From contig NZ_JAGIOH010000001.1 of NCBI RefSeq assembly GCF_017876625.1, positions 3,927,501 through 3,991,500 of the forward strand: a stretch of 64,000 bases of DNA, in the 5' to 3' direction. The notes beneath the pieces are model-generated. The model was not told where the DNA came from. It saw only the letters and a list, made by a program, of their open reading frames with translations, and did not search any database. The translations under genes and the position numbers were made by a program. Of this stretch, positions 1-64,000 are shown in pieces. This DNA comes from Streptomyces syringium (GTDB lineage: Bacteria; Actinomycetota; Actinomycetes; Streptomycetales; Streptomycetaceae). Position 1 is the first letter of the stretch. Each line of letters begins with the position of its first letter.

Positions 1-887
1 CCGAGCAGCGCACCAGCGAGGACTATCTGCCGCTCGGCGACATCATGGAGGGCGCGCTCGACGAGATCGAGGCGATCGGCTCGCGCAGCGGCCAGATGTC
101 CGGCGTCCCCACCGGCTTCACCGACCTCGACTCCCTGACGAACGGCCTGCACCCCGGCCAGATGATCGTCATCGCCGCACGTCCCGCCATGGGTAAGTCC
201 ACCCTCGCGCTGGACTTCGCCCGCGCCTGCTCGATCAAGAACAACCTGCCGAGCGTGATCTTCTCGCTCGAAATGGGGCGCAACGAGATCGCGATGCGTC
301 TGCTGTCCGCCGAGGCCCGGGTGGCCCTGCACCACATGCGCTCCGGCTCCATGACCGACGAGGACTGGACGCGTCTCGCCCGCCGTATGCCGGACGTCTC
401 CACCGCGCCGCTCTACATCGACGACTCCCCGAACCTGTCGATGATGGAGATCCGGGCCAAGTGCCGCCGGCTGAAGCAGCGCGCCGGCATCAAGCTCGTG
501 ATCATCGACTATCTGCAGCTGATGCAGGCCGGTGGCGCGAAGCGCGCCGAGAGCCGCCAGCAAGAGGTCTCGGACATGTCGCGAAACCTCAAGCTGCTGG
601 CCAAGGAGCTGGAGCTGCCGGTCATCGCGCTGTCCCAGCTGAACCGTGGTCCCGAACAGCGCACGGACAAAAAGCCGATGGTCTCCGACCTCCGTGAGTC
701 GGGCTCCATCGAGCAGGACGCCGACATGGTCATCCTTCTCCACCGCGAGGACGCGTACGAGAAGGAGTCACCGCGCGCCGGTGAGGCGGACATCATCGTC
801 GGCAAGCACCGAAACGGCCCGACGGCCACGATCACGGTGGCCTTCCAGGGCCACTACTCCCGCTTCGTGGACATGGCGGGCGCCTGA
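1..887 (+). CDS. dnaB: Replicative DNA helicase DnaB (5' truncated by window)
   Basis: C-terminal 295 codons of the hexameric replicative helicase that unwinds DNA at the fork. The frame is open from base 3, so the start lies outside the window. The visible part covers the linker and the whole RecA-like motor domain: a Walker A loop (ARPAMGKST, around nt 174-203), a Walker B/DnaB motif (LVIIDYLQLM), and the conserved SQLNRGPEQR and DLRESGSIEQDAD segments. The last residues (HYSRFVDMA) are a normal DnaB end. No intein interrupts the motor domain, unlike some mycobacterial DnaB proteins. Identification is secure from the family motifs. Confidence 0.97.
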   Translation, partial: EQRTSEDYLPLGDIMEGALDEIEAIGSRSGQMSGVPTGFTDLDSLTNGLHPGQMIVIAARPAMGKSTLALDFARACSIKNNLPSVIFSLEMGRNEIAMRLLSAEARVALHHMRSGSMTDEDWTRLARRMPDVSTAPLYIDDSPNLSMMEIRAKCRRLKQRAGIKLVIIDYLQLMQAGGAKRAESRQQEVSDMSRNLKLLAKELELPVIALSQLNRGPEQRTDKKPMVSDLRESGSIEQDADMVILLHREDAYEKESPRAGEADIIVGKHRNGPTATITVAFQGHYSRFVDMAGA

Positions 888-928
888 CCGAGGCCGCCCG
901 CCCCGCGGCATCGTGATTTCTCCGCGGT

Positions 929-1672
929 CTAACTCGGCTCGGCAGCGCCGTCCGAAAGCGTTCGCGGTTCCGCGTGGAGGATCTCGCGGGCCTGCTGCGC
1001 GGCGCGGGCGGTGCTTTCGCTGACGAAGTCGAGGAAGCGGGCGATGTTCTCCAGGCGGGCGCCGGCCGGGGTGCCGGGGCCGAGGACGGGGACGCCCTCC
1101 CGTGCGATCTCGACGATCTTGGCGATGGACCGGGCGCTGGCCATCATCGACTGGTACCAGACGTCGTCGTCGACGACGTAGCGCTCGCGGCGACGCTCAT
1201 CGCGCTCCCGGCGGACGAGGCCCTGGCTCTCGAGGTACGTGATCGCCTTGGAGACGGACGCGGGGCTGACCTGGAGGCGCTGGGCGAGTTCGGAGGCGTT
1301 GAGACTGCCCGCGTCGGTGAGGGTGAGACAGGCCAGCACCCTCGACATCATCGTGGGCAGGCCCGACCCCATCATGACGGTGGTGAACACCTCCTCGTAC
1401 TCGCGCACCGCCTCCGCATCGCGCCCGTAGGCCTGCGGTAGCGCCTCGGCCTCCCGGGGGGCGGCCTGCCTGCGCCGTTGGCTGCGGCGTTCCGTGGCGC
1501 GGTGGGCCAGGTCGGCGCGGTAGGCCGTGGGGCCGCCGTTGCGCATGACCTCGCGCGTGATGGTCGAGGTCGGACGATCGAGCCGTCTGGCGATCTCCGC
1601 GTAGGCAAGGCCGTCGGCCAGCCCCAGCGCGATCTGCTGACGTTCCTGCTGGGTGAGTCTGCCTCCCGGCAT
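929..1672 (-). CDS. GbsR/MarR-like regulator with an extra IS30-type N-terminal helix-turn-helix
   Basis: 247-aa predicted transcription factor with two DNA-binding modules. Residues about 5-60 (LTQQERQQIALGLADGL, EIARRLDRPTSTITREV) look like the helix-turn-helix of IS30-family transposases. Residues about 95-240 look like a GbsR/MarR winged helix (SELAQRLQVSPASVSKAITY, LESQGLVRRERDERRRERY). It is divergent from a DUF4097-ABC transporter operon, and the 244 bp between them hold repeated GCAACG half-sites, so it probably represses that operon and itself. The ligand is unknown. The family assignment is good; the regulatory target is inferred from position. Confidence 0.8.
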   Translation of the reverse strand: MPGGRLTQQERQQIALGLADGLAYAEIARRLDRPTSTITREVMRNGGPTAYRADLAHRATERRSQRRRQAAPREAEALPQAYGRDAEAVREYEEVFTTVMMGSGLPTMMSRVLACLTLTDAGSLNASELAQRLQVSPASVSKAITYLESQGLVRRERDERRRERYVVDDDVWYQSMMASARSIAKIVEIAREGVPVLGPGTPAGARLENIARFLDFVSESTARAAQQAREILHAEPRTLSDGAAEPS

Positions 1673-1738
1673 CGCGGTCTCCTTCGTGGTCCTTCATGCG
1701 CCCCGGCTCCTCCAGTATAGCGTTCACTTGCACTTCAT

Positions 1739-1861
1739 TGCAACGCGTGAATGCCTGGCGTTGCATTACCGCGCATGAGCATTGCAACAACTTTACACCT
1801 CTGACCTGCATCGATGATGTTTGCGTGCAACGAAGTCGTTGCGCGATCCCCGAACGCAACG
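1739..1861. promoter_or_regulatory. Cluster of GCAACG inverted repeats, putative operators
   Basis: The divergent spacer holds a perfect palindrome GCAACGA-AG-TCGTTGC at 1827-1842, a looser pair TGCAACG (1739-1745) / CGTTGCA (1759-1765), and single GCAAC(G) half-sites at 1784-1788 and 1856-1861. This density between a regulator and its divergent neighbour suggests binding sites for the GbsR/MarR-like protein. Binding has not been shown. Confidence 0.55.
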
Positions 1862-1916
1862 TAGCTTTTCTCATGTCGGAAACAACGACGGAAACAACGA
1901 GCCGAAGGAAGACATC

Positions 1917-2585
1917 ATGCAGAAGTTCGACACCGCCGCCCCGATCGCCGCCGTCCTCGACATCCCCGCCGGGAGCGTCCGCTTCATCGCCGCCCACCGG
2001 GCCGACACCACGGTCGAGGTCCTGCCCGCCAACGCCGCGAAGGGCCGCGATGTGAAGGCGGCCGAGGGGATCACGGTCGAATACGCCGACGGCGTCCTGC
2101 GGATCGCGGCCCCCGCGGCGAAGAACCAGTACTTCGGCCCCTCCGGATCCGTCGAGGTGACGGTCCAGCTGCCCGCCGGTTCCCGCGTCGAGGCGAAGGC
2201 GGCCGCCGCCGAGTTCCGGGGTGTCGGACGGCTCGGCGACGTCGTCTTCGAGGGCGCGCAGGGTCCGGTCAAGCTCGACGAGGCCGCGAGCGTCCGCCTC
2301 ACCGTCCTCGACGGTGACGTCTCGGTCGGCCGCCTGGGCGGTCCCGCGGAGATCAGCACCCAGCGGGGTGACATCCACATCGCCGAGGCCCTGAGCGGCA
2401 CGGTCACCCTGAGCACCCAGCAGGGCGACATCTCGGTCGGCGCCGCCCGCGGTGTCCCGGCCTCCCTGGACGCCGGCACCGGCTACGGCCGGATCCACAA
2501 CTCCCTCAAGAACGCCGAAGGCACCGTCGGCCTGAACATCCACGCCACCACCGCCCACGGCGACATCGCCGCCCGCAGCCTGTAA
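1917..2585 (+). CDS. DUF4097-family beta-repeat protein
   Basis: 222-aa protein with no signal peptide, made of short beta-strand repeats (SVEVTVQLPAGSRVEAK, GDVSVGRLGGPAEISTQRGD, STQQGDISV), which is the DUF4097 pattern. The frame is open further upstream, but ATG at 1917 is preceded by GAAGGAAG and starts where family similarity begins, so I chose it. It lies 15 bp before a DrrA-type ATPase gene and forms the first gene of a three-gene operon with it. Members of this family are often found beside ABC exporters; a direct role is not established. Confidence 0.82.
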   Translation: MQKFDTAAPIAAVLDIPAGSVRFIAAHRADTTVEVLPANAAKGRDVKAAEGITVEYADGVLRIAAPAAKNQYFGPSGSVEVTVQLPAGSRVEAKAAAAEFRGVGRLGDVVFEGAQGPVKLDEAASVRLTVLDGDVSVGRLGGPAEISTQRGDIHIAEALSGTVTLSTQQGDISVGAARGVPASLDAGTGYGRIHNSLKNAEGTVGLNIHATTAHGDIAARSL

Positions 2586-2600
2586 AGGAACGCACCTCTC

Positions 2601-3554
2601 ATGACCACCAAGCTGGCCATCGCGGCGAACGGGCTGCGCAAGTCCTACGGCGACAAGACCGTCCTCGACGGTGTCGACCTGGCCGTCCCCGAAGGAACGA
2701 TCTTCTCCCTGCTCGGCCCGAACGGCGCCGGCAAGACCACCGCCGTGAAGATCCTCTCCACCCTCGTCTCCGCCGATCCGGGCACCGGCGGCATCCACAT
2801 CGGCGGCCACGACCTGGCCGCCGACCCCCAGGCAGTGCGTGCCGCGATCGGTGTCACCGGTCAGTTCTCGGCGGTGGACGGGCTGATCACGGGGGAGGAG
2901 AACATGCTCCTCATGGCGGATCTGCACCATCTGTCGAAGCGGGAAGGGCGGCGGGTCGCCGCTGAACTGCTGGAGCGCTTCGACCTGGTGGAGGCGGCGA
3001 AGAAGCCCGCCTCCACCTACTCCGGCGGTATGAAGCGCCGCCTGGACATCGCGATGACGCTGGTCGGTGATCCGCGGATCATTTTCCTCGACGAGCCGAC
3101 CACCGGCCTCGACCCGCGCTCGCGCCACAACATGTGGCAGATCATCCGCGAGCTGGTCTCCGACGGCGTCACCGTCTTCCTCACCACCCAGTATCTGGAG
3201 GAGGCCGATGAACTCGCCGACCGGATCGCGGTGCTGAACGGCGGCCGGATCGCCGCCGAGGGCACCGCCGACGAGCTCAAGCGCCTGATTCCCGGCGGGC
3301 ACGTGCGGCTGCGGTTCGCCGACCCGGCCGCCTACCGCTCCGCCGCCACCGCCCTGCGCGAGGTCACCCGCGACGACGAGGCCCTGGCGCTGCAGATCCC
3401 CAGCGACGGCAGCCAGCGCGAACTGCGCTCCCTCCTCGACTGGCTGGACTCCGCCGGCATCGAGGCCGACGAACTCACCGTCCACACCCCCGACCTCGAC
3501 GACGTCTTCTTCGCCCTCACCGCCACCGACCAGCCCAAGGAGGCAGTCCGATGA
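2601..3554 (+). CDS. DrrA-type ABC transporter ATP-binding protein
   Basis: 317-aa cytoplasmic ATPase of an ABC-2 exporter, related to daunorubicin-resistance DrrA. It has Walker A (GPNGAGKTT), the signature segment (YSGGMKRRLDIAM), Walker B with catalytic glutamate (IIFLDEPTTGLDP), and the DrrA-type C-terminal extension of about 90 residues ending in VHTPDLDDVFFALT. AAAGGA precedes the ATG. It overlaps the downstream permease by 4 bp (ATGA), showing translational coupling. The exported substrate cannot be read from sequence; drugs or lipids are typical for the family. Confidence 0.92.
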   Translation: MTTKLAIAANGLRKSYGDKTVLDGVDLAVPEGTIFSLLGPNGAGKTTAVKILSTLVSADPGTGGIHIGGHDLAADPQAVRAAIGVTGQFSAVDGLITGEENMLLMADLHHLSKREGRRVAAELLERFDLVEAAKKPASTYSGGMKRRLDIAMTLVGDPRIIFLDEPTTGLDPRSRHNMWQIIRELVSDGVTVFLTTQYLEEADELADRIAVLNGGRIAAEGTADELKRLIPGGHVRLRFADPAAYRSAATALREVTRDDEALALQIPSDGSQRELRSLLDWLDSAGIEADELTVHTPDLDDVFFALTATDQPKEAVR

Positions 3555-4336
3555 GCTCCCTCTCCCTCGCCCTGCGCGACTCGTCCACGATGCTGCGGCG
3601 CAACCTCCTGCACGCGCGCCGCTACCCCTCCCTCACCCTCAACCTCCTGCTCACACCGATCATGCTGCTGCTGCTCTTCGTCTACGTCTTCGGTGACGTG
3701 ATGAGCGCGGGCATAGGGGGAGGTGGCCGCTCCGAATACATTGCCTACCTGGTGCCGGGTCTGCTGCTGATGACCATCGGCAGCACCACGATCGGCACCG
3801 CGGTGTCCGTCTCCAACGACATGACCGAGGGCATCATCGCCCGCTTCCGCACCATGGCGATCCACCGCGGCTCGGTGCTCATCGGGCACGTCATCGGCAG
3901 CGTGCTGCAATCGATCGTGAGCGTGGTCCTCGTGGGCGCCGTGGCCGTGGCCATCGGCTTCCGGTCCACCGACGCCACGCCCCTGGAGTGGCTCGCGGCC
4001 TTCGGGCTGCTCGTGCTCTTCGCCGTGGCGCTCACCTGGATCGCGGTCGGCATGGGGCTGATCAGCCCGAACGCCGAGGCCGCGAGCAACAACGCACTTC
4101 CGCTGATCCTGCTGCCGCTCCTGTCCAGCGCCTTCGTCCCGGTCGACGGAATGCCGGGCTGGTTCCGGCCGATCGCCGAGTACCAGCCCTTCACACCCGC
4201 CATCGAGACCCTGCGCGGGCTGCTGCTCGGCACCGAGATCGGCCACAACGGGTGGCTCGCGGTCGCCTGGTGCCTGGGCCTCGCGGTGCTCGGTTACTTC
4301 TGGTCGGCGGCGAAGTTCAACCGCGACCCGAAGTGA
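3551..4336 (+). CDS. ABC-2 type permease (DrrB-like)
   Basis: 261-aa integral membrane protein with about six hydrophobic segments (for example LLLTPIMLLLLFVYVFG and LLLMTIGSTTIGTAVSVS) and the ABC-2 family region near residues 75-120 (TEGIIARFRTMAIHRGS). It is the membrane partner of the preceding ATPase, with which it overlaps. The C-terminus (SAAKFNRDPK) is family-like. The stop codon sits inside the first unit of a 24-bp tandem repeat. Presumably controlled by the divergent GbsR/MarR-like regulator. Confidence 0.9.
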   Translation: MSSLSLALRDSSTMLRRNLLHARRYPSLTLNLLLTPIMLLLLFVYVFGDVMSAGIGGGGRSEYIAYLVPGLLLMTIGSTTIGTAVSVSNDMTEGIIARFRTMAIHRGSVLIGHVIGSVLQSIVSVVLVGAVAVAIGFRSTDATPLEWLAAFGLLVLFAVALTWIAVGMGLISPNAEAASNNALPLILLPLLSSAFVPVDGMPGWFRPIAEYQPFTPAIETLRGLLLGTEIGHNGWLAVAWCLGLAVLGYFWSAAKFNRDPK

Positions 4337-4401
4337 ACCGGGCGTCCCACCGGCAAGTGAACCGGCCGTCTCACCGGCACGTGACCGAGCGTCTCACCGG
4401 C
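4331..4401. repeat. Three tandem ~24-bp units
   Basis: Three head-to-tail copies (4331-4354, 4355-4378, 4379-4401) share the pattern GTGAACCGGnCGTCnCACCGGC. The third is one base shorter and more diverged. The array runs from the permease stop codon into the last codons of the convergent deformylase gene. A slippage-type duplication is likely; no function is evident. Confidence 0.8.
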
Positions 4402-5056
4402 TCAGCCGGGCGGCCCTGGCCGCGCGTTGAGCGAAGACCTCATCGCGACGGTCCGCCATCTGCCGCAGGGCGTCCTTGCGGTCCCGCTGGGACAGCCGGT
4501 CGAGATACGTGTGACCGAAGAGGTGGTCGGTCTCGTGCTGCAAGCACCGCGCGAAGTAACCCGTCCCCTCGATGACGAGAGAGTTGCCGTCCTTGTCGAG
4601 CCCGCGGACGACGGCACGATCGGTGCGGGGGACCGTCATGGTGGCACCGGGCACGGACAGACAGCCCTCGAAGTCGTCGACGAGTCGGCGGCTGCCGGGA
4701 CCGGGCAGGTCGAGAACGGGGTTGATGATGTGGCCGACATGCCGGACCCCCTCGTCGTCCGGGCAGTCGTACACGAACAGCCGCAGGTCGACCCCCACTT
4801 GGTTGGCGGCCAGGCCGGCACCGTCGGCCACGCGCATGGTCAGGAACATGTCGTCGATCAGCGCCGACAGTTCCGGAGTCCCGAACTCGGTCGCCTCCCG
4901 GCACGGCCGGCCCAGGACCTCCTCACCCACCACCGTGATGCGGCGCACCGCACCCCGCTCCGCCTCCGGCGGCAGCTCGGGATACGAGTCGACGGGCCGC
5001 CCCTGCACTCGGACCCGCCGGTCCACGGGACGGGACGGAACGTGACGAACAGGCAT
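4394..5056 (-). CDS. def: Peptide deformylase
   Basis: 220-aa metalloenzyme that removes the formyl group from the initiator methionine of new proteins. All three deformylase motifs are present: GLAANQVG (motif 1), EGCLSVP (motif 2, metal-binding Cys) and QHETDHLFG (motif 3, both His and catalytic Glu). An upstream open stretch was rejected as N-terminal extension; ATG at 5056 follows AAGGGGAG. Streptomycetes carry several deformylases, and this one is not beside fmt, so it is an additional copy. It is divergent from a winged-helix regulator across twin CTTTGCAAAG palindromes, which suggests conditional expression. Confidence 0.93.
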
Positions 5057-5106
5057 CGCTGTCTCCCCTTCTGCGCACGCCACCAGCAAGCCCCCCTTGC
5101 CAAGTC

Positions 5107-5133
5107 CTTTGCAAAGTAGCAGACTTTGCAAAG
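5107..5133. promoter_or_regulatory. Twin CTTTGCAAAG palindromes, putative operator
   Basis: Two identical 10-bp palindromes, CTTTGCAAAG at 5107-5116 and 5124-5133, sit 17 bp apart between the deformylase and regulator genes. The second overlaps the GTG chosen as regulator start. The spacing (about 1.5 helical turns) and symmetry fit cooperative binding of a dimeric winged-helix protein, probably the adjacent regulator. Confidence 0.6.
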
Positions 5134-5708
5134 TGACCGAAGACGACCTCGACTCCCCGTCCGGACAGCCCCGGGACACCGGCGACGCACTGCGCGAGCA
5201 CGACGTCCGCACGGCCCTGCTGGACCTGCTGGCCGAAGTCGGCACCGTCACGGCGACCGAAGCCGCCGCCCGGCTCGGCTACAGCTCCGGGCTCTGCTCG
5301 TTCCACCTCCGGCAGCTCGCGCGCCACGGACACATCGAGGAAGCCCCGCACAGCGGGGGGCGGGCCCGGCCCTGGCGGCTGAGGCAGCACGACCCTGGCG
5401 CCGACGGGCCCGCGGAGGACGGGTTCGGCGACTTGGCCCGGGGGCTGGAGGACGAGAGCTGGCAGCGCTGGCTCTCCCGTCGCGACCAGGCGCCGGCCGC
5501 ATGGCGCCACGACGAGGCCTTCAGCGCCGTCGCCTATCTGACCCCCGAAGAAATGAGCCGGGTCGCGGACGCCGTCCGACGGGCGCTCGCCCCCTACCGG
5601 GACCGCGAGCAGCGCCCCTTGGCCCGGCCTGACGACGCCCGGCCGGTGGCCCTCATCACCCGGTTGTTCCCGCTGCTGCCCGACACGGCGGACGAGACGG
5701 GCCGGTAG
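5133..5708 (+). CDS. ArsR-like winged-helix regulator
   Basis: 191-aa protein with an ArsR/winged-helix domain at about residues 20-75 ([42 protein letters not shown]). The C-terminal half carries a segment ([21 protein letters not shown]) seen in Streptomyces helix-turn-helix proteins of unknown ligand. GTG at 5133 is chosen because upstream codons lie within the operator palindrome; the message may then be leaderless. It is divergent from the deformylase and convergent with the NAD(P)H oxidoreductase. No metal-binding cysteine cluster is apparent, so a metal-sensor role is not supported. Confidence 0.75.
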
Positions 5709-5717
5709 CCCGGCCGT

Positions 5718-6512
5718 TCAGCCGCGCGGGTGGGTGTGGAGCTCCAGCCCGCGCGTCCCCTCGGCCTCGACGCCCGGCAGCAACCGCATGTCGTGGTCGT
5801 AGTCGCCGCCGACGAGCGAACGGAACGGGACCGGCGCATCCGTGAAGAGCCCGTCGAGCCGGCGCCCGTACTCCCGCTTCGCCGCCTCGAACCGCTCCTG
5901 GGGCAGCTCGTTGGCGCCGTACACCGCGAAGGGTTCGAGCGGCGTCATGCCGGTGAACCAGAACAGGCCGTGCTGCACCGGGTGGAGGACGTCCGCCGGC
6001 CGCCCGTGGATGCCCCGGTCGGAGAACGACGACTCCCGCGCACCGGCAGTCACCGACACCAGCGCACGCCGTCCCCCCAGGGCGCCTTCGCTGTAGGGCG
6101 GCGGTACCTTCGGGCCATAAGCGAAGCCGCTGGTGAAGACCCGGTCGATCCAGCCCTTGAGTATCGCGGGCGTGGAGAACCACCACAGCGGGAACTGCAG
6201 GATCACCGCGTCCGACCAGCGCACCTTCTCCTGCTCCGCCGCGATGTCGGGCGACAGCCGGTCCGCCAGGGTGGCCCGCTCGGAGGCGGCCATCACGTTC
6301 AACCGCCCGTCCGCCGTGTGGTCGGGGAAGTCGTCGGCGTCCACCGTCGCCTTCCACTTCATCGCGTAGAGGTCCGACACCCGCACCTCGTGCCCCGCCG
6401 CGCGCAGGTGCCGGGCCGCGAAGGTGGTGAGAGCGGCGTTGAGCGAACGGGGGTCGGGGTGGGCGCTGACGACGAGGATCTTCTTCTGCTGCTGCGGCGT
6501 GGCTTCGTTCAT
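5718..6512 (-). CDS. NAD(P)H dehydrogenase (quinone), flavodoxin-like fold
   Basis: 264-aa cytoplasmic flavoprotein of the NQO1/MdaB/KefF type that reduces quinones by two electrons. It starts with ILVVSAHPDPRSLNAAL, the flavin phosphate-binding loop of the fold, and holds the FPLWWFSTPAILKGWIDRVFTSGFAY block typical of the family. ATG at 6512 was chosen because the family similarity begins within 12 residues of it. It is divergent from an XRE/MmyB-type regulator with 97 bp between starts, a common pairing in actinomycetes, so that protein is the likely controller. Confidence 0.88.
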   Translation of the reverse strand: MNEATPQQQKKILVVSAHPDPRSLNAALTTFAARHLRAAGHEVRVSDLYAMKWKATVDADDFPDHTADGRLNVMAASERATLADRLSPDIAAEQEKVRWSDAVILQFPLWWFSTPAILKGWIDRVFTSGFAYGPKVPPPYSEGALGGRRALVSVTAGARESSFSDRGIHGRPADVLHPVQHGLFWFTGMTPLEPFAVYGANELPQERFEAAKREYGRRLDGLFTDAPVPFRSLVGGDYDHDMRLLPGVEAEGTRGLELHTHPRG

Positions 6513-6609
6513 GCCCCCACGTTCTCCCGGGCACGGCGGGGCAGCCAGCACCCTGACGGGCGGCGGAACGGCAGTCCTGGTACTGCGAGGGCCACCCATA
6601 CTTGAGCGC

Positions 6610-7503
6610 ATGGACGGCTTGGACAACCGCGTCGACAGCGGCGGCGGGACCGACGGGACCGGTGACACCGGGCGGGCGCTCGGCGACTTTCTGCGCGCCC
6701 GCCGGGGGCGCGTCGCGCCGGAGCACGTCGGGCTCACCGGCGGCCGTCGCCGCCGGGTGCGCGGGCTGCGCCGCGAGGAGTTGGCCCAGCTCGCGGGGAT
6801 CAGCGTGGACTACTACGTGCGGCTCGAACAGGGCCGGGCCACCCAGCCGTCCCCCGAGGTGCTCGACGCGCTCGCCGGGGCGCTCGGCCTCGACGCGGCG
6901 GAGCGCGGGCACCTCGCCACTCTGACCGGCGCCCGGCGCGGTCCCGCGCCCCGGGCCCGGGTCAGCCCCCTGCTGCGGCGGATCCTGGACGGCATGACCG
7001 GACTGCCGGCCTTCGCGACGGACCACCGCCTCGACGTGGTGGCCTGGAACGACCTGGGCTCCGAACTGATCGGTGGCCTGGCCGGTCCGGGCCACCGCGA
7101 CCGGAACAACGCCAGGTTCCTCTTCCTCGACCCCGCCTCCCGTCTCGTCCATCCCGAGTGGGAGGCCAGGGCGGCGGAGGCCGTGGGCCAGCTGCGGGTC
7201 GCCGCGGGCCGCTACCCCGACGACGTGGAACTGGCCGGGCTCATCGCCGAATTGGGTGCCGGCAGTGCCGAGTTCCGGCGGATCTGGGACAGCGGCGAGA
7301 TCGTGATGTGCGCGGCGGGCCGCAAGCGGCTGCGGCACCCGGTGGCCGGGCTGCTCACCCTGGACTTCGAGACGCTGCACGTGCCCGCCGCGCCCGGCGA
7401 GACGGGCCTGGTGGTGCACGTGTTCAGCGCCGAGGAGGGCAGCCCGGAGGCCGCCGCCCTCGCCCGGCTGGCCCCGGCCGCTGCGGCGCCCGCCCGGCCG
7501 TAG
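6610..7503 (+). CDS. XRE-family regulator with MmyB-like ligand-binding domain
   Basis: 297-aa transcription factor. Residues about 20-95 form the helix-turn-helix (LGDFLRARRGRVAPE, LRREELAQLAGISVDYYVRLEQG). Residues about 115-285 form the MmyB-type ligand domain (GLPAFATDHRLDVVAWNDLGSEL, NNARFLFLDP). ATG at 6610 matches the usual family N-terminus; a longer open frame upstream overlaps the divergent gene. Its neighbour across the spacer is a flavin quinone reductase, the usual regulated partner in this arrangement. Fatty-acid-like ligands have been proposed for the domain, but none can be inferred here. Confidence 0.88.
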   Translation: MDGLDNRVDSGGGTDGTGDTGRALGDFLRARRGRVAPEHVGLTGGRRRRVRGLRREELAQLAGISVDYYVRLEQGRATQPSPEVLDALAGALGLDAAERGHLATLTGARRGPAPRARVSPLLRRILDGMTGLPAFATDHRLDVVAWNDLGSELIGGLAGPGHRDRNNARFLFLDPASRLVHPEWEARAAEAVGQLRVAAGRYPDDVELAGLIAELGAGSAEFRRIWDSGEIVMCAAGRKRLRHPVAGLLTLDFETLHVPAAPGETGLVVHVFSAEEGSPEAAALARLAPAAAAPARP

Positions 7504-7540
7504 CCGGGTGACCGGCCCCGCCCGTCGGCGCTGAGCTCCG

Positions 7541-7900
7541 TCAGCGGGGTGCGAGCCAGGGGAGTTCCTCCGCCAGGTCCTGGCGCAGACGGCGCTTGGG
7601 GCGGGCTCCCACGACGGACCTCACGGGCTCGCCCGCGCGGAAGAGGACGAGGGTGGGCATGGACAGGACGCCGTAGGCGGCCTGGGTGGCCGGGTTGGCG
7701 TCCACGTCGAGCTTCACGATCTTCAGGCGCCCGGCCTCCTCCGCCGCCAGCTCCGCGAGTACGGGCGCGATCATGCGGCAGGGCCCGCACCAGGCGGCGG
7801 TGAAATCGACGAGTACGGGCAGTTCGGAGGCCAGCACCTCGGCCGCGAACGTGGCGTCGGTGACCGAAGTGACGGGCGGGTGTGTTGCCGTGCTGGTCAT
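7541..7900 (-). CDS. Thioredoxin
   Basis: 119-aa thiol-disulfide oxidoreductase with active-site WCGPCRM (Cys38 and Cys41) and the cis-proline loop SMPTLVLF. It is full length for a thioredoxin and has no signal peptide, so it acts in the cytoplasm. Its start overlaps the stop of the upstream MerR gene by 4 bp (ATGA), so the two form one translationally coupled unit. Control by the MerR protein, probably in response to thiol or electrophile stress, is inferred from this coupling. Confidence 0.93.
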
Positions 7901-8361
7901 GGCGTGCTGCTCCCTGGTTCGGTGTCCGGTGGGGTGAAGGCGCAGCGGGGCGGCGGGCCACCCGGAATATCAGCTTCCGCTTGCAGTGCGGCGCGGGTCC
8001 GCTCGGCACGGGACCGTTCGGCGCGTGCCAGCTGGGCGCCCACCTCGGCCCGTACGCGCTGGAGGTTCTCGATGCAGTCGTCGAGTTCCGCGAGCTTGCG
8101 TCGGTAGACCTCCAGCGAGGCCGGGCAGGAGTCGCCGGCCGGGTGACCGGCCCGTAGGCATTCCACGAACGGGCGGGTCTCCTCCAGGCCGAAGCCGAAG
8201 TCCGCCAGCGTGCGGATCTGCCGCAGAAGGCGCAGATCCTCCTCGTCGTAGGTGCGGTAGCCGTTGCCGGTGCGGCGAGCGGGCAGGAGTCCCAGGGACT
8301 CGTAGTGCCGCAGGGTGCGGGTGGTGATGCCCGCCTGTTGGGCCAGTTCCCCGATGCGCAT
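7897..8361 (-). CDS. MerR-family regulator
   Basis: 154-aa dimeric activator. Residues 1-70 form the MerR DNA-binding domain ([38 protein letters not shown]), followed by a coiled-coil dimerisation helix. One cysteine pair lies about residues 85-95 and in the tail (PRCAF), but no classic metal-binding set is visible. The start at 8361 aligns with the universal MerR N-terminus. It is cotranscribed with thioredoxin and preceded by a perfect CCTTGACG/CGTCAAGG inverted repeat that fits a MerR operator. Confidence 0.88.
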
Positions 8362-8375
8362 GGCACGACCGTAGA

Positions 8376-8395
8376 CCTTGACGTCGGCGTCAAGG
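8376..8395. promoter_or_regulatory. MerR-type operator, perfect inverted repeat
   Basis: CCTTGACG-TCGG-CGTCAAGG is an 8-bp perfect inverted repeat with a 4-bp spacer, ending 14 bp upstream of the MerR start. MerR proteins bind dyads of this form between promoter elements. Its target is most simply the MerR-thioredoxin operon. Confidence 0.65.
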
Positions 8396-8488
8396 CCAGC
8401 GTGCGGCAGGAGGCCCGGACGCGGCCGCCACGGCGTCCGTACGAAACCCCTTTGGGCGGCCCGGCGGGCCCTGGCTAGGGTGCGGGAC

Positions 8489-9886
8489 ATGATCTCCCCG
8501 TACGAAGTACCAGCCTCGAAGGAGCAGTTCGCCGAGCTGCTCCCCGCCACGCGCCGCGCCCTCCTGCACCGCCTCGCCGTCGGTCAGAACGCCGGCCGCG
8601 CGCCCTCCATGGTGGGCGCGGTGATGCGTGAGGGGCGCATGGTGTGGGCCGAGGGGTACGGCGCGGTCGAAGGGCAGGTGCCGGGCGCCGATACGCAGTA
8701 CCGGATCGGCTCGCTCACCAAGACGTTCGTCGCCGTGCTGGTCCTGCGGCTGCGCGACGAGGGCCTGATCGACCTCGGCGACCCGCTGGGCAAGCACCTG
8801 GACACCCCAGAGGGCGGCGACGCCACCATCGCCCAGCTCCTCGCCCACACCTCCGGGCTCGCTGCCGAGGCGCGCGGCCCCTGGTGGGAGCGCACGGACG
8901 GGGCACTGCGCCCCGAGCTGGCCGACATCTTCGGCGAGCGCCCCCAGCGCCACCCGGTGGGCAGGCAGCACCACCACTCCAACCCCGGTTTCGCGCTGCT
9001 CGGCGCGCTCGTCGAGCGGTTGCGCGGGGACGACTGGAGCACGGTGCTGCGCCGGGAGGTGCTGGAGCCGCTGGGGATGGACCGTACGACGCTCGGCCCC
9101 GAGGCGCCGTTCGCGACGGGCTGGGCCGTGCACCCGTGGGCGGACGCGCTGCTGCCGGAGCCCGCTGTGCACACCGGGCTGATGGCGCCCGCCGGGGAGT
9201 TGTGGTCCACGGCAGCGGATCTGTGCCGCTTCGCGGCCTTCCTCCTGAACGGTGACGGCCGCGTTCTCGGTGAGCAGTCCCTCGCGGAGATGCGCGTCCC
9301 GGCGGTCGGGCCGCAGGACCCGGAGTGGGTGCGGGGCTACGGGCTCGGGGTGCAGGTGACCCGCCAGAACGGCCGGATCCTCTTCGGTCACTGCGGCTCC
9401 ATGCCGGGCTTCGTGTCGGCGCTGTGGGTGAGCCCGGACGAGTCCCTGGCCGGCGTAGCGCTCGCCAACCTCACCAACGGCTTCGAGGTCGCCGCCCTGG
9501 CGTCCGACCTGGTCAGCACCGTCGCCGAGCACGAGCCCCGGATCCCGGCGCCCTGGCGGCCGCTGGACGAGGTCGCTCCGGAACTGCTGGAGCTGACCGG
9601 CCCCTGGTACTGGGGCGCCACCCCCTTCGCGCTGCGGCTGGGCGCCGAGCGCGGGCTGGAGCTGTCGCCGCTCGCCGGCGGCGGCCGGGGGGCGCGGTTC
9701 CGCGCGGAGGCGGATGCCACCTGGACGGGGCTCGACGGGTACTACGCGGGGGAGACCCTGCGCGCCGTCCGGACGCCTGCCGGGGCGCTGAGCCACCTCG
9801 ACATCGGCACCTTCGTCTTCACCCGCGAACCCTACGAGCCGGGCGACGCCGTGCCGGGCGGTGTCGACAAGGGCGGCTGGCGGTAG
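8489..9886 (+). CDS. Serine hydrolase of the class C beta-lactamase / DD-peptidase fold
   Basis: 465-aa penicillin-recognising-fold enzyme. The nucleophile motif is SLTK (within YRIGSLTKTF), the second motif appears as HSN (HHHSNPGFALLGAL) in place of YxN, and the third region is FGHCGSMPGF. The C-terminal 130 residues form a beta-rich lipocalin-like extension often seen in this group. There is no obvious signal peptide, so the protein may be cytoplasmic; the substrate is unknown. ATG at 8489 is preceded by GGGTGCGGG and fits the family start. It is divergent from the MerR-thioredoxin pair. Confidence 0.85.
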   Translation: MISPYEVPASKEQFAELLPATRRALLHRLAVGQNAGRAPSMVGAVMREGRMVWAEGYGAVEGQVPGADTQYRIGSLTKTFVAVLVLRLRDEGLIDLGDPLGKHLDTPEGGDATIAQLLAHTSGLAAEARGPWWERTDGALRPELADIFGERPQRHPVGRQHHHSNPGFALLGALVERLRGDDWSTVLRREVLEPLGMDRTTLGPEAPFATGWAVHPWADALLPEPAVHTGLMAPAGELWSTAADLCRFAAFLLNGDGRVLGEQSLAEMRVPAVGPQDPEWVRGYGLGVQVTRQNGRILFGHCGSMPGFVSALWVSPDESLAGVALANLTNGFEVAALASDLVSTVAEHEPRIPAPWRPLDEVAPELLELTGPWYWGATPFALRLGAERGLELSPLAGGGRGARFRAEADATWTGLDGYYAGETLRAVRTPAGALSHLDIGTFVFTREPYEPGDAVPGGVDKGGWR

Positions 9887-10032
9887 GCCTGTCCGGCGGG
9901 CCGGGCGCGAGCGCCCGCCGGAACGCGCGGACGAGCGGTCGGCGGCCTCTGCGCCGCCGGCCGCGCGGACGTAGGGTCGTGGGGAGATTGGCGGGCGCCG
10001 GGACACGGCGCTACAGACCCCGGAAGGCCACC

Positions 10033-11160
10033 GTGACTGCGAACACCGCACCGGTCCTGCTCGACCTCGCGCCGCTCGGCGCCGGGCACTTCGCGCGCAT
10101 CGAGGACAAGGTCGCCGCGCTGATGCGCACGCGCGAGAGCGTCGTCGCGATGCAGGGCGAGGCCCTGTTGCCGCTGGAGGCGTGCATCCGCTCGGCCGTA
10201 CGTCCCGGCAGCACCGCGCTGAACATCATCACCGGCCCGTACGGCGAGACGTTCGGCGGCTGGCTGCGCTCCTGCGGTGCCGAGGTGATCACCGTGGACG
10301 CACCCTTCAGCGGCGCCGTCGACGCCGCCCAGGTCGCCGACGCGCTGCGTGCCCACCCGGCCATCGACTTCGTCAGCCTCGTCCACGCGGAGGCGGCCAC
10401 CGGCAACACCAACCCCGTCGCCGAGATCGGCGCGGTCGTCCGTGAGCACGGCGCGCTGCTGATGCTCGACGCCGTGGCCTCCGTCGCGGCCGAGCCGCTG
10501 CTCACCGACGAGTGGGGCGTCGACCTGTGCGTCATCGGCGCGCAGAAGGCGATGGCGGGACCGGCGGGCGTGTCGGCCGTGTCGGTCAGCGCCCGCGCAT
10601 GGGAGCGGATAGCCGCCAACGAGCAGGCGCCCCGCCGCTCCTACCTCTCCCTCCTGGACTGGAAGGAGCGGTGGATCGACGGCGGCCGGACGGCCCTGCC
10701 GCACGCTCCCGCGCAGCTGGAGATGCTCGCCCTGGAGCAGGCCGTCGACCGCATCGAGGCGGACGGCCTGGACTCCGTCATCGCCCGGCACCGCGCCGCC
10801 GCCGCGGCCACCCGCGCCGGCGTACGGGCCCTCGTCCCCCTCACGCCCTACGTCATCCGCGACGAGGACGCCGCCCCGGCCGCCACGACGCTGCGCGCCC
10901 CCGACGGGATCGACGCCCGCGAGCTCGTCACGAAGGCCCTCGCGGCCGATGCCGCCGTGCCCGTGCAGGCGGCGGCGGGCACGCTCGCCAAGGAGATGAT
11001 CCGCGTCAACCACTACGGTCTCGCGGCGGACCGCGCCGTCGTGCTGGCCTCGCTGACGGCGCTGGGCGAGGGCCTGCGCGGGCTGGGCGTCGGGACAGTG
11101 GCTGTGGACGAGGCCCTGGAGGCCGCCGGTGCGGCGTGGGACGCCGTGATCGCCGGCTGA
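10033..11160 (+). CDS. Class V aminotransferase-like PLP enzyme
   Basis: 375-aa PLP-dependent enzyme resembling alanine-glyoxylate/serine-pyruvate aminotransferases. Features are the GEALLPLEACIRSAVRPGSTALNI start region, the HAEAATGNTNPV substrate loop, the LMLDAVASVAAEPL Asp that pairs with the pyridine nitrogen, and the Schiff-base lysine in GAQKAMAGPAG. GTG at 10033 follows GGAAGG and marks the beginning of family similarity. It is monocistronic, followed by a strong terminator. The exact amino-group donor cannot be told. Confidence 0.85.
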   Translation: MTANTAPVLLDLAPLGAGHFARIEDKVAALMRTRESVVAMQGEALLPLEACIRSAVRPGSTALNIITGPYGETFGGWLRSCGAEVITVDAPFSGAVDAAQVADALRAHPAIDFVSLVHAEAATGNTNPVAEIGAVVREHGALLMLDAVASVAAEPLLTDEWGVDLCVIGAQKAMAGPAGVSAVSVSARAWERIAANEQAPRRSYLSLLDWKERWIDGGRTALPHAPAQLEMLALEQAVDRIEADGLDSVIARHRAAAAATRAGVRALVPLTPYVIRDEDAAPAATTLRAPDGIDARELVTKALAADAAVPVQAAAGTLAKEMIRVNHYGLAADRAVVLASLTALGEGLRGLGVGTVAVDEALEAAGAAWDAVIAG

Positions 11161-11180
11161 TCACGCAGCGGTTCTTCCGA

Positions 11181-11218
11181 GGCCGCCGTCCGCGCTTCCG
11201 CGCCGACGGCGGCCTTTT
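11181..11218 (+). terminator. Rho-independent terminator after the aminotransferase gene
   Basis: GGCCGCCGTC (11181-11190) pairs perfectly with GACGGCGGCC (11205-11214) across a 14-nt loop and is followed by TTTT, 20 bp after the stop codon. Confidence 0.8.
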
Positions 11219-11333
11219 GCGTTTCCTCATCCCTTTTTCCCGTTCCGTTCGTGGCTCGCGGCTCCTTGTCCAGATGGGCCGATAGAATCGGAACCCTGAT
11301 CCCGTTTCGTCATTCCGCACGTGGAGCTCCCCG

Positions 11334-12116
11334 ATGGCACAGCGAAGGCAGCCGCCGACACCGCCGGCGGTGCCCGCTCCGCGGCGCAGGGCGGACGCCC
11401 GTCGCAACAGGGCCCTCGTCCTGGAGGCGGCCCGATCCGCCTTCGAGGAGGCCGGGTTGGCGGTGCCGCTCGGTGCGATCGCCCGTCGCGCGGGGGTCGG
11501 GGCCGGGACCGTCTACCGCCATTTCCCGTCGAAGGAAGCCCTGTTCAGGGCGACGGTGGTGGACCGGATCCGGCTGTTCACCGATACCGCAAGGGAGTTG
11601 GCGGACGCGGCCGACCCGGGAGCGGTGTTCTTTCGCTACCTGGCGTCGGTGGTGCGGCTGTCGGCCCGGAACAAGGCGCTCTGTGACGCGCTGGAGGCGA
11701 GCGCCGAGGGGCGCTTCGAGCCGACGCCGGGCGTGGAGCGGGACTTCCGCGAGGCCTTGGAAGTGCTGCTGACGCGTGCTCAAAAAGTGGGCGCTGTACG
11801 GAAAGACGTGCTGATCGGCGACGTGATGACGCTGCTCGTCGGATGCCTGTCGATGGAGCTGCGCCGGGGCCCGGACGGGCAGCCCGGGAGGATCACGGCA
11901 CTGGTGTGCGACAGCCTCCGCCCGGGGCGAGGTGTGACGAAACTACCGTCACCGACCCCGCCCGGCCGTAACGAAACCGGAATTGCGGGGGTATGCGCGG
12001 TGTGCGGGGGTCCTGTCCCTGCCGCGCGTACGGGCAGGCCCGCCCGGTACTGCGGGGGTGCCTGCCGTCAGCGGGCCCACCGCGAGCGGGCCCGGGCCCG
12101 TAGCGCCGAAGCCTGA
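11334..12116 (+). CDS. TetR-family regulator with a C-terminal cysteine-rich tail
   Basis: 260-aa repressor. The TetR helix-turn-helix is at about residues 20-75 (NRALVLEAARSAFEEAG, IARRAGVGAGTVYRHFPSKEALF). The ligand domain runs to about residue 195. The last 45 residues are unusual: CAVCGGPVPAARTGRPARYC, then GGAC, rich in Arg, resembling a small zinc-finger found as a C-terminal add-on in some Streptomyces TetR and MerR proteins. No obvious target operon adjoins it; the next gene is convergent. Confidence 0.85.
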   Translation: MAQRRQPPTPPAVPAPRRRADARRNRALVLEAARSAFEEAGLAVPLGAIARRAGVGAGTVYRHFPSKEALFRATVVDRIRLFTDTARELADAADPGAVFFRYLASVVRLSARNKALCDALEASAEGRFEPTPGVERDFREALEVLLTRAQKVGAVRKDVLIGDVMTLLVGCLSMELRRGPDGQPGRITALVCDSLRPGRGVTKLPSPTPPGRNETGIAGVCAVCGGPVPAARTGRPARYCGGACRQRAHRERARARSAEA

Positions 12117-12129
12117 CCTTCAGACCTGG

Positions 12130-12582
12130 TCAGAGCTGGTACTTGAAGCCGAGGTGCGACGCCTCGAAGCCGAGCCGCTCGTAGAAGCGGTGGGCGTCGA
12201 TCCTGGTGGCGTCCGAGGTGAGCTGCACCAACTGGCACCCCTCGCGGCGCGACGCGTCGATGGCCCACTCGATGAAGCGCGTGCCCAGCCCGCTGCCGCG
12301 CTCGTCGCTGTGGACGCGTACGCCCTCGATGACCGACCGCGTCGCCCCGCGCCGGGAGAGTCCCGGGATGATCGTGAGCTGGAGCGTGCCGATCGTGCGG
12401 CCGTCGCGGACGGCGACGACCAGGTGCTGGTTGGGGTCGTCGACGAGGCGGGCGAAGGCCGTGCGGTAGGGCGTCAGGTCGTCGGGGGACTCGCGCTCGG
12501 CGCCGAGGGCGTCATCGGCCAGCAGCGCCACGATGGCGGGGATGTCGTCGGCGGTCGCGGGCCGGATCTCTATGTCGCTCAT
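12130..12582 (-). CDS. GNAT-family N-acetyltransferase
   Basis: 150-aa acetyltransferase with the acetyl-CoA-binding segment VRVHSDERGSGLGTRFIEWAI (Q/RxxGxG/A motif as RGSGLG) and the C-terminal AHRFYERLGFEAS block typical of GNAT enzymes. MSDIEIRPAT at 12582 is the usual family start; an in-frame ATG 12 bases upstream is possible. The substrate is unknown. It is convergent with the TetR gene and lies downstream of the MarR gene in the same direction with a 68-bp gap. Confidence 0.88.
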   Translation of the reverse strand: MSDIEIRPATADDIPAIVALLADDALGAERESPDDLTPYRTAFARLVDDPNQHLVVAVRDGRTIGTLQLTIIPGLSRRGATRSVIEGVRVHSDERGSGLGTRFIEWAIDASRREGCQLVQLTSDATRIDAHRFYERLGFEASHLGFKYQL

Positions 12583-12650
12583 GATCCGGACCATAGCGCT
12601 CGGGATCCGGTCTTAGTCGATCAAGAACGGAACCCGGAGGCCCCTGCCCG

Positions 12651-13112
12651 CTACGCGACCGGCGAGAGCGATTCCACGGCTGCGACCAGCGGTGCCAGCT
12701 CCGCGCGCTTCGACGCCTCCCGCAGCGCCTCGCTCAGCGCGGCGTCGTTGGTCGGCCGGGCCTCGTCGAGGAGGGCGCGGCCGGCGTCGGTGACGTCGGT
12801 GTAGATGCCGCGGCGGTCGGTGAGGCAGAGGTAGCGGGTGAGCAGGCCGCGGTCCTCCAGGCGGTTGACCAGGCGGGTCGTCGCGCTCTGGCTGAGGACG
12901 ACCGCGTCGGCGACCTCGTTCATCCGCAGGTGGCCGCCCTCGCCGTCGTGCTGGCGGCTGAGCACGTCCAGCACGGAGAACTCGCGCACGCTCAGCTCGT
13001 GCCCGGCCTGCAGCGCGCGCTCGATGTGCGATTCGATCCGGCCGTGCAGCGCGGAGAGCGCACACCAGCCCTGTGCCAGGCCGACCAGAGCGGGGTCCGG
13101 GGTGCGGGACAT
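12651..13112 (-). CDS. MarR-family regulator
   Basis: 153-aa winged-helix protein: LSVREFSVLDVLSRQ, the recognition region NEVADAVVLSQSATTRLVNRLEDRGLLTR, and the wing DRRGIYTDVTDAG. ATG at 13112 fits the family and follows the leftward promoter region. It is divergent from an MFS exporter across a 240-bp spacer with repeated TGCAATTA boxes, the usual architecture for a MarR repressor of an efflux pump. Confidence 0.9.
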   Translation of the reverse strand: MSRTPDPALVGLAQGWCALSALHGRIESHIERALQAGHELSVREFSVLDVLSRQHDGEGGHLRMNEVADAVVLSQSATTRLVNRLEDRGLLTRYLCLTDRRGIYTDVTDAGRALLDEARPTNDAALSEALREASKRAELAPLVAAVESLSPVA

Positions 13113-13230
13113 GAGGTGGGCCCTCCTTCGCCTTCTGCGTCGCGTCGTACGCGTGCGGCGTCCGTTCGGCCGTCGCGCGGCCGCGTCGTCTTCGGGAACA
13201 GGATAGCTCGCCGGCGCAATAGCCCGCGCT

Positions 13231-13255
13231 TGCAATTAACCCGCGTCTGCAATTA
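13231..13255. promoter_or_regulatory. Two TGCAATTA direct repeats between marR and MFS genes
   Basis: TGCAATTA occurs at 13231-13238 and 13248-13255, 17 bp start to start. The second overlaps a CAAT-T-ATTG palindrome. These are the only AT-rich blocks in the spacer and may combine promoter and MarR operator functions. Confidence 0.45.
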
Positions 13256-13352
13256 TTGTCGACGCTCGTAAGGTTCGCCTGCAACGAAAGCCTGCTCGCA
13301 GCGGGCCGCGCCCCCTTCCCTTCCTCCCCACCGCTCGAAGGACACCCCCGTC

Positions 13353-14573
13353 ATGCCTCTCGCTCTGCTGGCGCTCGCGATCGGCGCCTTCGGTATCGGC
13401 ACCACCGAATTCGTGATCACGGGCCTGCTGCCCGACATCGCCGCGGACTTCGGCGTCTCCATCCCCATGGCCGGCTACCTGACCACCGGATACGCCCTCG
13501 GCGTCGTCGTCGGGGCGCCGCTGCTGGCCATCGTCGGCAGGCGCGTCTCGCGCAAGCGGATGCTGATGGTCCTGATGGGGCTGTTCATCGCGGGCAATCT
13601 GCTCTCCGCCGTCGCCCCCGTCTTCGGGCTGATGCTGGCCGGCCGGATCGTCGCCTCGCTCGCCCACGGAGCGTTCTTCGGCATCGGTTCGATCGTGGCC
13701 GCCGGGCTCGTCGCCCCGGAGAAGAAGGCCGGCGCGATCGCGATGATGTTCACCGGTCTGACCGCCGCCACGGTCGTGGGTGTGCCCATGTCCACGCTGA
13801 TCGGCCAGCACGCGGGCTGGCGCGTCACCTTCTTCGTCATCGCCGGCCTCGGCGTCCTGGGCCTGGCCGGTGTCGCCGCGCTCGTCCCGCAGCAGCCGAA
13901 GCCCGAAGCGGGCCGCATCGGCGGCGAGTTGGCCGCGTTCCGCAACCCGCAGGTGCTGCTCGCGATGGCCATGACCGTCCTCGGCTTCGGCGGCGTCTTC
14001 ACCATGAGCACCTACGTCACGCCGATGATGACCGAGGTCGCCGGCTACGCGCCCGGTTCCGTCACCTGGCTGCTCGTCCTCTTCGGCGTGGGCATGCTGA
14101 TCGGCAACCTCGTCGGCGGGCGGTACGCGGACCGGGCGCTGATGCCCCTGCTGTACGTGACGCTGAGCGCGCTCGCCATCGTCCTCGCCCTGCTGCCGCT
14201 GGCCGCGCACAACAAGATCGCGGCCGCCGTGGCCATCCCGCTGATCGGCGCCTTCGGCTTCGCCTCCGTACCGCCGCTCCAGAAGCGCGTCCTGGACCAC
14301 ACCGCCGACGCCCCGACCCTGGCCTCCGCCGTCAACATCGGCGCGTTCAACCTCGGCAACGCGATCGCGGCCTGGCTCGGCGGCCTCGTCATCTCCGCCG
14401 GCTTCGGCTACACCGCGCCCAACTGGGTCGGCGCACTGATGGCCGCCTCCGCGCTGGTCCTGGCCCTCATGTCGGCCTCGCTGGAGCGGCGTACGGGCGC
14501 CCGGAGCGGACGCATCGCCGCCGGGGCCACCCCCCTCTCCGCCGAGCGTGAGGCCGTGACGGCCGGGCACTGA
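13353..14573 (+). CDS. MFS efflux transporter (DHA1 / AraJ-like)
   Basis: 406-aa major facilitator protein with twelve predicted membrane helices. It starts with the typical GAFGIGTTEFVITGLLPDIA helix of the DHA1 drug:H+ antiporter group and has the loop 2-3 motif (GRRVSRKRMLMVLMGLFI). The start ATG follows GAAGGACAC. It is divergent from a MarR regulator and 70 bp upstream of a haem-binding-like HbpS/GlcG gene, which it may be cotranscribed with. The substrate is unknown. Confidence 0.9.
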   Translation: MPLALLALAIGAFGIGTTEFVITGLLPDIAADFGVSIPMAGYLTTGYALGVVVGAPLLAIVGRRVSRKRMLMVLMGLFIAGNLLSAVAPVFGLMLAGRIVASLAHGAFFGIGSIVAAGLVAPEKKAGAIAMMFTGLTAATVVGVPMSTLIGQHAGWRVTFFVIAGLGVLGLAGVAALVPQQPKPEAGRIGGELAAFRNPQVLLAMAMTVLGFGGVFTMSTYVTPMMTEVAGYAPGSVTWLLVLFGVGMLIGNLVGGRYADRALMPLLYVTLSALAIVLALLPLAAHNKIAAAVAIPLIGAFGFASVPPLQKRVLDHTADAPTLASAVNIGAFNLGNAIAAWLGGLVISAGFGYTAPNWVGALMAASALVLALMSASLERRTGARSGRIAAGATPLSAEREAVTAGH

Positions 14574-14643
14574 GCCCGCCGAAGCCCCACCCGCCGAACC
14601 ACCGCACCCCCGTATCACCGCACCACTGCAAGGAGCACCCCCC

Positions 14644-15087
14644 ATGACCGCCACCGTCACCGAGACCGTGACCCCCGTCCGCCCGCTCACCACGCACGAC
14701 GCGGAAGCTCTCGTCGCCGCCGTGCGCCGGGCCGCCGACGAGCAGGGCGTACGGGTCGCCGTCAGCGTGCTCGACGCGGGCGGCCACCCGCTGGCCTTCC
14801 GCCGGGACGACCGGGCCGTGCTGATCGCGGGGGAGACCAGCACCCGGAAGGCGTTCACCGCCCTGCAGCTGGACGCCCCGACCGCCGACGTGGTCGACGC
14901 CGTCCAGCCCGGCGGCCCCTTCCACACCCTGCCGACCGCACTCGACCGCCCGCTCCTCTTCATCGCCGGGGGCGTGCCCCTGCACCGCGACGGGCGCCTC
15001 GTCGGTGCGATCGGGGTGGGCGGCGGCGCGCCGGAGCAGGATCACCGCCTCGCGGTGTCGGCGATCGAGGACGTGCTGGGCGGCTGA
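14644..15087 (+). CDS. GlcG/HbpS-family protein
   Basis: 147-aa protein of the GlcG/HbpS fold. It has the family pattern DAEALVAAVRRAADEQGVRVAVSVLD, GHPLAFRRDDRAVL, ARKAFTAL-like segment (TRKAFTAL), GGVPL and the C-terminal GAIGVGGGAPEQDH. HbpS of Streptomyces binds haem and acts outside the cell; this copy lacks a signal peptide, so such a role is not implied. RBS is AAGGAGC. Linked in the same direction to the MFS gene. Confidence 0.85.
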   Translation: MTATVTETVTPVRPLTTHDAEALVAAVRRAADEQGVRVAVSVLDAGGHPLAFRRDDRAVLIAGETSTRKAFTALQLDAPTADVVDAVQPGGPFHTLPTALDRPLLFIAGGVPLHRDGRLVGAIGVGGGAPEQDHRLAVSAIEDVLGG

Positions 15088-15153
15088 CCGCCGGGATCGG
15101 ACGTCGGCGCGGCCGTGGGATTCCGCCCCGGCCGCGCCGACGCGCGTCCGCTT

Positions 15154-15197
15154 CCCTGTCTGTCCCCTGTCTGTCCCCTGTCTCTCCCCTGTCCGAC
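15154..15197. repeat. Four 11-bp tandem units CCCTGTCTGTC
   Basis: Units at 15154, 15165, 15176 and 15187; the first two are identical, the third has one change and the fourth is diverged. They lie in the spacer before the HAD gene. Confidence 0.75.
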
Positions 15198-15249
15198 CAG
15201 GGAAGTATTCAGGCGTAATCGGCGGCGCGTACGCCTACCCTCGGGTCTC

Positions 15250-15882
15250 ATGACCAGACTGCATTTGTTCGATCTCGACGGCACGCTGATGTACGGATCG
15301 GCGGCGGCGATCGAGATATCCCGGCAGCTCGGGGTGGAGCGGGAGATCGACGAGCTGGAGCGGGGATTCGCGTCGGGGAAGCTGACGCCGCCGCGCTTCG
15401 CGGCGCTGGCCGTCGAGCTGTGGGCGGACCTGACCGAGGCGCAGGTGGCTGCGGCCTTCGAGGGGGCGCCCTGGCTCGCGGGCATCCGGGAGGTCTGGGC
15501 GGACATCCAGGCGCGGGGCGAACGCTGCGCGGTGATCTCCCTCTCGCCCGGCTTCTTCGTGGAACGCCTGCTCACCTGGGGTGCGGACGCGGCCCACGGC
15601 TCGCTCTGGCCCGCGGTGCCCTTCCGCGAGCCGGTGAACCCGGCGGGCATCCTCGACGCGGCGGCAAAGGTGCGGATCGCGGACGAACTCTGCGAGAAGT
15701 TCGGTCTGAGCCGGGGCGACTGTGTGGCCTACGGGGATTCGATGTCGGACGTCCGCCTGTTCGAGGTGGTCCCGGTGTCCGTGGCGGTCAACGCGGACCA
15801 TCACGTACGCGACGTCGCCGTGCACGCGTATAGCGGACGGGACCTCCGTGAGGCCTACGAACTGGTCGGTTGCCAGGGGTAA
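15250..15882 (+). CDS. HAD-superfamily phosphatase (PSP-like)
   Basis: 210-aa haloacid-dehalogenase fold hydrolase. Motif I is FDLDGTL (nucleophile Asp and acid Asp), motif II lies in VISLSPGFF, and motif IV is GDSMSDVRLFE. The helical cap between residues 15 and 85 and the overall length resemble phosphoserine phosphatase-like HAD-IB proteins. ATG at 15250 is chosen because the motif I begins six residues later. Substrate unknown. Confidence 0.88.
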   Translation: MTRLHLFDLDGTLMYGSAAAIEISRQLGVEREIDELERGFASGKLTPPRFAALAVELWADLTEAQVAAAFEGAPWLAGIREVWADIQARGERCAVISLSPGFFVERLLTWGADAAHGSLWPAVPFREPVNPAGILDAAAKVRIADELCEKFGLSRGDCVAYGDSMSDVRLFEVVPVSVAVNADHHVRDVAVHAYSGRDLREAYELVGCQG

Positions 15883-16156
15883 TTGGTGGGGCCCTTGTGG
15901 AACCGGTCGCGCCCTGTAGGGTCAACGCCGCCGGAGTGTGCGTCACTTGACGGTCGACTGTCCGGGAAATGGTTCAGTTTAACCTCAACGGGCCTGCTGC
16001 CACTTGAATTTCCGGCTAATCGCCCGTAGTCGGGTCAGACGGTGGAATGCTACGCGGACTGGTACAGCGGCCCGAGGCAAATCGGGGAATCGCGGCACTT
16101 TCCGGTTCCGGCGGGAGTGCGCACACCGACCGAGAGATGTTCGAGGCGAGGCACTG

Positions 16157-17872
16157 ATGGATGCTCCGACCCCAACGTCGGCCGATGGAGGCTCGTTCGG
16201 CACCGCGGGTGAGCGGGGCTGGTTCACCCCACCGCGTCCCGTGCCGGACACCCCGGCGGTGGCCCCGGAGCCGTCGGGGGAGGTGACGGCCGGGGACACC
16301 GGAGGCAGCCGGGACCGGCCGCCCGGGTGGGAGCCCGTCGCCCGCGCGGTGGTGCCGGAGACGGAGCGGGACCCCGGGTACGGCTCCGGGCTGCCGATCA
16401 GCGCGGTATGGCAGACGGAGCCACCGCCGCCGGCACCTTCGAGCCGGTGGGCGCCGCTGTACCACTCGGGGTACGGCGGCGGTGTGCAGTCAGCGCCGCC
16501 GGAGCCGCCGGAGCCGCCGGATCGGCGGGAGCCGTACGCGCCGCCGGAACGGCGGGATCGCTACGCGCCACCGGATCGGACGGCGCCGCCCGATCAGCAG
16601 GTCCACCCCGGGCAACAGGCCCCACCACCGTCGCGAGGCACTCGCCACCGGCGCCCCGTAGAAACACAGCCCCCGGCCCCGGGCTCCGCTGCCCCGGCTC
16701 GCGATCAACTGCCCATCCGGCCGACGAGATCGGGTGCGTCCCCCGACACCCTGCTGATCCGCCGCACGCTGGCCGAGATCGCGCCCGTCGCCGACAAGAC
16801 CACGTCGTACTTCTACGCGCTGCTCTTCATCCGCCACCCCGATCTGCGGTCCCTGTTCCCCGTCGCGATGGACGTCCAGCGCGACCGCCTGTTCAAGGCG
16901 CTGCTGACCGCCGCCGAGCACGCCGACGACACCGCGACGCTCACCGAATACCTCTCCCACCTCGGCCGTGGACACCGTAAATACGGCACGCTGCCCGAGC
17001 ACTACCCGGCCGTCGGCGAGTGCCTGATCGCCGCCCTCACCCGCTTCGCGTCGGACACCTGGAGCGAGGCCACGGAGGCCGCCTGGGTGCGCGTCTACAC
17101 GACCGTCTCCCAGATCATGATCGACGCGGCCGCCGAGGATGAGCGGAGCTCGCCCGCCTGGTGGCAGGCCGAGGTCGTCGGTCATGAGCTGCGCACGCGG
17201 GACATCGCCGTCGTGACCGTACGGCCCGAGGAGCCCTACCCCTTCCTCGCCGGGCAGTACACCAGCCTGGAAACGCCCTGGTGGCCGCGTATCTGGCGCA
17301 ACTACTCCTTCTCGTCCGCACCCCGCTCGGACGGTCTGCTCTCCTTCCACGTGAAGGCCATACCGGCCGGCTGGGTGTCCAACGCACTGGTCCATCACGC
17401 CCGCCCCGGTGACGTCCTGCGCCTCGGGCCCCCTGCCGGTTCCATGATTGTCGACCACACCACTGACAACGGGCTGTTGTGCCTGGGAGGCGGTACCGGC
17501 ATCGCACCGATCAAGGCGCTCGTGGAGGACGTCGCGGAGCACGGCCGCCGCCGTCCGGTCGAGGTCTTCTACGGCGCCCGGCACGACGACGACCTCTACG
17601 ACATCGACACCATGCTCGGCCTCCAGCGGTCGCACCCGTGGCTGTCGGTGCGGCCCGTCGTCTCCGACGGGCCCACGCGCCGCCTGAGCGGCCAACTCAC
17701 CCACATAGTGCGCGAATACGGTCCCTGGCCCGCCTACGACGCCTATCTCTCCGGCCCGCCGGGGATGATCCGCAGCGGTGTGGACACCCTTGTCGGCATC
17801 GGCATACCGTCGCACCGAATAAGGCACGACGGGATCGAAGAGCTGACGACGTCGTCGACGGGCCGGGGGTAG
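16157..17872 (+). CDS. Flavohaemoglobin-like protein with a long proline-rich N-terminus
   Basis: 571-aa three-part protein. Residues 1 to about 185 are disordered and rich in Pro, Arg and Gln (runs such as PPEPPEPPDRREPYAPPERR). Residues about 190-330 form a globin (IRRTLAEIAPVADKTTSYFYALLF, with the presumed proximal His in LPEHYPAVGECL). Residues about 345-565 form a ferredoxin-reductase module with FAD-binding WRNYSFSS and NAD-binding GGGTGIAPIKAL. Bacterial flavohaemoglobins detoxify nitric oxide, and that is the likely activity; the N-terminal tail is not part of the classical enzyme. ATG at 16157 follows AGGCGAGG. Confidence 0.87.
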   Translation: MDAPTPTSADGGSFGTAGERGWFTPPRPVPDTPAVAPEPSGEVTAGDTGGSRDRPPGWEPVARAVVPETERDPGYGSGLPISAVWQTEPPPPAPSSRWAPLYHSGYGGGVQSAPPEPPEPPDRREPYAPPERRDRYAPPDRTAPPDQQVHPGQQAPPPSRGTRHRRPVETQPPAPGSAAPARDQLPIRPTRSGASPDTLLIRRTLAEIAPVADKTTSYFYALLFIRHPDLRSLFPVAMDVQRDRLFKALLTAAEHADDTATLTEYLSHLGRGHRKYGTLPEHYPAVGECLIAALTRFASDTWSEATEAAWVRVYTTVSQIMIDAAAEDERSSPAWWQAEVVGHELRTRDIAVVTVRPEEPYPFLAGQYTSLETPWWPRIWRNYSFSSAPRSDGLLSFHVKAIPAGWVSNALVHHARPGDVLRLGPPAGSMIVDHTTDNGLLCLGGGTGIAPIKALVEDVAEHGRRRPVEVFYGARHDDDLYDIDTMLGLQRSHPWLSVRPVVSDGPTRRLSGQLTHIVREYGPWPAYDAYLSGPPGMIRSGVDTLVGIGIPSHRIRHDGIEELTTSSTGRG

Positions 17873-17884
17873 GACGGCGCTGCC

Positions 17885-18394
17885 TCAGCCGAGGTCGTCC
17901 GCGAGCAGCGCCCGTACGCCCTCGATGTTCGCTTCGAGATACGCGCGCAGCGACGGCGGCACCATGTCCACGGAGGTGACGCCTTCCCTGGTGAAGGGGA
18001 CGCGCACCACCTCGTACGTCCCGCACGGCTCGTCCACCTCCGGGCCGTGCCGCCGGGAGAGGTCCATCGACGCCAGGCGGCAGACGAAGAAGTGCTGCAC
18101 CTTCACGCCGTGCGCGGCGTGGTGGAGGGAGTGCGAGACGGTGTCGACAAAGGCGGGAACGACGTCGAAGACCTTCGCGCCGAGCTCCTCGTCGACCTCG
18201 CGGTGCAGAGCGGCGACGACGGTGGCGTCCTCCGGCTCCACGCCGCCGCCCGGGGTGATCCAATACGGATCCTCGCCGGGCTTCGTGCGTTTGATCAGGA
18301 TCATCTGAAGGTCGGAACGGGACGTGGTGGTGCCGATGTCGCCGTCGAGCAGGATGGCGCGGGCGGTGCGTTTGACCACTGGACGTTCGGTCAT
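17885..18394 (-). CDS. Nudix hydrolase
   Basis: 169-aa pyrophosphohydrolase with a complete Nudix box, GGGVEPEDATVVAALHREVDEELGA (split here as G-x5-E and REVDEELG). Length and the HFFVCRLASMDLSRRHGPE segment match Streptomyces Nudix proteins of unknown substrate. ATG at 18394 is preferred; ATG at 18403 is an alternative. It is convergent with the flavohaemoglobin-like gene and downstream of the LysR gene in the same direction. Confidence 0.87.
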   Translation of the reverse strand: MTERPVVKRTARAILLDGDIGTTTSRSDLQMILIKRTKPGEDPYWITPGGGVEPEDATVVAALHREVDEELGAKVFDVVPAFVDTVSHSLHHAAHGVKVQHFFVCRLASMDLSRRHGPEVDEPCGTYEVVRVPFTREGVTSVDMVPPSLRAYLEANIEGVRALLADDLG

Positions 18395-18502
18395 ACGGGA
18401 CATCTGCCGCGTGGAACCCCCCGCGAAACCCTTTCCCGGCCTCCCCTTTCCCACCGGTTTCCCTGTCGGCGCTCACTGACTCTCGCTGACTCTCGCTGAC
18501 TC

Positions 18503-19399
18503 TCACCAGGAGACGGCGGCACGCAGCAGCCACTCGTGGACGCGGGCCAGGTGGGGGTGGGCGAGGGTGCCGGTCCGTACGACCAGGAAATACGTGCGCA
18601 GCGGCGGTACGGGCGGGTCGAGCAGGGCCACGATCTCGCCCGTGTCGAGGGCGTCGGCACACAGATACCTGGGCAGGACCCCGAGCCCGGCCCCGGCGGC
18701 CACACAGGCGAGCACGGCCCGCAGATCGGGGACGACGACGGTGCCGGCGGTGACGGGCTTGCTGTCGAAGACGGCGGCCCAGTAGCGCGCCACGAACGGC
18801 AGGCACTCGTGCACCTCCACCACCGGCAGATGCTCCAGCGCCCGCACCCCCTTGTCCCGCACGACCGCCGCCCCGCCGAGCCTGGCCGCCCAGCGCGGCG
18901 CCGCCACCAGCACGTGCTCCTCGTCGCAGAGCGGGGTGGCCGTGAGCAGCCGGCCGCGCGGTCGTGAGGTGGTGATGGCGAGGTCGTGATGGCCCGCCGC
19001 GAGCGCCTCGAAGAGATCCTCCGCGATGCCCTGCGCCGCCCGCACGGTCATCCCCTGCGCCACGAGCGGCGTCAGCGCGGGCAGCGCGCGCACGGCGATG
19101 AACTCCGGCGGCCCGGCCAGATGCAGGGTGCGATGGGCCCACTGCTCGTCCAGGTCGGCCTCGGTGATCTCCAGCAGCGCGTCCACATGCGGCGCGATCT
19201 TGTGGGCGAGCTCGTCCCCGATGCTCGTGGGGCTCACGCCCCGCGCCTGCCGGACGAACAGCGGCCGCCCCAACTGCCTCTCCAGCGAACGGATCTGCCC
19301 GGTCACGGCGGGCTGGGACAGCCCGAGCAGTGTGGCGGCGCGGGTGAACGACCCGGCCCGGTGCACCGTGACGAACGTGCGTAAGAGGGCCAGATCCAT
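18503..19399 (-). CDS. LysR-family regulator
   Basis: 298-aa LysR-type protein. The N-terminal helix-turn-helix is MDLALLRTFVTVHRAGSFTR, then AATLLGLSQPAVTGQIRSLERQLGRPLFVR. The remainder is the periplasmic-binding-like effector domain. Start at 19399 matches the family; eight extra codons upstream are open but atypical. The C-terminus overlaps three tandem CTGACTCTC repeats (18476-18505). It is divergent from a secreted serine hydrolase, its most likely target. Confidence 0.9.
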   Translation of the reverse strand: MDLALLRTFVTVHRAGSFTRAATLLGLSQPAVTGQIRSLERQLGRPLFVRQARGVSPTSIGDELAHKIAPHVDALLEITEADLDEQWAHRTLHLAGPPEFIAVRALPALTPLVAQGMTVRAAQGIAEDLFEALAAGHHDLAITTSRPRGRLLTATPLCDEEHVLVAAPRWAARLGGAAVVRDKGVRALEHLPVVEVHECLPFVARYWAAVFDSKPVTAGTVVVPDLRAVLACVAAGAGLGVLPRYLCADALDTGEIVALLDPPVPPLRTYFLVVRTGTLAHPHLARVHEWLLRAAVSW

Positions 19400-19510
19400 G
19401 TCTTCTCCCCGGCTCGCCGCCAACCGCTCGTATCGGAACTATAAATAAGTCGATAGGGCTGTGTCGCTAGCGTGATTGGACACTGACGCAGAGTCAACTA
19501 GCCTTGGTCG

Positions 19511-19573
19511 CGCGGTTCCTCGCGCGTCGGAACCGCGACGGCTCGAGCCAAGAGGGGGGAGGCTCGAGCCGTC
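19511..19573 (+). promoter_or_regulatory. Two adjacent perfect hairpins in the leader of the serine hydrolase gene
   Basis: First hairpin: CGCGGTTCC (19511-19519) with GGAACCGCG (19529-19537), 9-nt loop. Second: GACGGCTCGAGCC (19537-19549) with GGCTCGAGCCGTC (19561-19573), 11-nt loop. They share base 19537. No T-run follows, so neither is a classic terminator. They may form a structured 5' UTR, attenuator or bidirectional barrier between the LysR and hydrolase promoters. Confidence 0.6.
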
Positions 19574-19700
19574 TCCTTGCCTCTCGGGGGCTGCTCCGGG
19601 TGCCTTCAGGGGGAGAGTGACGGCAGGCCGTCAACCCCGCTGCTGCGGGCGTGGGTCCTCCTCGGTAGCCGAATTCACCGAGGGACGGAGAAGCTCCCAC

Positions 19701-20867
19701 ATGGCTACGTACGCCTTACCCCGTGCTCTGGCCGCCCTGGCACTGGCGGGATCGGTCGCTACGGCTACGGTCGCCCCGGCGGCCGCCGCACCGCGTGTTG
19801 CGCCACGCCACGCCGATCACTCCGCGACGCAGCAAGCCCTCGACGCGATCACCGACGGGGGGACCCCCGGTGCCCTGGCCCGAGCGGACCGTGCGGGCGA
19901 GGTCTGGCACGGCACTTCCGGCGTGGCGGACCTCCGCACCGGCCGCCCCCGCCTTCCGCACGACCGGTTCCGCATCGGCAGCCTGACCAAGCCCTTCATC
20001 GCCACCGTCGTGCTGCAACTCGCCGCCGAGCCCCGGTACGGCCTGTCGATCGACGACACGGTGGAGGGGTGGCTGCCCGGCCTGGTGCGCGGCAACGACA
20101 ACGACGGGCGTCGGATCACCCTGCGTCAGCTGCTCCAGCACACCAGTGGCCTCTACGACTACATCCGCGACGAGGGGTTCCGCGCCAGGTTCACCGGCAA
20201 GGCGTTCTTCACCCACCGGTACGACGGCGCCGCGCCGGAGGAGTTGGTGCGGATCGGCCTCGCCCACAAGCCGGAGTTCGCCCCCGGCGAGGGCTGGTCC
20301 TACTCCAACACCAACTACATCCTGGCCGGCATGGTCATCGAGAAGGCCACGGGAAACAGCTACGCCTCGGAAGTGGAACGGCGCATCATCAGACCCCTCG
20401 GCCTGCGCGGAACCACGGTCCCCGGCACGTCGTCCTCGGTCCCCGGCCCGCACGGCCGCCACTACTCCAAGCTCTACGTCGCCGACCCGGCCGCCCGGAT
20501 CCACGATGCCACCGACTTCAACCCCTCGGTCTCCGGCGCCTCCGGCGAGATGATCTCGACCAGCCGCGACCTGAACGTCTTCATCCGGGCCCTCCTGCGC
20601 GGCGAACTTCTTCCTCCCGCCCAGCAGAAACAGATGTTCACGGGCCGCGACCTGGGTGACGGCAGGTCCTACGGCCTCGGGATCAGGTCGCAGACGCTCA
20701 AGGCGTGCGGCGTGAAGGTCTGGGGGCACAGCAGCGATATCACCGGCTCCCTGACCCGCACGGCGGCCACCGCCGACGGCAGGCACGTCATGACGATCAA
20801 CCGGAACGGTGACTGGGGCGATCAGGCACTGGAGCAGTCGGCCATCGAAGCGGAATTCTGCGGCTGA
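19701..20867 (+). CDS. Secreted serine hydrolase (beta-lactamase / DD-carboxypeptidase fold)
   Basis: 388-aa exported enzyme. The signal peptide spans about residues 1-30 (ALAALALAGSVATATVAPAAAA). The penicillin-recognising motifs are all visible: SLTK (RIGSLTKPF), YSN (GWSYSNTNY) and HSS in WGHSSDITG. It resembles Streptomyces D-alanyl-D-alanine carboxypeptidase/alkaline D-peptidase relatives, so peptidoglycan or D-peptides are likely substrates. ATG at 19701 begins the signal peptide; the longer open frame upstream covers the hairpin leader and is not coding. Confidence 0.9.
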   Translation: MATYALPRALAALALAGSVATATVAPAAAAPRVAPRHADHSATQQALDAITDGGTPGALARADRAGEVWHGTSGVADLRTGRPRLPHDRFRIGSLTKPFIATVVLQLAAEPRYGLSIDDTVEGWLPGLVRGNDNDGRRITLRQLLQHTSGLYDYIRDEGFRARFTGKAFFTHRYDGAAPEELVRIGLAHKPEFAPGEGWSYSNTNYILAGMVIEKATGNSYASEVERRIIRPLGLRGTTVPGTSSSVPGPHGRHYSKLYVADPAARIHDATDFNPSVSGASGEMISTSRDLNVFIRALLRGELLPPAQQKQMFTGRDLGDGRSYGLGIRSQTLKACGVKVWGHSSDITGSLTRTAATADGRHVMTINRNGDWGDQALEQSAIEAEFCG

Positions 20868-20968
20868 CCTGTCGCTGTTGATCCACAACCTGCGGGCCCG
20901 CTACAGCGCGGCCGTGAACGCGGCCCAGGCTCTGACGGAGATCGTCAGGGCCGGGCCGTTGGCACGCA

Positions 20969-21574
20969 TCAGTCGTGCGTCTTGAGTGCTGCCACGAGGT
21001 GCTGTCCCTCCGGTGCTCCTTGTCGCAGCAACGCGGCTGCTGTCACGTGGAGTTCGTTCCACGCGTGCGGACGACCCACGACGGCCGCGTCCGGGATGGC
21101 GTGCAGCGCGACCGCCACGGATTGCTCCGCCTCTCCCGCACCGGCCGCCGCGTGCGCCAGGCAGGCGCGGTACCAGGCCTTGTCGCGCCGGTAGTCGTCG
21201 GGCAGGGCGGCCAGTCCGCTGGTGAGGTGATCGATGGCGGCCGGCCAGGCGCCGAGGTGCATTTCCGCCATGCCGCGTTGCAGGGCGAACCACGTCTCGT
21301 CGTAGAAGTACCTCCACGCCGGCTCGTCCTCGGGGTGCTCGGCGGCCCGGCTGATGAGGGTCCGGGCCTCGTCCAGGAGCCGGTGGGACGCGTCGGCGTC
21401 CCCGTTGAGCGCGTGCCCGCGCGCCTCCTCCCACTGCGGCCCGTCCACGCTCTCGGGAAGCGACAGCTGCCACATCAGCAGCCGTACGGCGTTCGCCGAC
21501 AGGCGCGGGTGGCGGATGATCTCGTTCGATACCTGCGTGAAGAAACGCTCAGGGGCGATAACATGCCGAAGCAT
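20969..21574 (-). CDS. Chimeric protein: HTH-family N-terminus joined to a TPR regulator tail
   Basis: 201-aa protein that looks like two unrelated pieces. Residues 1 to about 42 (MLRHVIAPERFFTQVSNEII, RHPRLSANAVRLLMWQLSLPE) match the beginning of a Streptomyces helix-turn-helix family, but the helix-turn-helix itself is missing. Residues about 43-201 (EARGHALNGDADASHRLLDEA, WFALQRGMAEMHLGAWPAAI) resemble the TPR-like C-terminus of XRE-type regulators. It may be a fusion created by deletion, and could be non-functional. The start follows an AGGAG-like sequence. The function is unknown. Confidence 0.55.
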   Translation of the reverse strand: MLRHVIAPERFFTQVSNEIIRHPRLSANAVRLLMWQLSLPESVDGPQWEEARGHALNGDADASHRLLDEARTLISRAAEHPEDEPAWRYFYDETWFALQRGMAEMHLGAWPAAIDHLTSGLAALPDDYRRDKAWYRACLAHAAAGAGEAEQSVAVALHAIPDAAVVGRPHAWNELHVTAAALLRQGAPEGQHLVAALKTHD

Positions 21575-21711
21575 CCTGGGACTCCTTACAAGTCCTTGCG
21601 GGTGTAGGCCCTCGACCGGTGTTGGCGCACCGCCGAGGGCCGACTTCGTTCCGTGACGAAGTGGCTCAATTACCGTCACCGTATCGCGAGCCGGCCGTCC
21701 CGCGTGCGGCT

Positions 21712-22848
21712 TCAAACCCCGTTCGTTTGTGCGAGGTTGAGGGCCGTCAGTACGTCAGCGACCAGATCCTCCGTGTCCTCGACGCCCACCGAGAAGCGGA
21801 TGAAACCGTCCGGCACCGCGTCCCCGCCCCACCGTCCCCGGCGCTCCGCCGTCGAGCGCACGCCGCCGAAGCTCGTCGCTTCGTCGACAAGCCGCAGCGC
21901 GGCCAGAAATCGCTCCGCGTGGGCCCGGTCCGGGAGGACGAAGGAGACCACGCAGCCGAACCGGCCGCCGTGCATCTGGCGCAGGGCGACCGCGTGCGCG
22001 GGGTCGTCCGGCAAGCCCGGGTGGCGCACGGCCGTCACTTCGCGCCGGTCGTGCAGGGCGCGTGCGAGAGCGAGGGCGGTGGCCGCCTGCCGGTCTACGC
22101 GGAGCTGGAGGGTGGCGAGGGAGCGGTGGGCGAGCCAGGCCTCCATGGGGCCCGGGATGGCTCCTGTGGTCTTGCGCCAGGCGCGTACGGCCGCTGCCAG
22201 CTCGGGGTCCGGAGTGGTCACATAGCCCAGGAGTACGTCACCGTGGCCGGTGAGGGCCTTGGTGCCGCTGGCGACGGAGAAGTCGGCGCCCAGCTCCAGC
22301 GGGCGCTGTGCGAGCGGCGTGGCGAGGGTGTTGTCGACGGCGACCACCGCGCCACGGCTGTGGGCGGCGTCGGTGAGGCGGCGGATGTCGCACACGTCGA
22401 GGCCGGGGTTCGAGGGCGTCTCGATCCACAGCAGGCGCACGCCGTCCAGGGCGCCCAGTTGCGCGTCGTCACCGGTCGGCGCGGTGCGGACCGTGACGCC
22501 GAAGTCCTCCAGGCGCTCGCGCAGCGCGGGCAGCAGTTGGTAGCCGTCAGCGGGCAGGAGCGCGGTGTCCCCCGGCCGCAGCTGGGAGAAGAGCACGGCG
22601 GAGATCGCCGCCATGCCGGACGGGAACGTGATCGTTTCGGCCGCCGGATCCCCCGGGTACTCCAGCTCGCTGATCGCCCGCTCCAGCGCCGTCCACGTCG
22701 GGTTCCCCTCGCGGCCGTACGTGTACGGGCCCGCGACCTCGCCCGGCAGGTGGTAGTGGGCGGCGAAGGCCGGGCCCGGGAGCGCCGGCTCGTTCGCCCG
22801 TGGCTCCGGCAGGCCCGCCCGTACGGCTCTCGTCCCGTCTCCGGTCAT
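21712..22848 (-). CDS. Cystathionine gamma-lyase / Cys-Met metabolism PLP enzyme
   Basis: 378-aa PLP enzyme of sulfur amino acid metabolism. It has the YTYGREGNPTWTALERAISELE start block, substrate region LLWIETPSNPGLDVCDI, the VAVDNTLATPL aspartate and the Schiff-base lysine in ASGTKALTGHGD. The reaction is probably cleavage of cystathionine to cysteine, though gamma-synthase activity cannot be excluded. It lies 18 bp downstream of the holin-like gene and is probably cotranscribed with it. Confidence 0.9.
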   Translation of the reverse strand: MTGDGTRAVRAGLPEPRANEPALPGPAFAAHYHLPGEVAGPYTYGREGNPTWTALERAISELEYPGDPAAETITFPSGMAAISAVLFSQLRPGDTALLPADGYQLLPALRERLEDFGVTVRTAPTGDDAQLGALDGVRLLWIETPSNPGLDVCDIRRLTDAAHSRGAVVAVDNTLATPLAQRPLELGADFSVASGTKALTGHGDVLLGYVTTPDPELAAAVRAWRKTTGAIPGPMEAWLAHRSLATLQLRVDRQAATALALARALHDRREVTAVRHPGLPDDPAHAVALRQMHGGRFGCVVSFVLPDRAHAERFLAALRLVDEATSFGGVRSTAERRGRWGGDAVPDGFIRFSVGVEDTEDLVADVLTALNLAQTNGV

Positions 22849-22866
22849 TGCCGCAGCCCCTCTCCG

Positions 22867-23247
22867 TCAGTCCTGTTCGTCCGGCAGGATCACATGCATC
22901 GCCCACGCCACGATCGAGATGATCAGACCACCGATCAGCGAGGTCCAGAAGCCCTCGATGTGGAACGCCAGATCCAGTTGGCCCGCGAGCCATGAGGTCA
23001 GCAGCAGCATCAACGCGTTGATCACCAAGGTGATCAGGCCGAGGGTGAGGATGAAGAGCGGGAAGGACAGCAGCTTCACGATCGGCTTGACCACGAAGTT
23101 GACCACGCCGAAGAGGAGCGCGACGGCCATCAGCGTCAGCACCTTGCGGGCGGTGTTCTCCCCGGACAGGGTGATGCCCTTGAGCAGCCAGATCGCGACC
23201 GCCAGGGCCGCCGCATTGGCAATCGTCTTGACTACGAAATTCTTCAT
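22867..23247 (-). CDS. Holin-like membrane protein (YvlD / phage holin 4 family)
   Basis: 126-aa membrane protein with four hydrophobic segments (ALAVAIWLLKGI, VLTLMAVALLFGVVNFVV, LFILTLGLITLVINALMLLL, GGLIISIVAWAMHVIL). The motif NFVVKPIVKLLSFPLFILTLG is the signature of the YvlD-type family named phage holin 4; these are chromosomal membrane proteins, not lysis genes. ATG at 23247. First gene of a pair with the cystathionine lyase; divergent from a cupin gene. Confidence 0.88.
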   Translation of the reverse strand: MKNFVVKTIANAAALAVAIWLLKGITLSGENTARKVLTLMAVALLFGVVNFVVKPIVKLLSFPLFILTLGLITLVINALMLLLTSWLAGQLDLAFHIEGFWTSLIGGLIISIVAWAMHVILPDEQD

Positions 23248-23310
23248 GATGAGATCGTTGCAGACGGGATCGGCCCGGCGAGGATCGGCACTGCAAGGGG
23301 TGAACGACGG

Positions 23311-23628
23311 ATGAAGGCGTTCCGGCTGGACGAGCTGGAAGCGGAGCGGGCCGCCAACGAGGGCGCTTATCTCCAGTTCCTGCGCGAACGGAACATGTCG
23401 GTCGGGCTGTACGCGCTGGACGCGGGCGACGCGGACCCGCAGAGCCCGCACGCCCAGGATGAGGTGTACCTGGTGGTGAGCGGCCGGGCCTCGATCACGG
23501 TGGGGCTGGAGACCACGGAGGTCGCGCGGGGCAGCGTCGTCTACGTACCGGCCGGGGTGGCGCACAAGTTCCACCACATCAGCGAGGATCTCCGGGTCGT
23601 CGTCGTCTTCTCTCCGCCTGAGAGCTGA
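23311..23628 (+). CDS. Cupin-domain protein
   Basis: 105-aa single beta-barrel cupin. The two cupin motifs are seen as HAQDEVYLVVSG (with metal-binding His and Glu) and VYVPAGVAHKFHH. These proteins can bind a metal and act as small oxygenases, isomerases or sensors; no activity can be assigned. It starts 64 bp from the divergent holin-like gene. Confidence 0.85.
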   Translation: MKAFRLDELEAERAANEGAYLQFLRERNMSVGLYALDAGDADPQSPHAQDEVYLVVSGRASITVGLETTEVARGSVVYVPAGVAHKFHHISEDLRVVVVFSPPES

Positions 23629-23791
23629 CCCCTTCCCCCGCCTACCCGTAGGGGGACGTTCAGGGATGGACGGGGGCTGTGGGGGCCCCGCGGACCCACC
23701 GGTCCGTCCTAGCATCGAAAGCAGGCCGGATCAGCCGGCTCCGGACGGACTCGTGAACCGTGCGGACTCGTGAGCGGAAAGCAGGGACGAC

Positions 23792-24007
23792 ATGGCCGAG
23801 AAGGGGATATTCGAAGGACTGCCCTGGTGGGTGAAGTGGATCGCCGTGCCGGTCCTCGTGCTCGCCGTGTTCGGCAGCCTGATCGTCAGCGTGCTGGGCT
23901 TCGTGCTCACCTTTGCCTTCAAGCTGCTGCTGCTCGCGGCGCTGATCGGCGGTCTGGTCATCCTCGTCAAGAAGTTCACGTCGTCGTCCTCGAAGGGCGA
24001 CTGGTAG
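23792..24007 (+). CDS. DUF5326-family small membrane protein
   Basis: 71-aa protein with two membrane helices (WWVKWIAVPVLVLAVFGSLIV and FVLTFAFKLLLLAALIGGLV) and a basic, serine-rich tail (KKFTSSSSKGDW). It matches the Streptomyces DUF5326 family from memory. RBS is AGCAGGGAC. It is followed by a terminator. No function is known. Confidence 0.85.
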   Translation: MAEKGIFEGLPWWVKWIAVPVLVLAVFGSLIVSVLGFVLTFAFKLLLLAALIGGLVILVKKFTSSSSKGDW

Positions 24008-24103
24008 GCACCCGGCCCCACGCCGCCCGCCGCCCGGCCCGGCACTCCCGCCCGGGTCGGCGCCGGCCCGGCCCGCAACCCACGGCAATCCCGCCGCGCG
24101 ATT

Positions 24104-24123
24104 AACCCGCGAGGCGGGTTTTT
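24104..24123 (+). terminator. Rho-independent terminator
   Basis: AACCCGC (24104-24110) pairs with GCGGGTT (24114-24120) over a 3-nt loop, followed by TTT. It is the typical compact GC hairpin and T-run, about 100 bp after the DUF5326 gene. Confidence 0.8.
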
Positions 24124-24646
24124 CCGTTTTCTGGCTTACGCCCATCTGCCGCGCGCCGCTTCGGGCCTTGCGCCCGACGCGACCCATCCGTCACACGGAG
24201 TCAACTCGACGAAGCGGACTAGCGGGATCATCCCTCCCTCTTCCCGGTATATCCCTCCATGCGGCACAGTGTGGGTGAGAAGCACCCTCTGCTCCGTCGC
24301 GGACCCACCCCGTTGTGATGTCAACCGGAGCGCGGGGCAAGGGAATACGCCCTCGTCACGCGCTTGCCGCCGCCTTTGTCGACTACCCGGACCCGTCCCG
24401 GTTCGGCGTCAATGGATCCGGCGACTCTGGCGATTTCTCAACTGTGGAATCTCCGGGATCGACTCCTCCCTGTAGTCGAGTCGCTACGCTCCAGAGTCAG
24501 GAAGCTCGTATGCTCACTCACGATCTCTATCAGTATCTGAAAAATCACTCCTTGTGGTCTGGTAGGCGTTGTTGTCAGACTATGGCGCCAATAGGTTCAT
24601 GGGGATCCAATCCCGGCCAAAACCGACATAGACGGGACATTGGGCG
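24124..24646. other. Gene-free region upstream of ssgA
   Basis: No convincing gene. The stretch is less GC-rich than its surroundings, especially 24440-24640. In S. coelicolor, as I recall, ssgA is directly preceded by the IclR-type activator gene ssgR; no IclR-like protein is encoded here and the space is too short for one. It probably holds the ssgA promoters. Confidence 0.5.
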
Positions 24647-25093
24647 ATGCGCGAAACAGTTCAGGCGGAAGTGATCATGACGTTCCTCGTCTCCGAGGAG
24701 CTGTCCTTCCGGATCCCGGTGGCGCTGGATTACGACAGCAGCGACCCCTACGCGGTGAAGTTCACCTTCCACCTTCCCGGCGACGCGCCTGTGACCTGGG
24801 CGTTCGCACGGGAGTTGCTGCTCGACGGGCTGAGCCAGCCATCCGGCGAAGGCGATGTGCATATCTCCCCCGCCTCCGCCGAGCACCTGTCCGACGTCTT
24901 CATCCGGCTGCAAGTGGGCGGCGAAGGCGCGCTGTTCCGGGCCGGGGCCGCCGCCCTCGTGGCCTTCCTCGACCGGACCGACCGCATCGCCCCGCTCGGT
25001 GAGGAGCGTTCCGTCGCCGACTTCGACTACGAGCTGGCCGCCGCCCTCGACAGCATCCTCGCCGGCAACCCCGAGGGGCAGAACGCCGGTTAG
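24647..25093 (+). CDS. ssgA: SsgA sporulation / cell division activator
   Basis: 148-aa SsgA-like protein (SALP), a family restricted to sporulating actinomycetes. SsgA localises SsgB and so FtsZ during sporulation-specific septation. The sequence MRETVQAEVIMTFLVSEELS, FTFHLPGDAPVTWAFARELL and LVAFLDRTDRIAPLGEE closely follows S. coelicolor SsgA as I remember it, including the ending GQNAG. The position just before yibE/F and thiC also matches the ssgA locus. ssgR is missing upstream. ATG at 24647 is the family start; ATG at 24677 is possible. Confidence 0.9.
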   Translation: MRETVQAEVIMTFLVSEELSFRIPVALDYDSSDPYAVKFTFHLPGDAPVTWAFARELLLDGLSQPSGEGDVHISPASAEHLSDVFIRLQVGGEGALFRAGAAALVAFLDRTDRIAPLGEERSVADFDYELAAALDSILAGNPEGQNAG

Positions 25094-25286
25094 TGGCCCC
25101 GGTCGGTCGCCCTGCCGGCGGGACCGCTCGCCCTCCCGGCGGGTCGGTCAGGTCATCGAGGCCGGTCGGGCCCGGGGTCGGCCAGGCCCCTCGTGGGTCG
25201 CCAGGCTCATCGAGGTCGGCTCGGTCACCGGGACAGGCCCGGTGGCAGGGATCCGCCCCGTCCTCGTCCCGCCCCGTCCCGCGCTC

Positions 25287-26618
25287 TCACTTCGCGCGGC
25301 GGCGCCTGCCGCCCTTGCCCCCGGTGCGCGCGCCGGGCTTCCCCTTGCCCTTCGCCGACTGCCGGTCGGCGCTGACGACGAGCGCCGCCAAGGCCGTCGT
25401 CACCGGGACCGAGGCCACCAGCCCGATGCTGCCCACCAGCGTCCGTACGATCTCCTCCGCGACGAGCTCACTGGTCGCGACGGCCCCCACTCCGGCGTCC
25501 GCGATCGTGAACAACAGCAGCAGCGGCAGCGACGCACCCGCGTACGCCAGTACCAGCGTATTGACCACCGAAGCGATGTGGTCCCGGCCGATCCGCATGG
25601 CGGATCCATACAGTTTGCGCCAACTCGCGCTCGGGTCGGCTTCCTTCAGCTCCCACACCGCCGACGTCTGCGTCACCGTCACGTCGTCGAGCACACCCAG
25701 CGAACCGATGATGATCCCCGCCAGCAGCAGACCCTGGATCTCGATCTGCGGATAGAGGCCGTGCACCAGGGCGGTCTGGTCGTCCGTGTTGCCCGTCAGA
25801 TGCGCCCAGTCCATGAACAGGGAGCCGAGCAGCCCGATGACCACCAGCGACGTCAGCGTCCCCAGTACCGCCACGGATGTCCGGGCGGAGAGGCCGTGGC
25901 ACATGTAGAGCGCGATGAGCATGATCGCGCTGCCGCCGACCACGGCGACCAGCAGCGGGTTCGAGCCCTGGAGGATCGCGGGGAGGATGAACATCGTCAG
26001 CACGCCGAAGCTGATGACCAGCGCGATCAGCGCGAAGAGGCCGCGCAGCCGTCCGACGACCACGACCGCGAGGGCGAACAGCGCGGCGAGGATGACCATC
26101 GGCATCGTCCGGTCCACGTCCGTGACCGAATAGCGCAGATTCTCCGGGGCCTTCGGCGCGTGGGCGAGCACCACCTTCTGGCCCACGGAGTAGCGGCGGG
26201 AGGAGTCCGGCCGCACGATCTCGGTGAAGGTCTTGCCCTTGTCCGGGCCCTCGGAGACCTCGATGGTCGCGGTCTCGCAGGACCCCGGCGGGGGCGCGGG
26301 CGCGCCGGGGCCGCCCTGGCCGCCGGGCTTCTGCTGCTGCGGCAGGGCGCCCACCTTGGCGCAATCGACCTCCTCGATCTTGACGACCCGGCCCGCCCGG
26401 GTCTGCTGGTCGAGGCCCAGCCCGGAGGGCTTGTGCGAGGGCGCGCCGCCGGGCCAGAGCACGATCAGACCGGCCACCACCGCGACGGCGAAGGGGATCA
26501 GCACCGCCGCGATCACCTTCCGCAGATGGGCGGAGACGGGGGCGGCCGGGCCGTGGCTGTGCGCGTGGGAATGCGAGTGGGACTGGGGACTGCGGTCTGA
26601 GCTGGTCACGCCACGCAT
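25287..26618 (-). CDS. YibE/F-family membrane protein with His-rich N-terminus
   Basis: 443-aa multi-pass protein. A hydrophilic N-terminus rich in His and Ser (SHSHSHAHSHG) is followed by one membrane anchor, an extracytoplasmic domain of about 120 residues, then seven to eight helices typical of the YibE/F family (DRTMPMVILAALFALAVVVVG, GSLGVLDDVTVTQTSAV). The tail is strongly basic (GGKGGRRRRAK). The His cluster could bind metal. Start choices include ATG 26618, ATG 26621 and GTG 26609; I use 26618. It is divergent from thiC and convergent with ssgA, as in S. coelicolor. Function unknown. Confidence 0.85.
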   Translation of the reverse strand: MRGVTSSDRSPQSHSHSHAHSHGPAAPVSAHLRKVIAAVLIPFAVAVVAGLIVLWPGGAPSHKPSGLGLDQQTRAGRVVKIEEVDCAKVGALPQQQKPGGQGGPGAPAPPPGSCETATIEVSEGPDKGKTFTEIVRPDSSRRYSVGQKVVLAHAPKAPENLRYSVTDVDRTMPMVILAALFALAVVVVGRLRGLFALIALVISFGVLTMFILPAILQGSNPLLVAVVGGSAIMLIALYMCHGLSARTSVAVLGTLTSLVVIGLLGSLFMDWAHLTGNTDDQTALVHGLYPQIEIQGLLLAGIIIGSLGVLDDVTVTQTSAVWELKEADPSASWRKLYGSAMRIGRDHIASVVNTLVLAYAGASLPLLLLFTIADAGVGAVATSELVAEEIVRTLVGSIGLVASVPVTTALAALVVSADRQSAKGKGKPGARTGGKGGRRRRAK

Positions 26619-26679
26619 CATCGCAAGCCCCACTGGTCCTCCGGACGGGGGAAGCGCTAGCGTGGTGCCACCTTTGCAA

Positions 26680-28574
<1,895 letters not shown>

Positions 28575-28585
28575 TCGAAGTGGAG

Positions 28586-28619
28586 GCAGGGGGCTCAGCT
28601 CGCGACACGAGCCCCCTGC
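28586..28619 (+). terminator. Terminator after hybrid thiC, supplied by the element
   Basis: GCAGGGGGCTC (28586-28596) and GAGCCCCCTGC (28609-28619) form a perfect 11-bp stem. It is 11 bp past the thiC stop, inside the element. No long T-run follows, as is usual in streptomycetes. Confidence 0.75.
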
Positions 28620-28659
28620 TGCACCGCGCCCTAAGCACCGGCGCGGAGGGCTAAGGCCC

Positions 28660-28929
28660 TCAGGAAGTCAGCGGCTCCCCGTGTTCGAGGTACTGCGGAT
28701 GGGACTCCCGTCGGGCAGTGATCGCACACTTGACCCGGCGTGCGAGCCTCGGGATCAGTAGCTGGTCGACCGCCTCTGTCGGGTGAAACTCGGCGGTAAG
28801 CAGCTCGTCCGCATCCAGCTTGATCACGCTGACGTCTTCCTGCTGTTGCTCGCTGCCGTCGAAGACGTGCAGCACCTTGTCTCCTTCGGCCTCGTTCGGC
28901 GCCCAGTCCACGACCAACAGATCGCTTGA
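28660..28929 (-). pseudogene. C-terminal remnant of a Nudix hydrolase gene
   Basis: About 90 codons on the minus strand read SDLLVVDWAPNEAEGDKVLH, FDGSEQQQEDVSVIKLDAD, ARRVKCAITARRE and end YLEHGEPLTS. This matches the C-terminal half of a common Streptomyces Nudix group (VDW-P, VFDGG, RLARR, YLE-G pattern). The Nudix box and N-terminal half are missing: similarity stops about 28930, right beside the operator of the opposite-strand Nudix gene. The frame stays open to 28992 with only a TTG start. It lies next to attL, so it is probably a fragment trapped by an earlier insertion or deletion. Confidence 0.6.
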
Positions 28930-28937
28930 TCGGACGT

Positions 28938-28952
28938 TACCCACTTGGGGTA
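28938..28952. promoter_or_regulatory. Palindrome TACCCACTTGGGGTA, putative operator of the Nudix gene
   Basis: A 5-5-5 inverted repeat (TACCC-ACTTG-GGGTA) 45 bp upstream of the Nudix start. The same element, TACCCACTCTGGGTA, lies at 30926-30940 upstream of the element's HTH/TPR regulator. The match at 13 of 15 positions suggests a common binding protein. Confidence 0.65.
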
Positions 28953-28997
28953 CCCCTCTGGGATGCTGGATCCAGTTGGCTAGGGAGGGCAACGCAC

Positions 28998-29531
28998 ATG
29001 CAGTGGACGACCCATGGCGAGCGTCAGATCTACACGAACAAGTGGGTGAACTTGTGCCTGGTCGATGTTGAGCAGCCGGATGGCCGACGGTGGGAGCACC
29101 ACGTTGTTCGGCTTCGTCACCTCGCCGTGGCGGCGGTAGTCAACGAACGCCGCGAGATATTGATGATGTGGCGCCACCGGTTCATCACGGATTCCTGGGC
29201 TTGGGAACTTCCCATGGGTCTGATCGAATTGGACGAGACTCCCGAAGAGGCTGCCGTTCGAGAGGTTGAGGAAGAGACGGGCTGGCGTCCTGACTCGGTG
29301 AGACCGTTGGTGTACGCGGAGCCTGCGAACGGCATCACAGACTCGCAGCACTACGTGTTCAGGGCCGACAGCGCCACCTACATAGGTCCTCCGACCGAGA
29401 AGAACGAATCCGATCGGATCGAGTGGGTGCCCCTGGACAAGGTCCGGGGCATGGTCGACCGACGCGAGATCGTCAGCAGCGGATCACTTGTGGGTGTGCT
29501 CTACGTGCTCATGGACGAAGCGATCCGCTGA
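28998..29531 (+). CDS. Nudix-domain protein, possible Pif-like transfer-immunity factor
   Basis: 177-aa protein with a complete Nudix box (GLIELDETPEEAAVREVEEETG read as G-x5-E and REVEEETG) and an N-terminal WTTHGERQIYTNKWVNLCLVD block typical of this clade. RBS AGGGAGG precedes ATG 28998. In pSAM2, Pif is a Nudix-domain protein that stops redundant transfer into cells already carrying the element; position inside an AICE makes the same role plausible. It ends exactly where the convergent HTH/TPR regulator gene ends. A shared operator suggests control by that regulator. The role is inference. Confidence 0.8.
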   Translation: MQWTTHGERQIYTNKWVNLCLVDVEQPDGRRWEHHVVRLRHLAVAAVVNERREILMMWRHRFITDSWAWELPMGLIELDETPEEAAVREVEEETGWRPDSVRPLVYAEPANGITDSQHYVFRADSATYIGPPTEKNESDRIEWVPLDKVRGMVDRREIVSSGSLVGVLYVLMDEAIR

Positions 29532-30860
29532 TCATTGAAGAGCAGCCCGGAGCCGTGTCCTGAAGGCCACAGCTTCGGGCTGTTGGCTGTAAGGGGCGAG
29601 CTGCGATTGGAAATCTCGCAGATGCCCCATGACCCTCTCGGAGCCGACGGACGAGGCTGTCTCCAGGGAAAGGGTGGCTGTGCTGCACGCTTGATCGACG
29701 TTGCCGCGTTGAAGCTGTGTGGTGGCTAACCAGAAAGCATGGAACGCGCGTCCACGCTGGTTGCGGGCATCCTCGCGCTGTAGGGCGTCCGCGATCAGAG
29801 GTTCCGCGACTTGGGCCTCGCCCAGTCGGCCGTGAGCGATCCCGGTGTCCACGATCAACTTGGGCTCATCGAAGTAGGTGACCCACGCTGGGTCCGGGTC
29901 CTCCGGAGAGATTCGCTCAAACTGACGATGGGCTTCGGCGAGCGAGGCGTGCGCGGCGAGCCTGGCTCCATGGCTACTCATGGAAGCGTGTGCGAACGCT
30001 TCGCGCATCGACAGCATGGACATCACGCGGGGCGTGGCGCCGTGCTCGCGCGCTGTGTCCTGAGCGGCGGTGGACAGTGCTACGGCGTCCGCCAGCTTGT
30101 CCTCGTAGGTGGCCTGCAAGCTCATGCACGCCAAAACGTTGGCCATGAATGGGCGATCGTTGATCGCCTTCGCCAGCTGCAAGGACTCGGCAAAGTAGGT
30201 GCGAGCCTGGCTGTACTGCCGGGCGTCGAAGTAGATCCAGCCGGTGAGCCGGGCCAGTTCGGCGGCGATCCCGAAGAGGCTGTCCCGGTACGCGCCCTCG
30301 CTGGCTTCCTTGATCAGATCTACCACGTAGCGGAGTTGGCCTACCACGGCAGGGCGGAGGACCTCGCCGCCGTGTTCGTCGTCCCTCCGCCAGTAATCCT
30401 CAATGGACGAGTGCAGCGCACGCAGCGTGGAAGGGCTTAACCGTGGTCCGGTGGCGGCGGTCAAAATGCTGTCCAGGTCCGTGCCGGGGATGGCACTCAC
30501 GGGCTGCACCGTGTGGAGGGACGACGCGGGCACGACGGCCTCCGGCTTGGCGGCAGGGGACCCGGCGGCCGGCGCCTCCCATGGTCTCCTCGCTAAGCCA
30601 AGCATGTGCCCGGGAACCCGTAGGCCGTCGGAAACCCGTTCGATGACTTGCATGTCCCTGAGCTTGCGCTTTTTGGAGATCACTTCCCCGACGCGGCTCG
30701 GCGTCAGTCCCGTCCGCTGGGCGATCAGGTACGGGTAGAGGCCCGCGCGCCGCACAAGGGTGAAGATTTTCGAGAAGTCGCGATCACGGCACGCTGTGAT
30801 CATCTCGGGGTCTGCCAACAACCTGGCGGGCAACTCAGGGATATGTGATGGGTTCGGCAT
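29532..30860 (-). CDS. HTH/TPR transcriptional regulator
   Basis: 442-aa regulator. Residues about 20-85 form an XRE-like helix-turn-helix (KIFTLVRRAGLYPYLIAQRT, GLTPSRVGEVISKKRKLRD, MQVIERVSDGLRVPGHMLG). Residues about 150-440 are a TPR-like solenoid (RLTGWIYFDARQYSQARTYF, AESLQLAKAINDRPFMANVL), as in RRNPP-like quorum or signal-controlled regulators. ATG at 30860. Its promoter holds a TACCCACTCTGGGTA palindrome, repeated before the Nudix gene, so it likely controls itself, the Nudix protein and the divergent ATP-binding protein. A link with Nudix proteins of this kind is common in Streptomyces. Ligand unknown. Confidence 0.85.
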   Translation of the reverse strand: MPNPSHIPELPARLLADPEMITACRDRDFSKIFTLVRRAGLYPYLIAQRTGLTPSRVGEVISKKRKLRDMQVIERVSDGLRVPGHMLGLARRPWEAPAAGSPAAKPEAVVPASSLHTVQPVSAIPGTDLDSILTAATGPRLSPSTLRALHSSIEDYWRRDDEHGGEVLRPAVVGQLRYVVDLIKEASEGAYRDSLFGIAAELARLTGWIYFDARQYSQARTYFAESLQLAKAINDRPFMANVLACMSLQATYEDKLADAVALSTAAQDTAREHGATPRVMSMLSMREAFAHASMSSHGARLAAHASLAEAHRQFERISPEDPDPAWVTYFDEPKLIVDTGIAHGRLGEAQVAEPLIADALQREDARNQRGRAFHAFWLATTQLQRGNVDQACSTATLSLETASSVGSERVMGHLRDFQSQLAPYSQQPEAVAFRTRLRAALQ

Positions 30861-30925
30861 GCACGGCGCTCCAGCTCGCGGTTGGCTTGCGCTGATCATT
30901 GCGGCGGTCCTACCTGACGTGATGC

Positions 30926-30940
30926 TACCCACTCTGGGTA
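30926..30940. promoter_or_regulatory. Palindrome TACCCACTCTGGGTA between regulator and ATPase genes
   Basis: Second copy of the element's palindrome (TACCC-ACTCT-GGGTA). It lies 65 bp upstream of the HTH/TPR start and 33 bp before the divergent ATP-binding gene, so it could serve both. Confidence 0.65.
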
Positions 30941-30973
30941 AGCCGTTGGGCCTTATGCCTTGCCACTCTGCCC

Positions 30974-31600
30974 GTGAAGCTGAGGGGCATGGAGAGAAGA
31001 CGGGAAGGTGCGAACGGGCGGGAGGGGGCGCGGCGTTGGTCTCGCCGTCCCCGTTCTGGCGGCCTGGCGCGGACTGAGCTGCGTAGGGCGCTTCCCCCTG
31101 GAGCGACAGCATCCAGTCCGCCTGTGCAGCGTTTCCGGTCGATGACGCTCTTTGCGGAGTGGCAGGACACGGTGTGGGCTGCTCGTAATCTGGCTGGGTC
31201 CGCCCTCGAAGACTGGGGCTTGCACGCCCTGGTGGACGACGTGCGGTTAGTCGTCTCGGAGCTGGTTGGCAATGTGGTGCAGCACGCGGTTCCTGACGAT
31301 CGTTTGGCTTGTCCGGGTGCTCCTCGTCGGATCGATGTCACGCTGACGATGTGGCCGAAGTGGCTGTTCCTCGGTGTGGCTGACGAGGACTCCAGTCCGC
31401 CGACCTTCCCTCTTGGTGAGTCCTTCTCGCCTGAGCTCGCGCACGGCCTGCCGGAGGCAGTTCTTCCCGATTCGGGCCGTGGGCTGTTGATCATTCACCG
31501 GCTGGCCGACGCCCTGTGGTGGGCCCCGGAGGAAAGCGGCGGTAAGACGATCTTCTGCCGTTTCGACCTCGGCGAACGCTGCGCCGACGGTCCCGCCTAG
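30974..31600 (+). CDS. Anti-sigma-like ATP-binding protein (HATPase_c)
   Basis: About 208 aa. From residue about 60 it shows the GHKL ATPase pattern of RsbW-type kinases: N box ELVGNVVQHAV, G1 box DEDSSPP, and G2 box SGRGLLIIHRLADALW. No phospho-acceptor histidine is present, so it is an anti-sigma-like or stand-alone ATP-binding regulator. Such genes usually accompany HTH regulators in Streptomyces (the AbaA/WhiJ-type clusters). The start is uncertain: GTG 30974, ATG 30989 or a start near 31142; the first 50 residues are low-complexity and may not be translated. Confidence 0.78.
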   Translation: MKLRGMERRREGANGREGARRWSRRPRSGGLARTELRRALPPGATASSPPVQRFRSMTLFAEWQDTVWAARNLAGSALEDWGLHALVDDVRLVVSELVGNVVQHAVPDDRLACPGAPRRIDVTLTMWPKWLFLGVADEDSSPPTFPLGESFSPELAHGLPEAVLPDSGRGLLIIHRLADALWWAPEESGGKTIFCRFDLGERCADGPA

Positions 31601-31636
31601 ACACATTCGTTCGATCGACCTCGCGCCAGATGAAGG

Positions 31637-31849
31637 GTGGCAGACGTGAAATTCCGAGTGTGGTCACAGCAAGTGGAACGCGGTGACGTGGTGATCGACA
31701 GGGGTCGTGGGCGTGAGGTCAAGGCCGTGCGCCGGAACGGGCGGGGTGAGACCGTGCTTGTCTTCAAGGACGGCGGCGCCCACCAGTGCGTCGCCGCGAC
31801 GGCATGCCTCGTAGTGGATCGCGACGAGAGGCGTTCCCGTGCGCGGTAG
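31637..31849 (+). CDS. Small hypothetical protein of the element
   Basis: 70-aa basic protein (MADVKFRVWSQQVERGDVVI, DRGRGREVKAVRRNGRGETV). GTG start preceded by GAAGG. The pattern of short strands could form a small beta barrel, but no family is recognised. It sits between the ATP-binding protein and a DUF7848-like gene, overlapping the latter by 11 bp, so these three are probably one operon. Confidence 0.6.
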   Translation: MADVKFRVWSQQVERGDVVIDRGRGREVKAVRRNGRGETVLVFKDGGAHQCVAATACLVVDRDERRSRAR

Positions 31850-32087
31850 GGCGGCGCTCAGTTCCGACGCCCAGAAGGGCCGGTGGGCGCTGGAATGGGA
31901 CATGTCGGGGAGCGGGCCGATATACGAGGTTGAGTGCACGACCTGCGGGAGATCCTCGGAGGCGTCGGAGGGTAGTGCAGGGCCGGACGCGTGGGCCCTT
32001 GAGCACGCGGACCGGACCGGCCACACCGGCTACCGGAACATCCTCACGCGCTTCTCGCGGGCCTCGCGCTCGGCGGGCACCCCCTAG
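31839..32087 (+). CDS. DUF7848-like small protein
   Basis: 82-aa protein with a Cys pair in YEVECTTCGRSSEASE and the block AWALEHADRTGHTGYRNILTRF. The C-x2-C knuckle followed by W-x2-H-x6-H-x-G is the pattern of a Streptomyces family of small putative zinc-binding proteins annotated DUF7848, often found beside regulators of the type present here. GTG start within the end of the preceding gene, suggesting coupling. The function is unknown. Confidence 0.65.
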   Translation: MRGRAALSSDAQKGRWALEWDMSGSGPIYEVECTTCGRSSEASEGSAGPDAWALEHADRTGHTGYRNILTRFSRASRSAGTP

Positions 32088-32472
32088 ACCGGGTGAGGGC
32101 CGTGCCCTGGGGATAGATCAAGCGGCCCTCATCCTTCAACTCCCTCAGTGCGTAGACCGTGGCGCGGCGGGCCGTTCCTCCCGCCGTGCCGTGGGAGCGG
32201 ACGCTCATCCCGCGTGCCGCATATGAGGGGGCGGCGGGCTCCGTTCACCCCGTCGTCAGCGGTCCGGCCCTGATCCCCCGCGTGAGAGGCCGGACCGCGC
32301 ACAACATCCGCAGAAGCAAGACCGGACCACCCCCAGGCCTGGAAGCAAGAGGGGTGGTCCGGAAGGGATCGCGAGGACCCCGGTGCCGATGGTACCGGGG
32401 CTCTCGTCGTGCGTCCGTGCGATAGCCCAAGAAGATCCAGATCAGTCAAGGACTTTGAGGGGTGGCAAGTTG
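32088..32472. other. Non-coding segment with three tandem hairpins
   Basis: No convincing gene. Three inverted repeats follow one another: GCGGTCCGGCC (32259-32269) / GGCCGGACCGC (32288-32298); CCGGACCACCCC (32322-32333) / GGGGTGGTCCGG (32351-32362); CCCCGGT (32378-32384) / ACCGGGG (32394-32400). None has a clear T-run. Candidates are terminators for both flanks, a structured RNA, or a replication or transfer locus (ori or clt) of the element. Confidence 0.6.
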
Positions 32473-32787
32473 ATGTCGGGGCCTGAGCGTGAGGCGTTGG
32501 AGGGTGGCGTCGGAGGGTCGGGGGCTGGGGAGTTGGCCCCGGACACGGTGGGAGCGTGGGTGCGCGGCGTGGACTACGTGGCGGGCTGGCGTGAGGCTAC
32601 GGAAGCTGTAGTAGAACTCACGGAGGCACTGGCGGCTGCTGGGGTGGCTGAGGCCGCTGTGCGGATGCGTGCGGGGGCGCAAGAAGATGGTTCGGGCGTG
32701 GTGCGACTGGAGTTGGCTGTGTCGGCGGCACGCGAAGTGACAAAGCTGGCCCGAATGGCAGGGGTGCGCCTTGGCGGAGCGAGCTGA
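32473..32787 (+). CDS. Small hypothetical protein of the element
   Basis: 104-aa acidic, alanine-rich, largely helical protein (REATEAVVELTEALAAAGVA, LELAVSAAREVTKLARMAGV). ATG at 32473 preceded by GAGGGGTGG; TTG at 32470 is an alternative. It resembles no family I can name. It lies between the hairpin region and the pentapeptide-repeat gene in the same direction. Confidence 0.55.
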   Translation: MSGPEREALEGGVGGSGAGELAPDTVGAWVRGVDYVAGWREATEAVVELTEALAAAGVAEAAVRMRAGAQEDGSGVVRLELAVSAAREVTKLARMAGVRLGGAS

Positions 32788-32846
32788 AACTTCGTTCTCG
32801 ACCTCGATTAGCTGACTGGCGGCGGGTAGATGCGGTGTGATGAGCC

Positions 32847-34142
32847 ATGCGCCCGCATCAGGTGGTCAGACGATTCCTCGTAGTTCTTGGGTGCTGTGGA
32901 GGCGTATGCGTAACGGCCGGAGCGGTACTGCTGGTTTGGCGAGGGCCATGGTGGCTGGATGGCCAGTATCTGAGTACCGAGCACCTACGCTCGGGCTCGG
33001 CCGCTCTGGTCACGGGGTTCCGCACCACTGTGGTGCAGCTACTCGCGGTCCTCGGAGCCGGCATTGCCCTGATCTTCACCGCGTTCAACTACCGGCTGAC
33101 CCGGCGCGGACAGGTAACTGATCGTTTCATCAAGGCCCTGGAACGCCTCGATTCCGAAGAACTCTACGTCCGGCTCGGCGGCGTACTAGCTTTGGAACAG
33201 ATCGTCCAGGACGCCCCCGACCAGGCCACCCATGCGGCACAAGTTTTGAGCGCCTTCCTCCGGCGCCGCGCTCCTGGACAGACGCCGACGGCACCAGCTT
33301 CAGCCCGACGGGACCGCATCGCCGCTGCCCGCCGATCAGCCCTACGCGGAACTGAGCCACCCCCAAGGTTGCCTAGCCCTTCACCGAGCAGCCCCGAAGC
33401 CGACGTGCAACACGCGCTGACCGCACTCACTCACCCCTCGATCCGCAAAAACGTCGCCCCAGAGCAAGAGCTCGTCCTCGACGAACTCAACCTTGCCGGC
33501 GTCAAGCTCACCGGGGCGAACCTTTCCTACATCTGGCTCAACAAGGCGAACCTCTCCAATGCCTGGCTCAGCAGGGCGAACCTCAGCGGCGCTTGGCTCA
33601 GCAAGACGATCCTCACCGGCGCCTGGCTCGTTCATACAGACCTCACCCACGCCAGGCTCGACGGAGCGAACCTTAGTGGGGCTCGCCTAACCGATGCGAC
33701 CCTCACGGGCGTCATTCTCGACGGGGCGAACCTGACTGGGGCTTGGCTTGAGGAGGCGGACCTCACGGCAGCCTGCCTCAGGAAGGCCGACCTCACGGCG
33801 GCCCACCTAGAGGATGCGACCCTCATCCGGACCCGCCTTGAGAAGGCCGACCTCACAGCGGCCCACCTAGAGGAGGCAAACCTCACCCAGGCCCACCTCG
33901 ACGAAGCGAACCTAACCCGGGCTCGGCTCGACTCAGCTGATTTCAACGGGGCTGATCTCACTGCGGCTCGGCTTGACGGGGCCTATCTCGGCGGAGCGGA
34001 CTTGAGTAACGCCCTGGGATTAACACCTACGCAGGTATGGAAAGCCGTCATCACATCGTCCACCCGACTGCCAGATGTGATGGCGGGCCACCCGCTTATC
34101 ACCGCCCGCGTGCGAGAGATCGAGCATAGGTTCGATCTCTAA
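32847..34142 (+). CDS. Membrane-anchored pentapeptide-repeat protein
   Basis: 431-aa protein. Two membrane helices lie at about residues 9-31 (FLVVLGCCGGVCVTAGAVLLV) and 60-82 (VVQLLAVLGAGIALIFTAF). A cytoplasmic stretch with RFIKALERLDSEELYVRLGG, VLALEQI follows, a motif shared by many actinomycete pentapeptide proteins. Residues about 210-390 hold some 18 pairs of A(D/N)LxxAxL units forming a right-handed beta-helix. The end GLTPTQVWKAVI is family-like. Presence in a conjugative element suggests a host-interaction or exclusion role, but there is no direct evidence. Confidence 0.85.
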   Translation: MRPHQVVRRFLVVLGCCGGVCVTAGAVLLVWRGPWWLDGQYLSTEHLRSGSAALVTGFRTTVVQLLAVLGAGIALIFTAFNYRLTRRGQVTDRFIKALERLDSEELYVRLGGVLALEQIVQDAPDQATHAAQVLSAFLRRRAPGQTPTAPASARRDRIAAARRSALRGTEPPPRLPSPSPSSPEADVQHALTALTHPSIRKNVAPEQELVLDELNLAGVKLTGANLSYIWLNKANLSNAWLSRANLSGAWLSKTILTGAWLVHTDLTHARLDGANLSGARLTDATLTGVILDGANLTGAWLEEADLTAACLRKADLTAAHLEDATLIRTRLEKADLTAAHLEEANLTQAHLDEANLTRARLDSADFNGADLTAARLDGAYLGGADLSNALGLTPTQVWKAVITSSTRLPDVMAGHPLITARVREIEHRFDL

Positions 34143-34669
34143 CGCTCTTGCCCTACAGGGAGCCGGTGCCCGGGTGGCTCGTTTCGCTCAGTTCACCAGG
34201 ATGGGGCGGCCGGACGCTCAGCCGTGACGGTGGCTAGCCAAGCGGAGCGCCCATGGCGGGCTCAGCCGCAGCGCGGCAGCTGCCCGCTCCCCCTCAGCCA
34301 CGGCCAGGCCGTGCGGTCTCCTCACGCTCCCGCATCCATGACGGCGCGAGTACGGCGCCTGACCCCACGACGCATGCTTTCTGGGCTCCGGCCCCGCCCC
34401 CCCCACCTGTCCACTCGCTGCCAGCTGTCTGGGCGTGCGCAACGACGATGCGGCGGGTCGGCAGGCACCCGCCATATGTACCGCTCAGCGCTGCCGCCCC
34501 GGACCGTCGCCGGTCGGCCGCCTTCGGAGTTGAGGGCGTGTCGGGATGTGGGCGGTGGGCGTCCGGCGGGACCGGCCGTCAGGCCGCAGCCCGCCGGGGC
34601 GGCCGGACCGCCCGGCGCGCCGCAGGCGCGCCCTTGAGTAAGTGAAGAAGGTTTCGACCGATCCCGCTT
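34143..34669. other. Gene-free stretch between pentapeptide and GntR genes
   Basis: About 527 bp with very high GC and only low-complexity open frames (Arg/Ala/Pro rich) on both strands. No recognisable protein. Short inverted repeats such as GGCGCGCCGCAGGCGCGCC around 34612-34632 are present. Transfer loci (clt) of Streptomyces elements are non-coding and near the transfer repressor, so this is a candidate place for one. Confidence 0.4.
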
Positions 34670-35449
34670 TCAGGCGCGGGTGCGGCGTGCGGTGGGGGGC
34701 TTCTCGGCGGTGATGCGGTAGGCGAGCTGGGCGCGTTCGGCGCTGATGCGCAGTTCTTCGAGGATCAGGGGCTGGTCGTTGGTGCCGTGGGTGATGCGGG
34801 CGGTGTGGAGGACGGGGGTGGCGTCGGGGATCTGCAAGGCGCCACGTTCGGCAGGGAGCGGCATGCGGGCTTGTACCGTCTCGGCCCACCACAGCTTGTG
34901 CCCGGTCTTGCTGAGCAGCTCGTAGATCGCTGTGGGTTCGGTGTCCGGGGCCTGGGCGAGTTCGGTGTCCTCGGCGGTGGCGAAGGGGATGAGCGTGCGG
35001 TGCAGGGCCCTGGTGCCGGTCGCCGGATCCGTGAGCAGTCGTTCGCAGCCGAAGAGCGCTTCCCCCTCGCCCAGTCCCAGCGGCGGGCCGGTGATCGCGG
35101 TTGTCTCGGTGCGGTAGATCTTCGGTTCGCCGGGCTGTTCCCAGGCGATGCCGTCGTGGGTGACGAACGGGCCTGATCCGGTGCGGGTGATGCGGCGGTC
35201 GACGGTGACCGGCGGCAGACCGGAGGTGCGGACGAAGCTGCCCTTGCCGTGCTGGACATCGATCAGCCCCTCGGCGCGAAGCGCGGCGACCGCGTTGCGC
35301 ACGGTCGGGCGGGAAACCTTGTAGCGCTCGATGAGCTGCGCCTCGGACGGCAACGGGGCTCCGGGGGCGAACTCGCCGGACAGAATCGCGTCCCGGATTG
35401 CGGCCGCGACCTGCTGGTACAGCGCTCCGGGGCGCTTGATCTCCGTCAT
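34670..35449 (-). CDS. GntR-family repressor (KorSA-like)
   Basis: 259-aa GntR/HutC protein. The winged helix lies at residues 8-72 (LYQQVAAAIRDAILSGEFAP, LIERYKVSRPTVRNAVAALR), followed by a UTRA effector domain (YRTETTAITGPPLG to ARITHGTNDQPLILEELRI). In pSAM2-type elements such proteins (KorSA, KorA) repress transfer genes until conjugation. It is divergent from the transfer operon, and the spacer holds ACTCGT half-sites and an ACTCGT-AAGG-ACGAGT palindrome. ATG at 35449. Confidence 0.88.
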   Translation of the reverse strand: MTEIKRPGALYQQVAAAIRDAILSGEFAPGAPLPSEAQLIERYKVSRPTVRNAVAALRAEGLIDVQHGKGSFVRTSGLPPVTVDRRITRTGSGPFVTHDGIAWEQPGEPKIYRTETTAITGPPLGLGEGEALFGCERLLTDPATGTRALHRTLIPFATAEDTELAQAPDTEPTAIYELLSKTGHKLWWAETVQARMPLPAERGALQIPDATPVLHTARITHGTNDQPLILEELRISAERAQLAYRITAEKPPTARRTRA

Positions 35450-35492
35450 GCCTGGGTCCTTCGCTTCGGCGGTGGTCGGCGGTGACCATGTC

Positions 35493-35574
35493 ACTCGTCG
35501 CTCATAACTCGTCAGCATAAGCACTTGCGCTCCAGCCCGACAGGGCCTCATAGTCTCAACTCGTAAGGACGAGT
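35493..35574. promoter_or_regulatory. ACTCGT operator array before the transfer operon
   Basis: ACTCGT occurs at 35493-35498, 35507-35512 and 35559-35564, the last paired with ACGAGT at 35569-35574 as a 6-4-6 palindrome. Arrangement between a GntR repressor and the transfer genes strongly suggests repressor sites. Confidence 0.6.
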
Positions 35575-35624
35575 GACGTCAGCCGGGTGGTTTGGCGTCT
35601 GAGGCCAAGGGAGGCCCACACCCC

Positions 35625-35972
35625 ATGCAGTCCATCCCTGTGGACACAACCCGGCTCGGCGTACTGCGGTGCGCTGTCGCGCCGGAACCGAAGATGTCTG
35701 GCTTTGAGACGAAGGAGGTGAAGACGGACCGGGACGGCAACACGATCTACACCGTTGCCGTGATGGTCCGGCAGGACGGTCGGCGGGTCTCGGTCATCGA
35801 GATCTCGGTGACCGGCGAACCGAAAGGCGTCGTGGAGGGCGCTGAGGTCCGGGTGACGGGCCTGGAGGCGTTCTCCTGGGCCATGGGCGACCGGCACGGA
35901 ATCAGCTTCCGCGCCGCCGCCATCACCCCCGCACCGGCCGCTGCTCCGGCGGGCAAGGCGGGTGGTGCGTGA
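35625..35972 (+). CDS. SCO3933-family regulatory protein
   Basis: 115-aa protein (PVDTTRLGVLRCAVAPEPKM, VSVIEISVTGEPKGVVEGAE, VTGLEAFSWAMGDRHGISFR). The pattern resembles the family named after S. coelicolor SCO3933, found in many actinomycete ICEs directly before the FtsK-like gene. It looks like a single-strand-binding-like small beta protein; its role is not known. RBS AAGGGAGG and ATG at 35625 are clear. The stop overlaps the next start by 1 bp. Confidence 0.8.
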   Translation: MQSIPVDTTRLGVLRCAVAPEPKMSGFETKEVKTDRDGNTIYTVAVMVRQDGRRVSVIEISVTGEPKGVVEGAEVRVTGLEAFSWAMGDRHGISFRAAAITPAPAAAPAGKAGGA

Positions 35973-37276
35973 TGGGACCGATCACCTTCGCGTTCCTCCT
36001 GGCGGCCCTGGCCTGGGTCCTGGTGGCCGGCGCCCGACTGAGGGATCAGAACCCGGTGTGGTTCTGGTACCTGACCGGCTACCCGGTCGTGGCCGTCCGG
36101 GTGCTGACCACGTGGCGGAAGGTCGCGCACCTGCATGACCTGTCGGTCTCGCGCCGTCCGGCACGCGGCCTCGTCGGGGACCTGGTGGTGAAAGGGCAAG
36201 CACTGCGGCCCATCGCACCCCGCATTTCCTTCCCCAGGGCGACGCGTACGGGGTTAACCCTGGTCGTGCGCCTGCACCCCGGCCAGACACCCGCCCCCTT
36301 CATCCAGGCCGCCGACGCCCTGTCCCACGCCTGGAGGGTCCACGCGGTGCGGGTGACCTCTCCGCATCGCGGCCTGGTCCGCCTGACGGCCACTGTCACG
36401 GACCCGTTGGAGCGGCCCGGGATCGCGGTAGCGCCGGTGGTGCTGCTGTCGGCTGTGGTCGGGATCCTGGAGAGCGGCGGGGCGTGGGTGATGAACCTTC
36501 GCCACGTGCCCCACTGGCTGATCGTCGGCGCCACCCGGTCCGGGAAGTCCGCGCTGCTCGCCCGGCTGGTGAAAGAACTCGCCCGGCAACCGGTGGCGCT
36601 GGTCGGGATCGACTGCAAGGGCGGCATGGAGCTGAACTTGTTCGCCCGGCGCTTGTCCGCGCTGGCGACCACCCGCCCCGAAGCCGTCGCCACCCTCGGC
36701 GCCCTGGTCGCCGACATGCAGGACCGCATGCGCACCTGCCGCGACGCCGGAGCCCGGTCGATCTGGGAACTGCCGGAGAAGCTCCGCCCGGTCCCGGTCG
36801 TGGTGATCGTCGACGAACTAGCAGAGCTCTACCTCACGGACGGCACCCGGGCGGCAAAGGCGGAGGCCGAGCAGTGCTCCACGTTCCTCCTGCGCCTCGC
36901 GCAGCTCGGCGGCGCCCTGGGCCTCCACCTGGTCATCGCCGGACAGCGCGTCGGCTCCGACCTCGGTCCCGGTGTCACCGCCCTGCGGGCGCAGCTCGGC
37001 GGCCGGATCTGCCACCGGGTGCATGACTCCGGCACAGCGGAAATGGCGCTCGGTGATCTCAACAAGGACGCCGTGGCGGTGGCCCTGTCGATCACGGAGG
37101 CGGAGAAGGGTGTCGCTGTCTGCACCGGGCCGGACGGTGGCTGGGTGCGGGCGCGTTCGCATCTGACGTTCACCACGGAGGCCCGGGACGCTGCCGCCAG
37201 GCATGAGCACCTGCCCCCCGAACTCCCCGGCGTTACCCGCGCCCTGGAGACCCTCACCAAGGAGGCAGGCGCATGA
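35972..37276 (+). CDS. FtsK/SpoIIIE-type DNA translocase (TraB/TraSA-like)
   Basis: 434-aa hexameric motor that moves double-stranded DNA between mycelia in Streptomyces conjugation. Two N-terminal membrane helices (ITFAFLLAALAWVLVAGA and WFWYLTGYPVVAVRVL) anchor it. Walker A is GATRSGKSAL (about residues 185-194), Walker B is VVVIVDELAEL (about residue 276). The C-terminus (LPPELPGVTRAL) may contact DNA. GTG 35969 is an alternative start. This protein alone suffices for transfer in related plasmids. Confidence 0.93.
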   Translation: MGPITFAFLLAALAWVLVAGARLRDQNPVWFWYLTGYPVVAVRVLTTWRKVAHLHDLSVSRRPARGLVGDLVVKGQALRPIAPRISFPRATRTGLTLVVRLHPGQTPAPFIQAADALSHAWRVHAVRVTSPHRGLVRLTATVTDPLERPGIAVAPVVLLSAVVGILESGGAWVMNLRHVPHWLIVGATRSGKSALLARLVKELARQPVALVGIDCKGGMELNLFARRLSALATTRPEAVATLGALVADMQDRMRTCRDAGARSIWELPEKLRPVPVVVIVDELAELYLTDGTRAAKAEAEQCSTFLLRLAQLGGALGLHLVIAGQRVGSDLGPGVTALRAQLGGRICHRVHDSGTAEMALGDLNKDAVAVALSITEAEKGVAVCTGPDGGWVRARSHLTFTTEARDAAARHEHLPPELPGVTRALETLTKEAGA

Positions 37277-37467
37277 CAGAGAACGCGGCATTCCCGCTGG
37301 TGCTGGTCTTCGGGATCATCACCGTCCTCCTGGTCCGCTCCCGCGATGTCCGCTGGTGGCAAGCCGTGCTGGTCGCTCTGTTCGGCGTCTACATCGGCCA
37401 GACCCCCGTCCTCTTCACCATCCACGGCCTTGTGGCCTGGTTCCTCTCCCTCTTCCCCAACAGCTAG
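37273..37467 (+). CDS. Small membrane protein of the transfer operon (Spd-like)
   Basis: 64-aa protein with two membrane helices (AFPLVLVFGIITVLLV and WQAVLVALFGVYIGQTPVLF). It overlaps the translocase gene by 4 bp (ATGA). Short membrane proteins after the traB gene act in intramycelial spread (Spd) in Streptomyces plasmids; this is inferred by position. Confidence 0.75.
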   Translation: MTENAAFPLVLVFGIITVLLVRSRDVRWWQAVLVALFGVYIGQTPVLFTIHGLVAWFLSLFPNS

Positions 37468-37484
37468 GCACCGGAGGCCCTGCC

Positions 37485-37601
37485 ATGCCCATGCGCCGTG
37501 TGCGCTGCCCGATCTGCAAGGGCGAACGACGCACCAGGAAGACCCGTTCCGGCCGCTGGCACCGCTGCCGCTGCTGCCGGGGCACCGGCACCATCCGCTA
37601 A
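37485..37601 (+). CDS. Tiny zinc-knuckle transfer-operon protein
   Basis: 38-aa basic protein MPMRRVRCPICKGERRTRKT followed by RSGRWHRCRCCRGTGTIR. Cysteines as C-x2-C and C-x1-C-C, with CKG and CRGTG repeats, suggest a single zinc-binding DnaJ-like knuckle. ATG at 37485 follows CCGGAGG. Similar tiny cysteine proteins sit at this spot in other AICEs. Too short to identify otherwise. Confidence 0.7.
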   Translation: MPMRRVRCPICKGERRTRKTRSGRWHRCRCCRGTGTIR

Positions 37602-37633
37602 CCCCACCCCCGACCGCACAAGGAGTGAGCGCC

Positions 37634-39147
37634 ATGGACGACACCGGCCCACCAACCACCACCTGTGCCGCTTCGGCGGCCCACCCCGGGAGGTCCCCAC
37701 CATCCCCACCAGCAACCCGGCTGACAGGCGCGCCGCCCTCGACCGCGCGGCGCGCCTGCGTCATCTCTCCGACGTCGACCAGGACGTCATCCGCCTCGCC
37801 CAGGACCCGTTGTTCCCCCGCTTCCTGGAACAGATCGCCGCCACCGGCGGTTGCGCCCACCCCGTCCACCTCTCCGGCTCGACCACCACGCGCGACGTCG
37901 CCACGGGGGAGGTGCTGCACCACTACGACACTCGCACCGAACCGGGTGAGCGGCTCTTCGTCCGCTGCCGCAACCGCCGAGCGTCGGTCTGCGCACCGTG
38001 CTCGCGCCTCTACGCCGGAGACACCTTCCACCTCGTCCGCGCCGGACTCACCGGCGGCAAGAGCGTCCCGGTGCAGGTGCGGGAGCGGCCCCGGCTCTTT
38101 GTCACCCTCACCGCGCCGTCCTTCGGCCCCGTCCACCGCGCCACCACCGACGGGCAACGCTGTCGCCCCCGACGCAATGCCGGGACCTGCGAGCACAACC
38201 GCCCGGTGAGCTGCGGAGCCGTCCACGACGTCACCGAATCGGTCGTCGGCCAGCCGCTGTGTCCGGGGTGCTACGACTACCCGGCGCACGTCCTGTGGCA
38301 CGCCCACGCCGGACAACTGTGGGACCGCTTCACCCGCGCCACCCGCCGTACCCTGGCCTCGGCCGTCGGCCTGGCGCAGGCCCGGTTCCGCGACCATGCC
38401 CGGCTCTCCTTCGCTAAGGTCGCGGAGTACCAGAAGCGCGCCGCCGTCCACGTCCACGCCGTTGTACGCCTCGACGGCCCCGACGGACCCCACACCCCGC
38501 CCCCGGCCTGGGCAACCCCCGAACTGCTGACCAGCGCGGTTCACACGGCGGCACGGTCGGTCCTCGTGCGCAGCCCCTACAGCCCGTCCATCGGGGAACT
38601 CGAACTCCGCTGGGGCACCCAGCTCGACGCCCGGCCCCTGCGGGCCTTCGGCGACACCGACGGCCTGGCCGACGACGCCGTCGCCGCCTACGTCGCGAAG
38701 TACGTCACCAAAGGCGCCACCGACACAGCAGCCGGCACCGACTACCGGCTCCTGACCCGGGACGACATAGACGCGGCAGCGGTGTCCCCGCATATCCGGG
38801 CCCTCATGCGCACCTGCTGGCACCTCGGCGGCCTACCCGAGTACGCCCCCCTCCGGCTACGAGCCTGGGCCCACACCCTCGGATACCGAGGCCACATCCT
38901 CACCAAATCCCGCGCCTACTCGACCTCCTACACCGCACTACGCACCCAACGTGCTGAGCATCAACGCTCCACGGAGACGCGCGTACCTGACGGCCCCGAA
39001 GTGGCCACCGATTCCCAGTGGCGTTACGTCGGCTCCGGCCACACCCCCGGCGCGACCCTCATAGCTGCCGGAATCGCCGACGACCTCGTCCTCAACCGCG
39101 AGCTTGCGCGTGAAGACCTGAGGGCGCCTGGTGGTGAGGTGGAGTGA
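37634..39147 (+). CDS. RepSA-type replication initiator with apparent N-terminal frameshift
   Basis: About 500-aa initiator for rolling-circle-like replication of the excised element. Cysteine pairs (CRNRRASVCAPCS, CEHNRPVSC, PLCPGC) form putative zinc sites. An HUH-like motif is VHVHAVVRLDG, and AYVAKYVTKGATD carries the candidate catalytic tyrosine. The best start, ATG 37634 with AAGGAGTG at ideal spacing, lies in the wrong frame: one base seems missing between about 37665 and 37695. No ATG, GTG or TTG occurs in the main frame between 37498 and the conserved region. It is a frameshift mutation, a sequence error, or programmed shifting. Confidence 0.75.
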
Positions 39148-39323
39148 GCCATGCCAGCACTGGAAGGTTAAAAACAGAGCGGGAGAAGGACGAGGAAGCG
39201 GCGGCACGGGCATGGATTGAGCGGCACGTGCGCGAATCCCCGCCCTTCTCGGAAGATCAATTACGCAGCATGGGGGAGATTTTGGGGCTGAGGCTCACTC
39301 GGAGGAGCGCCACACCGGCTTGA
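39144..39323 (+). CDS. 59-aa protein between rep and int, candidate excision factor
   Basis: GTG at 39144 overlaps the rep stop by 4 bp (GTGA), showing coupling. The product (MSHASTGRLKTEREKDEEAA, then ARAWIERHVRESPPFSEDQL, RSMGEILGLRLTRRSATPA) is strongly charged with a pattern ESPPFSEDQLRSMGEIL that recurs in small proteins near integrases of actinobacterial elements. The 3' end overlaps the convergent integrase gene by 29 bp. Serine integrases need a directionality factor to excise; this is the only small gene adjacent. That function is inference. Confidence 0.6.
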   Translation: MSHASTGRLKTEREKDEEAAARAWIERHVRESPPFSEDQLRSMGEILGLRLTRRSATPA

Positions 39324-40857
39324 GCAGGTCAAGGTCAAAGGCCTTGTTTCCCTTGCCTCCAGGCATGGCAGTGACGGCGTGCAGCGCCTTCTTGATCAAC
39401 TCTCGCTTCTGTGTGAGGGTGCGGGACTTCCACGACGTGACGATGTCGGCCTCTGCGGCTTCGGCTGCTGCCTTCATCGCCAAGTGCTCTGCCTGCTCGG
39501 CGCGCAGCTTCTTGACCCGGGCTTCGAGCGCCGGGAGGTTGCGGAAGAACGTCTCGTCATCAACGTCGGGGTCGCCGTTCTGCCAGCGGTTCTCAAGCTG
39601 CTTGCGGCTCTGAATCGCCCGCTCAAGATCCTCGGCCTTGCCCCAGTCGGGGATGTCCCGGTTGCTGCTGGCTGCTTGAGCTTCAAGTTTGGCGATAACT
39701 AGATCCTCGACGTGCTTGTCGGTCTTGTCGCCGCGCTTGTAGGTCTTGTTGCATCCGCCGTCTACGGTCTTCTTGCACATGTAGGCGTGCTCGTACTTGA
39801 GCCAGGTGTTCGCCTTAATGCCGATCATCTTGTTGTTGCAGACGCTGCCATCCTCAAGGGTGTTGCCGCACCGCAAGATCCCCGTGAGCAGGTACTTGTG
39901 TACGACTCCCCCGAGAGGGATCCCGGCACCGTGCCCGCGATCGTGGATCGCCGCTGTGACGGCGTACCACTCCTTGGGCGTGATGATCGACGCCCACTCG
40001 CCCACGATCGGTTGGTCGTCGCCGTCGCGCACCAGCTCTCCCTTGACCTCTCGGTAGCCGCACAGGCGGGCGTTCAAGAGCACTTGCTTGACGGTCTGGT
40101 ACTGGAAGGGGTTGCCACGGCTCGTGATGAAGCCGATTTCCTTCCACTGCTTGGTGATCTCCGAAACGGATGCCCCGGCGATTACGTCGCGCACGGCTTG
40201 CCGGATGGCCGCTGCTTCGGCGGGGCGGAGAGTGACCTTGTCGTCATCCCAGCCGAAGGGGCGCCATGCGGCTGTGGACTGGCCACGGATCGCCCGGTTG
40301 CGGTGGCTGTTGCGGGCCCGACGCTGCTTCTTCCTGGTCTCGGCTAGGGACATGGCCACGCCTACAAGGCCCTTGATCTCGAACCCCTCGGCGTAGAGAT
40401 CTTGCATGCCGTTCGAGTCGTGATAGACGCGATCTTCATGGGCGGTGAACGCGCTTAGGTAGCGTTCCCAGTCCCCGGGCCGCCGGTAGAGGCGGTCATC
40501 GTTGACGGCCATCACGCCATGAATGGGGTAACCCTCGGGCGTCTGCCCAGTCGTGAGGTCGTTGATCATCTGCTCGAAGTCGTCTCGGATCACCTCCTCC
40601 TTGCTGGCGCTCTTGTCGTTGTCGGTGTAGCGGTAGACGATCAGCCACCCGAACTTTCGGGAGTTGTCGGTCATCTCGCGGTGCTGATCTTCGATGCCGT
40701 GGGCGTCCTTGGCCCGCCCATCGAAGGAGATGCGGGCGTAGCACACCACGCATTTGAGGGACGGATCTGCGGCCAGCATGGCCCGCACTTCCTCGACGGA
40801 CGGTAGGCCTTCAGGCGTGCCCCGAAGCTTGCTGATGACCTCTTCGCGCTTGCCCAC
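39295..40857 (-). CDS. int: Large serine recombinase (integrase)
   Basis: 520-aa serine integrase that joins attP and attB. The resolvase-like catalytic domain occupies residues about 36-185 with nucleophile Ser44 (CYARISFDGR) and arginines in NDDRLYRRPGDWERY. The recombinase domain follows (RPFGWDDDKVTLRPAEAAAI), then a zinc ribbon (CGNTLEDGSVCNNK, CKKTVDGGCNKTY) and a coiled coil (LPALEARVKKLRAEQAEHLA). The start lies about 75 bp from attR, the usual arrangement. It is the most likely agent of insertion into thiC. ATG at 40857 has AGGAGGAC upstream. Confidence 0.95.
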   Translation of the reverse strand: MGKREEVISKLRGTPEGLPSVEEVRAMLAADPSLKCVVCYARISFDGRAKDAHGIEDQHREMTDNSRKFGWLIVYRYTDNDKSASKEEVIRDDFEQMINDLTTGQTPEGYPIHGVMAVNDDRLYRRPGDWERYLSAFTAHEDRVYHDSNGMQDLYAEGFEIKGLVGVAMSLAETRKKQRRARNSHRNRAIRGQSTAAWRPFGWDDDKVTLRPAEAAAIRQAVRDVIAGASVSEITKQWKEIGFITSRGNPFQYQTVKQVLLNARLCGYREVKGELVRDGDDQPIVGEWASIITPKEWYAVTAAIHDRGHGAGIPLGGVVHKYLLTGILRCGNTLEDGSVCNNKMIGIKANTWLKYEHAYMCKKTVDGGCNKTYKRGDKTDKHVEDLVIAKLEAQAASSNRDIPDWGKAEDLERAIQSRKQLENRWQNGDPDVDDETFFRNLPALEARVKKLRAEQAEHLAMKAAAEAAEADIVTSWKSRTLTQKRELIKKALHAVTAMPGGKGNKAFDLDLLKPVWRSSE

Positions 40858-40923
40858 GTAGTCCTCCTCAGGTCCGTGTGGAAACGGGCTGGTGGAACGA
40901 CGCTAGCGTGTGTGAGGTCTGTT

Positions 40924-40944
40924 GAAGTTCTGTTCGATGAAGAT
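40924..40944 (+). other. attR, right attachment site
   Basis: GAAGTTCTGTTCGATGAAGAT. It matches attL except for T at 40933 (element) and G at 40942 (chromosome), which restrict the crossover to TCGATGAA at 40934-40941. The native thiC sequence resumes to its right. Confidence 0.85.
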
Positions 40945-41068
40945 CTCGCAGGACATCCGGCGTGAGCACGGCGGGGATCTGGCCGTCGACCCGGAGGCGG
41001 GCATGGCGGAGAAGTCCAAGGAGTTCGCCGCGAGTGGCAACCGGGTCTATCTGCCGCTGGCCGACTGA
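40937..41068 (+). pseudogene. thiC: Stranded native 3' end of thiC
   Basis: 43 codons starting with the Met of the ThiC CSM-KIS sequence: [20 protein letters not shown], then [20 protein letters not shown] and LAD. The last 18 residues equal those of the element-supplied tail, but the DNA differs at several synonymous positions over the final 57 bases. It is cut off from the rest of thiC by the element. No good RBS precedes the ATG, so it is probably untranslated. Confidence 0.93.
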
Positions 41069-41091
41069 CCTCGCCACGGACCTCCTGGGGG

Positions 41092-41120
41092 AGAGCCACC
41101 GCGCGCCGTGCGGTGGCTCT
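41092..41120 (+). terminator. Original thiC terminator
   Basis: AGAGCCACCGC (41092-41102) pairs with GCGGTGGCTCT (41110-41120), a perfect 11-bp stem with 7-nt loop, 23 bp after the stranded thiC stop. Confidence 0.75.
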
Positions 41121-41210
41121 TCCACGTCCCGCACCCTCCCGTGGTGGGGGGAAGGAAACCCCCGGTGGTCCCGGACGTCGTAACGGTGCGGGTCACCCCT
41201 GCGCCCCGGG

Positions 41211-42113
41211 TCAGTCCGGCCGGTGGTCCGGACCGCCGTAGTCGGGGCTGGTGAAGTCGGGGCGGGAGTAGCCCGGGCGGGGGCTGGGGGAGGACTCGTC
41301 GTCCGGGCTGGAGAAGCCGGGGCGGGAGTAGCCGAGGTTCGGCGTACGGCTGTGGGGGTCGCGGGCCCGGGGAGGGGGTGTCGGCGGAGTGGGCGAAGGG
41401 GCGGGCGGTGTGGGTGGTGCCAACGGGGCGTTGGCGAGGGATTCGCGCAGGAACGGCAGCATGCCGCGCTCCAGCAGCGCCTGCCGCCAGGCATCGCGCG
41501 CCCGCTCGGCGTCCTCGCTCAGCCGGAGGCCGCGCGCGTCCTGGGCCAGGCCCGAGCCGTTGCGCAGGGCGGTGACCAGCATGGCGGCCATGGCGACGAA
41601 CACCCCGGCGACGGTGAGGCCGGCGAACCACCAGCCGACGGTGACCATCGGGTCCGCCACGGCCTCGTTCGACGCGACCGTGCGCAGGACATAGCCGACG
41701 AGGAGGAAGAGCAGCGCCGCGATCCCGGCGAGGACCGGGGCGAGTACGGCGAGCACCGCGCCGGCGCCCGCGCCCGCCGCTTCGGACACCTCGCCGACGA
41801 CGGTGAGGGGCGCGACCCCGCCACCGCCGCCGTCGGTGCCGCGCGGGACGGTGCCGACCGGCTGGGGCTGGGCGGCATTGGAGGGCGCGCGCAGTTCTTC
41901 GCGCGCCTTCAGAAAGCTCTGGTATTCGCTCGCCGCACAGGCCGCGATCGCGGCCATGGCGCTCCGCGCCATCGTGCGGAGCTGTTCTGCGTCGAGCCGC
42001 TGTCCTATCGCGGCGGCCAGTTCCGGGTCATGGTCTGCGGTACGCAACGCTTGGTCGAGGACGCGCTCGAATTCCGGGCGGTCCTCGGCCAGCAGGTGCG
42101 GAGCGCTGTTCAT
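41211..42113 (-). CDS. Conserved membrane protein of unknown function
   Basis: 300-aa protein. Residues 1-85 are helical and charged (RPEFERVLDQALRTADHDPE). Two membrane helices follow (LAPVLAGIAALLFLLVGYVL and VGWWFAGLTVAGVFVAMAAM). The C-terminal 70 residues are a proline-rich disordered tail with GYSRPGFSSP / GYSRPDFTSP repeats. ATG at 42113; ATG 42119 is an alternative. It is the first chromosomal gene to the right of the element. It resembles uncharacterised Streptomyces membrane proteins only. Confidence 0.75.
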   Translation of the reverse strand: MNSAPHLLAEDRPEFERVLDQALRTADHDPELAAAIGQRLDAEQLRTMARSAMAAIAACAASEYQSFLKAREELRAPSNAAQPQPVGTVPRGTDGGGGGVAPLTVVGEVSEAAGAGAGAVLAVLAPVLAGIAALLFLLVGYVLRTVASNEAVADPMVTVGWWFAGLTVAGVFVAMAAMLVTALRNGSGLAQDARGLRLSEDAERARDAWRQALLERGMLPFLRESLANAPLAPPTPPAPSPTPPTPPPRARDPHSRTPNLGYSRPGFSSPDDESSPSPRPGYSRPDFTSPDYGGPDHRPD

Positions 42114-42300
42114 GTGCATCCCCCGATGCTCCGTAGGGCCTCGTCGCCGGCTTGGCACCGGCTGTGGGCGGAAACGGAGGAGAGCCTGCTACGGATAAGC
42201 CGATGGTAGAGCCGTTCTGTCGCGAGGTGACAGAGAGTTTGCCGAATTACCCCGCGCCAGTGGAACCCCCTACCTGCCCGTGCACCTGCCCACTGAACCC

Positions 42301-43377
42301 TCAGGCACCCAGCGGGAGTTGCACCACCAGTAGCTTTCCGGCCATTGTGACGCCGCCGTCCATCGCGACCGCGAGCCCGTCCGCGTACAGGTGCGGGCCG
42401 TCGACGAGCGGGCCGCCGCCCTCGTCGCCGTCCTCCTCCTCGGTGCCGACCTCGCCGAGCAGATAGGGGATGGGGCTGTGGCCGTGCACGATGCGGCCGC
42501 CGCCGTAGGTGTCGAGCAGCTCCCGCACGGCCATCGGGCCGGCCTCGTCGTCGCGGAAGGCGAACCGCTTGGTGAACTTGCGGAACAGGTCCCAGACCTC
42601 GTCCGGGTCGTTGCGCTGCAGGGCCTCGGTGACGGCGTCGTTGACGGCCTCGATGGAGTCGCCGTAGTCGAGGTAGGCGGTGGTGTCGGAGTGCACGAGC
42701 AGGTGCCCGTCCTCCTCGGCCATCGCGTCGAGCCGGGACATCCACTGCATGTGGTGGTCCTCGAGCCGCTCCATGTCGGTGCGCTGGCCGCCGTTGAGCA
42801 GCCAGGCCGCCTGGAAGGAGGCGGTGCCGGCACCGGACTGGACGGGGGTGTCGGCGAACCGCTTGGCGCCGATGAGCAGCAGCTCGTGGTTGCCCATGAG
42901 GGCCTTGCAGTAGCCGCCGGCGGCCGCGGCCTCGGCGGACAGCCGCATGACGAGGTCGATGACCCCGACGCCGTCCGGGCCGCGGTCGGTGAAGTCGCCG
43001 AGGAACCACAGCCGGGCGTTGCCCGCGGCCCACTGGCCGTTCGCGTCGATGAGGCCCTCGGCGGCGAGCGCCGCGTAGAGCTCGTCGAGGTAGCCGTGGA
43101 CGTCGCCGACGACGAAGAGCGGACCGGGACCGCCGGGCACGGGCGCCGCCGCCTGCGGGTCGGCGATCGGCGTCAGCTTGACGGTCGGCACGTCCCGCGG
43201 GGCGGCACTCCGGCTGATGACCGGCAGGTCACGGGCGGTCGGGGTGTAGCCCGGGGGGTACTCCGAGGGCGGCTCCGCGTGGGCGTACGCGGGCATGGGA
43301 GGCGGCGCGGCGTACCCGGGGAAGGGCGGCACCGCCGCCGTGGTCCGTACGGGTCCCTGACCGGCCCCCTGAGTCAT
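42301..43377 (-). CDS. Calcineurin-like metallophosphoesterase
   Basis: 358-aa phosphoesterase. After about 90 disordered proline-rich residues come the metallophosphatase motifs: GDVHG (FVVGDVHGYLDEL), GDFTDRG (WFLGDFTDRGPDG), GNHE (ALMGNHELLL) and VHGHSP. The spacing fits a PPP-like serine/threonine or diadenosine-tetraphosphate-type phosphatase. ATG at 43377 has GGAGGGG three bases upstream; earlier ATGs are less likely. It acts in the cytoplasm; the substrate is unknown. Confidence 0.88.
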   Translation of the reverse strand: MTQGAGQGPVRTTAAVPPFPGYAAPPPMPAYAHAEPPSEYPPGYTPTARDLPVISRSAAPRDVPTVKLTPIADPQAAAPVPGGPGPLFVVGDVHGYLDELYAALAAEGLIDANGQWAAGNARLWFLGDFTDRGPDGVGVIDLVMRLSAEAAAAGGYCKALMGNHELLLIGAKRFADTPVQSGAGTASFQAAWLLNGGQRTDMERLEDHHMQWMSRLDAMAEEDGHLLVHSDTTAYLDYGDSIEAVNDAVTEALQRNDPDEVWDLFRKFTKRFAFRDDEAGPMAVRELLDTYGGGRIVHGHSPIPYLLGEVGTEEEDGDEGGGPLVDGPHLYADGLAVAMDGGVTMAGKLLVVQLPLGA

Positions 43378-43777
43378 CGACCCCTCCACCATCGCGCCGC
43401 CGTGCACCTTGTGGACCTTGCCTGGTCGACGGCGGTCCGTGGTGTCGTGCGCCCATCATAGGAATGACCGTCGTGGCTTGTGCACGCACCAGGGGCTGTC
43501 AATCGAGGAGGGCGTACGAGGACGCCGGTCATTTCTCCCCAATTGAGTCGTTCGCTCCCCCTGGCGGGGGCCCGGAGAAGCCGTCCTGGGGTTGGTGACG
43601 GACCTCTCCTGTGGCTGATGGATTTCTGCCGTGGCCGATATACGCCGTTGTCACGGCGGTCCGCTCGGCTCGCGTGGCTCCATTTTCGTCCGTGGTCCGG
43701 TGGTTCGGCCCCGGTGCTCGGGTTGACCGTTCAGGGCTTCGGGTGACCGGCTCGTGCTCTGGGTTGACCGGCTGCGG
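43378..43777. other. Gene-free spacer between metallophosphoesterase and LacI genes
   Basis: No gene seen. GGTTGACCG-like units recur three times between 43720 and 43770, close to the end of the LacI gene. The metallophosphoesterase promoter should lie near 43400-43500; no clear consensus is visible. Confidence 0.5.
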
Positions 43778-44890
43778 TCAGGGCGTGGCGGGGCCGCGCG
43801 GGGGGCTGACGGTGGTGCGCGGCGGGCGGCGCTCGGAGGACGTGCGCACGATCAGCTCCGTCGGTATGACCTGCTCCACCGGCCGCCCGGTGTCGAGCCC
43901 CTCGATGGCGTCGATGAGGAGCTGGACGACGGCCGTGCCGATGCGCCGCGGCTTGAGGGAGAGGGTGGTGACGGGCGGCTCGGTGGTGGCGTAGACCGTG
44001 GACTCGCTGCAGCAGACGAGCAGCAGGTCGTCCGGTACCCGCAGGCCGTAGCGGCGGGCGGCGGCGAGCAGATCGGTGCCGTTGGGGTCGAACAGTCCGT
44101 ACACGGCGTCGGGCCGGTCGGGGCGGGCGAGCAGCCGGTCGGCGGCCACCGCCCCGGCGCAGGGGTCGTGGGCGGGGTACTCCTCGTAGACCGGGTCCTG
44201 GCCGACCCGCTCGCACCAGTGCAGATAGGCGGTGGTGGAGAGCCGGGTGTAGGTGTCGGTGGTGGTGCCGGTGAGCAGCCCGATGCGCCGGGCGCCGGCG
44301 GCGGCCAGGTGGTCGAGGATGCCGAGGACGGCCGCCTCGTGGTCGTTGTCCACCCAGGCGGTGACGGGGAGGGTGCCGGCGGGGCGGCCGTCGGAGACGA
44401 CGGGGATGCCCTGGCGGACCAGGTCGGTGACCACGGGATCGTGGTCGGAGGGGTCGACGACGACGGTGCCGTCGAGGGCGACGTTGGACCACACGTCGTG
44501 ACGGGAGGTCGCGGGGAGGATGACCAGGGCGTAGCCGCGGGCGAGGGCGGCGGAGGTGGCGGCCCTGGCCATCTCGGCGAAGTAGGCGAACTCGGTGAAG
44601 GTGAAAGGTTCATCCCCGTACGTGGTCACGGTCAGGCCGATGAGACCGGACTTGCCCGTGCGGAGGGTGCGGGCCGCGGCCGACGGGCGGTAGCCCAGCC
44701 GGTCGGCGACCTCGCGGACATGGCGTCGGGTCGCGTCCGGTAGCCGGCCCTTGCCGTTGAGCGCGTCGGAGACGGTCGTGATCGACACCCCGGCGGCGGC
44801 GGCCACGTCCCGGATACCCGCACGGCCTTGCCGGCTGCCTCTGCGGGAGAGGTCAGTGCGGCTCACCTGGTGCTTCCCTGCTGCTGTCAT
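43778..44890 (-). CDS. LacI-family regulator
   Basis: 370-aa repressor. The helix-turn-helix and hinge are at about residues 20-75 (GIRDVAAAAGVSITTVSDAL, NGKGRLPDATRRHVREVADR, LGYRPSAAARTLRTGKSGLI). The rest is the sugar-binding periplasmic-type domain (GLFDPNGTDLLAAARRYGLR). ATG at 44890. No sugar transporter or glycosidase gene adjoins it, so the ligand and targets cannot be inferred. Confidence 0.9.
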   Translation of the reverse strand: MTAAGKHQVSRTDLSRRGSRQGRAGIRDVAAAAGVSITTVSDALNGKGRLPDATRRHVREVADRLGYRPSAAARTLRTGKSGLIGLTVTTYGDEPFTFTEFAYFAEMARAATSAALARGYALVILPATSRHDVWSNVALDGTVVVDPSDHDPVVTDLVRQGIPVVSDGRPAGTLPVTAWVDNDHEAAVLGILDHLAAAGARRIGLLTGTTTDTYTRLSTTAYLHWCERVGQDPVYEEYPAHDPCAGAVAADRLLARPDRPDAVYGLFDPNGTDLLAAARRYGLRVPDDLLLVCCSESTVYATTEPPVTTLSLKPRRIGTAVVQLLIDAIEGLDTGRPVEQVIPTELIVRTSSERRPPRTTVSPPRGPATP

Positions 44891-45370
44891 GGCGAGCCGA
44901 TAGTAGGGCTCGGTTGGTCCGTTGGCGGGGATCCGGTTTTCACTGTTGACAGGCACGTTTCTGCACGACCGATTCCCTGTAATGACCATGGAAACAAAGC
45001 CAGTTGGTGGTGTGCATAAGGGGCCGCGCTCCTCTGGTCTCTCCGCCTCTCATGAATGGTTCAGGTCTCGAAGAGGTCTCAACTCACCTTCACGGGGGAT
45101 GCGCGCCACGGCGCCCGCCACCGGCGCACGGGGAAAAGGGGAGCGCTCCCCCGGCGCGTGAAGCCGTGCCGCGCGGAGCCGTGCCGCGCGGATTCGAGCG
45201 GGCGGTCACGGATTCGGGCGGGCCGTGGCCGCCGAGTGCGGCACTCGCACGCGATGCTGGACGCCGCCCGGGGCAATCCTCTTAAGGTGTGCAGTATTCA
45301 TGTCCGCTATTCGTGTGCGCTTTCCCCGTGCGGCGCGCCCGCGCGCACGGGATGTCGAGGAGGACCTGCG
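44891..45370. other. Gene-free spacer upstream of hisC
   Basis: 480 bp between the divergent LacI and hisC genes. It should hold both promoters; several low-complexity CCGTGCCGCGCGG-like repeats occur at 45160-45195. No operator palindrome stands out. Confidence 0.5.
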
Positions 45371-46447
45371 GTGACCGAGAAGACCCCGAAGCTGCGCGCA
45401 GCGCTGGACGGCGTTCCCACCTACAAGCCGGGCAAGCCGGCCGCCGCCGACGGCCCCGTCGCGTACAAGCTGTCCTCCAACGAGAACCCCTACCCGCCGC
45501 TGCCCGGTGTGCTGGAGACCGCGATCGAGGCCGCGGGTTCCCTCAACCGCTACCCCGACATGGCCTGCACGGGCCTGATGCTGGAGCTGGCGGAACGTTT
45601 CGGGGTGCCCGTCACGCACATCGCCACCGGCACCGGCTCGGTCGGCGTCGCACAGCAGTTGATCCAGTCGACGGCGGGCCCCGGCGACGAGGTCATCTAC
45701 GCCTGGCGCTCCTTCGAGGCGTACCCGATCATCACGCAGGTCTCGGGCGCCACGCCCGTGCCGGTGCCGCTGACCGACGGCGATGTGCACGACCTGGACG
45801 CGATGCTCGCGGCGATCACCGACCGGACTCGGCTGATCTTCGTCTGCAACCCCAACAACCCCACCGGCACGGTCGTGCGGCGGGCCGAGCTGGAGTCCTT
45901 CCTGGACCGGGTGCCCGCCGACATCCTGGTGGTGCTCGACGAGGCGTACATCGAGTTCATCCGCGACGAGAACGTCCCCAACGGCATCGACCTCTACCGG
46001 GACCGGCCGAACGTCTGCGTGCTGCGCACCTTCTCGAAGGCGTACGGGCTGGCCGGGCTGCGCGTCGGTTTCGCGATCGCCCATGAGCCGGTCGCGGCGG
46101 CGCTGCGCAAGACGGCCGTGCCGTTCGGGGTGACCCAGCTGGCGCAGGACGCGGCGGTCGCCTCGCTGCGCAGCGAGGACGCGCTGCGCGAGCGGGTGGA
46201 CGCGCTGGTGGGTGAGCGGGCACGGGTGGTCGGCGCGCTGACCGCGCAGGGCTGGACGCTGCCGGAGTCGCAGGCCAACTTCGTCTGGCTGCCGCTGGGG
46301 GAGCGGTCGCAGGACTTCGCGGCCGCGTGCGAGCGCGCGGGTGTGGTCGTACGGCCGTTCCCGGAGGGCGTCCGGGTGACGATCGGCGAGACCGAGGCGA
46401 ACGATCTCTTCGTGCAGACGGCCGAGGCGTTCCGCAAGGAGCTTTAG
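45371..46447 (+). CDS. hisC: Histidinol-phosphate / aromatic aminotransferase
   Basis: 358-aa class I/II PLP aminotransferase. It has [32 protein letters not shown] and the Schiff-base lysine in [16 protein letters not shown], then [12 protein letters not shown]. The subgroup fits actinobacterial HisC/Pat, which transaminates histidinol phosphate or aromatic keto acids; away from the main his operon, the aromatic role is likely. GTG 45371 follows GAGGAGGACC. A perfect 48-bp palindrome lies 10 bp downstream. Lies upstream of cydAB as in S. coelicolor (hisC2). Confidence 0.88.
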
Positions 46448-46456
46448 CCCTCCCGA

Positions 46457-46504
46457 CCGGACGGGCTGGTGGTGGCTGAGCTCAGCCACCACCAGCCCGT
46501 CCGG
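46457..46504. repeat. Perfect 48-bp palindrome after hisC
   Basis: CCGGACGGGCTGGTGGTGGC followed by TGAG forms a 24-base arm that pairs with its exact complement with no spacer (centre between 46480 and 46481). It can form a very stable hairpin and act as a terminator. The core GCCGGACGGGCT/AGCCCGTCCGGC is shared with repeats at 49379-49476 and 56305-56367. Confidence 0.9.
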
Positions 46505-46628
46505 CGTTTGAGGACACCGCCGCGCAGCGGTGGTGCGGGGCGGCGTGGGCCGCCCCCCCGGCCCGCTAGGGCCGAACGGTACCCCCCGGTGATTGTCCGA
46601 AAAGCGGGTGCGCCATAATGCTTGTGAA

Positions 46629-46644
46629 TGTGAACGCGTTCACA
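46629..46644. promoter_or_regulatory. Rex operator upstream of cydA
   Basis: TGTGAACGCGTTCACA is a perfect 16-bp palindrome matching the Streptomyces Rex consensus TGTGAACNNNTTCACA in form. Rex senses the NADH/NAD+ ratio and represses cydABCD in S. coelicolor. A plausible -10 (CATAAT, 46614-46619) lies just upstream, so bound Rex would block initiation. Confidence 0.9.
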
Positions 46645-46739
46645 AGCTCGTCTCTTATGCCCTGCTTTCACTGGGGCAAAGGGGTGCAAACCACCGGTGG
46701 CGTGAGTCGCCGGTGTCGCAAGAGGCAAGGAGAGACCAC

Positions 46740-48314
46740 GTGGACCTGGCTCTGGCGCCGGAAACGCTGGCGCGCTGGCAATTCGGTATCACCACCGTTT
46801 ACCACTACCTCTTCGTACCGCTCACGATCAGCCTGGCGGCCATGACCGCCGGGCTGGAGACGGCGTGGGTGCGCACCGGCAAGGAGAAGTACTTCCACGC
46901 CACGAAGTTCTGGGGAAAGCTCTTCCTCATCAACATCGCGATGGGCGTGGTCACCGGCATCGTGCAGGAGTTCCAGTTCGGCATGAACTGGTCGGACTAC
47001 TCCCGGTTCGTCGGTGATGTCTTCGGGGCGCCGCTCGCGATGGAGGCCCTGCTGGCCTTCTTCTTCGAGTCCACCTTCATCGGGCTGTGGATCTTCGGCT
47101 GGGACAAGCTGCCGAAGAAGATCCACTGCGCGTGCATCTGGATCGTCGCCGTCGGCACGATCCTCTCCTCGTACTTCATCCTGGCCGCGAACTCCTGGAT
47201 GCAGCACCCCGTCGGCTACGTCATAGACAAGGCGACCGGCAAGGCCCAGCTCACCGACATCTGGGCGGTGATGACGCAGAACACCACTCTCGTCGTGGTC
47301 TTCCACACCCTCACCGCCGCCTTCCTCACCGGCGGCGCGTTCGTGGTCGGCATCGCCTCGCTCCATCTGTGGCGCGCCAAGCGCAAGCAGCTGCGCGGCG
47401 AGGAGCTGGGCGAGAAGCAGCGGCACCAGATCGGCGCGATGCGGGCCTCGCTGCGCGTCGGGCTCGTCGTCGCGGTCATCGCCGGGCTCGGCACCGCCAT
47501 CAGCGGTGACAGCCTCGGCAAGGTGATGTTCGAGCAGCAGCCGATGAAGATGGCCGCCGCCGAGGCCCTGTGGGAGACCAAGGCACCGGCGCCGTTCTCG
47601 GTGTTCGCGGTCGGCGATGTCTCCAAGGGCCACAACAGCGTCGAGATAGAGATCCCCGGCCTGCTCTCCTTCCTCTCCCACAGCAACTTCACCGACCCGG
47701 TCCCCGGCATCAACGACATCGCCGCACGGGAGGCCGCCCTCTACGGCGGCGAGCCCGAGGACTACATCCCCAGCATCTTCATGACCTTCTGGGGCTTCCG
47801 CCTCATGATCGGCTTCGGGATGACGTCGTTCGTGGCCGCGCTCATCGGGCTGTGGACCACGCGCAAGAAGTTCTGGCTCGCGCCGCGGTTCCGCACGGGC
47901 GAGAACGAGGTCCCGCGGCTGATGCTGACGCGGACCCGCGAGATGAGCCCGTTCTTCACCACCTGGTCCTGGCGCATCGGCATCCTCACCATGGGCTTCC
48001 CGCTGATCGCCAACTCCTTCGGCTGGATCTTCACCGAGATGGGCCGCCAGCCGTGGGCCGTCTACGGGCTGATGAAGACCGGCACCGCGGTCTCGCCCGG
48101 CGTCAGCCAGACCGAGGTCCTCGTCTCCATGGGCATCTTCACGCTGCTGTACGGGATCCTCGCCGTCGTCGAGGTGAAGCTGCTGGTGAAGTACGCCACG
48201 GCCGGCCCGGACACCGATGAGAAGCCGCCCACGAAGGACCCGAGGCTGCGGCTCCCCTCGCCGGGGGCCGGCGAGCCCGAGGACGCCGACAAGCCGATGA
48301 CCTTCGCGTACTGA
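46740..48314 (+). CDS. cydA: Cytochrome bd oxidase subunit I
   Basis: 524-aa membrane subunit of the terminal oxidase that reduces oxygen with quinol electrons, giving fitness at low oxygen. It has nine or so helices. Haem ligand His22 lies in FGITTVYHYLFVPLTIS; the glutamates of the haem d site are in MEALLAFFFESTFIGLWIFG; and the short Q-loop (type S) region is GRQPWAVYGLMKTGTAVSPG. GTG at 46740 is chosen because AAGGAGAG lies eight bases before and the family starts here. Repressed by Rex. It is 24 bp before cydB. Confidence 0.97.
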   Translation: MDLALAPETLARWQFGITTVYHYLFVPLTISLAAMTAGLETAWVRTGKEKYFHATKFWGKLFLINIAMGVVTGIVQEFQFGMNWSDYSRFVGDVFGAPLAMEALLAFFFESTFIGLWIFGWDKLPKKIHCACIWIVAVGTILSSYFILAANSWMQHPVGYVIDKATGKAQLTDIWAVMTQNTTLVVVFHTLTAAFLTGGAFVVGIASLHLWRAKRKQLRGEELGEKQRHQIGAMRASLRVGLVVAVIAGLGTAISGDSLGKVMFEQQPMKMAAAEALWETKAPAPFSVFAVGDVSKGHNSVEIEIPGLLSFLSHSNFTDPVPGINDIAAREAALYGGEPEDYIPSIFMTFWGFRLMIGFGMTSFVAALIGLWTTRKKFWLAPRFRTGENEVPRLMLTRTREMSPFFTTWSWRIGILTMGFPLIANSFGWIFTEMGRQPWAVYGLMKTGTAVSPGVSQTEVLVSMGIFTLLYGILAVVEVKLLVKYATAGPDTDEKPPTKDPRLRLPSPGAGEPEDADKPMTFAY

Positions 48315-48338
48315 CGCGGCGGAACGGAGACACCGACC

Positions 48339-49343
48339 ATGCACCTCCACGACCTCTGGTTCCTGCTGATCGCCGTCCTGTGGACGGGCTACTTCTTCCT
48401 CGAGGGCTTCGACTTCGGCATCGGCGTCCTGACCAAGCTCCTCGCCCGGGACCGCACGGAACGCCGGGTACTGATCAACACCATCGGGCCCGTCTGGGAC
48501 GGCAACGAGGTCTGGCTGATCACCGCGGTCGGCGCGACCTTCGCCGCCTTCCCCGACTGGTACGCCACCCTCTTCAGCAGCTTCTACCTGCCGTTCCTGC
48601 TCATCCTGGTCTGTCTGATCCTGCGCGGCGTCGCCTTCGAGTACCGCCACAAGCGCACGGGCGAGCGCTGGCAGCTGAACTGGGAGCACGCGATCTTCTG
48701 GTGCTCGCTGCTGCCCGCCTTCGTGTGGGGCGTCCTCTTCGCCAACATCGTGCGCGGGGTGCCGATCGGGCGGGACAAGAACTTCGCCGGTGACGTGCTC
48801 GACCTGCTGAACCCCTACGCCCTGCTGGGCGGTGCCCTCACGCTCGTGCTCTTCACCTTCCACGGCGCGGTCTTCGCGACGCTGAAGACGGTCGGCGACA
48901 TCCGGCACCGGGCGCGGTCCCGGGCGACCGTCCTCGGCATGACCTCCGGCGTCCTCGCCGTGACCTTCCTCGGCTGGACGCAGATCGAGTCCGGCAACGG
49001 CCGCAGCCTCGTCGCGCTGATCGTCGCCGGGGCGGCCCTGATCGCGGCGCTGGCCATGAACCACTTCGGGCGGGAGGGCTGGACCTTCGCCTTCTCCGGG
49101 GTGACCGTTGCGGCCGTCTTCGCGCTGCTCTTCCTCGCGCTCTTCCCCGACGTCATGCCGTCGTCGCTGGACCCGGCCTGGAACCTCACGGCGGCGAACG
49201 CGTCCTCCAGCCCGTACACGTTGAAGATCATGTCGTGGGTCGCGGTGCCGATGACGCCGCTGATCATCGGCTATCAGGCGTGGACGTACTGGGTCTTCCG
49301 GAAGCGGATCGGCACCCAGCACATCCCCGCTGCCGCGGCGTAG
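48339..49343 (+). CDS. cydB: Cytochrome bd oxidase subunit II
   Basis: 334-aa partner of CydA. It starts MHLHDLWFLLIAVLWTGYFF, LEGFDFGIGVL, the CydB signature, and has about eight to nine helices, FVWGVLFANIVRGVPI and LGGALTLVLFTFHGAVF among them. Full length for the actinobacterial form. Same operon as cydA; followed by a repeat that may terminate or process the message before cydDC. Confidence 0.96.
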   Translation: MHLHDLWFLLIAVLWTGYFFLEGFDFGIGVLTKLLARDRTERRVLINTIGPVWDGNEVWLITAVGATFAAFPDWYATLFSSFYLPFLLILVCLILRGVAFEYRHKRTGERWQLNWEHAIFWCSLLPAFVWGVLFANIVRGVPIGRDKNFAGDVLDLLNPYALLGGALTLVLFTFHGAVFATLKTVGDIRHRARSRATVLGMTSGVLAVTFLGWTQIESGNGRSLVALIVAGAALIAALAMNHFGREGWTFAFSGVTVAAVFALLFLALFPDVMPSSLDPAWNLTAANASSSPYTLKIMSWVAVPMTPLIIGYQAWTYWVFRKRIGTQHIPAAAA

Positions 49344-49378
49344 GCCGTGTCCGGCCGCACCCCCGCTGCGCGCTGGTG

Positions 49379-49476
49379 TCCTCAATCGCCGGACGGGCTG
49401 CTGTGCTGTGTCCACAATCGCCGGACCGGCTTGGCGGCTGAGGCCGGCCACAACAAGCCCGTCCGGCGATTGAGGA
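49379..49476. repeat. Inverted repeat of the GCCGGACGGGCT family after cydB
   Basis: A 21-base arm (TCCTCAATCGCCGGACGGGCT, shown here as 49379-49399) pairs with 49456-49476. The 56-base interior contains a second, diverged copy (ACAATCGCCGGACCGGCTT). This composite suggests insertion of one repeat into another. It lies between cydB and cydDC. Confidence 0.85.
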
Positions 49477-49642
49477 CGCGCCCGCAGGGCGCCCGCCGCA
49501 GGCGGGTAAGACGGCCGGTAGTCGAGGACCCGCCGGCCAGGCGAGAGGCGCCCGCCGCCGCAGGCGGCAAGACGGCCCGCAGCCGAAGAACCGACAGATG
49601 AGCCACCGGGGCCACCGATCCCGCAGTGAGGACTGATCGCGC

Positions 49643-52600
49643 ATGAAGCCCGTCGACCCACGACTGCTCAGGTACGCCGCCGCGACCCGCTTCTTCCTGG
49701 CTGCCTCCGTCGTGCTCGGACTGGCGGGGGCCGGTCTGGTCATCGCCCAGGCGATGCTGGTCGCCGAGGTGGTGACCGGGGCCTTCCAGCACGGGCGCAC
49801 CACCGCTGACCTGGCCACGCCGCTCGTCCTGCTGGCGGCCGTGGCCGTCGGCCGGGCGGCCGTGTCCTGGCTCACCGAGCTGGCCGCGCACCGCGCGAGC
49901 GCGGCGGTCAAGTCCGAGCTGCGCGGGCGGCTGCTCGCGCACGCGACCCGGCTCGGGCCCTCCTGGATCGCCACGCGGCGCACCGGGGAGCTGACCGCGC
50001 TCGCCACGCGCGGAGTCGACGCCCTCGACGACTACTTCGCCCGCTATCTGCCCCAGCTCGGCCTCGCGGTCGTGGTGCCCGTCGCGGTGCTCGCCCGTGT
50101 CGTCACCGCCGACTGGGTCTCGGCGCTCGTCATCGTCCTCACGCTGCCGCTGATCCCCCTCTTCATGGTCCTCATCGGGTGGGCCACCCAGTCCCGGATG
50201 GACAAGCAGTGGCGGCTGCTGTCCCGGCTCTCCGGGCACTTTCTCGACGTCGTCGCCGGGCTGCCCACCCTGAAGGTCTTCGGGCGGGCCAAGGCGCAGG
50301 CCGAGTCGATCCGCGCCATCACCGCCGACTACCGGCGCGCGACGCTGCGCACGCTGCGCCTCGCCTTCCTCTCCTCCTTCGCCCTGGAACTGCTGGCCAC
50401 GGTGTCGGTCGCGCTCGTCGCGGTCGGGATCGGCATGCGGCTCGTGCACGGCGAACTCGACCTCTACACCGGTCTGATGGTGCTGGTCCTGGCGCCCGAG
50501 GCGTATCTGCCGCTGCGGCAGGTGGGCGCGCAGTACCACGCGGCGGCGGAGGGGCTGGCCGCCGCCGACGAGGTCTTCGCCGTCCTGGAGACCGAGCCCG
50601 CCCCGGCCGGGACCCGGTCCGCGCCGGACGCCCGGAGCGCGGCGCTGAGCGTCGAGGGACTCGTGGTGCGGCACGCGGGGCGGGCCGAACCGTCGCTGCC
50701 CGAGGTCTCGTTCGAGGTGCGGCCCGGGGAGACGGTCGCGCTCGTGGGGCCGAGCGGCGCCGGCAAGACGACCCTGCTGAACGTGCTGCTGGGCTTCGCG
50801 CGGCCCACGGCCGGGCGGGTGTGCGTGGGCGGTGCGGATCTGTCATCGCTCTCCCCCGAAAGCTGGCGGGACCAGGTGGCCTGGGTCCCGCAACGGCCCC
50901 GTCTGTTCGCCGGAACGGTCGCCGAGAACGTCCGGCTGGCGCGGCCGGACGCCACGGACGCGCAGGTGCGGGACGCACTGCGGGCGGCCGGTGCGCTCGA
51001 CTTCGTCTCCATGCTGCACCAGGGCACTGACACCCGCCTCGGCGAGGACGGCGCCGGGCTCTCCGCCGGTCAGCGCCAACGCCTCGCGCTGGCCCGGGCG
51101 TTCCTCGCGGACCGTCCCGTGCTGCTGCTCGACGAACCGACGGCGAGCCTGGACGGCGAGACGGAAGCCGCCGTGGTGGAGGCCGTGCGCCGGCTGGCCG
51201 AAGGCCGCACGGTGCTGCTGGTCGCCCACCGGCCGGCGCTGCTGTCGGTCGCGGACCGGGTGGTCCGACTGCCGTTGGCCTCCGGCCCGGTTTCCCGCCC
51301 CGAGGGTGGCCTTGTCGACAACCTGTCCGCCGCGTCGGCCGAACGGGGCGAGGACGCGGCTCCCGGCGAGCCCGGCGCGGTGGCCGACCGCCCGGCAGTG
51401 GTGGGTCCGGCCACACCGGCCGGCCACGGTGGCGGCGTGGCCCCCGCCGACGGCGACCGGGCGGCCGCGCCCGCCGGGCACCGGCCCCTCGTTCGGGTGC
51501 GGGCCGCCGGCAGGCCCTGGTGGGGGCGGTTCGGGCTGGCGTTGTTGCTCGGGAGCCTCGCGCTCGGGAGTGCCGTCGGGCTGATGGGGGTGTCCGGGTG
51601 GCTGATCTCGCGGGCCTCCGAGCAGCCGCCGGTGCTCTATCTGATGGTCGCCGTCACCGCGACCCGCGCGTTCGGGATCGGCCGGGCCGTCTTCCGCTAC
51701 GCCGAGCGCCTGGTCTCGCACGACGCCGTGCTGCGCGCCCTCGCGGGGCTGCGGGTCGCGGTGTACCGGCGCCTGGAGCGGCTGGCCCCGGCGGGGCTGC
51801 GGGAGACGCGCCGCGGTGATCTGCTGTCGCGGCTCGTCGCGGACGTGGACGAGTTGCAGGACTACTTCCTGCGCTGGCTGCTGCCGCTCGGGGCGGCCGT
51901 CGTCGTCGGTGCCGCCTCGGTGGGGTTCACCGCGTGGCTGCTGCCGGAGGCGGGCGCGGTGCTCGCCGTCGGGCTGCTGGCCGCCGGGGTGGCCGTGCCC
52001 GCGCTGTCGGCGGCGGTCGCCCGGCGTGCCGAGCGGCGGCTGGCGCCCGCGCGCGGCGCGCTGGCGACGCAGGTGGTCGATCTGCTGGCCGGGGCACCGG
52101 AGTTGACGGCGGCGGGAGCGATGCCGGCCCGGCTGGCCGAGGCGGGGCGCGCCGACGGGGTGCTCACCGGCATCGCCCGGCGCGCATCGGCGGCGGGGGC
52201 GCTCGGCGCGGGGCTGTCCGCCCTCGCCTGCGGGCTGACCGTGGCCGCCGCGGCCTGGGCGGGTGTGGAGGCCGTGCACGACGGCCGGCTCGGCGGGCTG
52301 TGGCTGGCGGTCGTCGTGCTGATGCCGCTGGCGGCCTTCGAGGCGGTGTCGGCGCTGCCGCTCGCGGTGCGCCACCGGCAGCGTGTGCGCCGCTCCGCCG
52401 AGCGGGTGTACGAGGTGCTGGACGCCCCCCTGCCCGTACGGGACGGCTCGCGGCCCGCGCCGCGGTCCCCGTTCCCGCTGCGCGTCACGGAGTTGACCGC
52501 GCGCTACCCGGGGCAGGACGTGCCGGCCCTGGACGGGCTGTCGATGGAGCTGGTGCCGGGCCGCCGGGTCGCGGTCGTGGGCCGGTCCGGTTCGGGCAAG

Positions 52601-53242
52601 ACCACGCTCGCCCAGGTGCTGCTGCGCTTCCTGGACGCCGAGTCCGGCGCGTACACCCTCGCGGGCGAGGACGCGGCCGCCATGGACGGCGACGCCCTGC
52701 GGCGTCTGGTGGGGCTGTGCGCGCAGGACGCGCACCTCTTCGACAGCTCGGTGCGGGAGAACCTGCGGCTCGCGCGGCCGGACGCGGACGAGGCGGAGCT
52801 GCGCGCCGCGCTGCGGGCAGCGCGGCTGCTGGAGTGGGTGGACTCGCTGCCGCAGGGGCTCGACACCCTCGTCGGCGAGCACGGGGCGCGGATGTCCGGC
52901 GGCCAGCGGCAGCGGCTCGCGCTGGCCCGGGCGCTGCTCGCGGACTTCCCCGTGCTGGTGCTGGACGAGCCCGCCGAGCACCTCGACCTGCCGACCGCCG
53001 ACGCGCTGACCGCCGATCTGCTGGCGGCCACCGAGGGGCGTACGACGGTGCTGATCACGCACCGGCTGGCCGGGCTGGCGGCGGTCGACGAGGTGATCGT
53101 GCTGGAGCGGGGCCGGGCGGTGCAGCGGGGGACGTACGAGGAGCTGGCGGCATTCGACGGCCCGTTCCGCCGGATGCTGGAGCGGGAACTGGTGGCGGAC
53201 ACCAGCGGCAACGCTCTTTCCCTGACAAATGGGACTTACTAG
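49643..53242 (+). CDS. cydDC: Fused CydD-CydC ABC transporter (cysteine/glutathione exporter)
   Basis: 1199-aa fusion of two half transporters that exports reductant and is needed for assembly of cytochrome bd. First half: six helices then Walker A GPSGAGKTT, signature LSAGQRQRLALARAF, Walker B VLLLDEPTASLD. A low-complexity linker follows (about residues 550-615). Second half: six helices, GRSGSGKTT, MSGGQRQRLALARALL, VLVLDEPAEHLD. The single-gene fusion is usual in Streptomyces. Located 299 bp after cydB. Confidence 0.95.
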   Translation: MKPVDPRLLRYAAATRFFLAASVVLGLAGAGLVIAQAMLVAEVVTGAFQHGRTTADLATPLVLLAAVAVGRAAVSWLTELAAHRASAAVKSELRGRLLAHATRLGPSWIATRRTGELTALATRGVDALDDYFARYLPQLGLAVVVPVAVLARVVTADWVSALVIVLTLPLIPLFMVLIGWATQSRMDKQWRLLSRLSGHFLDVVAGLPTLKVFGRAKAQAESIRAITADYRRATLRTLRLAFLSSFALELLATVSVALVAVGIGMRLVHGELDLYTGLMVLVLAPEAYLPLRQVGAQYHAAAEGLAAADEVFAVLETEPAPAGTRSAPDARSAALSVEGLVVRHAGRAEPSLPEVSFEVRPGETVALVGPSGAGKTTLLNVLLGFARPTAGRVCVGGADLSSLSPESWRDQVAWVPQRPRLFAGTVAENVRLARPDATDAQVRDALRAAGALDFVSMLHQGTDTRLGEDGAGLSAGQRQRLALARAFLADRPVLLLDEPTASLDGETEAAVVEAVRRLAEGRTVLLVAHRPALLSVADRVVRLPLASGPVSRPEGGLVDNLSAASAERGEDAAPGEPGAVADRPAVVGPATPAGHGGGVAPADGDRAAAPAGHRPLVRVRAAGRPWWGRFGLALLLGSLALGSAVGLMGVSGWLISRASEQPPVLYLMVAVTATRAFGIGRAVFRYAERLVSHDAVLRALAGLRVAVYRRLERLAPAGLRETRRGDLLSRLVADVDELQDYFLRWLLPLGAAVVVGAASVGFTAWLLPEAGAVLAVGLLAAGVAVPALSAAVARRAERRLAPARGALATQVVDLLAGAPELTAAGAMPARLAEAGRADGVLTGIARRASAAGALGAGLSALACGLTVAAAAWAGVEAVHDGRLGGLWLAVVVLMPLAAFEAVSALPLAVRHRQRVRRSAERVYEVLDAPLPVRDGSRPAPRSPFPLRVTELTARYPGQDVPALDGLSMELVPGRRVAVVGRSGSGKTTLAQVLLRFLDAESGAYTLAGEDAAAMDGDALRRLVGLCAQDAHLFDSSVRENLRLARPDADEAELRAALRAARLLEWVDSLPQGLDTLVGEHGARMSGGQRQRLALARALLADFPVLVLDEPAEHLDLPTADALTADLLAATEGRTTVLITHRLAGLAAVDEVIVLERGRAVQRGTYEELAAFDGPFRRMLERELVADTSGNALSLTNGTY

Positions 53243-53252
53243 GCTCAGGGGC

Positions 53253-55019
53253 ATGGCAGCGACGGAAGAACCCCCCGCGGAGTCCACGGGCTCCGCGGGT
53301 ACCCCCGGCGGCGGGGAGGTGCCGCGGCGCATGGACCCCCTGGAGATCGCCACCGAGGCCACCCGCAGTCTCCAGGGCATGTCCACGGAGCTGAGCGCGC
53401 GCGTGCCGCAGCTGCTGGAGGCCATGCGCTCGGTGGGCACCGGGCTGGAGCTGCACAGCGTCCTCGACCGGATCGCCGCGACCGCCGCCGACCTGGCCGA
53501 CGCCGAGTACGCCGCCATCGGGGTCATCGACTCCACCGGCGAGGGGCTGGCCGACTTCATCACCTACGGCGTCACCGAGGAGCAGCATGAGCGCATCGGC
53601 GCCCTGCCCGACGGCCACCACGGGCTGCTCGGCGCGCTCATCCACCAGCCCGCGCCCGTCATGCTCCAGGACCTGGCCAACGACCCGCGCTCGGCGGGCT
53701 TCCCACCGGAACACCCGCCGATGCGCAACTTCCTGGGCGTTCCGATCCGCGTCGAGGACGAGATCTTCGGCAACCTCTATCTCACCGAGAAGCGCGGCGG
53801 CCGCGAGTTCAGCATCGCGGACCTGCACATGGTGAAGATCCTGGCGACCGAGGCGGGCATCGCGATCGGCAACGCGCGCGTGTACGAACAGGGCCGTCAG
53901 CGGATGCGCTGGATCGACGGTTCGGTGGCCGTCACCACGGCCCTGCTGGCGGGCAACGACGCGGAGGACGCGCTCGCGGTCGTCGCCGAACAGGCCCGCC
54001 GGCTCGCGGACTCGGCGGCGGGCATCGTGCTGCTGCCGGACGGCGAGGGCGGACTGGAGATGGTGGCGGTCTCCGCCGACGAACCGGCCGGGCTGCTGGG
54101 CACGGTGATACCGCCGCACAGCCCGGTCGCCTCCCAGCTCCTCGCGGGCGAGCCGGTCTTCATCGACGACTCGGCCACCGACCCGCGCATGATCACCGAG
54201 GTCGCGCCCCGGTTCGGGCCGAGCATGCTGCTGCCGCTCAAGAGCGGCGACCGGGTCCTCGGCACGCTCGCGACGCCACGCGCGCGTGGCCAGCGGAAGT
54301 TCACCGACGCCGAGCGCACCCTGGCCGGACAGTTCGCCGCGCAGGCGGCCCTCGCGCTCGTCATGGCCGAGGCGCAGCGCGACCGGGAGCGGCTCGCCGT
54401 CTTCGAGGACCGCGACCGGATCGCCAGGGACCTGCACGACCTGGTCATCCAACGGCTGTTCGCCACCGGGCTGATGCTGGAGGGCGCCGCGCGCAAGGCC
54501 GTCGTCCCGGAGGTGCGGGAGCGGATCGGGCAGGCGGTCGACGAGCTGGACGTGACCATCCAGGAGATCCGTACCGCGATCTTCGCCCTCCAGCAGGGCC
54601 CCGGTGAGGCGCCCGCCGGGCTGCGCACCCGGGTGCTGCGGGAGATCGGCACGGCGGCCGTGCCGCTCGGCTTCCAGCCGTCCGCGAATTTCATCGGCCC
54701 GGTCGACGCGAAGGTCGGCGAGCTCACCGGCAAGAACCTCATCGCGGCGCTGCGCGAGGCCCTCTCCAACGCCTTCCGGCACGCCGGGGCCTCCCGTATC
54801 GAAGTGGTCGTCGACGCGACGGTCACCCTGCCGGACGGGCGGGGCGCGGTCCGGCTGACCGTCGCCGACGACGGGGTCGGCATTCCGGAGGGCGGGCGGC
54901 GCAGCGGGCTGCGCAACCTCGCGAAGCGGGCCGAGTCGCTGGGCGGCTCCAGTACGTACGGTCCGGGGATCGGCGAGGACGGGCGCGGCACGCGGGTGGT
55001 GTGGGAGGCGCCGCTGTAG
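53253..55019 (+). CDS. GAF-domain sensor histidine kinase (DevS/DosT-like)
   Basis: 588-aa kinase. Two GAF domains (residues about 60-215 and 230-375) precede a HisKA_3 dimerisation domain with phospho-acceptor His395 (DRDRIARDLHDLVIQRLFAT) and an HATPase domain (NLIAALREALSNAFRHAGAS, DDGVGIPEGGRRSGLRNLAK). GAF kinases of this type (DevS, DosT) sense oxygen, NO or redox with haem; haem binding is unproven here. It starts 10 bp after cydDC, so it may be cotranscribed with the bd oxidase genes. No response regulator gene is next to it. Confidence 0.92.
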   Translation: MAATEEPPAESTGSAGTPGGGEVPRRMDPLEIATEATRSLQGMSTELSARVPQLLEAMRSVGTGLELHSVLDRIAATAADLADAEYAAIGVIDSTGEGLADFITYGVTEEQHERIGALPDGHHGLLGALIHQPAPVMLQDLANDPRSAGFPPEHPPMRNFLGVPIRVEDEIFGNLYLTEKRGGREFSIADLHMVKILATEAGIAIGNARVYEQGRQRMRWIDGSVAVTTALLAGNDAEDALAVVAEQARRLADSAAGIVLLPDGEGGLEMVAVSADEPAGLLGTVIPPHSPVASQLLAGEPVFIDDSATDPRMITEVAPRFGPSMLLPLKSGDRVLGTLATPRARGQRKFTDAERTLAGQFAAQAALALVMAEAQRDRERLAVFEDRDRIARDLHDLVIQRLFATGLMLEGAARKAVVPEVRERIGQAVDELDVTIQEIRTAIFALQQGPGEAPAGLRTRVLREIGTAAVPLGFQPSANFIGPVDAKVGELTGKNLIAALREALSNAFRHAGASRIEVVVDATVTLPDGRGAVRLTVADDGVGIPEGGRRSGLRNLAKRAESLGGSSTYGPGIGEDGRGTRVVWEAPL

Positions 55020-55118
55020 GCCGTTCTCGCGGCAGGTGCCGCCCTTGTAGCGGTATCGGCTCCCCCGAACGGGCCTGTGCGGGGGCGTACCGGTGGCGTG
55101 CGGGAAACGATCTCGTTC

Positions 55119-56270
55119 ATGCGACGCCCGTATCGCCCTTCCCGTCGGCCTCACCGGCCCCGTTGGAACCGTTGGAGCTGTTGGACCCGTCGCGCGGTGC
55201 TGTGCGCATTCTGCGTGGCGGTCTGTCCGCTGGGGACGCCGGTGGTTCCGGACGCCTCGGCCGCCGCCAGGGCACCGGACCGCCTCGTACGCGTCAGCTC
55301 GGAGGTGTTCCGGCTGGCGGAGGAGGCGGGGCGGGCCCGGCAGCGGTACGAGACCCGGGTGCGGGAGGCGAAGGAGCAGACGGCGGGCGTCCGCCGGGTC
55401 GCCCGGCAGCTGCGTCAGCAGCGGATCGTCTCCTCGGCGCTGCGCGAGGACGCCGGGGCGGCCGCCCGCGCCCAGTACCGCACGGGCGGGTTCACGGCCG
55501 CCGAAGCCCCCGTCGCGGCCTCGGACGACCCGGTGGACCTGCTGGACCGCCAGTCGACCGCCGAGCGCCGCCGGGAGCTGCTGGCGGCGTCGCTGGGGGA
55601 GACCGACCGCAAGAGCCGGGAGCTGGCGGCCCGGGAGCAGGCGGCGGCGGCCTCCTGGCCCGCCGCCGAGGAGGACCTCGCGCGGCTGCGCGCGGAGCGC
55701 CGGGTGGCCGACCGGCGGCTGGCGGCGGCGCGCGGCAGGCTGGACGCCATGGCCCGGGCCGCCATCGCCCGGGGGCGGTGCGAGCCGCTCGACCGTGAGA
55801 GGTTCACCGCCGCGGCGGGCGCCTACGGCCCGGCCGCCGTGGACACGGCGGGGGCGGCCGAGGAGGCGGAATGGGCGCGCCCGGTGCTGGCGTACGAGCT
55901 GTCGGCCGGGTACGGCGACTCGGGCGCGAGCTGGGCGCGCGGGCACACCGGGCAGGATTTCGCGGTCCCGATCGGCACCCCCGTGCGGTCGGTCGGGGCG
56001 GGGACGGTGGTCTCCGCAGGCTGCGGCGGACCGTTCGGCATCAGCCTGGTGATCCGCCACGCCGAGGGCTGGTACTCGCAGTACGCGCACCTGTCGGCGT
56101 CCTTCGTGGTGCCGGGGGAGCCGGTGCTCGCGGGCCAGTGGATCGGGCTGTCCGGGAACACTGGGAACTCCACCGGGCCGCATCTGCACTTCGAGATCCG
56201 TACGAAGCCGGGGTACGGGTCTGCCGTTGATCCGGTGGCGTGGCTGCGAGCCCGGGGTGTCCGGTTGTAG
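55119..56270 (+). CDS. Secreted M23 peptidase (LytM-like)
   Basis: 383-aa exported murein hydrolase. A basic start (MRRPYRPSRRPHRP) leads to a hydrophobic signal (VLCAFCVAVCPLGTPVV). Residues about 70-200 are a coiled coil (EVFRLAEEAGRARQRYETRV). The M23 domain (residues about 265-383) has the zinc ligands HTGQDF and HLHFEIR and the GNTGNSTGPH loop. It should cleave peptidoglycan cross-links, or act as an amidase activator like EnvC if inactive; the ligands look intact. ATG at 55119. Confidence 0.9.
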   Translation: MRRPYRPSRRPHRPRWNRWSCWTRRAVLCAFCVAVCPLGTPVVPDASAAARAPDRLVRVSSEVFRLAEEAGRARQRYETRVREAKEQTAGVRRVARQLRQQRIVSSALREDAGAAARAQYRTGGFTAAEAPVAASDDPVDLLDRQSTAERRRELLAASLGETDRKSRELAAREQAAAASWPAAEEDLARLRAERRVADRRLAAARGRLDAMARAAIARGRCEPLDRERFTAAAGAYGPAAVDTAGAAEEAEWARPVLAYELSAGYGDSGASWARGHTGQDFAVPIGTPVRSVGAGTVVSAGCGGPFGISLVIRHAEGWYSQYAHLSASFVVPGEPVLAGQWIGLSGNTGNSTGPHLHFEIRTKPGYGSAVDPVAWLRARGVRL

Positions 56271-56304
56271 GGCGGGCCGCGGCGGGCGGCCTGCGGGCGC
56301 GTCC

Positions 56305-56367
56305 TCAAGCGCCGGACGGGCTTGATTCGGCTGAGCTCAGCCCGTTGAGCCCGGCCGGTGCTTGAGC
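56305..56367. repeat. Inverted repeat of the GCCGGACGGGCT family after the M23 gene
   Basis: Arms CTCAAGCGCCGG (56305-56316) and CCGGTGCTTGAG (56356-56367) with one mismatch, enclosing GGCTGAGCTCAGCC (56330-56343). The same GGCTGAGCTCAGCC centre occurs in the 48-bp palindrome after hisC. It could terminate both convergent genes. Confidence 0.75.
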
Positions 56368-56376
56368 CCGCGCCCG

Positions 56377-57252
56377 CTAGGGGAGACCGTGCAGGATCTG
56401 TTCGATGACCGCCGCGACGCCGTCCTCCGTGTTGGCCGCCGTGCGGTTCGTGGTGGACGCGAGCACCTCGGGGTGGGCGTTGGCCATCGCGTACGAGGTG
56501 CCCGCCCAGCTGAGCATCTCCAGGTCGTTCGGCATGTCGCCGAACGCCACGACCTCCTCGGGGGATATGCCGCGCTCGGCGCAGCACTGGGCCAGGGTGC
56601 TGGCCTTGCTGACGCCGAGGCCGCTGATCTCCAGCAGGGCGGTGGGGCTGGACCGGGTGAACGAGCCGTGCGCGCCGCCCGCCGACCGGGCCCGGGCGAG
56701 GAAGTCGTCGGGGCAGAGGTCGGGGTGGTGGGCGAGCAGCTTGAGGATCGGGCCGTCGGGGGTGTCGGCCGAGGAGCCGTTGGCCAGCAGGTGCTCGGCG
56801 GAGTCGATGACCGCGCCAGGGTCGAGGTAGAAGGGCGGGTACCGCGTCTCGTAGAGGATGCCGGTGGTGTGCTCCACGGCGAAGGACACGCCGGGGACGG
56901 CGGCGCGCACGCTCTCCACGGCGGCCAGGGCGGCGGCCCGGTCCAGCGGGCGGACCTCGACGAAGCGGCCCCCGTCGTGCAGATCGACGACCGCGGCGCC
57001 GTTGGCGCAGATGGCCAGGCCGTGGCCGTGCACGTGGTCGCTGACGACGTCCATCCAGCGGGCCGGGCGGCCGGTGACGAAGAAGACGTCTATGCCTGCC
57101 GCCTCGGCGGCGGCCAGGGCGGCGACGGTGCGGTCGGAGACCGTTTTGTCGTCGCGCAGCAGGGTGCCGTCGAGGTCGGTGGCGATCAGCCGGGGCGTGG
57201 CGGCTGGCCGGCGGAGGGCCGGGGTCTCGGGCTGCTCGGTCGCTGAAGTCAC
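56377..57252 (-). CDS. HAD hydrolase, Cof-type
   Basis: 291-aa HAD phosphatase of the Cof/YbiV subfamily. Motif I is IATDLDGTLLRDD, motif II FFVTGRP, the C2-type cap spans about residues 95-215, and motif IV is GDMPNDLEML followed by YAMANAHPEV. Such enzymes dephosphorylate sugar phosphates or nucleotides with low specificity. The start ATG at 57252 adds a 20-residue leader before motif I. Confidence 0.9.
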   Translation of the reverse strand: MTSATEQPETPALRRPAATPRLIATDLDGTLLRDDKTVSDRTVAALAAAEAAGIDVFFVTGRPARWMDVVSDHVHGHGLAICANGAAVVDLHDGGRFVEVRPLDRAAALAAVESVRAAVPGVSFAVEHTTGILYETRYPPFYLDPGAVIDSAEHLLANGSSADTPDGPILKLLAHHPDLCPDDFLARARSAGGAHGSFTRSSPTALLEISGLGVSKASTLAQCCAERGISPEEVVAFGDMPNDLEMLSWAGTSYAMANAHPEVLASTTNRTAANTEDGVAAVIEQILHGLP

Positions 57253-57389
57253 GGTCCCATTCTCGTTGACAGACGGGCGCGATGGCGCACAAGTGTGCGT
57301 TTGGCCCGGTGGGCTGCGGTGCGCTTGCGGAGGGCCGGCGGGTCAGGCCCCGCATCCAAGGGCGGCCGGCCAGGCCGTAGGCTCGGTTC

Positions 57390-58289
57390 ATGCGACTGAG
57401 CACCGTGATCCTTCCCGACCGCCGCTGGTCCGAGGGCGGCCGCGAGACCTGGCAGCGAGCCGAGGAACTGGGCTTCCACACCGCTTACACCTACGACCAC
57501 CTGTCCTGGCGCACGTTCCGTGACGGGCCCTGGTTCGGCGCGATACCGACCCTGACGGCCGCCGCGACCGCGACCTCGCGGTTGCGCCTCGGCACGCTCG
57601 TCACCTCCCCCAACTTCCGGCACCCGGTGACGCTCGCCAAGGAGCTCATCTCCCTGGACGACATCTCGGGCGGCCGCATCACGCTCGGCATCGGCGCGGG
57701 CGGCTCGGGCTTCGACGCGACGGCCCTGTCCAAGGACGGCGAGGGCGCGTGGACGCCCCGCGAGCGCGCCGACCGCTTCGCGGAGTTCGTGCCGCTGCTG
57801 GACCGGCTGCTCTCCGAGGACGTCGTCACGGCCCCGGGCGAGCACTACTCCGCCTTCGAGGTCCGCAACATCCCCGGCTGCGTGCAGCGGCCCCGGCTGC
57901 CCTTCGCGGTCGCCGCGACCGGCCCGCGCGGCCTGAAGCTCGCGGCCCGGCACGGTCAGGCGTGGGTGACCACGGGTGACCCGAAGCTGTCGGAGACGGG
58001 CACGCCCGACCAGTCCCTGGAGGCCATCGCCGGGCAGATCGAGAAGCTCGGCGCGGCCTGCGCCGCCGAGGGCCGCGACGTCGCGGAGCTGGAGAAGGTG
58101 CTGCTCACGGGCTTCACCCCGGACCGGCCGCTGGCCTCCTTCGATGCCTTTGTCGACTTCGCCGGCCGGCACGCCGAGCTGGGCTTCGACGAGATCGTGG
58201 TGCACTGGCCGATCGCGGACTCGCTCTTCGCGGCGGACGTCGCCGTCTTCGAGAAGATCGCCACCGAGGGGCTCGCTCAGTTGGGCTGA
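57390..58289 (+). CDS. LLM-class flavin-dependent oxidoreductase
   Basis: 299-aa luciferase-like TIM-barrel protein (YTYDHLSWRTFRDGPWFGAI, LRLGTLVTSPNFRHPVTLAK, GGRITLGIGAGGSGFDA). F420- or FMN-dependent members are abundant in actinobacteria; cofactor and substrate cannot be chosen. ATG at 57390 gives the normal family start MRLSTVILPDRRW. Confidence 0.9.
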   Translation: MRLSTVILPDRRWSEGGRETWQRAEELGFHTAYTYDHLSWRTFRDGPWFGAIPTLTAAATATSRLRLGTLVTSPNFRHPVTLAKELISLDDISGGRITLGIGAGGSGFDATALSKDGEGAWTPRERADRFAEFVPLLDRLLSEDVVTAPGEHYSAFEVRNIPGCVQRPRLPFAVAATGPRGLKLAARHGQAWVTTGDPKLSETGTPDQSLEAIAGQIEKLGAACAAEGRDVAELEKVLLTGFTPDRPLASFDAFVDFAGRHAELGFDEIVVHWPIADSLFAADVAVFEKIATEGLAQLG

Positions 58290-58423
58290 CGGGGGCCGGG
58301 GGCGTTTTGGGGCGGGTTTCGGCCCGCTCCGGGCGCCTTTACTCCGCCGATATCCGGCAAAGAGGGAGAATCGGGTCAGAGGCTGTTTCCGCGGGCACCC
58401 GCCCGCAGAGCCCTGGAGGTCCC

Positions 58424-59326
58424 ATGCCAGGCACCCGATTCGCCCCCGACCGCGGGCTGACCACCCGCATGGTGAGCACGATGTTCCTCATCGGGCTGCT
58501 CTACGTGGTCTTCGTCGGCGTGCTGCTGGCGCTGCTGCGCGGGGCGTGGCCGATCATCCTGCTCCTGGCCGGCGGGCTGTTCATCGCGCAGTTCTGGTTC
58601 AGCGACCGGATCGCCGCCTTCGGCATGGGCGCCCGCGAGGTCACCCCGCAGCAGGCCCCCGAGCTGCACGGGGCCGTGGACCGGCTGTGCGCGCTCGCGG
58701 ACATGCCCAAGCCCCGGGTGGCCATCGCCGACAGCGATGTGCCGAACGCCTTCGCCACCGGCCGCAATCAGAAGAACGCGCTGGTGTGCGCCACGACCGG
58801 GCTGCTGCGCAGACTCGAGCCCGAGGAGCTGGAGGGCGTCCTGGCGCACGAGCTGTCCCATGTCGCGCACCGCGACGTGGCCGTCATGACCATCGCCTCC
58901 TTCCTGGGCGTCCTGGCCGGGATCGTGACCCGGATCGGGCTGTGGGGCGGCTTCCGTCAGTCCGGCGGCCGCGACAGCAGCGCCGCCATCCTGGTGGTGC
59001 TGATCCCGCTGATCAGCGCCGTCGTCTACGCCATCAGCTATCTGCTCACCCGGATGCTGTCCCGCTACCGCGAGCTGTCCGCCGACCGGGCCGCCGCACT
59101 GCTGACCGGCCGCCCCTCCGCGCTCGCGTCGGCGCTCACCAAGGTCACCGGGCAGATGGCCCGGATCCCGACGCGGGACCTGCGCAAGGCCGAGCCCTTC
59201 AACGCCTTCTACTTCGCGCCCGCCTTCTCGAAGGAGGGCATGAGCCGGCTGCTGTCCAGCCATCCGACGCTGGAGCAGCGGCTGGACCAGCTCGGCCGGA
59301 TCTCGGCCCAGCTCGGCCGGGCCTGA
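58424..59326 (+). CDS. htpX: Zinc metalloprotease HtpX
   Basis: 300-aa M48 membrane protease for quality control of membrane proteins. Two helices near the N-terminus (STMFLIGLLYVVFVGVLLAL, AWPIILLLAGGLFIA), the zinc-binding motif HELSH, two more helices, and the third ligand glutamate in SRYRELSADRAAAL. The TGRNQKNALVCATTGLL segment is HtpX-specific. GGAGGT precedes ATG 58424. It is 29 bp before the pspAB gene, a pairing frequent in actinobacteria. Confidence 0.95.
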   Translation: MPGTRFAPDRGLTTRMVSTMFLIGLLYVVFVGVLLALLRGAWPIILLLAGGLFIAQFWFSDRIAAFGMGAREVTPQQAPELHGAVDRLCALADMPKPRVAIADSDVPNAFATGRNQKNALVCATTGLLRRLEPEELEGVLAHELSHVAHRDVAVMTIASFLGVLAGIVTRIGLWGGFRQSGGRDSSAAILVVLIPLISAVVYAISYLLTRMLSRYRELSADRAAALLTGRPSALASALTKVTGQMARIPTRDLRKAEPFNAFYFAPAFSKEGMSRLLSSHPTLEQRLDQLGRISAQLGRA

Positions 59327-59355
59327 CAACCCGCATCAGTCCGGAAGGAGCGCCC

Positions 59356-59946
59356 GTGGGATTCCTGGACACCCTCCTCGGCCGCAGCAAACCCGTCCGC
59401 CCCGACCTCGACCGGCTCTTCGCCCTGCCGTCCGCCGCCGTCACCCTCCAGGCCGGCGCCGGGTTCACCCCGACCGGCCTGGGCTCGGTGTGCTTCGCGA
59501 GCGTGGAAGGCGGGGCGTTCCAGCGGCTCCAGCAGGACGTACGGGCCCTGCTGGACGCCGACACGGGGCGCGGCGGGGTCCCGGTGGAGTTCCGTCAGGA
59601 CGGCTACGGCTACACCTGGCTGCTCGCGCGGCAGGAGGGGGGGCAGGAGGGCATCGCCGCCCTGGTCAACGACCTGCACGCGGTCAATACGCTGCTCCAG
59701 GAGGGCGGCTTCGGCCCGCAGTTGCTCTGCTCGCTGGTGGGCTTCCGCGACGCGGAGCAACGCCCGCTCGCGCTCGTCTACCTCTACAAGCGGGGGACGT
59801 TCTATCCCTTCGCACCGCTGCCGGGCGGGGGTGAACGACGGGACAACGCCCTGGAGTTGCGGGCCCGGGCGCTGCTGGTTGACGACCTGCGGACCGAGGA
59901 GGACCTGAGCCGCTGGTTCCCGGTGTGGGGCGCGCCCGGGCTGTGA
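59356..59946 (+). CDS. pspAB: PspA-associated protein PspAB
   Basis: 196-aa protein (GFLDTLLGRSKPVRPDLDRL, FALPSAAVTLQAGAGF, ELRARALLVDDLRTEEDLSR). It matches the family called PspAB that accompanies PspA or HtpX in actinobacteria and is thought to act in membrane stress. GTG at 59356 has GGAAGGAG six bases before it. Same operon as htpX. The mechanism is not known. Confidence 0.85.
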   Translation: MGFLDTLLGRSKPVRPDLDRLFALPSAAVTLQAGAGFTPTGLGSVCFASVEGGAFQRLQQDVRALLDADTGRGGVPVEFRQDGYGYTWLLARQEGGQEGIAALVNDLHAVNTLLQEGGFGPQLLCSLVGFRDAEQRPLALVYLYKRGTFYPFAPLPGGGERRDNALELRARALLVDDLRTEEDLSRWFPVWGAPGL

Positions 59947-60023
59947 GCCCGTGCAGACATCGATCGACGCCCAGCCCTGCGCGTCCATACCCATATCCGC
60001 CCGCCGGGTGGGGAACGCCCTGC

Positions 60024-61043
60024 TCAGCGGCGGGTGGCGAGGGCGTCCATGGTGCGGGCCCGGACCTCGCGTTCGGCGGCCGCGGCGATGAACGCGGCGG
60101 TGTGCTCCGCGCCGACCAGCTCGCGGACGGCCCGCACGGTCGCGGCCGGCAGCGGCACCGGCTCGGCGGCGTCAGCGGCGGGGGCGGGCGAGGTGGTCGC
60201 GGGGGGTGCGTCCGCGGGTGCGGATATTGCCGTCTCTCCCAGGTGCCGGCGGAGATAGCGGGTGGCCAGGGCCCGCATGGCGCGGGCGAGTTCGGCGTCG
60301 ACGGTCTGCTGGGCGAGGGGACGCAACCGGCGCACGAGCGAGGCGGCTTCCGTGGCCTCCGCGTCGGTCGGAGGGTGGTCGAGGTACTGCTGGAAGACGT
60401 ACTCGGTGGTGAAGTCGAGGAACCGGCCGGCGATGTGCTCGACCTGCGCGCGCAGCTCCCGCAGATGGCCCGAGATGGCGAGCAGCGGTACCCCGGCGGC
60501 GTGCAGCTCGGCGGCGACGGCCAGCTCCTGCGGGCTGGGGACGAGGAATTCGTCCGGGGTCTCCGGCAGACGGACCAGCACCCCGAGCTCCACCGCGTCC
60601 TCGACGGCCGCGTCGTCCCGGGTGCCGCCGAACTTCTCGTTCAGCTCGGCCCGCGTCATCCGCGCGGCCTCCTCGTCGGACCAGGGCCGCTCGACCTCGG
60701 CGACCAGGCCCAGGACGCCGCCGAGGCCGCGGCCCGCGTCCCAGGCCTCCAGCAGTTCCTTGATGCTGGCCAGGGTGTAGCCCCGGTCGAGGAGGCCCGC
60801 GATCTGGCCGAGCCGCGACAGGTGGGTGTCGCGGTAGACGTTCGCCCGGCCGCGCCGCTCCGGCCTCGGCAGCAGCCCGCGGTCCTGGTAGCCGCGGATG
60901 GTGCGGACCGTGGCACCGCTGTGCCGGGCCAGGTCCTCGATCCGGTACTCGGCGGGCCGCGACGGCCCGGGACGTTCCGGAACGTCCGACTGCCCAGGAT
61001 GAGGCTGCGGAGACTGCCGGCGCTGCTGGGGCTGCTTGCTCAA
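60024..61043 (-). CDS. MerR-family regulator
   Basis: 339-aa regulator with a MerR helix-turn-helix at about residues 30-100 (YRIEDLARHSGATVRTIRGY, QDRGLLPRPERRGRANVYRD) and a long C-terminal domain of about 220 residues with no recognised fold. The N-terminal 30 residues are disordered. It is the last gene of a leftward operon, 24 bp after the metal-dependent hydrolase gene, which it may control. Confidence 0.88.
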   Translation of the reverse strand: MSKQPQQRRQSPQPHPGQSDVPERPGPSRPAEYRIEDLARHSGATVRTIRGYQDRGLLPRPERRGRANVYRDTHLSRLGQIAGLLDRGYTLASIKELLEAWDAGRGLGGVLGLVAEVERPWSDEEAARMTRAELNEKFGGTRDDAAVEDAVELGVLVRLPETPDEFLVPSPQELAVAAELHAAGVPLLAISGHLRELRAQVEHIAGRFLDFTTEYVFQQYLDHPPTDAEATEAASLVRRLRPLAQQTVDAELARAMRALATRYLRRHLGETAISAPADAPPATTSPAPAADAAEPVPLPAATVRAVRELVGAEHTAAFIAAAAEREVRARTMDALATRR

Positions 61044-61067
61044 GGGGGCTGGCTCCTTACGAACTCC

Positions 61068-61985
61068 TCAGGCCAGGGCGGCGCGTCCGATCGCGCCCGC
61101 CGCGGACCGTGCCGCGGGTGAGGTCGCCAGGTAGTCGACGGCCCTGCGCAGCGACCCCTCCTTCGAGGGATGGTACGACCGTCTGAGGTAGCGGGGGACG
61201 GCCGAGCCCAGTTCCCCCCACCGCGGCAACAGGCCCTTGGCCACAGCACGGTTGTGGTGGCGGAGCGTGTATCGCAGCCGGCCCGCGAGCGGCGGGTCGT
61301 TGCGTATGAGATAGCGGGTGCCCCACCCCCACAGGTAGAACAGCACGGGCGCGGTGACCGCCATGCCCAGTACCCGGCGGGCGTAGCGCCCCGCGCCCTC
61401 GCCGCCGCAGTGCTCGTACATGTCGAAGGCCACCGCGCGGTGCTCGACCTCCTCCGCACCGTGCCAGCGCAGCAGGTCCAGCATCACCGGGTCCGGGCCG
61501 GCCCGGTCCAGCCCGTCGGCGTGCAGGATCCAATTGCCCATGACGGCCGTGAACTGCTCGACGGCCGCGATCAGCGAGAGCCGGAAGCGCAGCCACTCCC
61601 GCTGGGAGAGCGGCAGGCCGAAGGGCGGGGTGTCGCCGAGCAGCGAGTCGAAGAAGAAGTCGATGTGACGGGTGTACGGCGTGGTGTCCAGGCCCTGCTC
61701 GGCGAGGTGGTCGAGGACGTACGCGTGCTGGACGCTGTGCGTGGCCTCCTGGCCCATGAAGCCCTTGACGTCCCTCAGCAGGGCCTCGTCCCGGACGAGC
61801 GGCAGGGCCTCCTTGAAGACCTTGACGAACCACCGCTCGCCCGCGGGGAGCAGCAGATGCAGGACGTTCATGACGTGGGTGGCGGTGGGCTCGTCCGGTA
61901 TCCAGTGCAGCGGGGTCTCCCGCCAGTCGAACGAGACCCGTCTGGGGGCTATCCGATGGCTGCCGAGCTGGTGGGGGTGGCTCAT
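61068..61985 (-). CDS. Metal-dependent hydrolase (PF10118-type)
   Basis: 305-aa protein of the predicted metal-dependent hydrolase family: HVMNVLHLLLPAGERWFVKV, FMGQEATHSVQHAYVLDHLA and WHGAEEVEHRAVAFDMYEHC supply His and Glu in the pattern of a di-iron or ferritin-like helical protein. Substrate unknown. The gene lies between the hydrolase-SDR fusion and the MerR regulator and often travels with lipid or steroid-type SDR genes. Confidence 0.87.
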   Translation of the reverse strand: MSHPHQLGSHRIAPRRVSFDWRETPLHWIPDEPTATHVMNVLHLLLPAGERWFVKVFKEALPLVRDEALLRDVKGFMGQEATHSVQHAYVLDHLAEQGLDTTPYTRHIDFFFDSLLGDTPPFGLPLSQREWLRFRLSLIAAVEQFTAVMGNWILHADGLDRAGPDPVMLDLLRWHGAEEVEHRAVAFDMYEHCGGEGAGRYARRVLGMAVTAPVLFYLWGWGTRYLIRNDPPLAGRLRYTLRHHNRAVAKGLLPRWGELGSAVPRYLRRSYHPSKEGSLRRAVDYLATSPAARSAAGAIGRAALA

Positions 61986-62031
61986 CTCGGTCCTCTCCTT
62001 GGGTGGGGGCCCTGGTGGGGGTGCGGGCCCG

Positions 62032-63822
62032 TCACAGCCGGGGCTCGATCCGGGCGAGGGCGCGCAGCGCCCGGGGCGAGAGCCGGGACAGCAGCTTCAG
62101 GCCCCGGGCCTCCGGGGTGACCGCCACCACGGCCTGGTCGTGGAACACGGCCCGCAGGATGGCGTCCGCGACCTTCTCCGGGGGGTAGTTCCGCTTGCCG
62201 TACGCCCGCGCGGTGCTGTCCCGGAGGCGCTGCTGCTCCTCCTCCGGGACGCCGGTGAAGCGGGCCGTCGCGGTGATGTTGGTGTTGACGATGCCGGGGC
62301 AGATCGCGGAGACCCCGATGCCCTGCCCGGCCAGCTCGGCCCGCAGGCATTCACTCAGCATCAGGACGGCGGCCTTGGACGTGCAGTAGGCGGGCAGGGC
62401 CCGGGAGGGCTGGAAGGCGGCGGCGGAGGCGGTGTTGACGATGTGGCCGCCCTGGCCGCGCTCGGCCATCTGCCTGCCGAAGGCCCGGCAGCCGTGGATG
62501 ACGCCCCACAGATTGACGTCGAGGACCTTCTTCCAGTCCTCGGTGCTGGTGTCCATGAAGGAGCCGGAAAGCCCGATCCCGGCGTTGTTGACCAGGACGT
62601 CCACCACGCCGTGCTCGGCGGCGACCTTGGCGGCCAGCTTCTCCATCGCCTGCTCGTCCGAGACGTCGACGACCTCGCTCCACGCCTCGGCCGCGCCGAG
62701 CAGCCGCGCCATCTCGGCCGTCCGGGCGGCGCCCGCCCCGTCCCGGTCGACGGCGACGACCCGCGCGCCCGCCTCGGCGAACGCGAAGGCCGTGGCCCGG
62801 CCGATGCCGCTCGCCGCGCCCGTCACCAGCACCAGGTGCCCGCCGAAGCGCTGCGCGTACGGCCCGGAGGGTGCGGGGCGGCGGGCGGGGGCGCCCTCCT
62901 CCTGGGCGGTGACGAATTCCGCGATCCAGGAGGACACCTGGTCGGGCCGGGTGCGCTGCACCCAGTGCTTGGCGGCCAGGGTGTGCCGCACGAGCCGTGG
63001 TGCCCAGCGCTCCAGGTCGTCGTAGAGCCGCTCGGACAGGTAGGCGTCACCGGTCGGGGTGATCAGCTGCACCGGCACATGGGCGAAGGCGTCCGCGCGG
63101 GGGCGGCGCATCCGGGGCAGCACGTTGTCGCGGTAGAGCCAGGCGCCGTGGGCCGCGTCGACCTGCAGCGAGGCCGTGGGGTACGGGCCGCTGGGCAGCT
63201 TCTCCAGCCGTGCCACCATCTTCGGCCAGCGCTTGCCGAGCGGCCCGCGCCAGAGCGCTTCGGGCAGCGCCGGGGTGTGCAGCGCCCCCACGTACCAGGA
63301 CCGGGTGCCCTGGCCGAGGAGCTGGGCCACCCGGCGCGGGGTGGGCCGGGCGACGCGGTCGTTGATCCAGTGACCGAAGTGGTCCAGCGACGGCCCGGAG
63401 ATGGTGGTGAAGGAGGCGACGCGCCCCTCGGTGCGCGGGACGGTCACGAACTCCCAGCCCTGCACGGAACCCCAGTCGTGCCCCACGAGATGCACCGGCG
63501 CGTCCGGGCTCACCGCGTCCGCGACGGCCAGGAAGTCATCGGTGAGCTTCTCCAGCGTGAAGCCGCCGCGCAGCGGCCGCGGCGCCGTGGACCTGCCGTG
63601 GCCGCGCACGTCGTACAGCACGACGTGGAAGCGGTCGCGCAGCCGGCCGGCCACCTCGGCCCACACCTCCTTGCTGTCGGGATAGCCGTGCACCAGCACG
63701 ACCGTGGGCCGTGAGGTGTCACCCAGCTCCGCGACGCACAGCTCGATGCCGCCCGTCCGCACCCACCGCTCGCGCGCGCCGTCGAGGCCCGCGCCACCCG
63801 TGCCGTCCGTGCTGCTGCTCAT
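62032..63822 (-). CDS. Alpha/beta-hydrolase fused to short-chain dehydrogenase
   Basis: 596-aa bifunctional protein. Residues about 15-305 are an alpha/beta hydrolase (VVLVHGYPDSKEVW; GHDWGS with Asp in the nucleophile elbow, as in epoxide hydrolases and dehalogenases). Residues about 325-596 are an SDR (TGAASGIGRATAFAF for NAD(P), NNAG, Ser and YCTSK active site). The fusion is found in many actinobacteria and suggests sequential hydrolysis and redox on one substrate. ATG at 63822 overlaps the preceding gene's stop by 4 bp. Confidence 0.9.
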   Translation of the reverse strand: MSSSTDGTGGAGLDGARERWVRTGGIELCVAELGDTSRPTVVLVHGYPDSKEVWAEVAGRLRDRFHVVLYDVRGHGRSTAPRPLRGGFTLEKLTDDFLAVADAVSPDAPVHLVGHDWGSVQGWEFVTVPRTEGRVASFTTISGPSLDHFGHWINDRVARPTPRRVAQLLGQGTRSWYVGALHTPALPEALWRGPLGKRWPKMVARLEKLPSGPYPTASLQVDAAHGAWLYRDNVLPRMRRPRADAFAHVPVQLITPTGDAYLSERLYDDLERWAPRLVRHTLAAKHWVQRTRPDQVSSWIAEFVTAQEEGAPARRPAPSGPYAQRFGGHLVLVTGAASGIGRATAFAFAEAGARVVAVDRDGAGAARTAEMARLLGAAEAWSEVVDVSDEQAMEKLAAKVAAEHGVVDVLVNNAGIGLSGSFMDTSTEDWKKVLDVNLWGVIHGCRAFGRQMAERGQGGHIVNTASAAAFQPSRALPAYCTSKAAVLMLSECLRAELAGQGIGVSAICPGIVNTNITATARFTGVPEEEQQRLRDSTARAYGKRNYPPEKVADAILRAVFHDQAVVAVTPEARGLKLLSRLSPRALRALARIEPRL

Positions 63823-64000
63823 GCGGCCTTCTCCTCCTGCCGGCGCCGCACGTGCGGCAGATCGTCGTCGAGCCAGAAGGCGCTCTCCTCGGGGTCCCGG
63901 GAGTCGGTGACCACCAGGAGCTCCTCGAACTTCGCGCCCGTGCCCCGGAATCCGAGGTGGGGTTCGACCGCCCACAGGCCGGGCCTCGGCGGGTGGTCGG
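63819..64000 (-). CDS. M24-family metallopeptidase (C-terminal fragment, cut by window)
   Basis: Last 60 or so residues: RPGLWAVEPHLGFRGTGAKF, EELLVVTDSRDPEESAFWLD and DDLPHVRRRQEEKAA. EPHLG.RG.GAKFEE and the closing WLDDDLPH fit the end of M24 (Xaa-Pro aminopeptidase-like) proteins, where this Glu is a metal ligand. The start lies beyond the window. First visible gene of the leftward operon; overlaps the fusion gene by 4 bp. Confidence 0.75.
   Translation of the reverse strand, partial: DHPPRPGLWAVEPHLGFRGTGAKFEELLVVTDSRDPEESAFWLDDDLPHVRRRQEEKAA

Follow-up and report, generated by a model that had tools for sequence, protein, structure and literature searches.

It is difficult to recognise the recombination directionality factors (RDFs) of serine integrases, and a 2017 paper refers to seven characterised serine integrase–RDF pairs (PMC5311408). 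A validated case from a Streptomyces phage is gp52 of phiJoe, a 62-amino acid RDF whose gene is located beside that of the serine integrase and whose homologues follow the integrase (PMC5311408). In the mycobacterial prophage-like element phiRv1, the large serine integrase has a small RDF, Xis (Rv1584c), whose gene is located within one or two open reading frames (ORFs) of the integrase gene (PMC5311408). A different arrangement is found in elements with a RepSA-type replication initiator and a tyrosine integrase. The rep, xis, and int genes of pSAM2 belong to one operon that is controlled by pra (according to the title of a reference in PMC8584621), and the Xis proteins of this type are helix-turn-helix proteins that serve tyrosine integrases.

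Two described elements are close to the one analyzed here. Faln2929 of Frankia is, by its description, of the same class and gene order, with a serine integrase gene that is convergent with tra and rep (PMC3218068). Ghinet et al. detected excision of Faln2929, could identify no RDF and suggested that the element does not need one (PMC3218068); the available text of that paper makes no mention of an ORF in the slot that follows rep. The SCO3937 element of Streptomyces coelicolor, described as a remnant, has the same backbone of a GntR regulator (SCO3932), a Pra-like protein (SCO3933), Tra, RepSA, and a serine integrase (PMC8584621). The accessible parts of the literature on serine-integrase elements of this class and on RDF prediction name no RDF for such elements.

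The window analyzed in this study is a stretch of 64,000 nucleotides of Streptomyces syringium DNA (contig NZ_JAGIOH010000001.1). A preliminary description of the window proposed that a small ORF between rep and the integrase gene is a candidate RDF. The proposal is supported by the reality of the gene, its location in the slot that xis occupies in related elements, its co-variation with the integrase and the presence of a family of similar proteins beside serine integrases. Since the ORF is a real gene whose position is that of the excision gene in related elements and whose evolution follows that of the integrase, it is probably the missing switch by which elements of this class leave the chromosome, and it is likely on this comparative evidence that it encodes the RDF of the element's serine integrase. 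The loci compared were chosen through their rep match or for their similarity.

The Host Element and the 59-Amino Acid ORF

The element is integrated in a gene that we take to be thiC from a reading of its protein. The features of the element and its borders are as follows (window coordinates):

26802–28574, forward strand: thiC, with the final codons supplied by the element
28425–28435, forward strand: attL core, TCGATGAAAAT
34670–35551, reverse strand: GntR/HutC-type regulator, KorSA-like by analogy with SCO3932
35592–35972, forward strand: SCO3933-family (Pra-like) regulatory protein
35969–37276, forward strand: FtsK/SpoIIIE-type transfer protein (Tra)
37498–39147, forward strand: RepSA-type replication initiator, given as the longest ORF (Pfam PF20199, E = 7e-156)
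39130–39143, forward strand: Shine-Dalgarno-like stretch in the 3' end of rep, ahead of the GTG (duplex dG −10.8)
39144–39323, forward strand: 59-amino acid ORF, candidate RDF, GTG start sharing GTGA with the rep stop
39295–40857, reverse strand: large serine integrase, convergent with rep and the 59-amino acid ORF (PF00239, PF07508, zinc ribbon)
40934–40944, forward strand: attR core, TCGATGAAGAT
40937–41068, forward strand: displaced 3' end of the host thiC

The backbone is organized in the order GntR, SCO3933-family regulator, FtsK-type Tra, two tiny ORFs, RepSA, 59-amino acid ORF, and integrase. With Rep, an FtsK-type Tra, and an integrase between att sites, the element is an actinomycete integrative and conjugative element (AICE). 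The GntR regulator has its own DNA-binding domain. A 38-amino acid ORF between tra and rep (37486–37599) contains many Cys and Arg residues as well as CxxC pairs and has no match in Pfam or NCBIfam, and the other ORFs of the element, located at 28926–34142, encode NUDIX, HATPase_c_2, DUF7848, and pentapeptide-repeat proteins.

Both element ends share an att core of the form TCGATGAA[A/G]AT, at 28425 and 40934, ∼12.5 kb apart. The element brings its own recoded thiC 3' end (28425–28574) so that thiC stays open after integration, and the displaced host end is found past attR (40934–41068), beyond the integrase gene, with 85% identity over 75 nt. Among 121 genomes of the genus, the predicted empty site (three mismatches or fewer) was found in 79, with filled attR sites counted in this number.

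The preliminary description located the ORF correctly, at 39144–39323 on the forward strand with a GTG start and 59 amino acids, and its account of the junctions holds as well: the rep frame (37498–39147) ends in a TGA at 39145–39147 with the GTG one base upstream at 39144, and the last 29 nt of the ORF are antisense to the integrase gene. The translated product is small and charged, as had been stated. The conservation search that had been asked for was carried out at two levels. A protein search for orthologues in 295 genomes of the genus identified the gene in eight, the window's own among them, and a profile search in 392 genomes of the genus returned ten strong matches (E = 6e-25 or better), with the next match at only 5.5e-6. 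The profile matches together with two named Streptomyces relatives give a set of 12 elements (the thiC family, window included), and the frame is open in every one.

In all 12 elements the ORF is located between a rep match (partial in L066 and L065) and the integrase gene, and a 3' end of thiC is found beside the latter. Both copies of thiC were seen in eight of them (the window, L059–L062, and L064–L066), the other four having been fetched on one side. Besides the window, L059, L060, L062, L064, and L065 have the att pattern at both ends. In L061, L063, L067, L001, and L002 it was found at a single end, partly because only one end was fetched; the pattern search printed no match for L066.

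The Slot after rep Is That of xis in Related Elements

A RepSA search was conducted in 150 genomes of the genus and the region downstream of rep was fetched for 59 of the first 68 matches listed. The nine matches left out were the window, one thiC relative, and seven that were skipped by hand with their content unseen (one of them a fragment). Classification of the 59 loci with local profiles gave 41 with a tyrosine integrase, six with a serine integrase, and 12 with no recognised integrase, of which eight had an Xis match. A helix-turn-helix Xis is encoded directly after rep in 40 out of 41 tyrosine loci, as opposed to zero out of six serine loci (Fisher P = 6.5e-7). The xis frame displays an NTGA overlap with the rep stop in 36 of these 40 cases (15 GTGA, 14 ATGA, and 7 CTGA), so that a link between excision gene and rep looks general in this class (L108–L166). 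The CTG of the CTGA junctions was not counted as a start codon of xis: an ATG directly follows in L126 and L162, the two junctions read by eye out of the seven.

The Xis model had no match at the 12 thiC-family junctions or in the six serine loci. Each of the six serine loci (L124, L127, L132, L134, L156, and L158) contains a short candidate ORF of 43–60 amino acids after rep, picked by eye from three frames; in DNA this rich in GC, open frames occur often. Three of these ORFs (L127, L132, and L158) have the exact NTGA overlap. Selection by hand in other genera of the class provided 40 more loci, of which 29 are tyrosine loci (23 with a match to the Xis model), two are serine loci, and nine have no recognised integrase. 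Both serine loci contain an ORF that starts from the ATGA of the rep stop (134 amino acids in L229 and 102 in L231) and has a C-terminal part that resembles the other slot ORFs. In L072 a small ORF adjoins rep ∼1.8 kb away from the integrase gene. A locus of Nonomuraea gerenzanensis (L273), in which a serine integrase with 40.5% identity adjoins a truncated rep, had no slot ORF and is probably a remnant.

The comparison of the ORF with the Xis of pSAM2, made in the preliminary description, holds for the position after rep and for the coupling to it but not for the fold. The 59-amino acid protein has no match to a Pfam helix-turn-helix family and was rejected as an excisionase of the pSAM2 type.

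Co-variation with the Integrase

Three elements separate the history of the small protein from that of Rep. The rep genes of L071, L072, and L134 are 69–71% identical to that of the window, which is within the 65–75% displayed by the seven thiC-family members compared, yet their integrases are 43% or less and their small proteins 42% or less identical to those of the window. A Mantel test over 16 elements gave r = 0.97 between small protein and integrase (P = 2e-4), a value driven by the contrast of the thiC family with the rest, and r = 0.49 between small protein and Rep over 14 elements (P = 0.016). When a single thiC member was kept with six divergent elements, the correlation was 0.59 with the integrase (P = 0.009) and 0.11 with Rep (P = 0.26). 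Furthermore, similar small proteins are found in L127 and L156, whose integrases are of one type. Overall, the divergence of the small protein tracks the integrase more than Rep, and the candidate factor is encoded by the same element as the integrase and co-inherited with the integrase type.

Co-variation with the integrase and conserved adjacency would equally be explained if the product were an accessory protein that binds the integrase and only inhibits or stabilises it, with no reversal of the reaction. This explanation is unlikely: the gene occupies the slot of xis in the tyrosine relatives, and the other ORFs of the element that were tested have no match to an excisionase family. A second explanation is that the protein is a regulator or partner of Rep, involved in copy number or plasmid-stage control, and coupled to rep on that account. 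The overlap with the rep stop, the location of all close orthologues next to rep and the partial correlation with rep divergence would agree with such a function. It is nevertheless a rather improbable one, given that integrase and small protein diverge together in L071, L072, and L134 while Rep does not, and that three loci without a rep match (L069, L070, and L073) have a similar small ORF directly beside the serine integrase gene.

Start Codon and Coupling to rep

The codon at the rep stop varies among the 12 orthologues. It is CTG in seven (L001, L002, L060–L063, and L067), GTG in three (the window, L059, and L066), and ATG in two (L065, and L064 with a longer overlap), and the exact NTGA overlap is kept in ten out of 12, the exceptions being L064 and L067. 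Among the CTG loci, L001, L061, and L063 contain no in-frame ATG, GTG, or TTG upstream of a conserved tryptophan, and L002, L060, and L062 contain an in-frame ATG or GTG further in.

Pairing with the 3' end of 16S rRNA ahead of the overlap was scored in ten of the 12 orthologues (all but L064 and L067). In the window, the dG of −10.8 beats all 290 in-phase segments of the preceding rep stretch. The six scored CTG loci range from −12.6 to −15.5, stronger than every in-phase rep segment (290 per locus, 131 in L001), and pairing is weaker at the ATG and GTG starts of L065 (−7.3), L066 (−7.2), and L059 (−8.6). This pattern fits termination–reinitiation, in which a poor start codon is aided by a strong ribosome-binding site. 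Because CTG is found at the rep stop in seven out of 12 orthologues, with a strong ribosome-binding site in the six that were scored, genes of this kind may go uncalled or be assigned a wrong start under rules that accept only ATG, GTG, and TTG.

The same junctions bear on the possibility that the ORF is a C-terminal extension of Rep, produced by frameshifting at the rep stop, and not a separate protein. The frame is −1 relative to rep and the seven CTG orthologues offer no ATG, GTG, or TTG at the overlap, but no slippery heptamer was seen by eye at the junctions. The retention of the exact NTGA overlap, the strong Shine-Dalgarno pairing ahead of CTG and its weaker counterpart ahead of the ATG or GTG of L065, L066, and L059 also argue for an initiation site, and frameshifting is accordingly a very remote explanation.

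Purifying Selection on the ORF

The 12 orthologues were compared over a core of 31 codons outside the integrase overlap. The dN/dS ratio is 0.135 (pS 0.621 and pN 0.158), and the variable columns at codon positions 1, 2, and 3 number 17, 9, and 30 out of 31. The other two frames of the same core have dN/dS ratios of 1.38 and 3.84 with four and nine stops. The open frame in 12 orthologues and the low dN/dS outside the overlap place the ORF beyond chance, and it is a genuine gene under purifying selection. The notion of a chance frame in GC-rich DNA, conserved merely through its last 9–10 codons that are antisense to the integrase gene, is refuted by the 31 codons outside the overlap and retains practically no probability.

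A conserved RNA hairpin was also considered as the real function of the ORF. In eight out of 12 orthologues the core region at 39234–39287 forms a long hairpin that is stronger than in synonymous recodings (z = −1.8 to −4.2). The hairpin is absent in the window (z = +1.5), L059, L061, and L066; it cannot explain the ORF of the window and was rejected as its function. In the orthologues that carry it, the hairpin is perhaps a dual-coded terminator between the convergent genes.

An AlphaFold2 model based on the 12 sequences predicts a helix at residues 6–31, a turn at two prolines and a second helix at residues 37–47. Confidence in the model is no more than moderate (mean pLDDT 68.6 and pTM 0.35), and a Foldseek search of it against the PDB returned three matches, none with an E value below 6.

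Relatives beside Other Serine Integrases

The core of the thiC family consists of a tryptophan, a proline nine residues on and then the second helix. The W-x8-P signature is present in five out of eight ORFs that were found by their position after rep and missing from L132, L134, and L231. The shuffle probability is 8e-4, or 0.005 after L156 (which has the integrase type of L127) is dropped, and both values are optimistic because the signature was noticed partly in those same ORFs. With a profile built from the thiC family only, no ORF of another serine element was matched significantly (best E = 0.055, with a tyrosine-integrase locus ranking second), and the unity of the serine-element ORFs thus rests on position, signature, and co-variation.

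The weak matches of the profile search include six out of 23 that are located within ∼2 kb of a serine integrase gene (G269, G158, G384, G168, G035, and G167:C358); these six were selected by similarity, and for most of the others the comparison extended at most to the window's integrase within a locus of 3 kb. A further relative, in genome G642, has its own serine integrase ∼12 kb away. A search with the G642 protein identified similar proteins in 26 out of 198 genomes of another genus, which is probably Mycobacterium since one such protein matches Mycobacterium phages only (12 out of 12 records). Within the ∼3-kb loci of this family a serine integrase was found in 18 out of 29 by direct search and in 23 out of 29 with an iterated model; one of the 29 contains a tyrosine integrase. 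The thiC-family profile aligned with 19 of the G642-like proteins over 37 columns with an hhalign probability of 96.6% and E = 5e-10 (single comparison). The RDF of phiRv1 (Rv1584c) is presumably a member of this probably mycobacterial small-protein family. In size and position the family agrees with what is described for the phiRv1 Xis (PMC5311408). Unlike the phiRv1 gene, the gene for the 59-amino acid protein overlaps rep, is convergent with the integrase gene and has a CTG start in seven out of 12 orthologues.

Mycobacterium phage Larva encodes a 48-amino acid hypothetical protein, gp40 (L272:3564–3710), directly after its serine integrase gp39. It carries the same PPLT..Q core and is a further RDF candidate.

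Searches in other collections gave no convincing family. A tblastn search with the 59-amino acid protein in phages and plasmids returned no match, NCBIfam contains no family for it, and the G642 protein had no confirmed match in viral contigs and phage records, or only matches with E of 0.6 and above. In PHROGs the window protein had a single match (E = 0.39), and 14 members of a broad alignment matched two families through one member each (E = 0.055 and 0.09). UPF0154 (PF03672) was rejected at 18.7 bits with a curated cut-off of 27.1. The phiJoe gp52 family was likewise considered. The phiJoe factor resembles the 59-amino acid protein in size, in its gene being beside int and in following the integrase; unlike the gene in the window, gp52 is encoded on the other side of attP and divergent from the integrase gene. 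The hhalign probability against gp52 and its phage homologues is below 1%, and membership in this family was dropped for lack of a profile relation.

A Proposed Model for Excision Coupled to Rep Synthesis

On the reading that the ORF encodes the RDF, the following sequence of events is proposed. By itself, the integrase would insert the 12.5-kb element into the thiC site, and a switch of the GntR/Pra type would turn on the tra–rep operon. Ribosomes that terminate at the end of rep would restart at the overlapping GTG and produce the 59-amino acid protein, which would bind the convergently encoded integrase. The bound factor would allow recombination of attL with attR and block that of attP with attB, so that the direction of the reaction is reversed and excision would coincide with the production of Rep.

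A wider proposition, for which the chances stand about level, is that these proteins form one overlooked superfamily of tiny helical-hairpin RDFs across actinobacterial serine-integrase elements, the phiRv1 factor included. Such factors would occupy the xis slot, be swapped together with the integrase as a cassette and be translated by termination–reinitiation at the rep stop (with a CTG start in some lineages), tying excision to Rep synthesis codon by codon.

If the slot rule holds, the factor of any RepSA element that has a serine integrase could be recognised by its location, and the loci analyzed here would provide about ten candidate integrase–factor pairs. The published suggestion that no RDF is needed (PMC3218068) would become directly testable. 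The rule would also explain how excision is coupled to replication in elements of this kind, and the start codons at the rep stop point to a class of genes that would be missed by the start-codon rules of gene callers.
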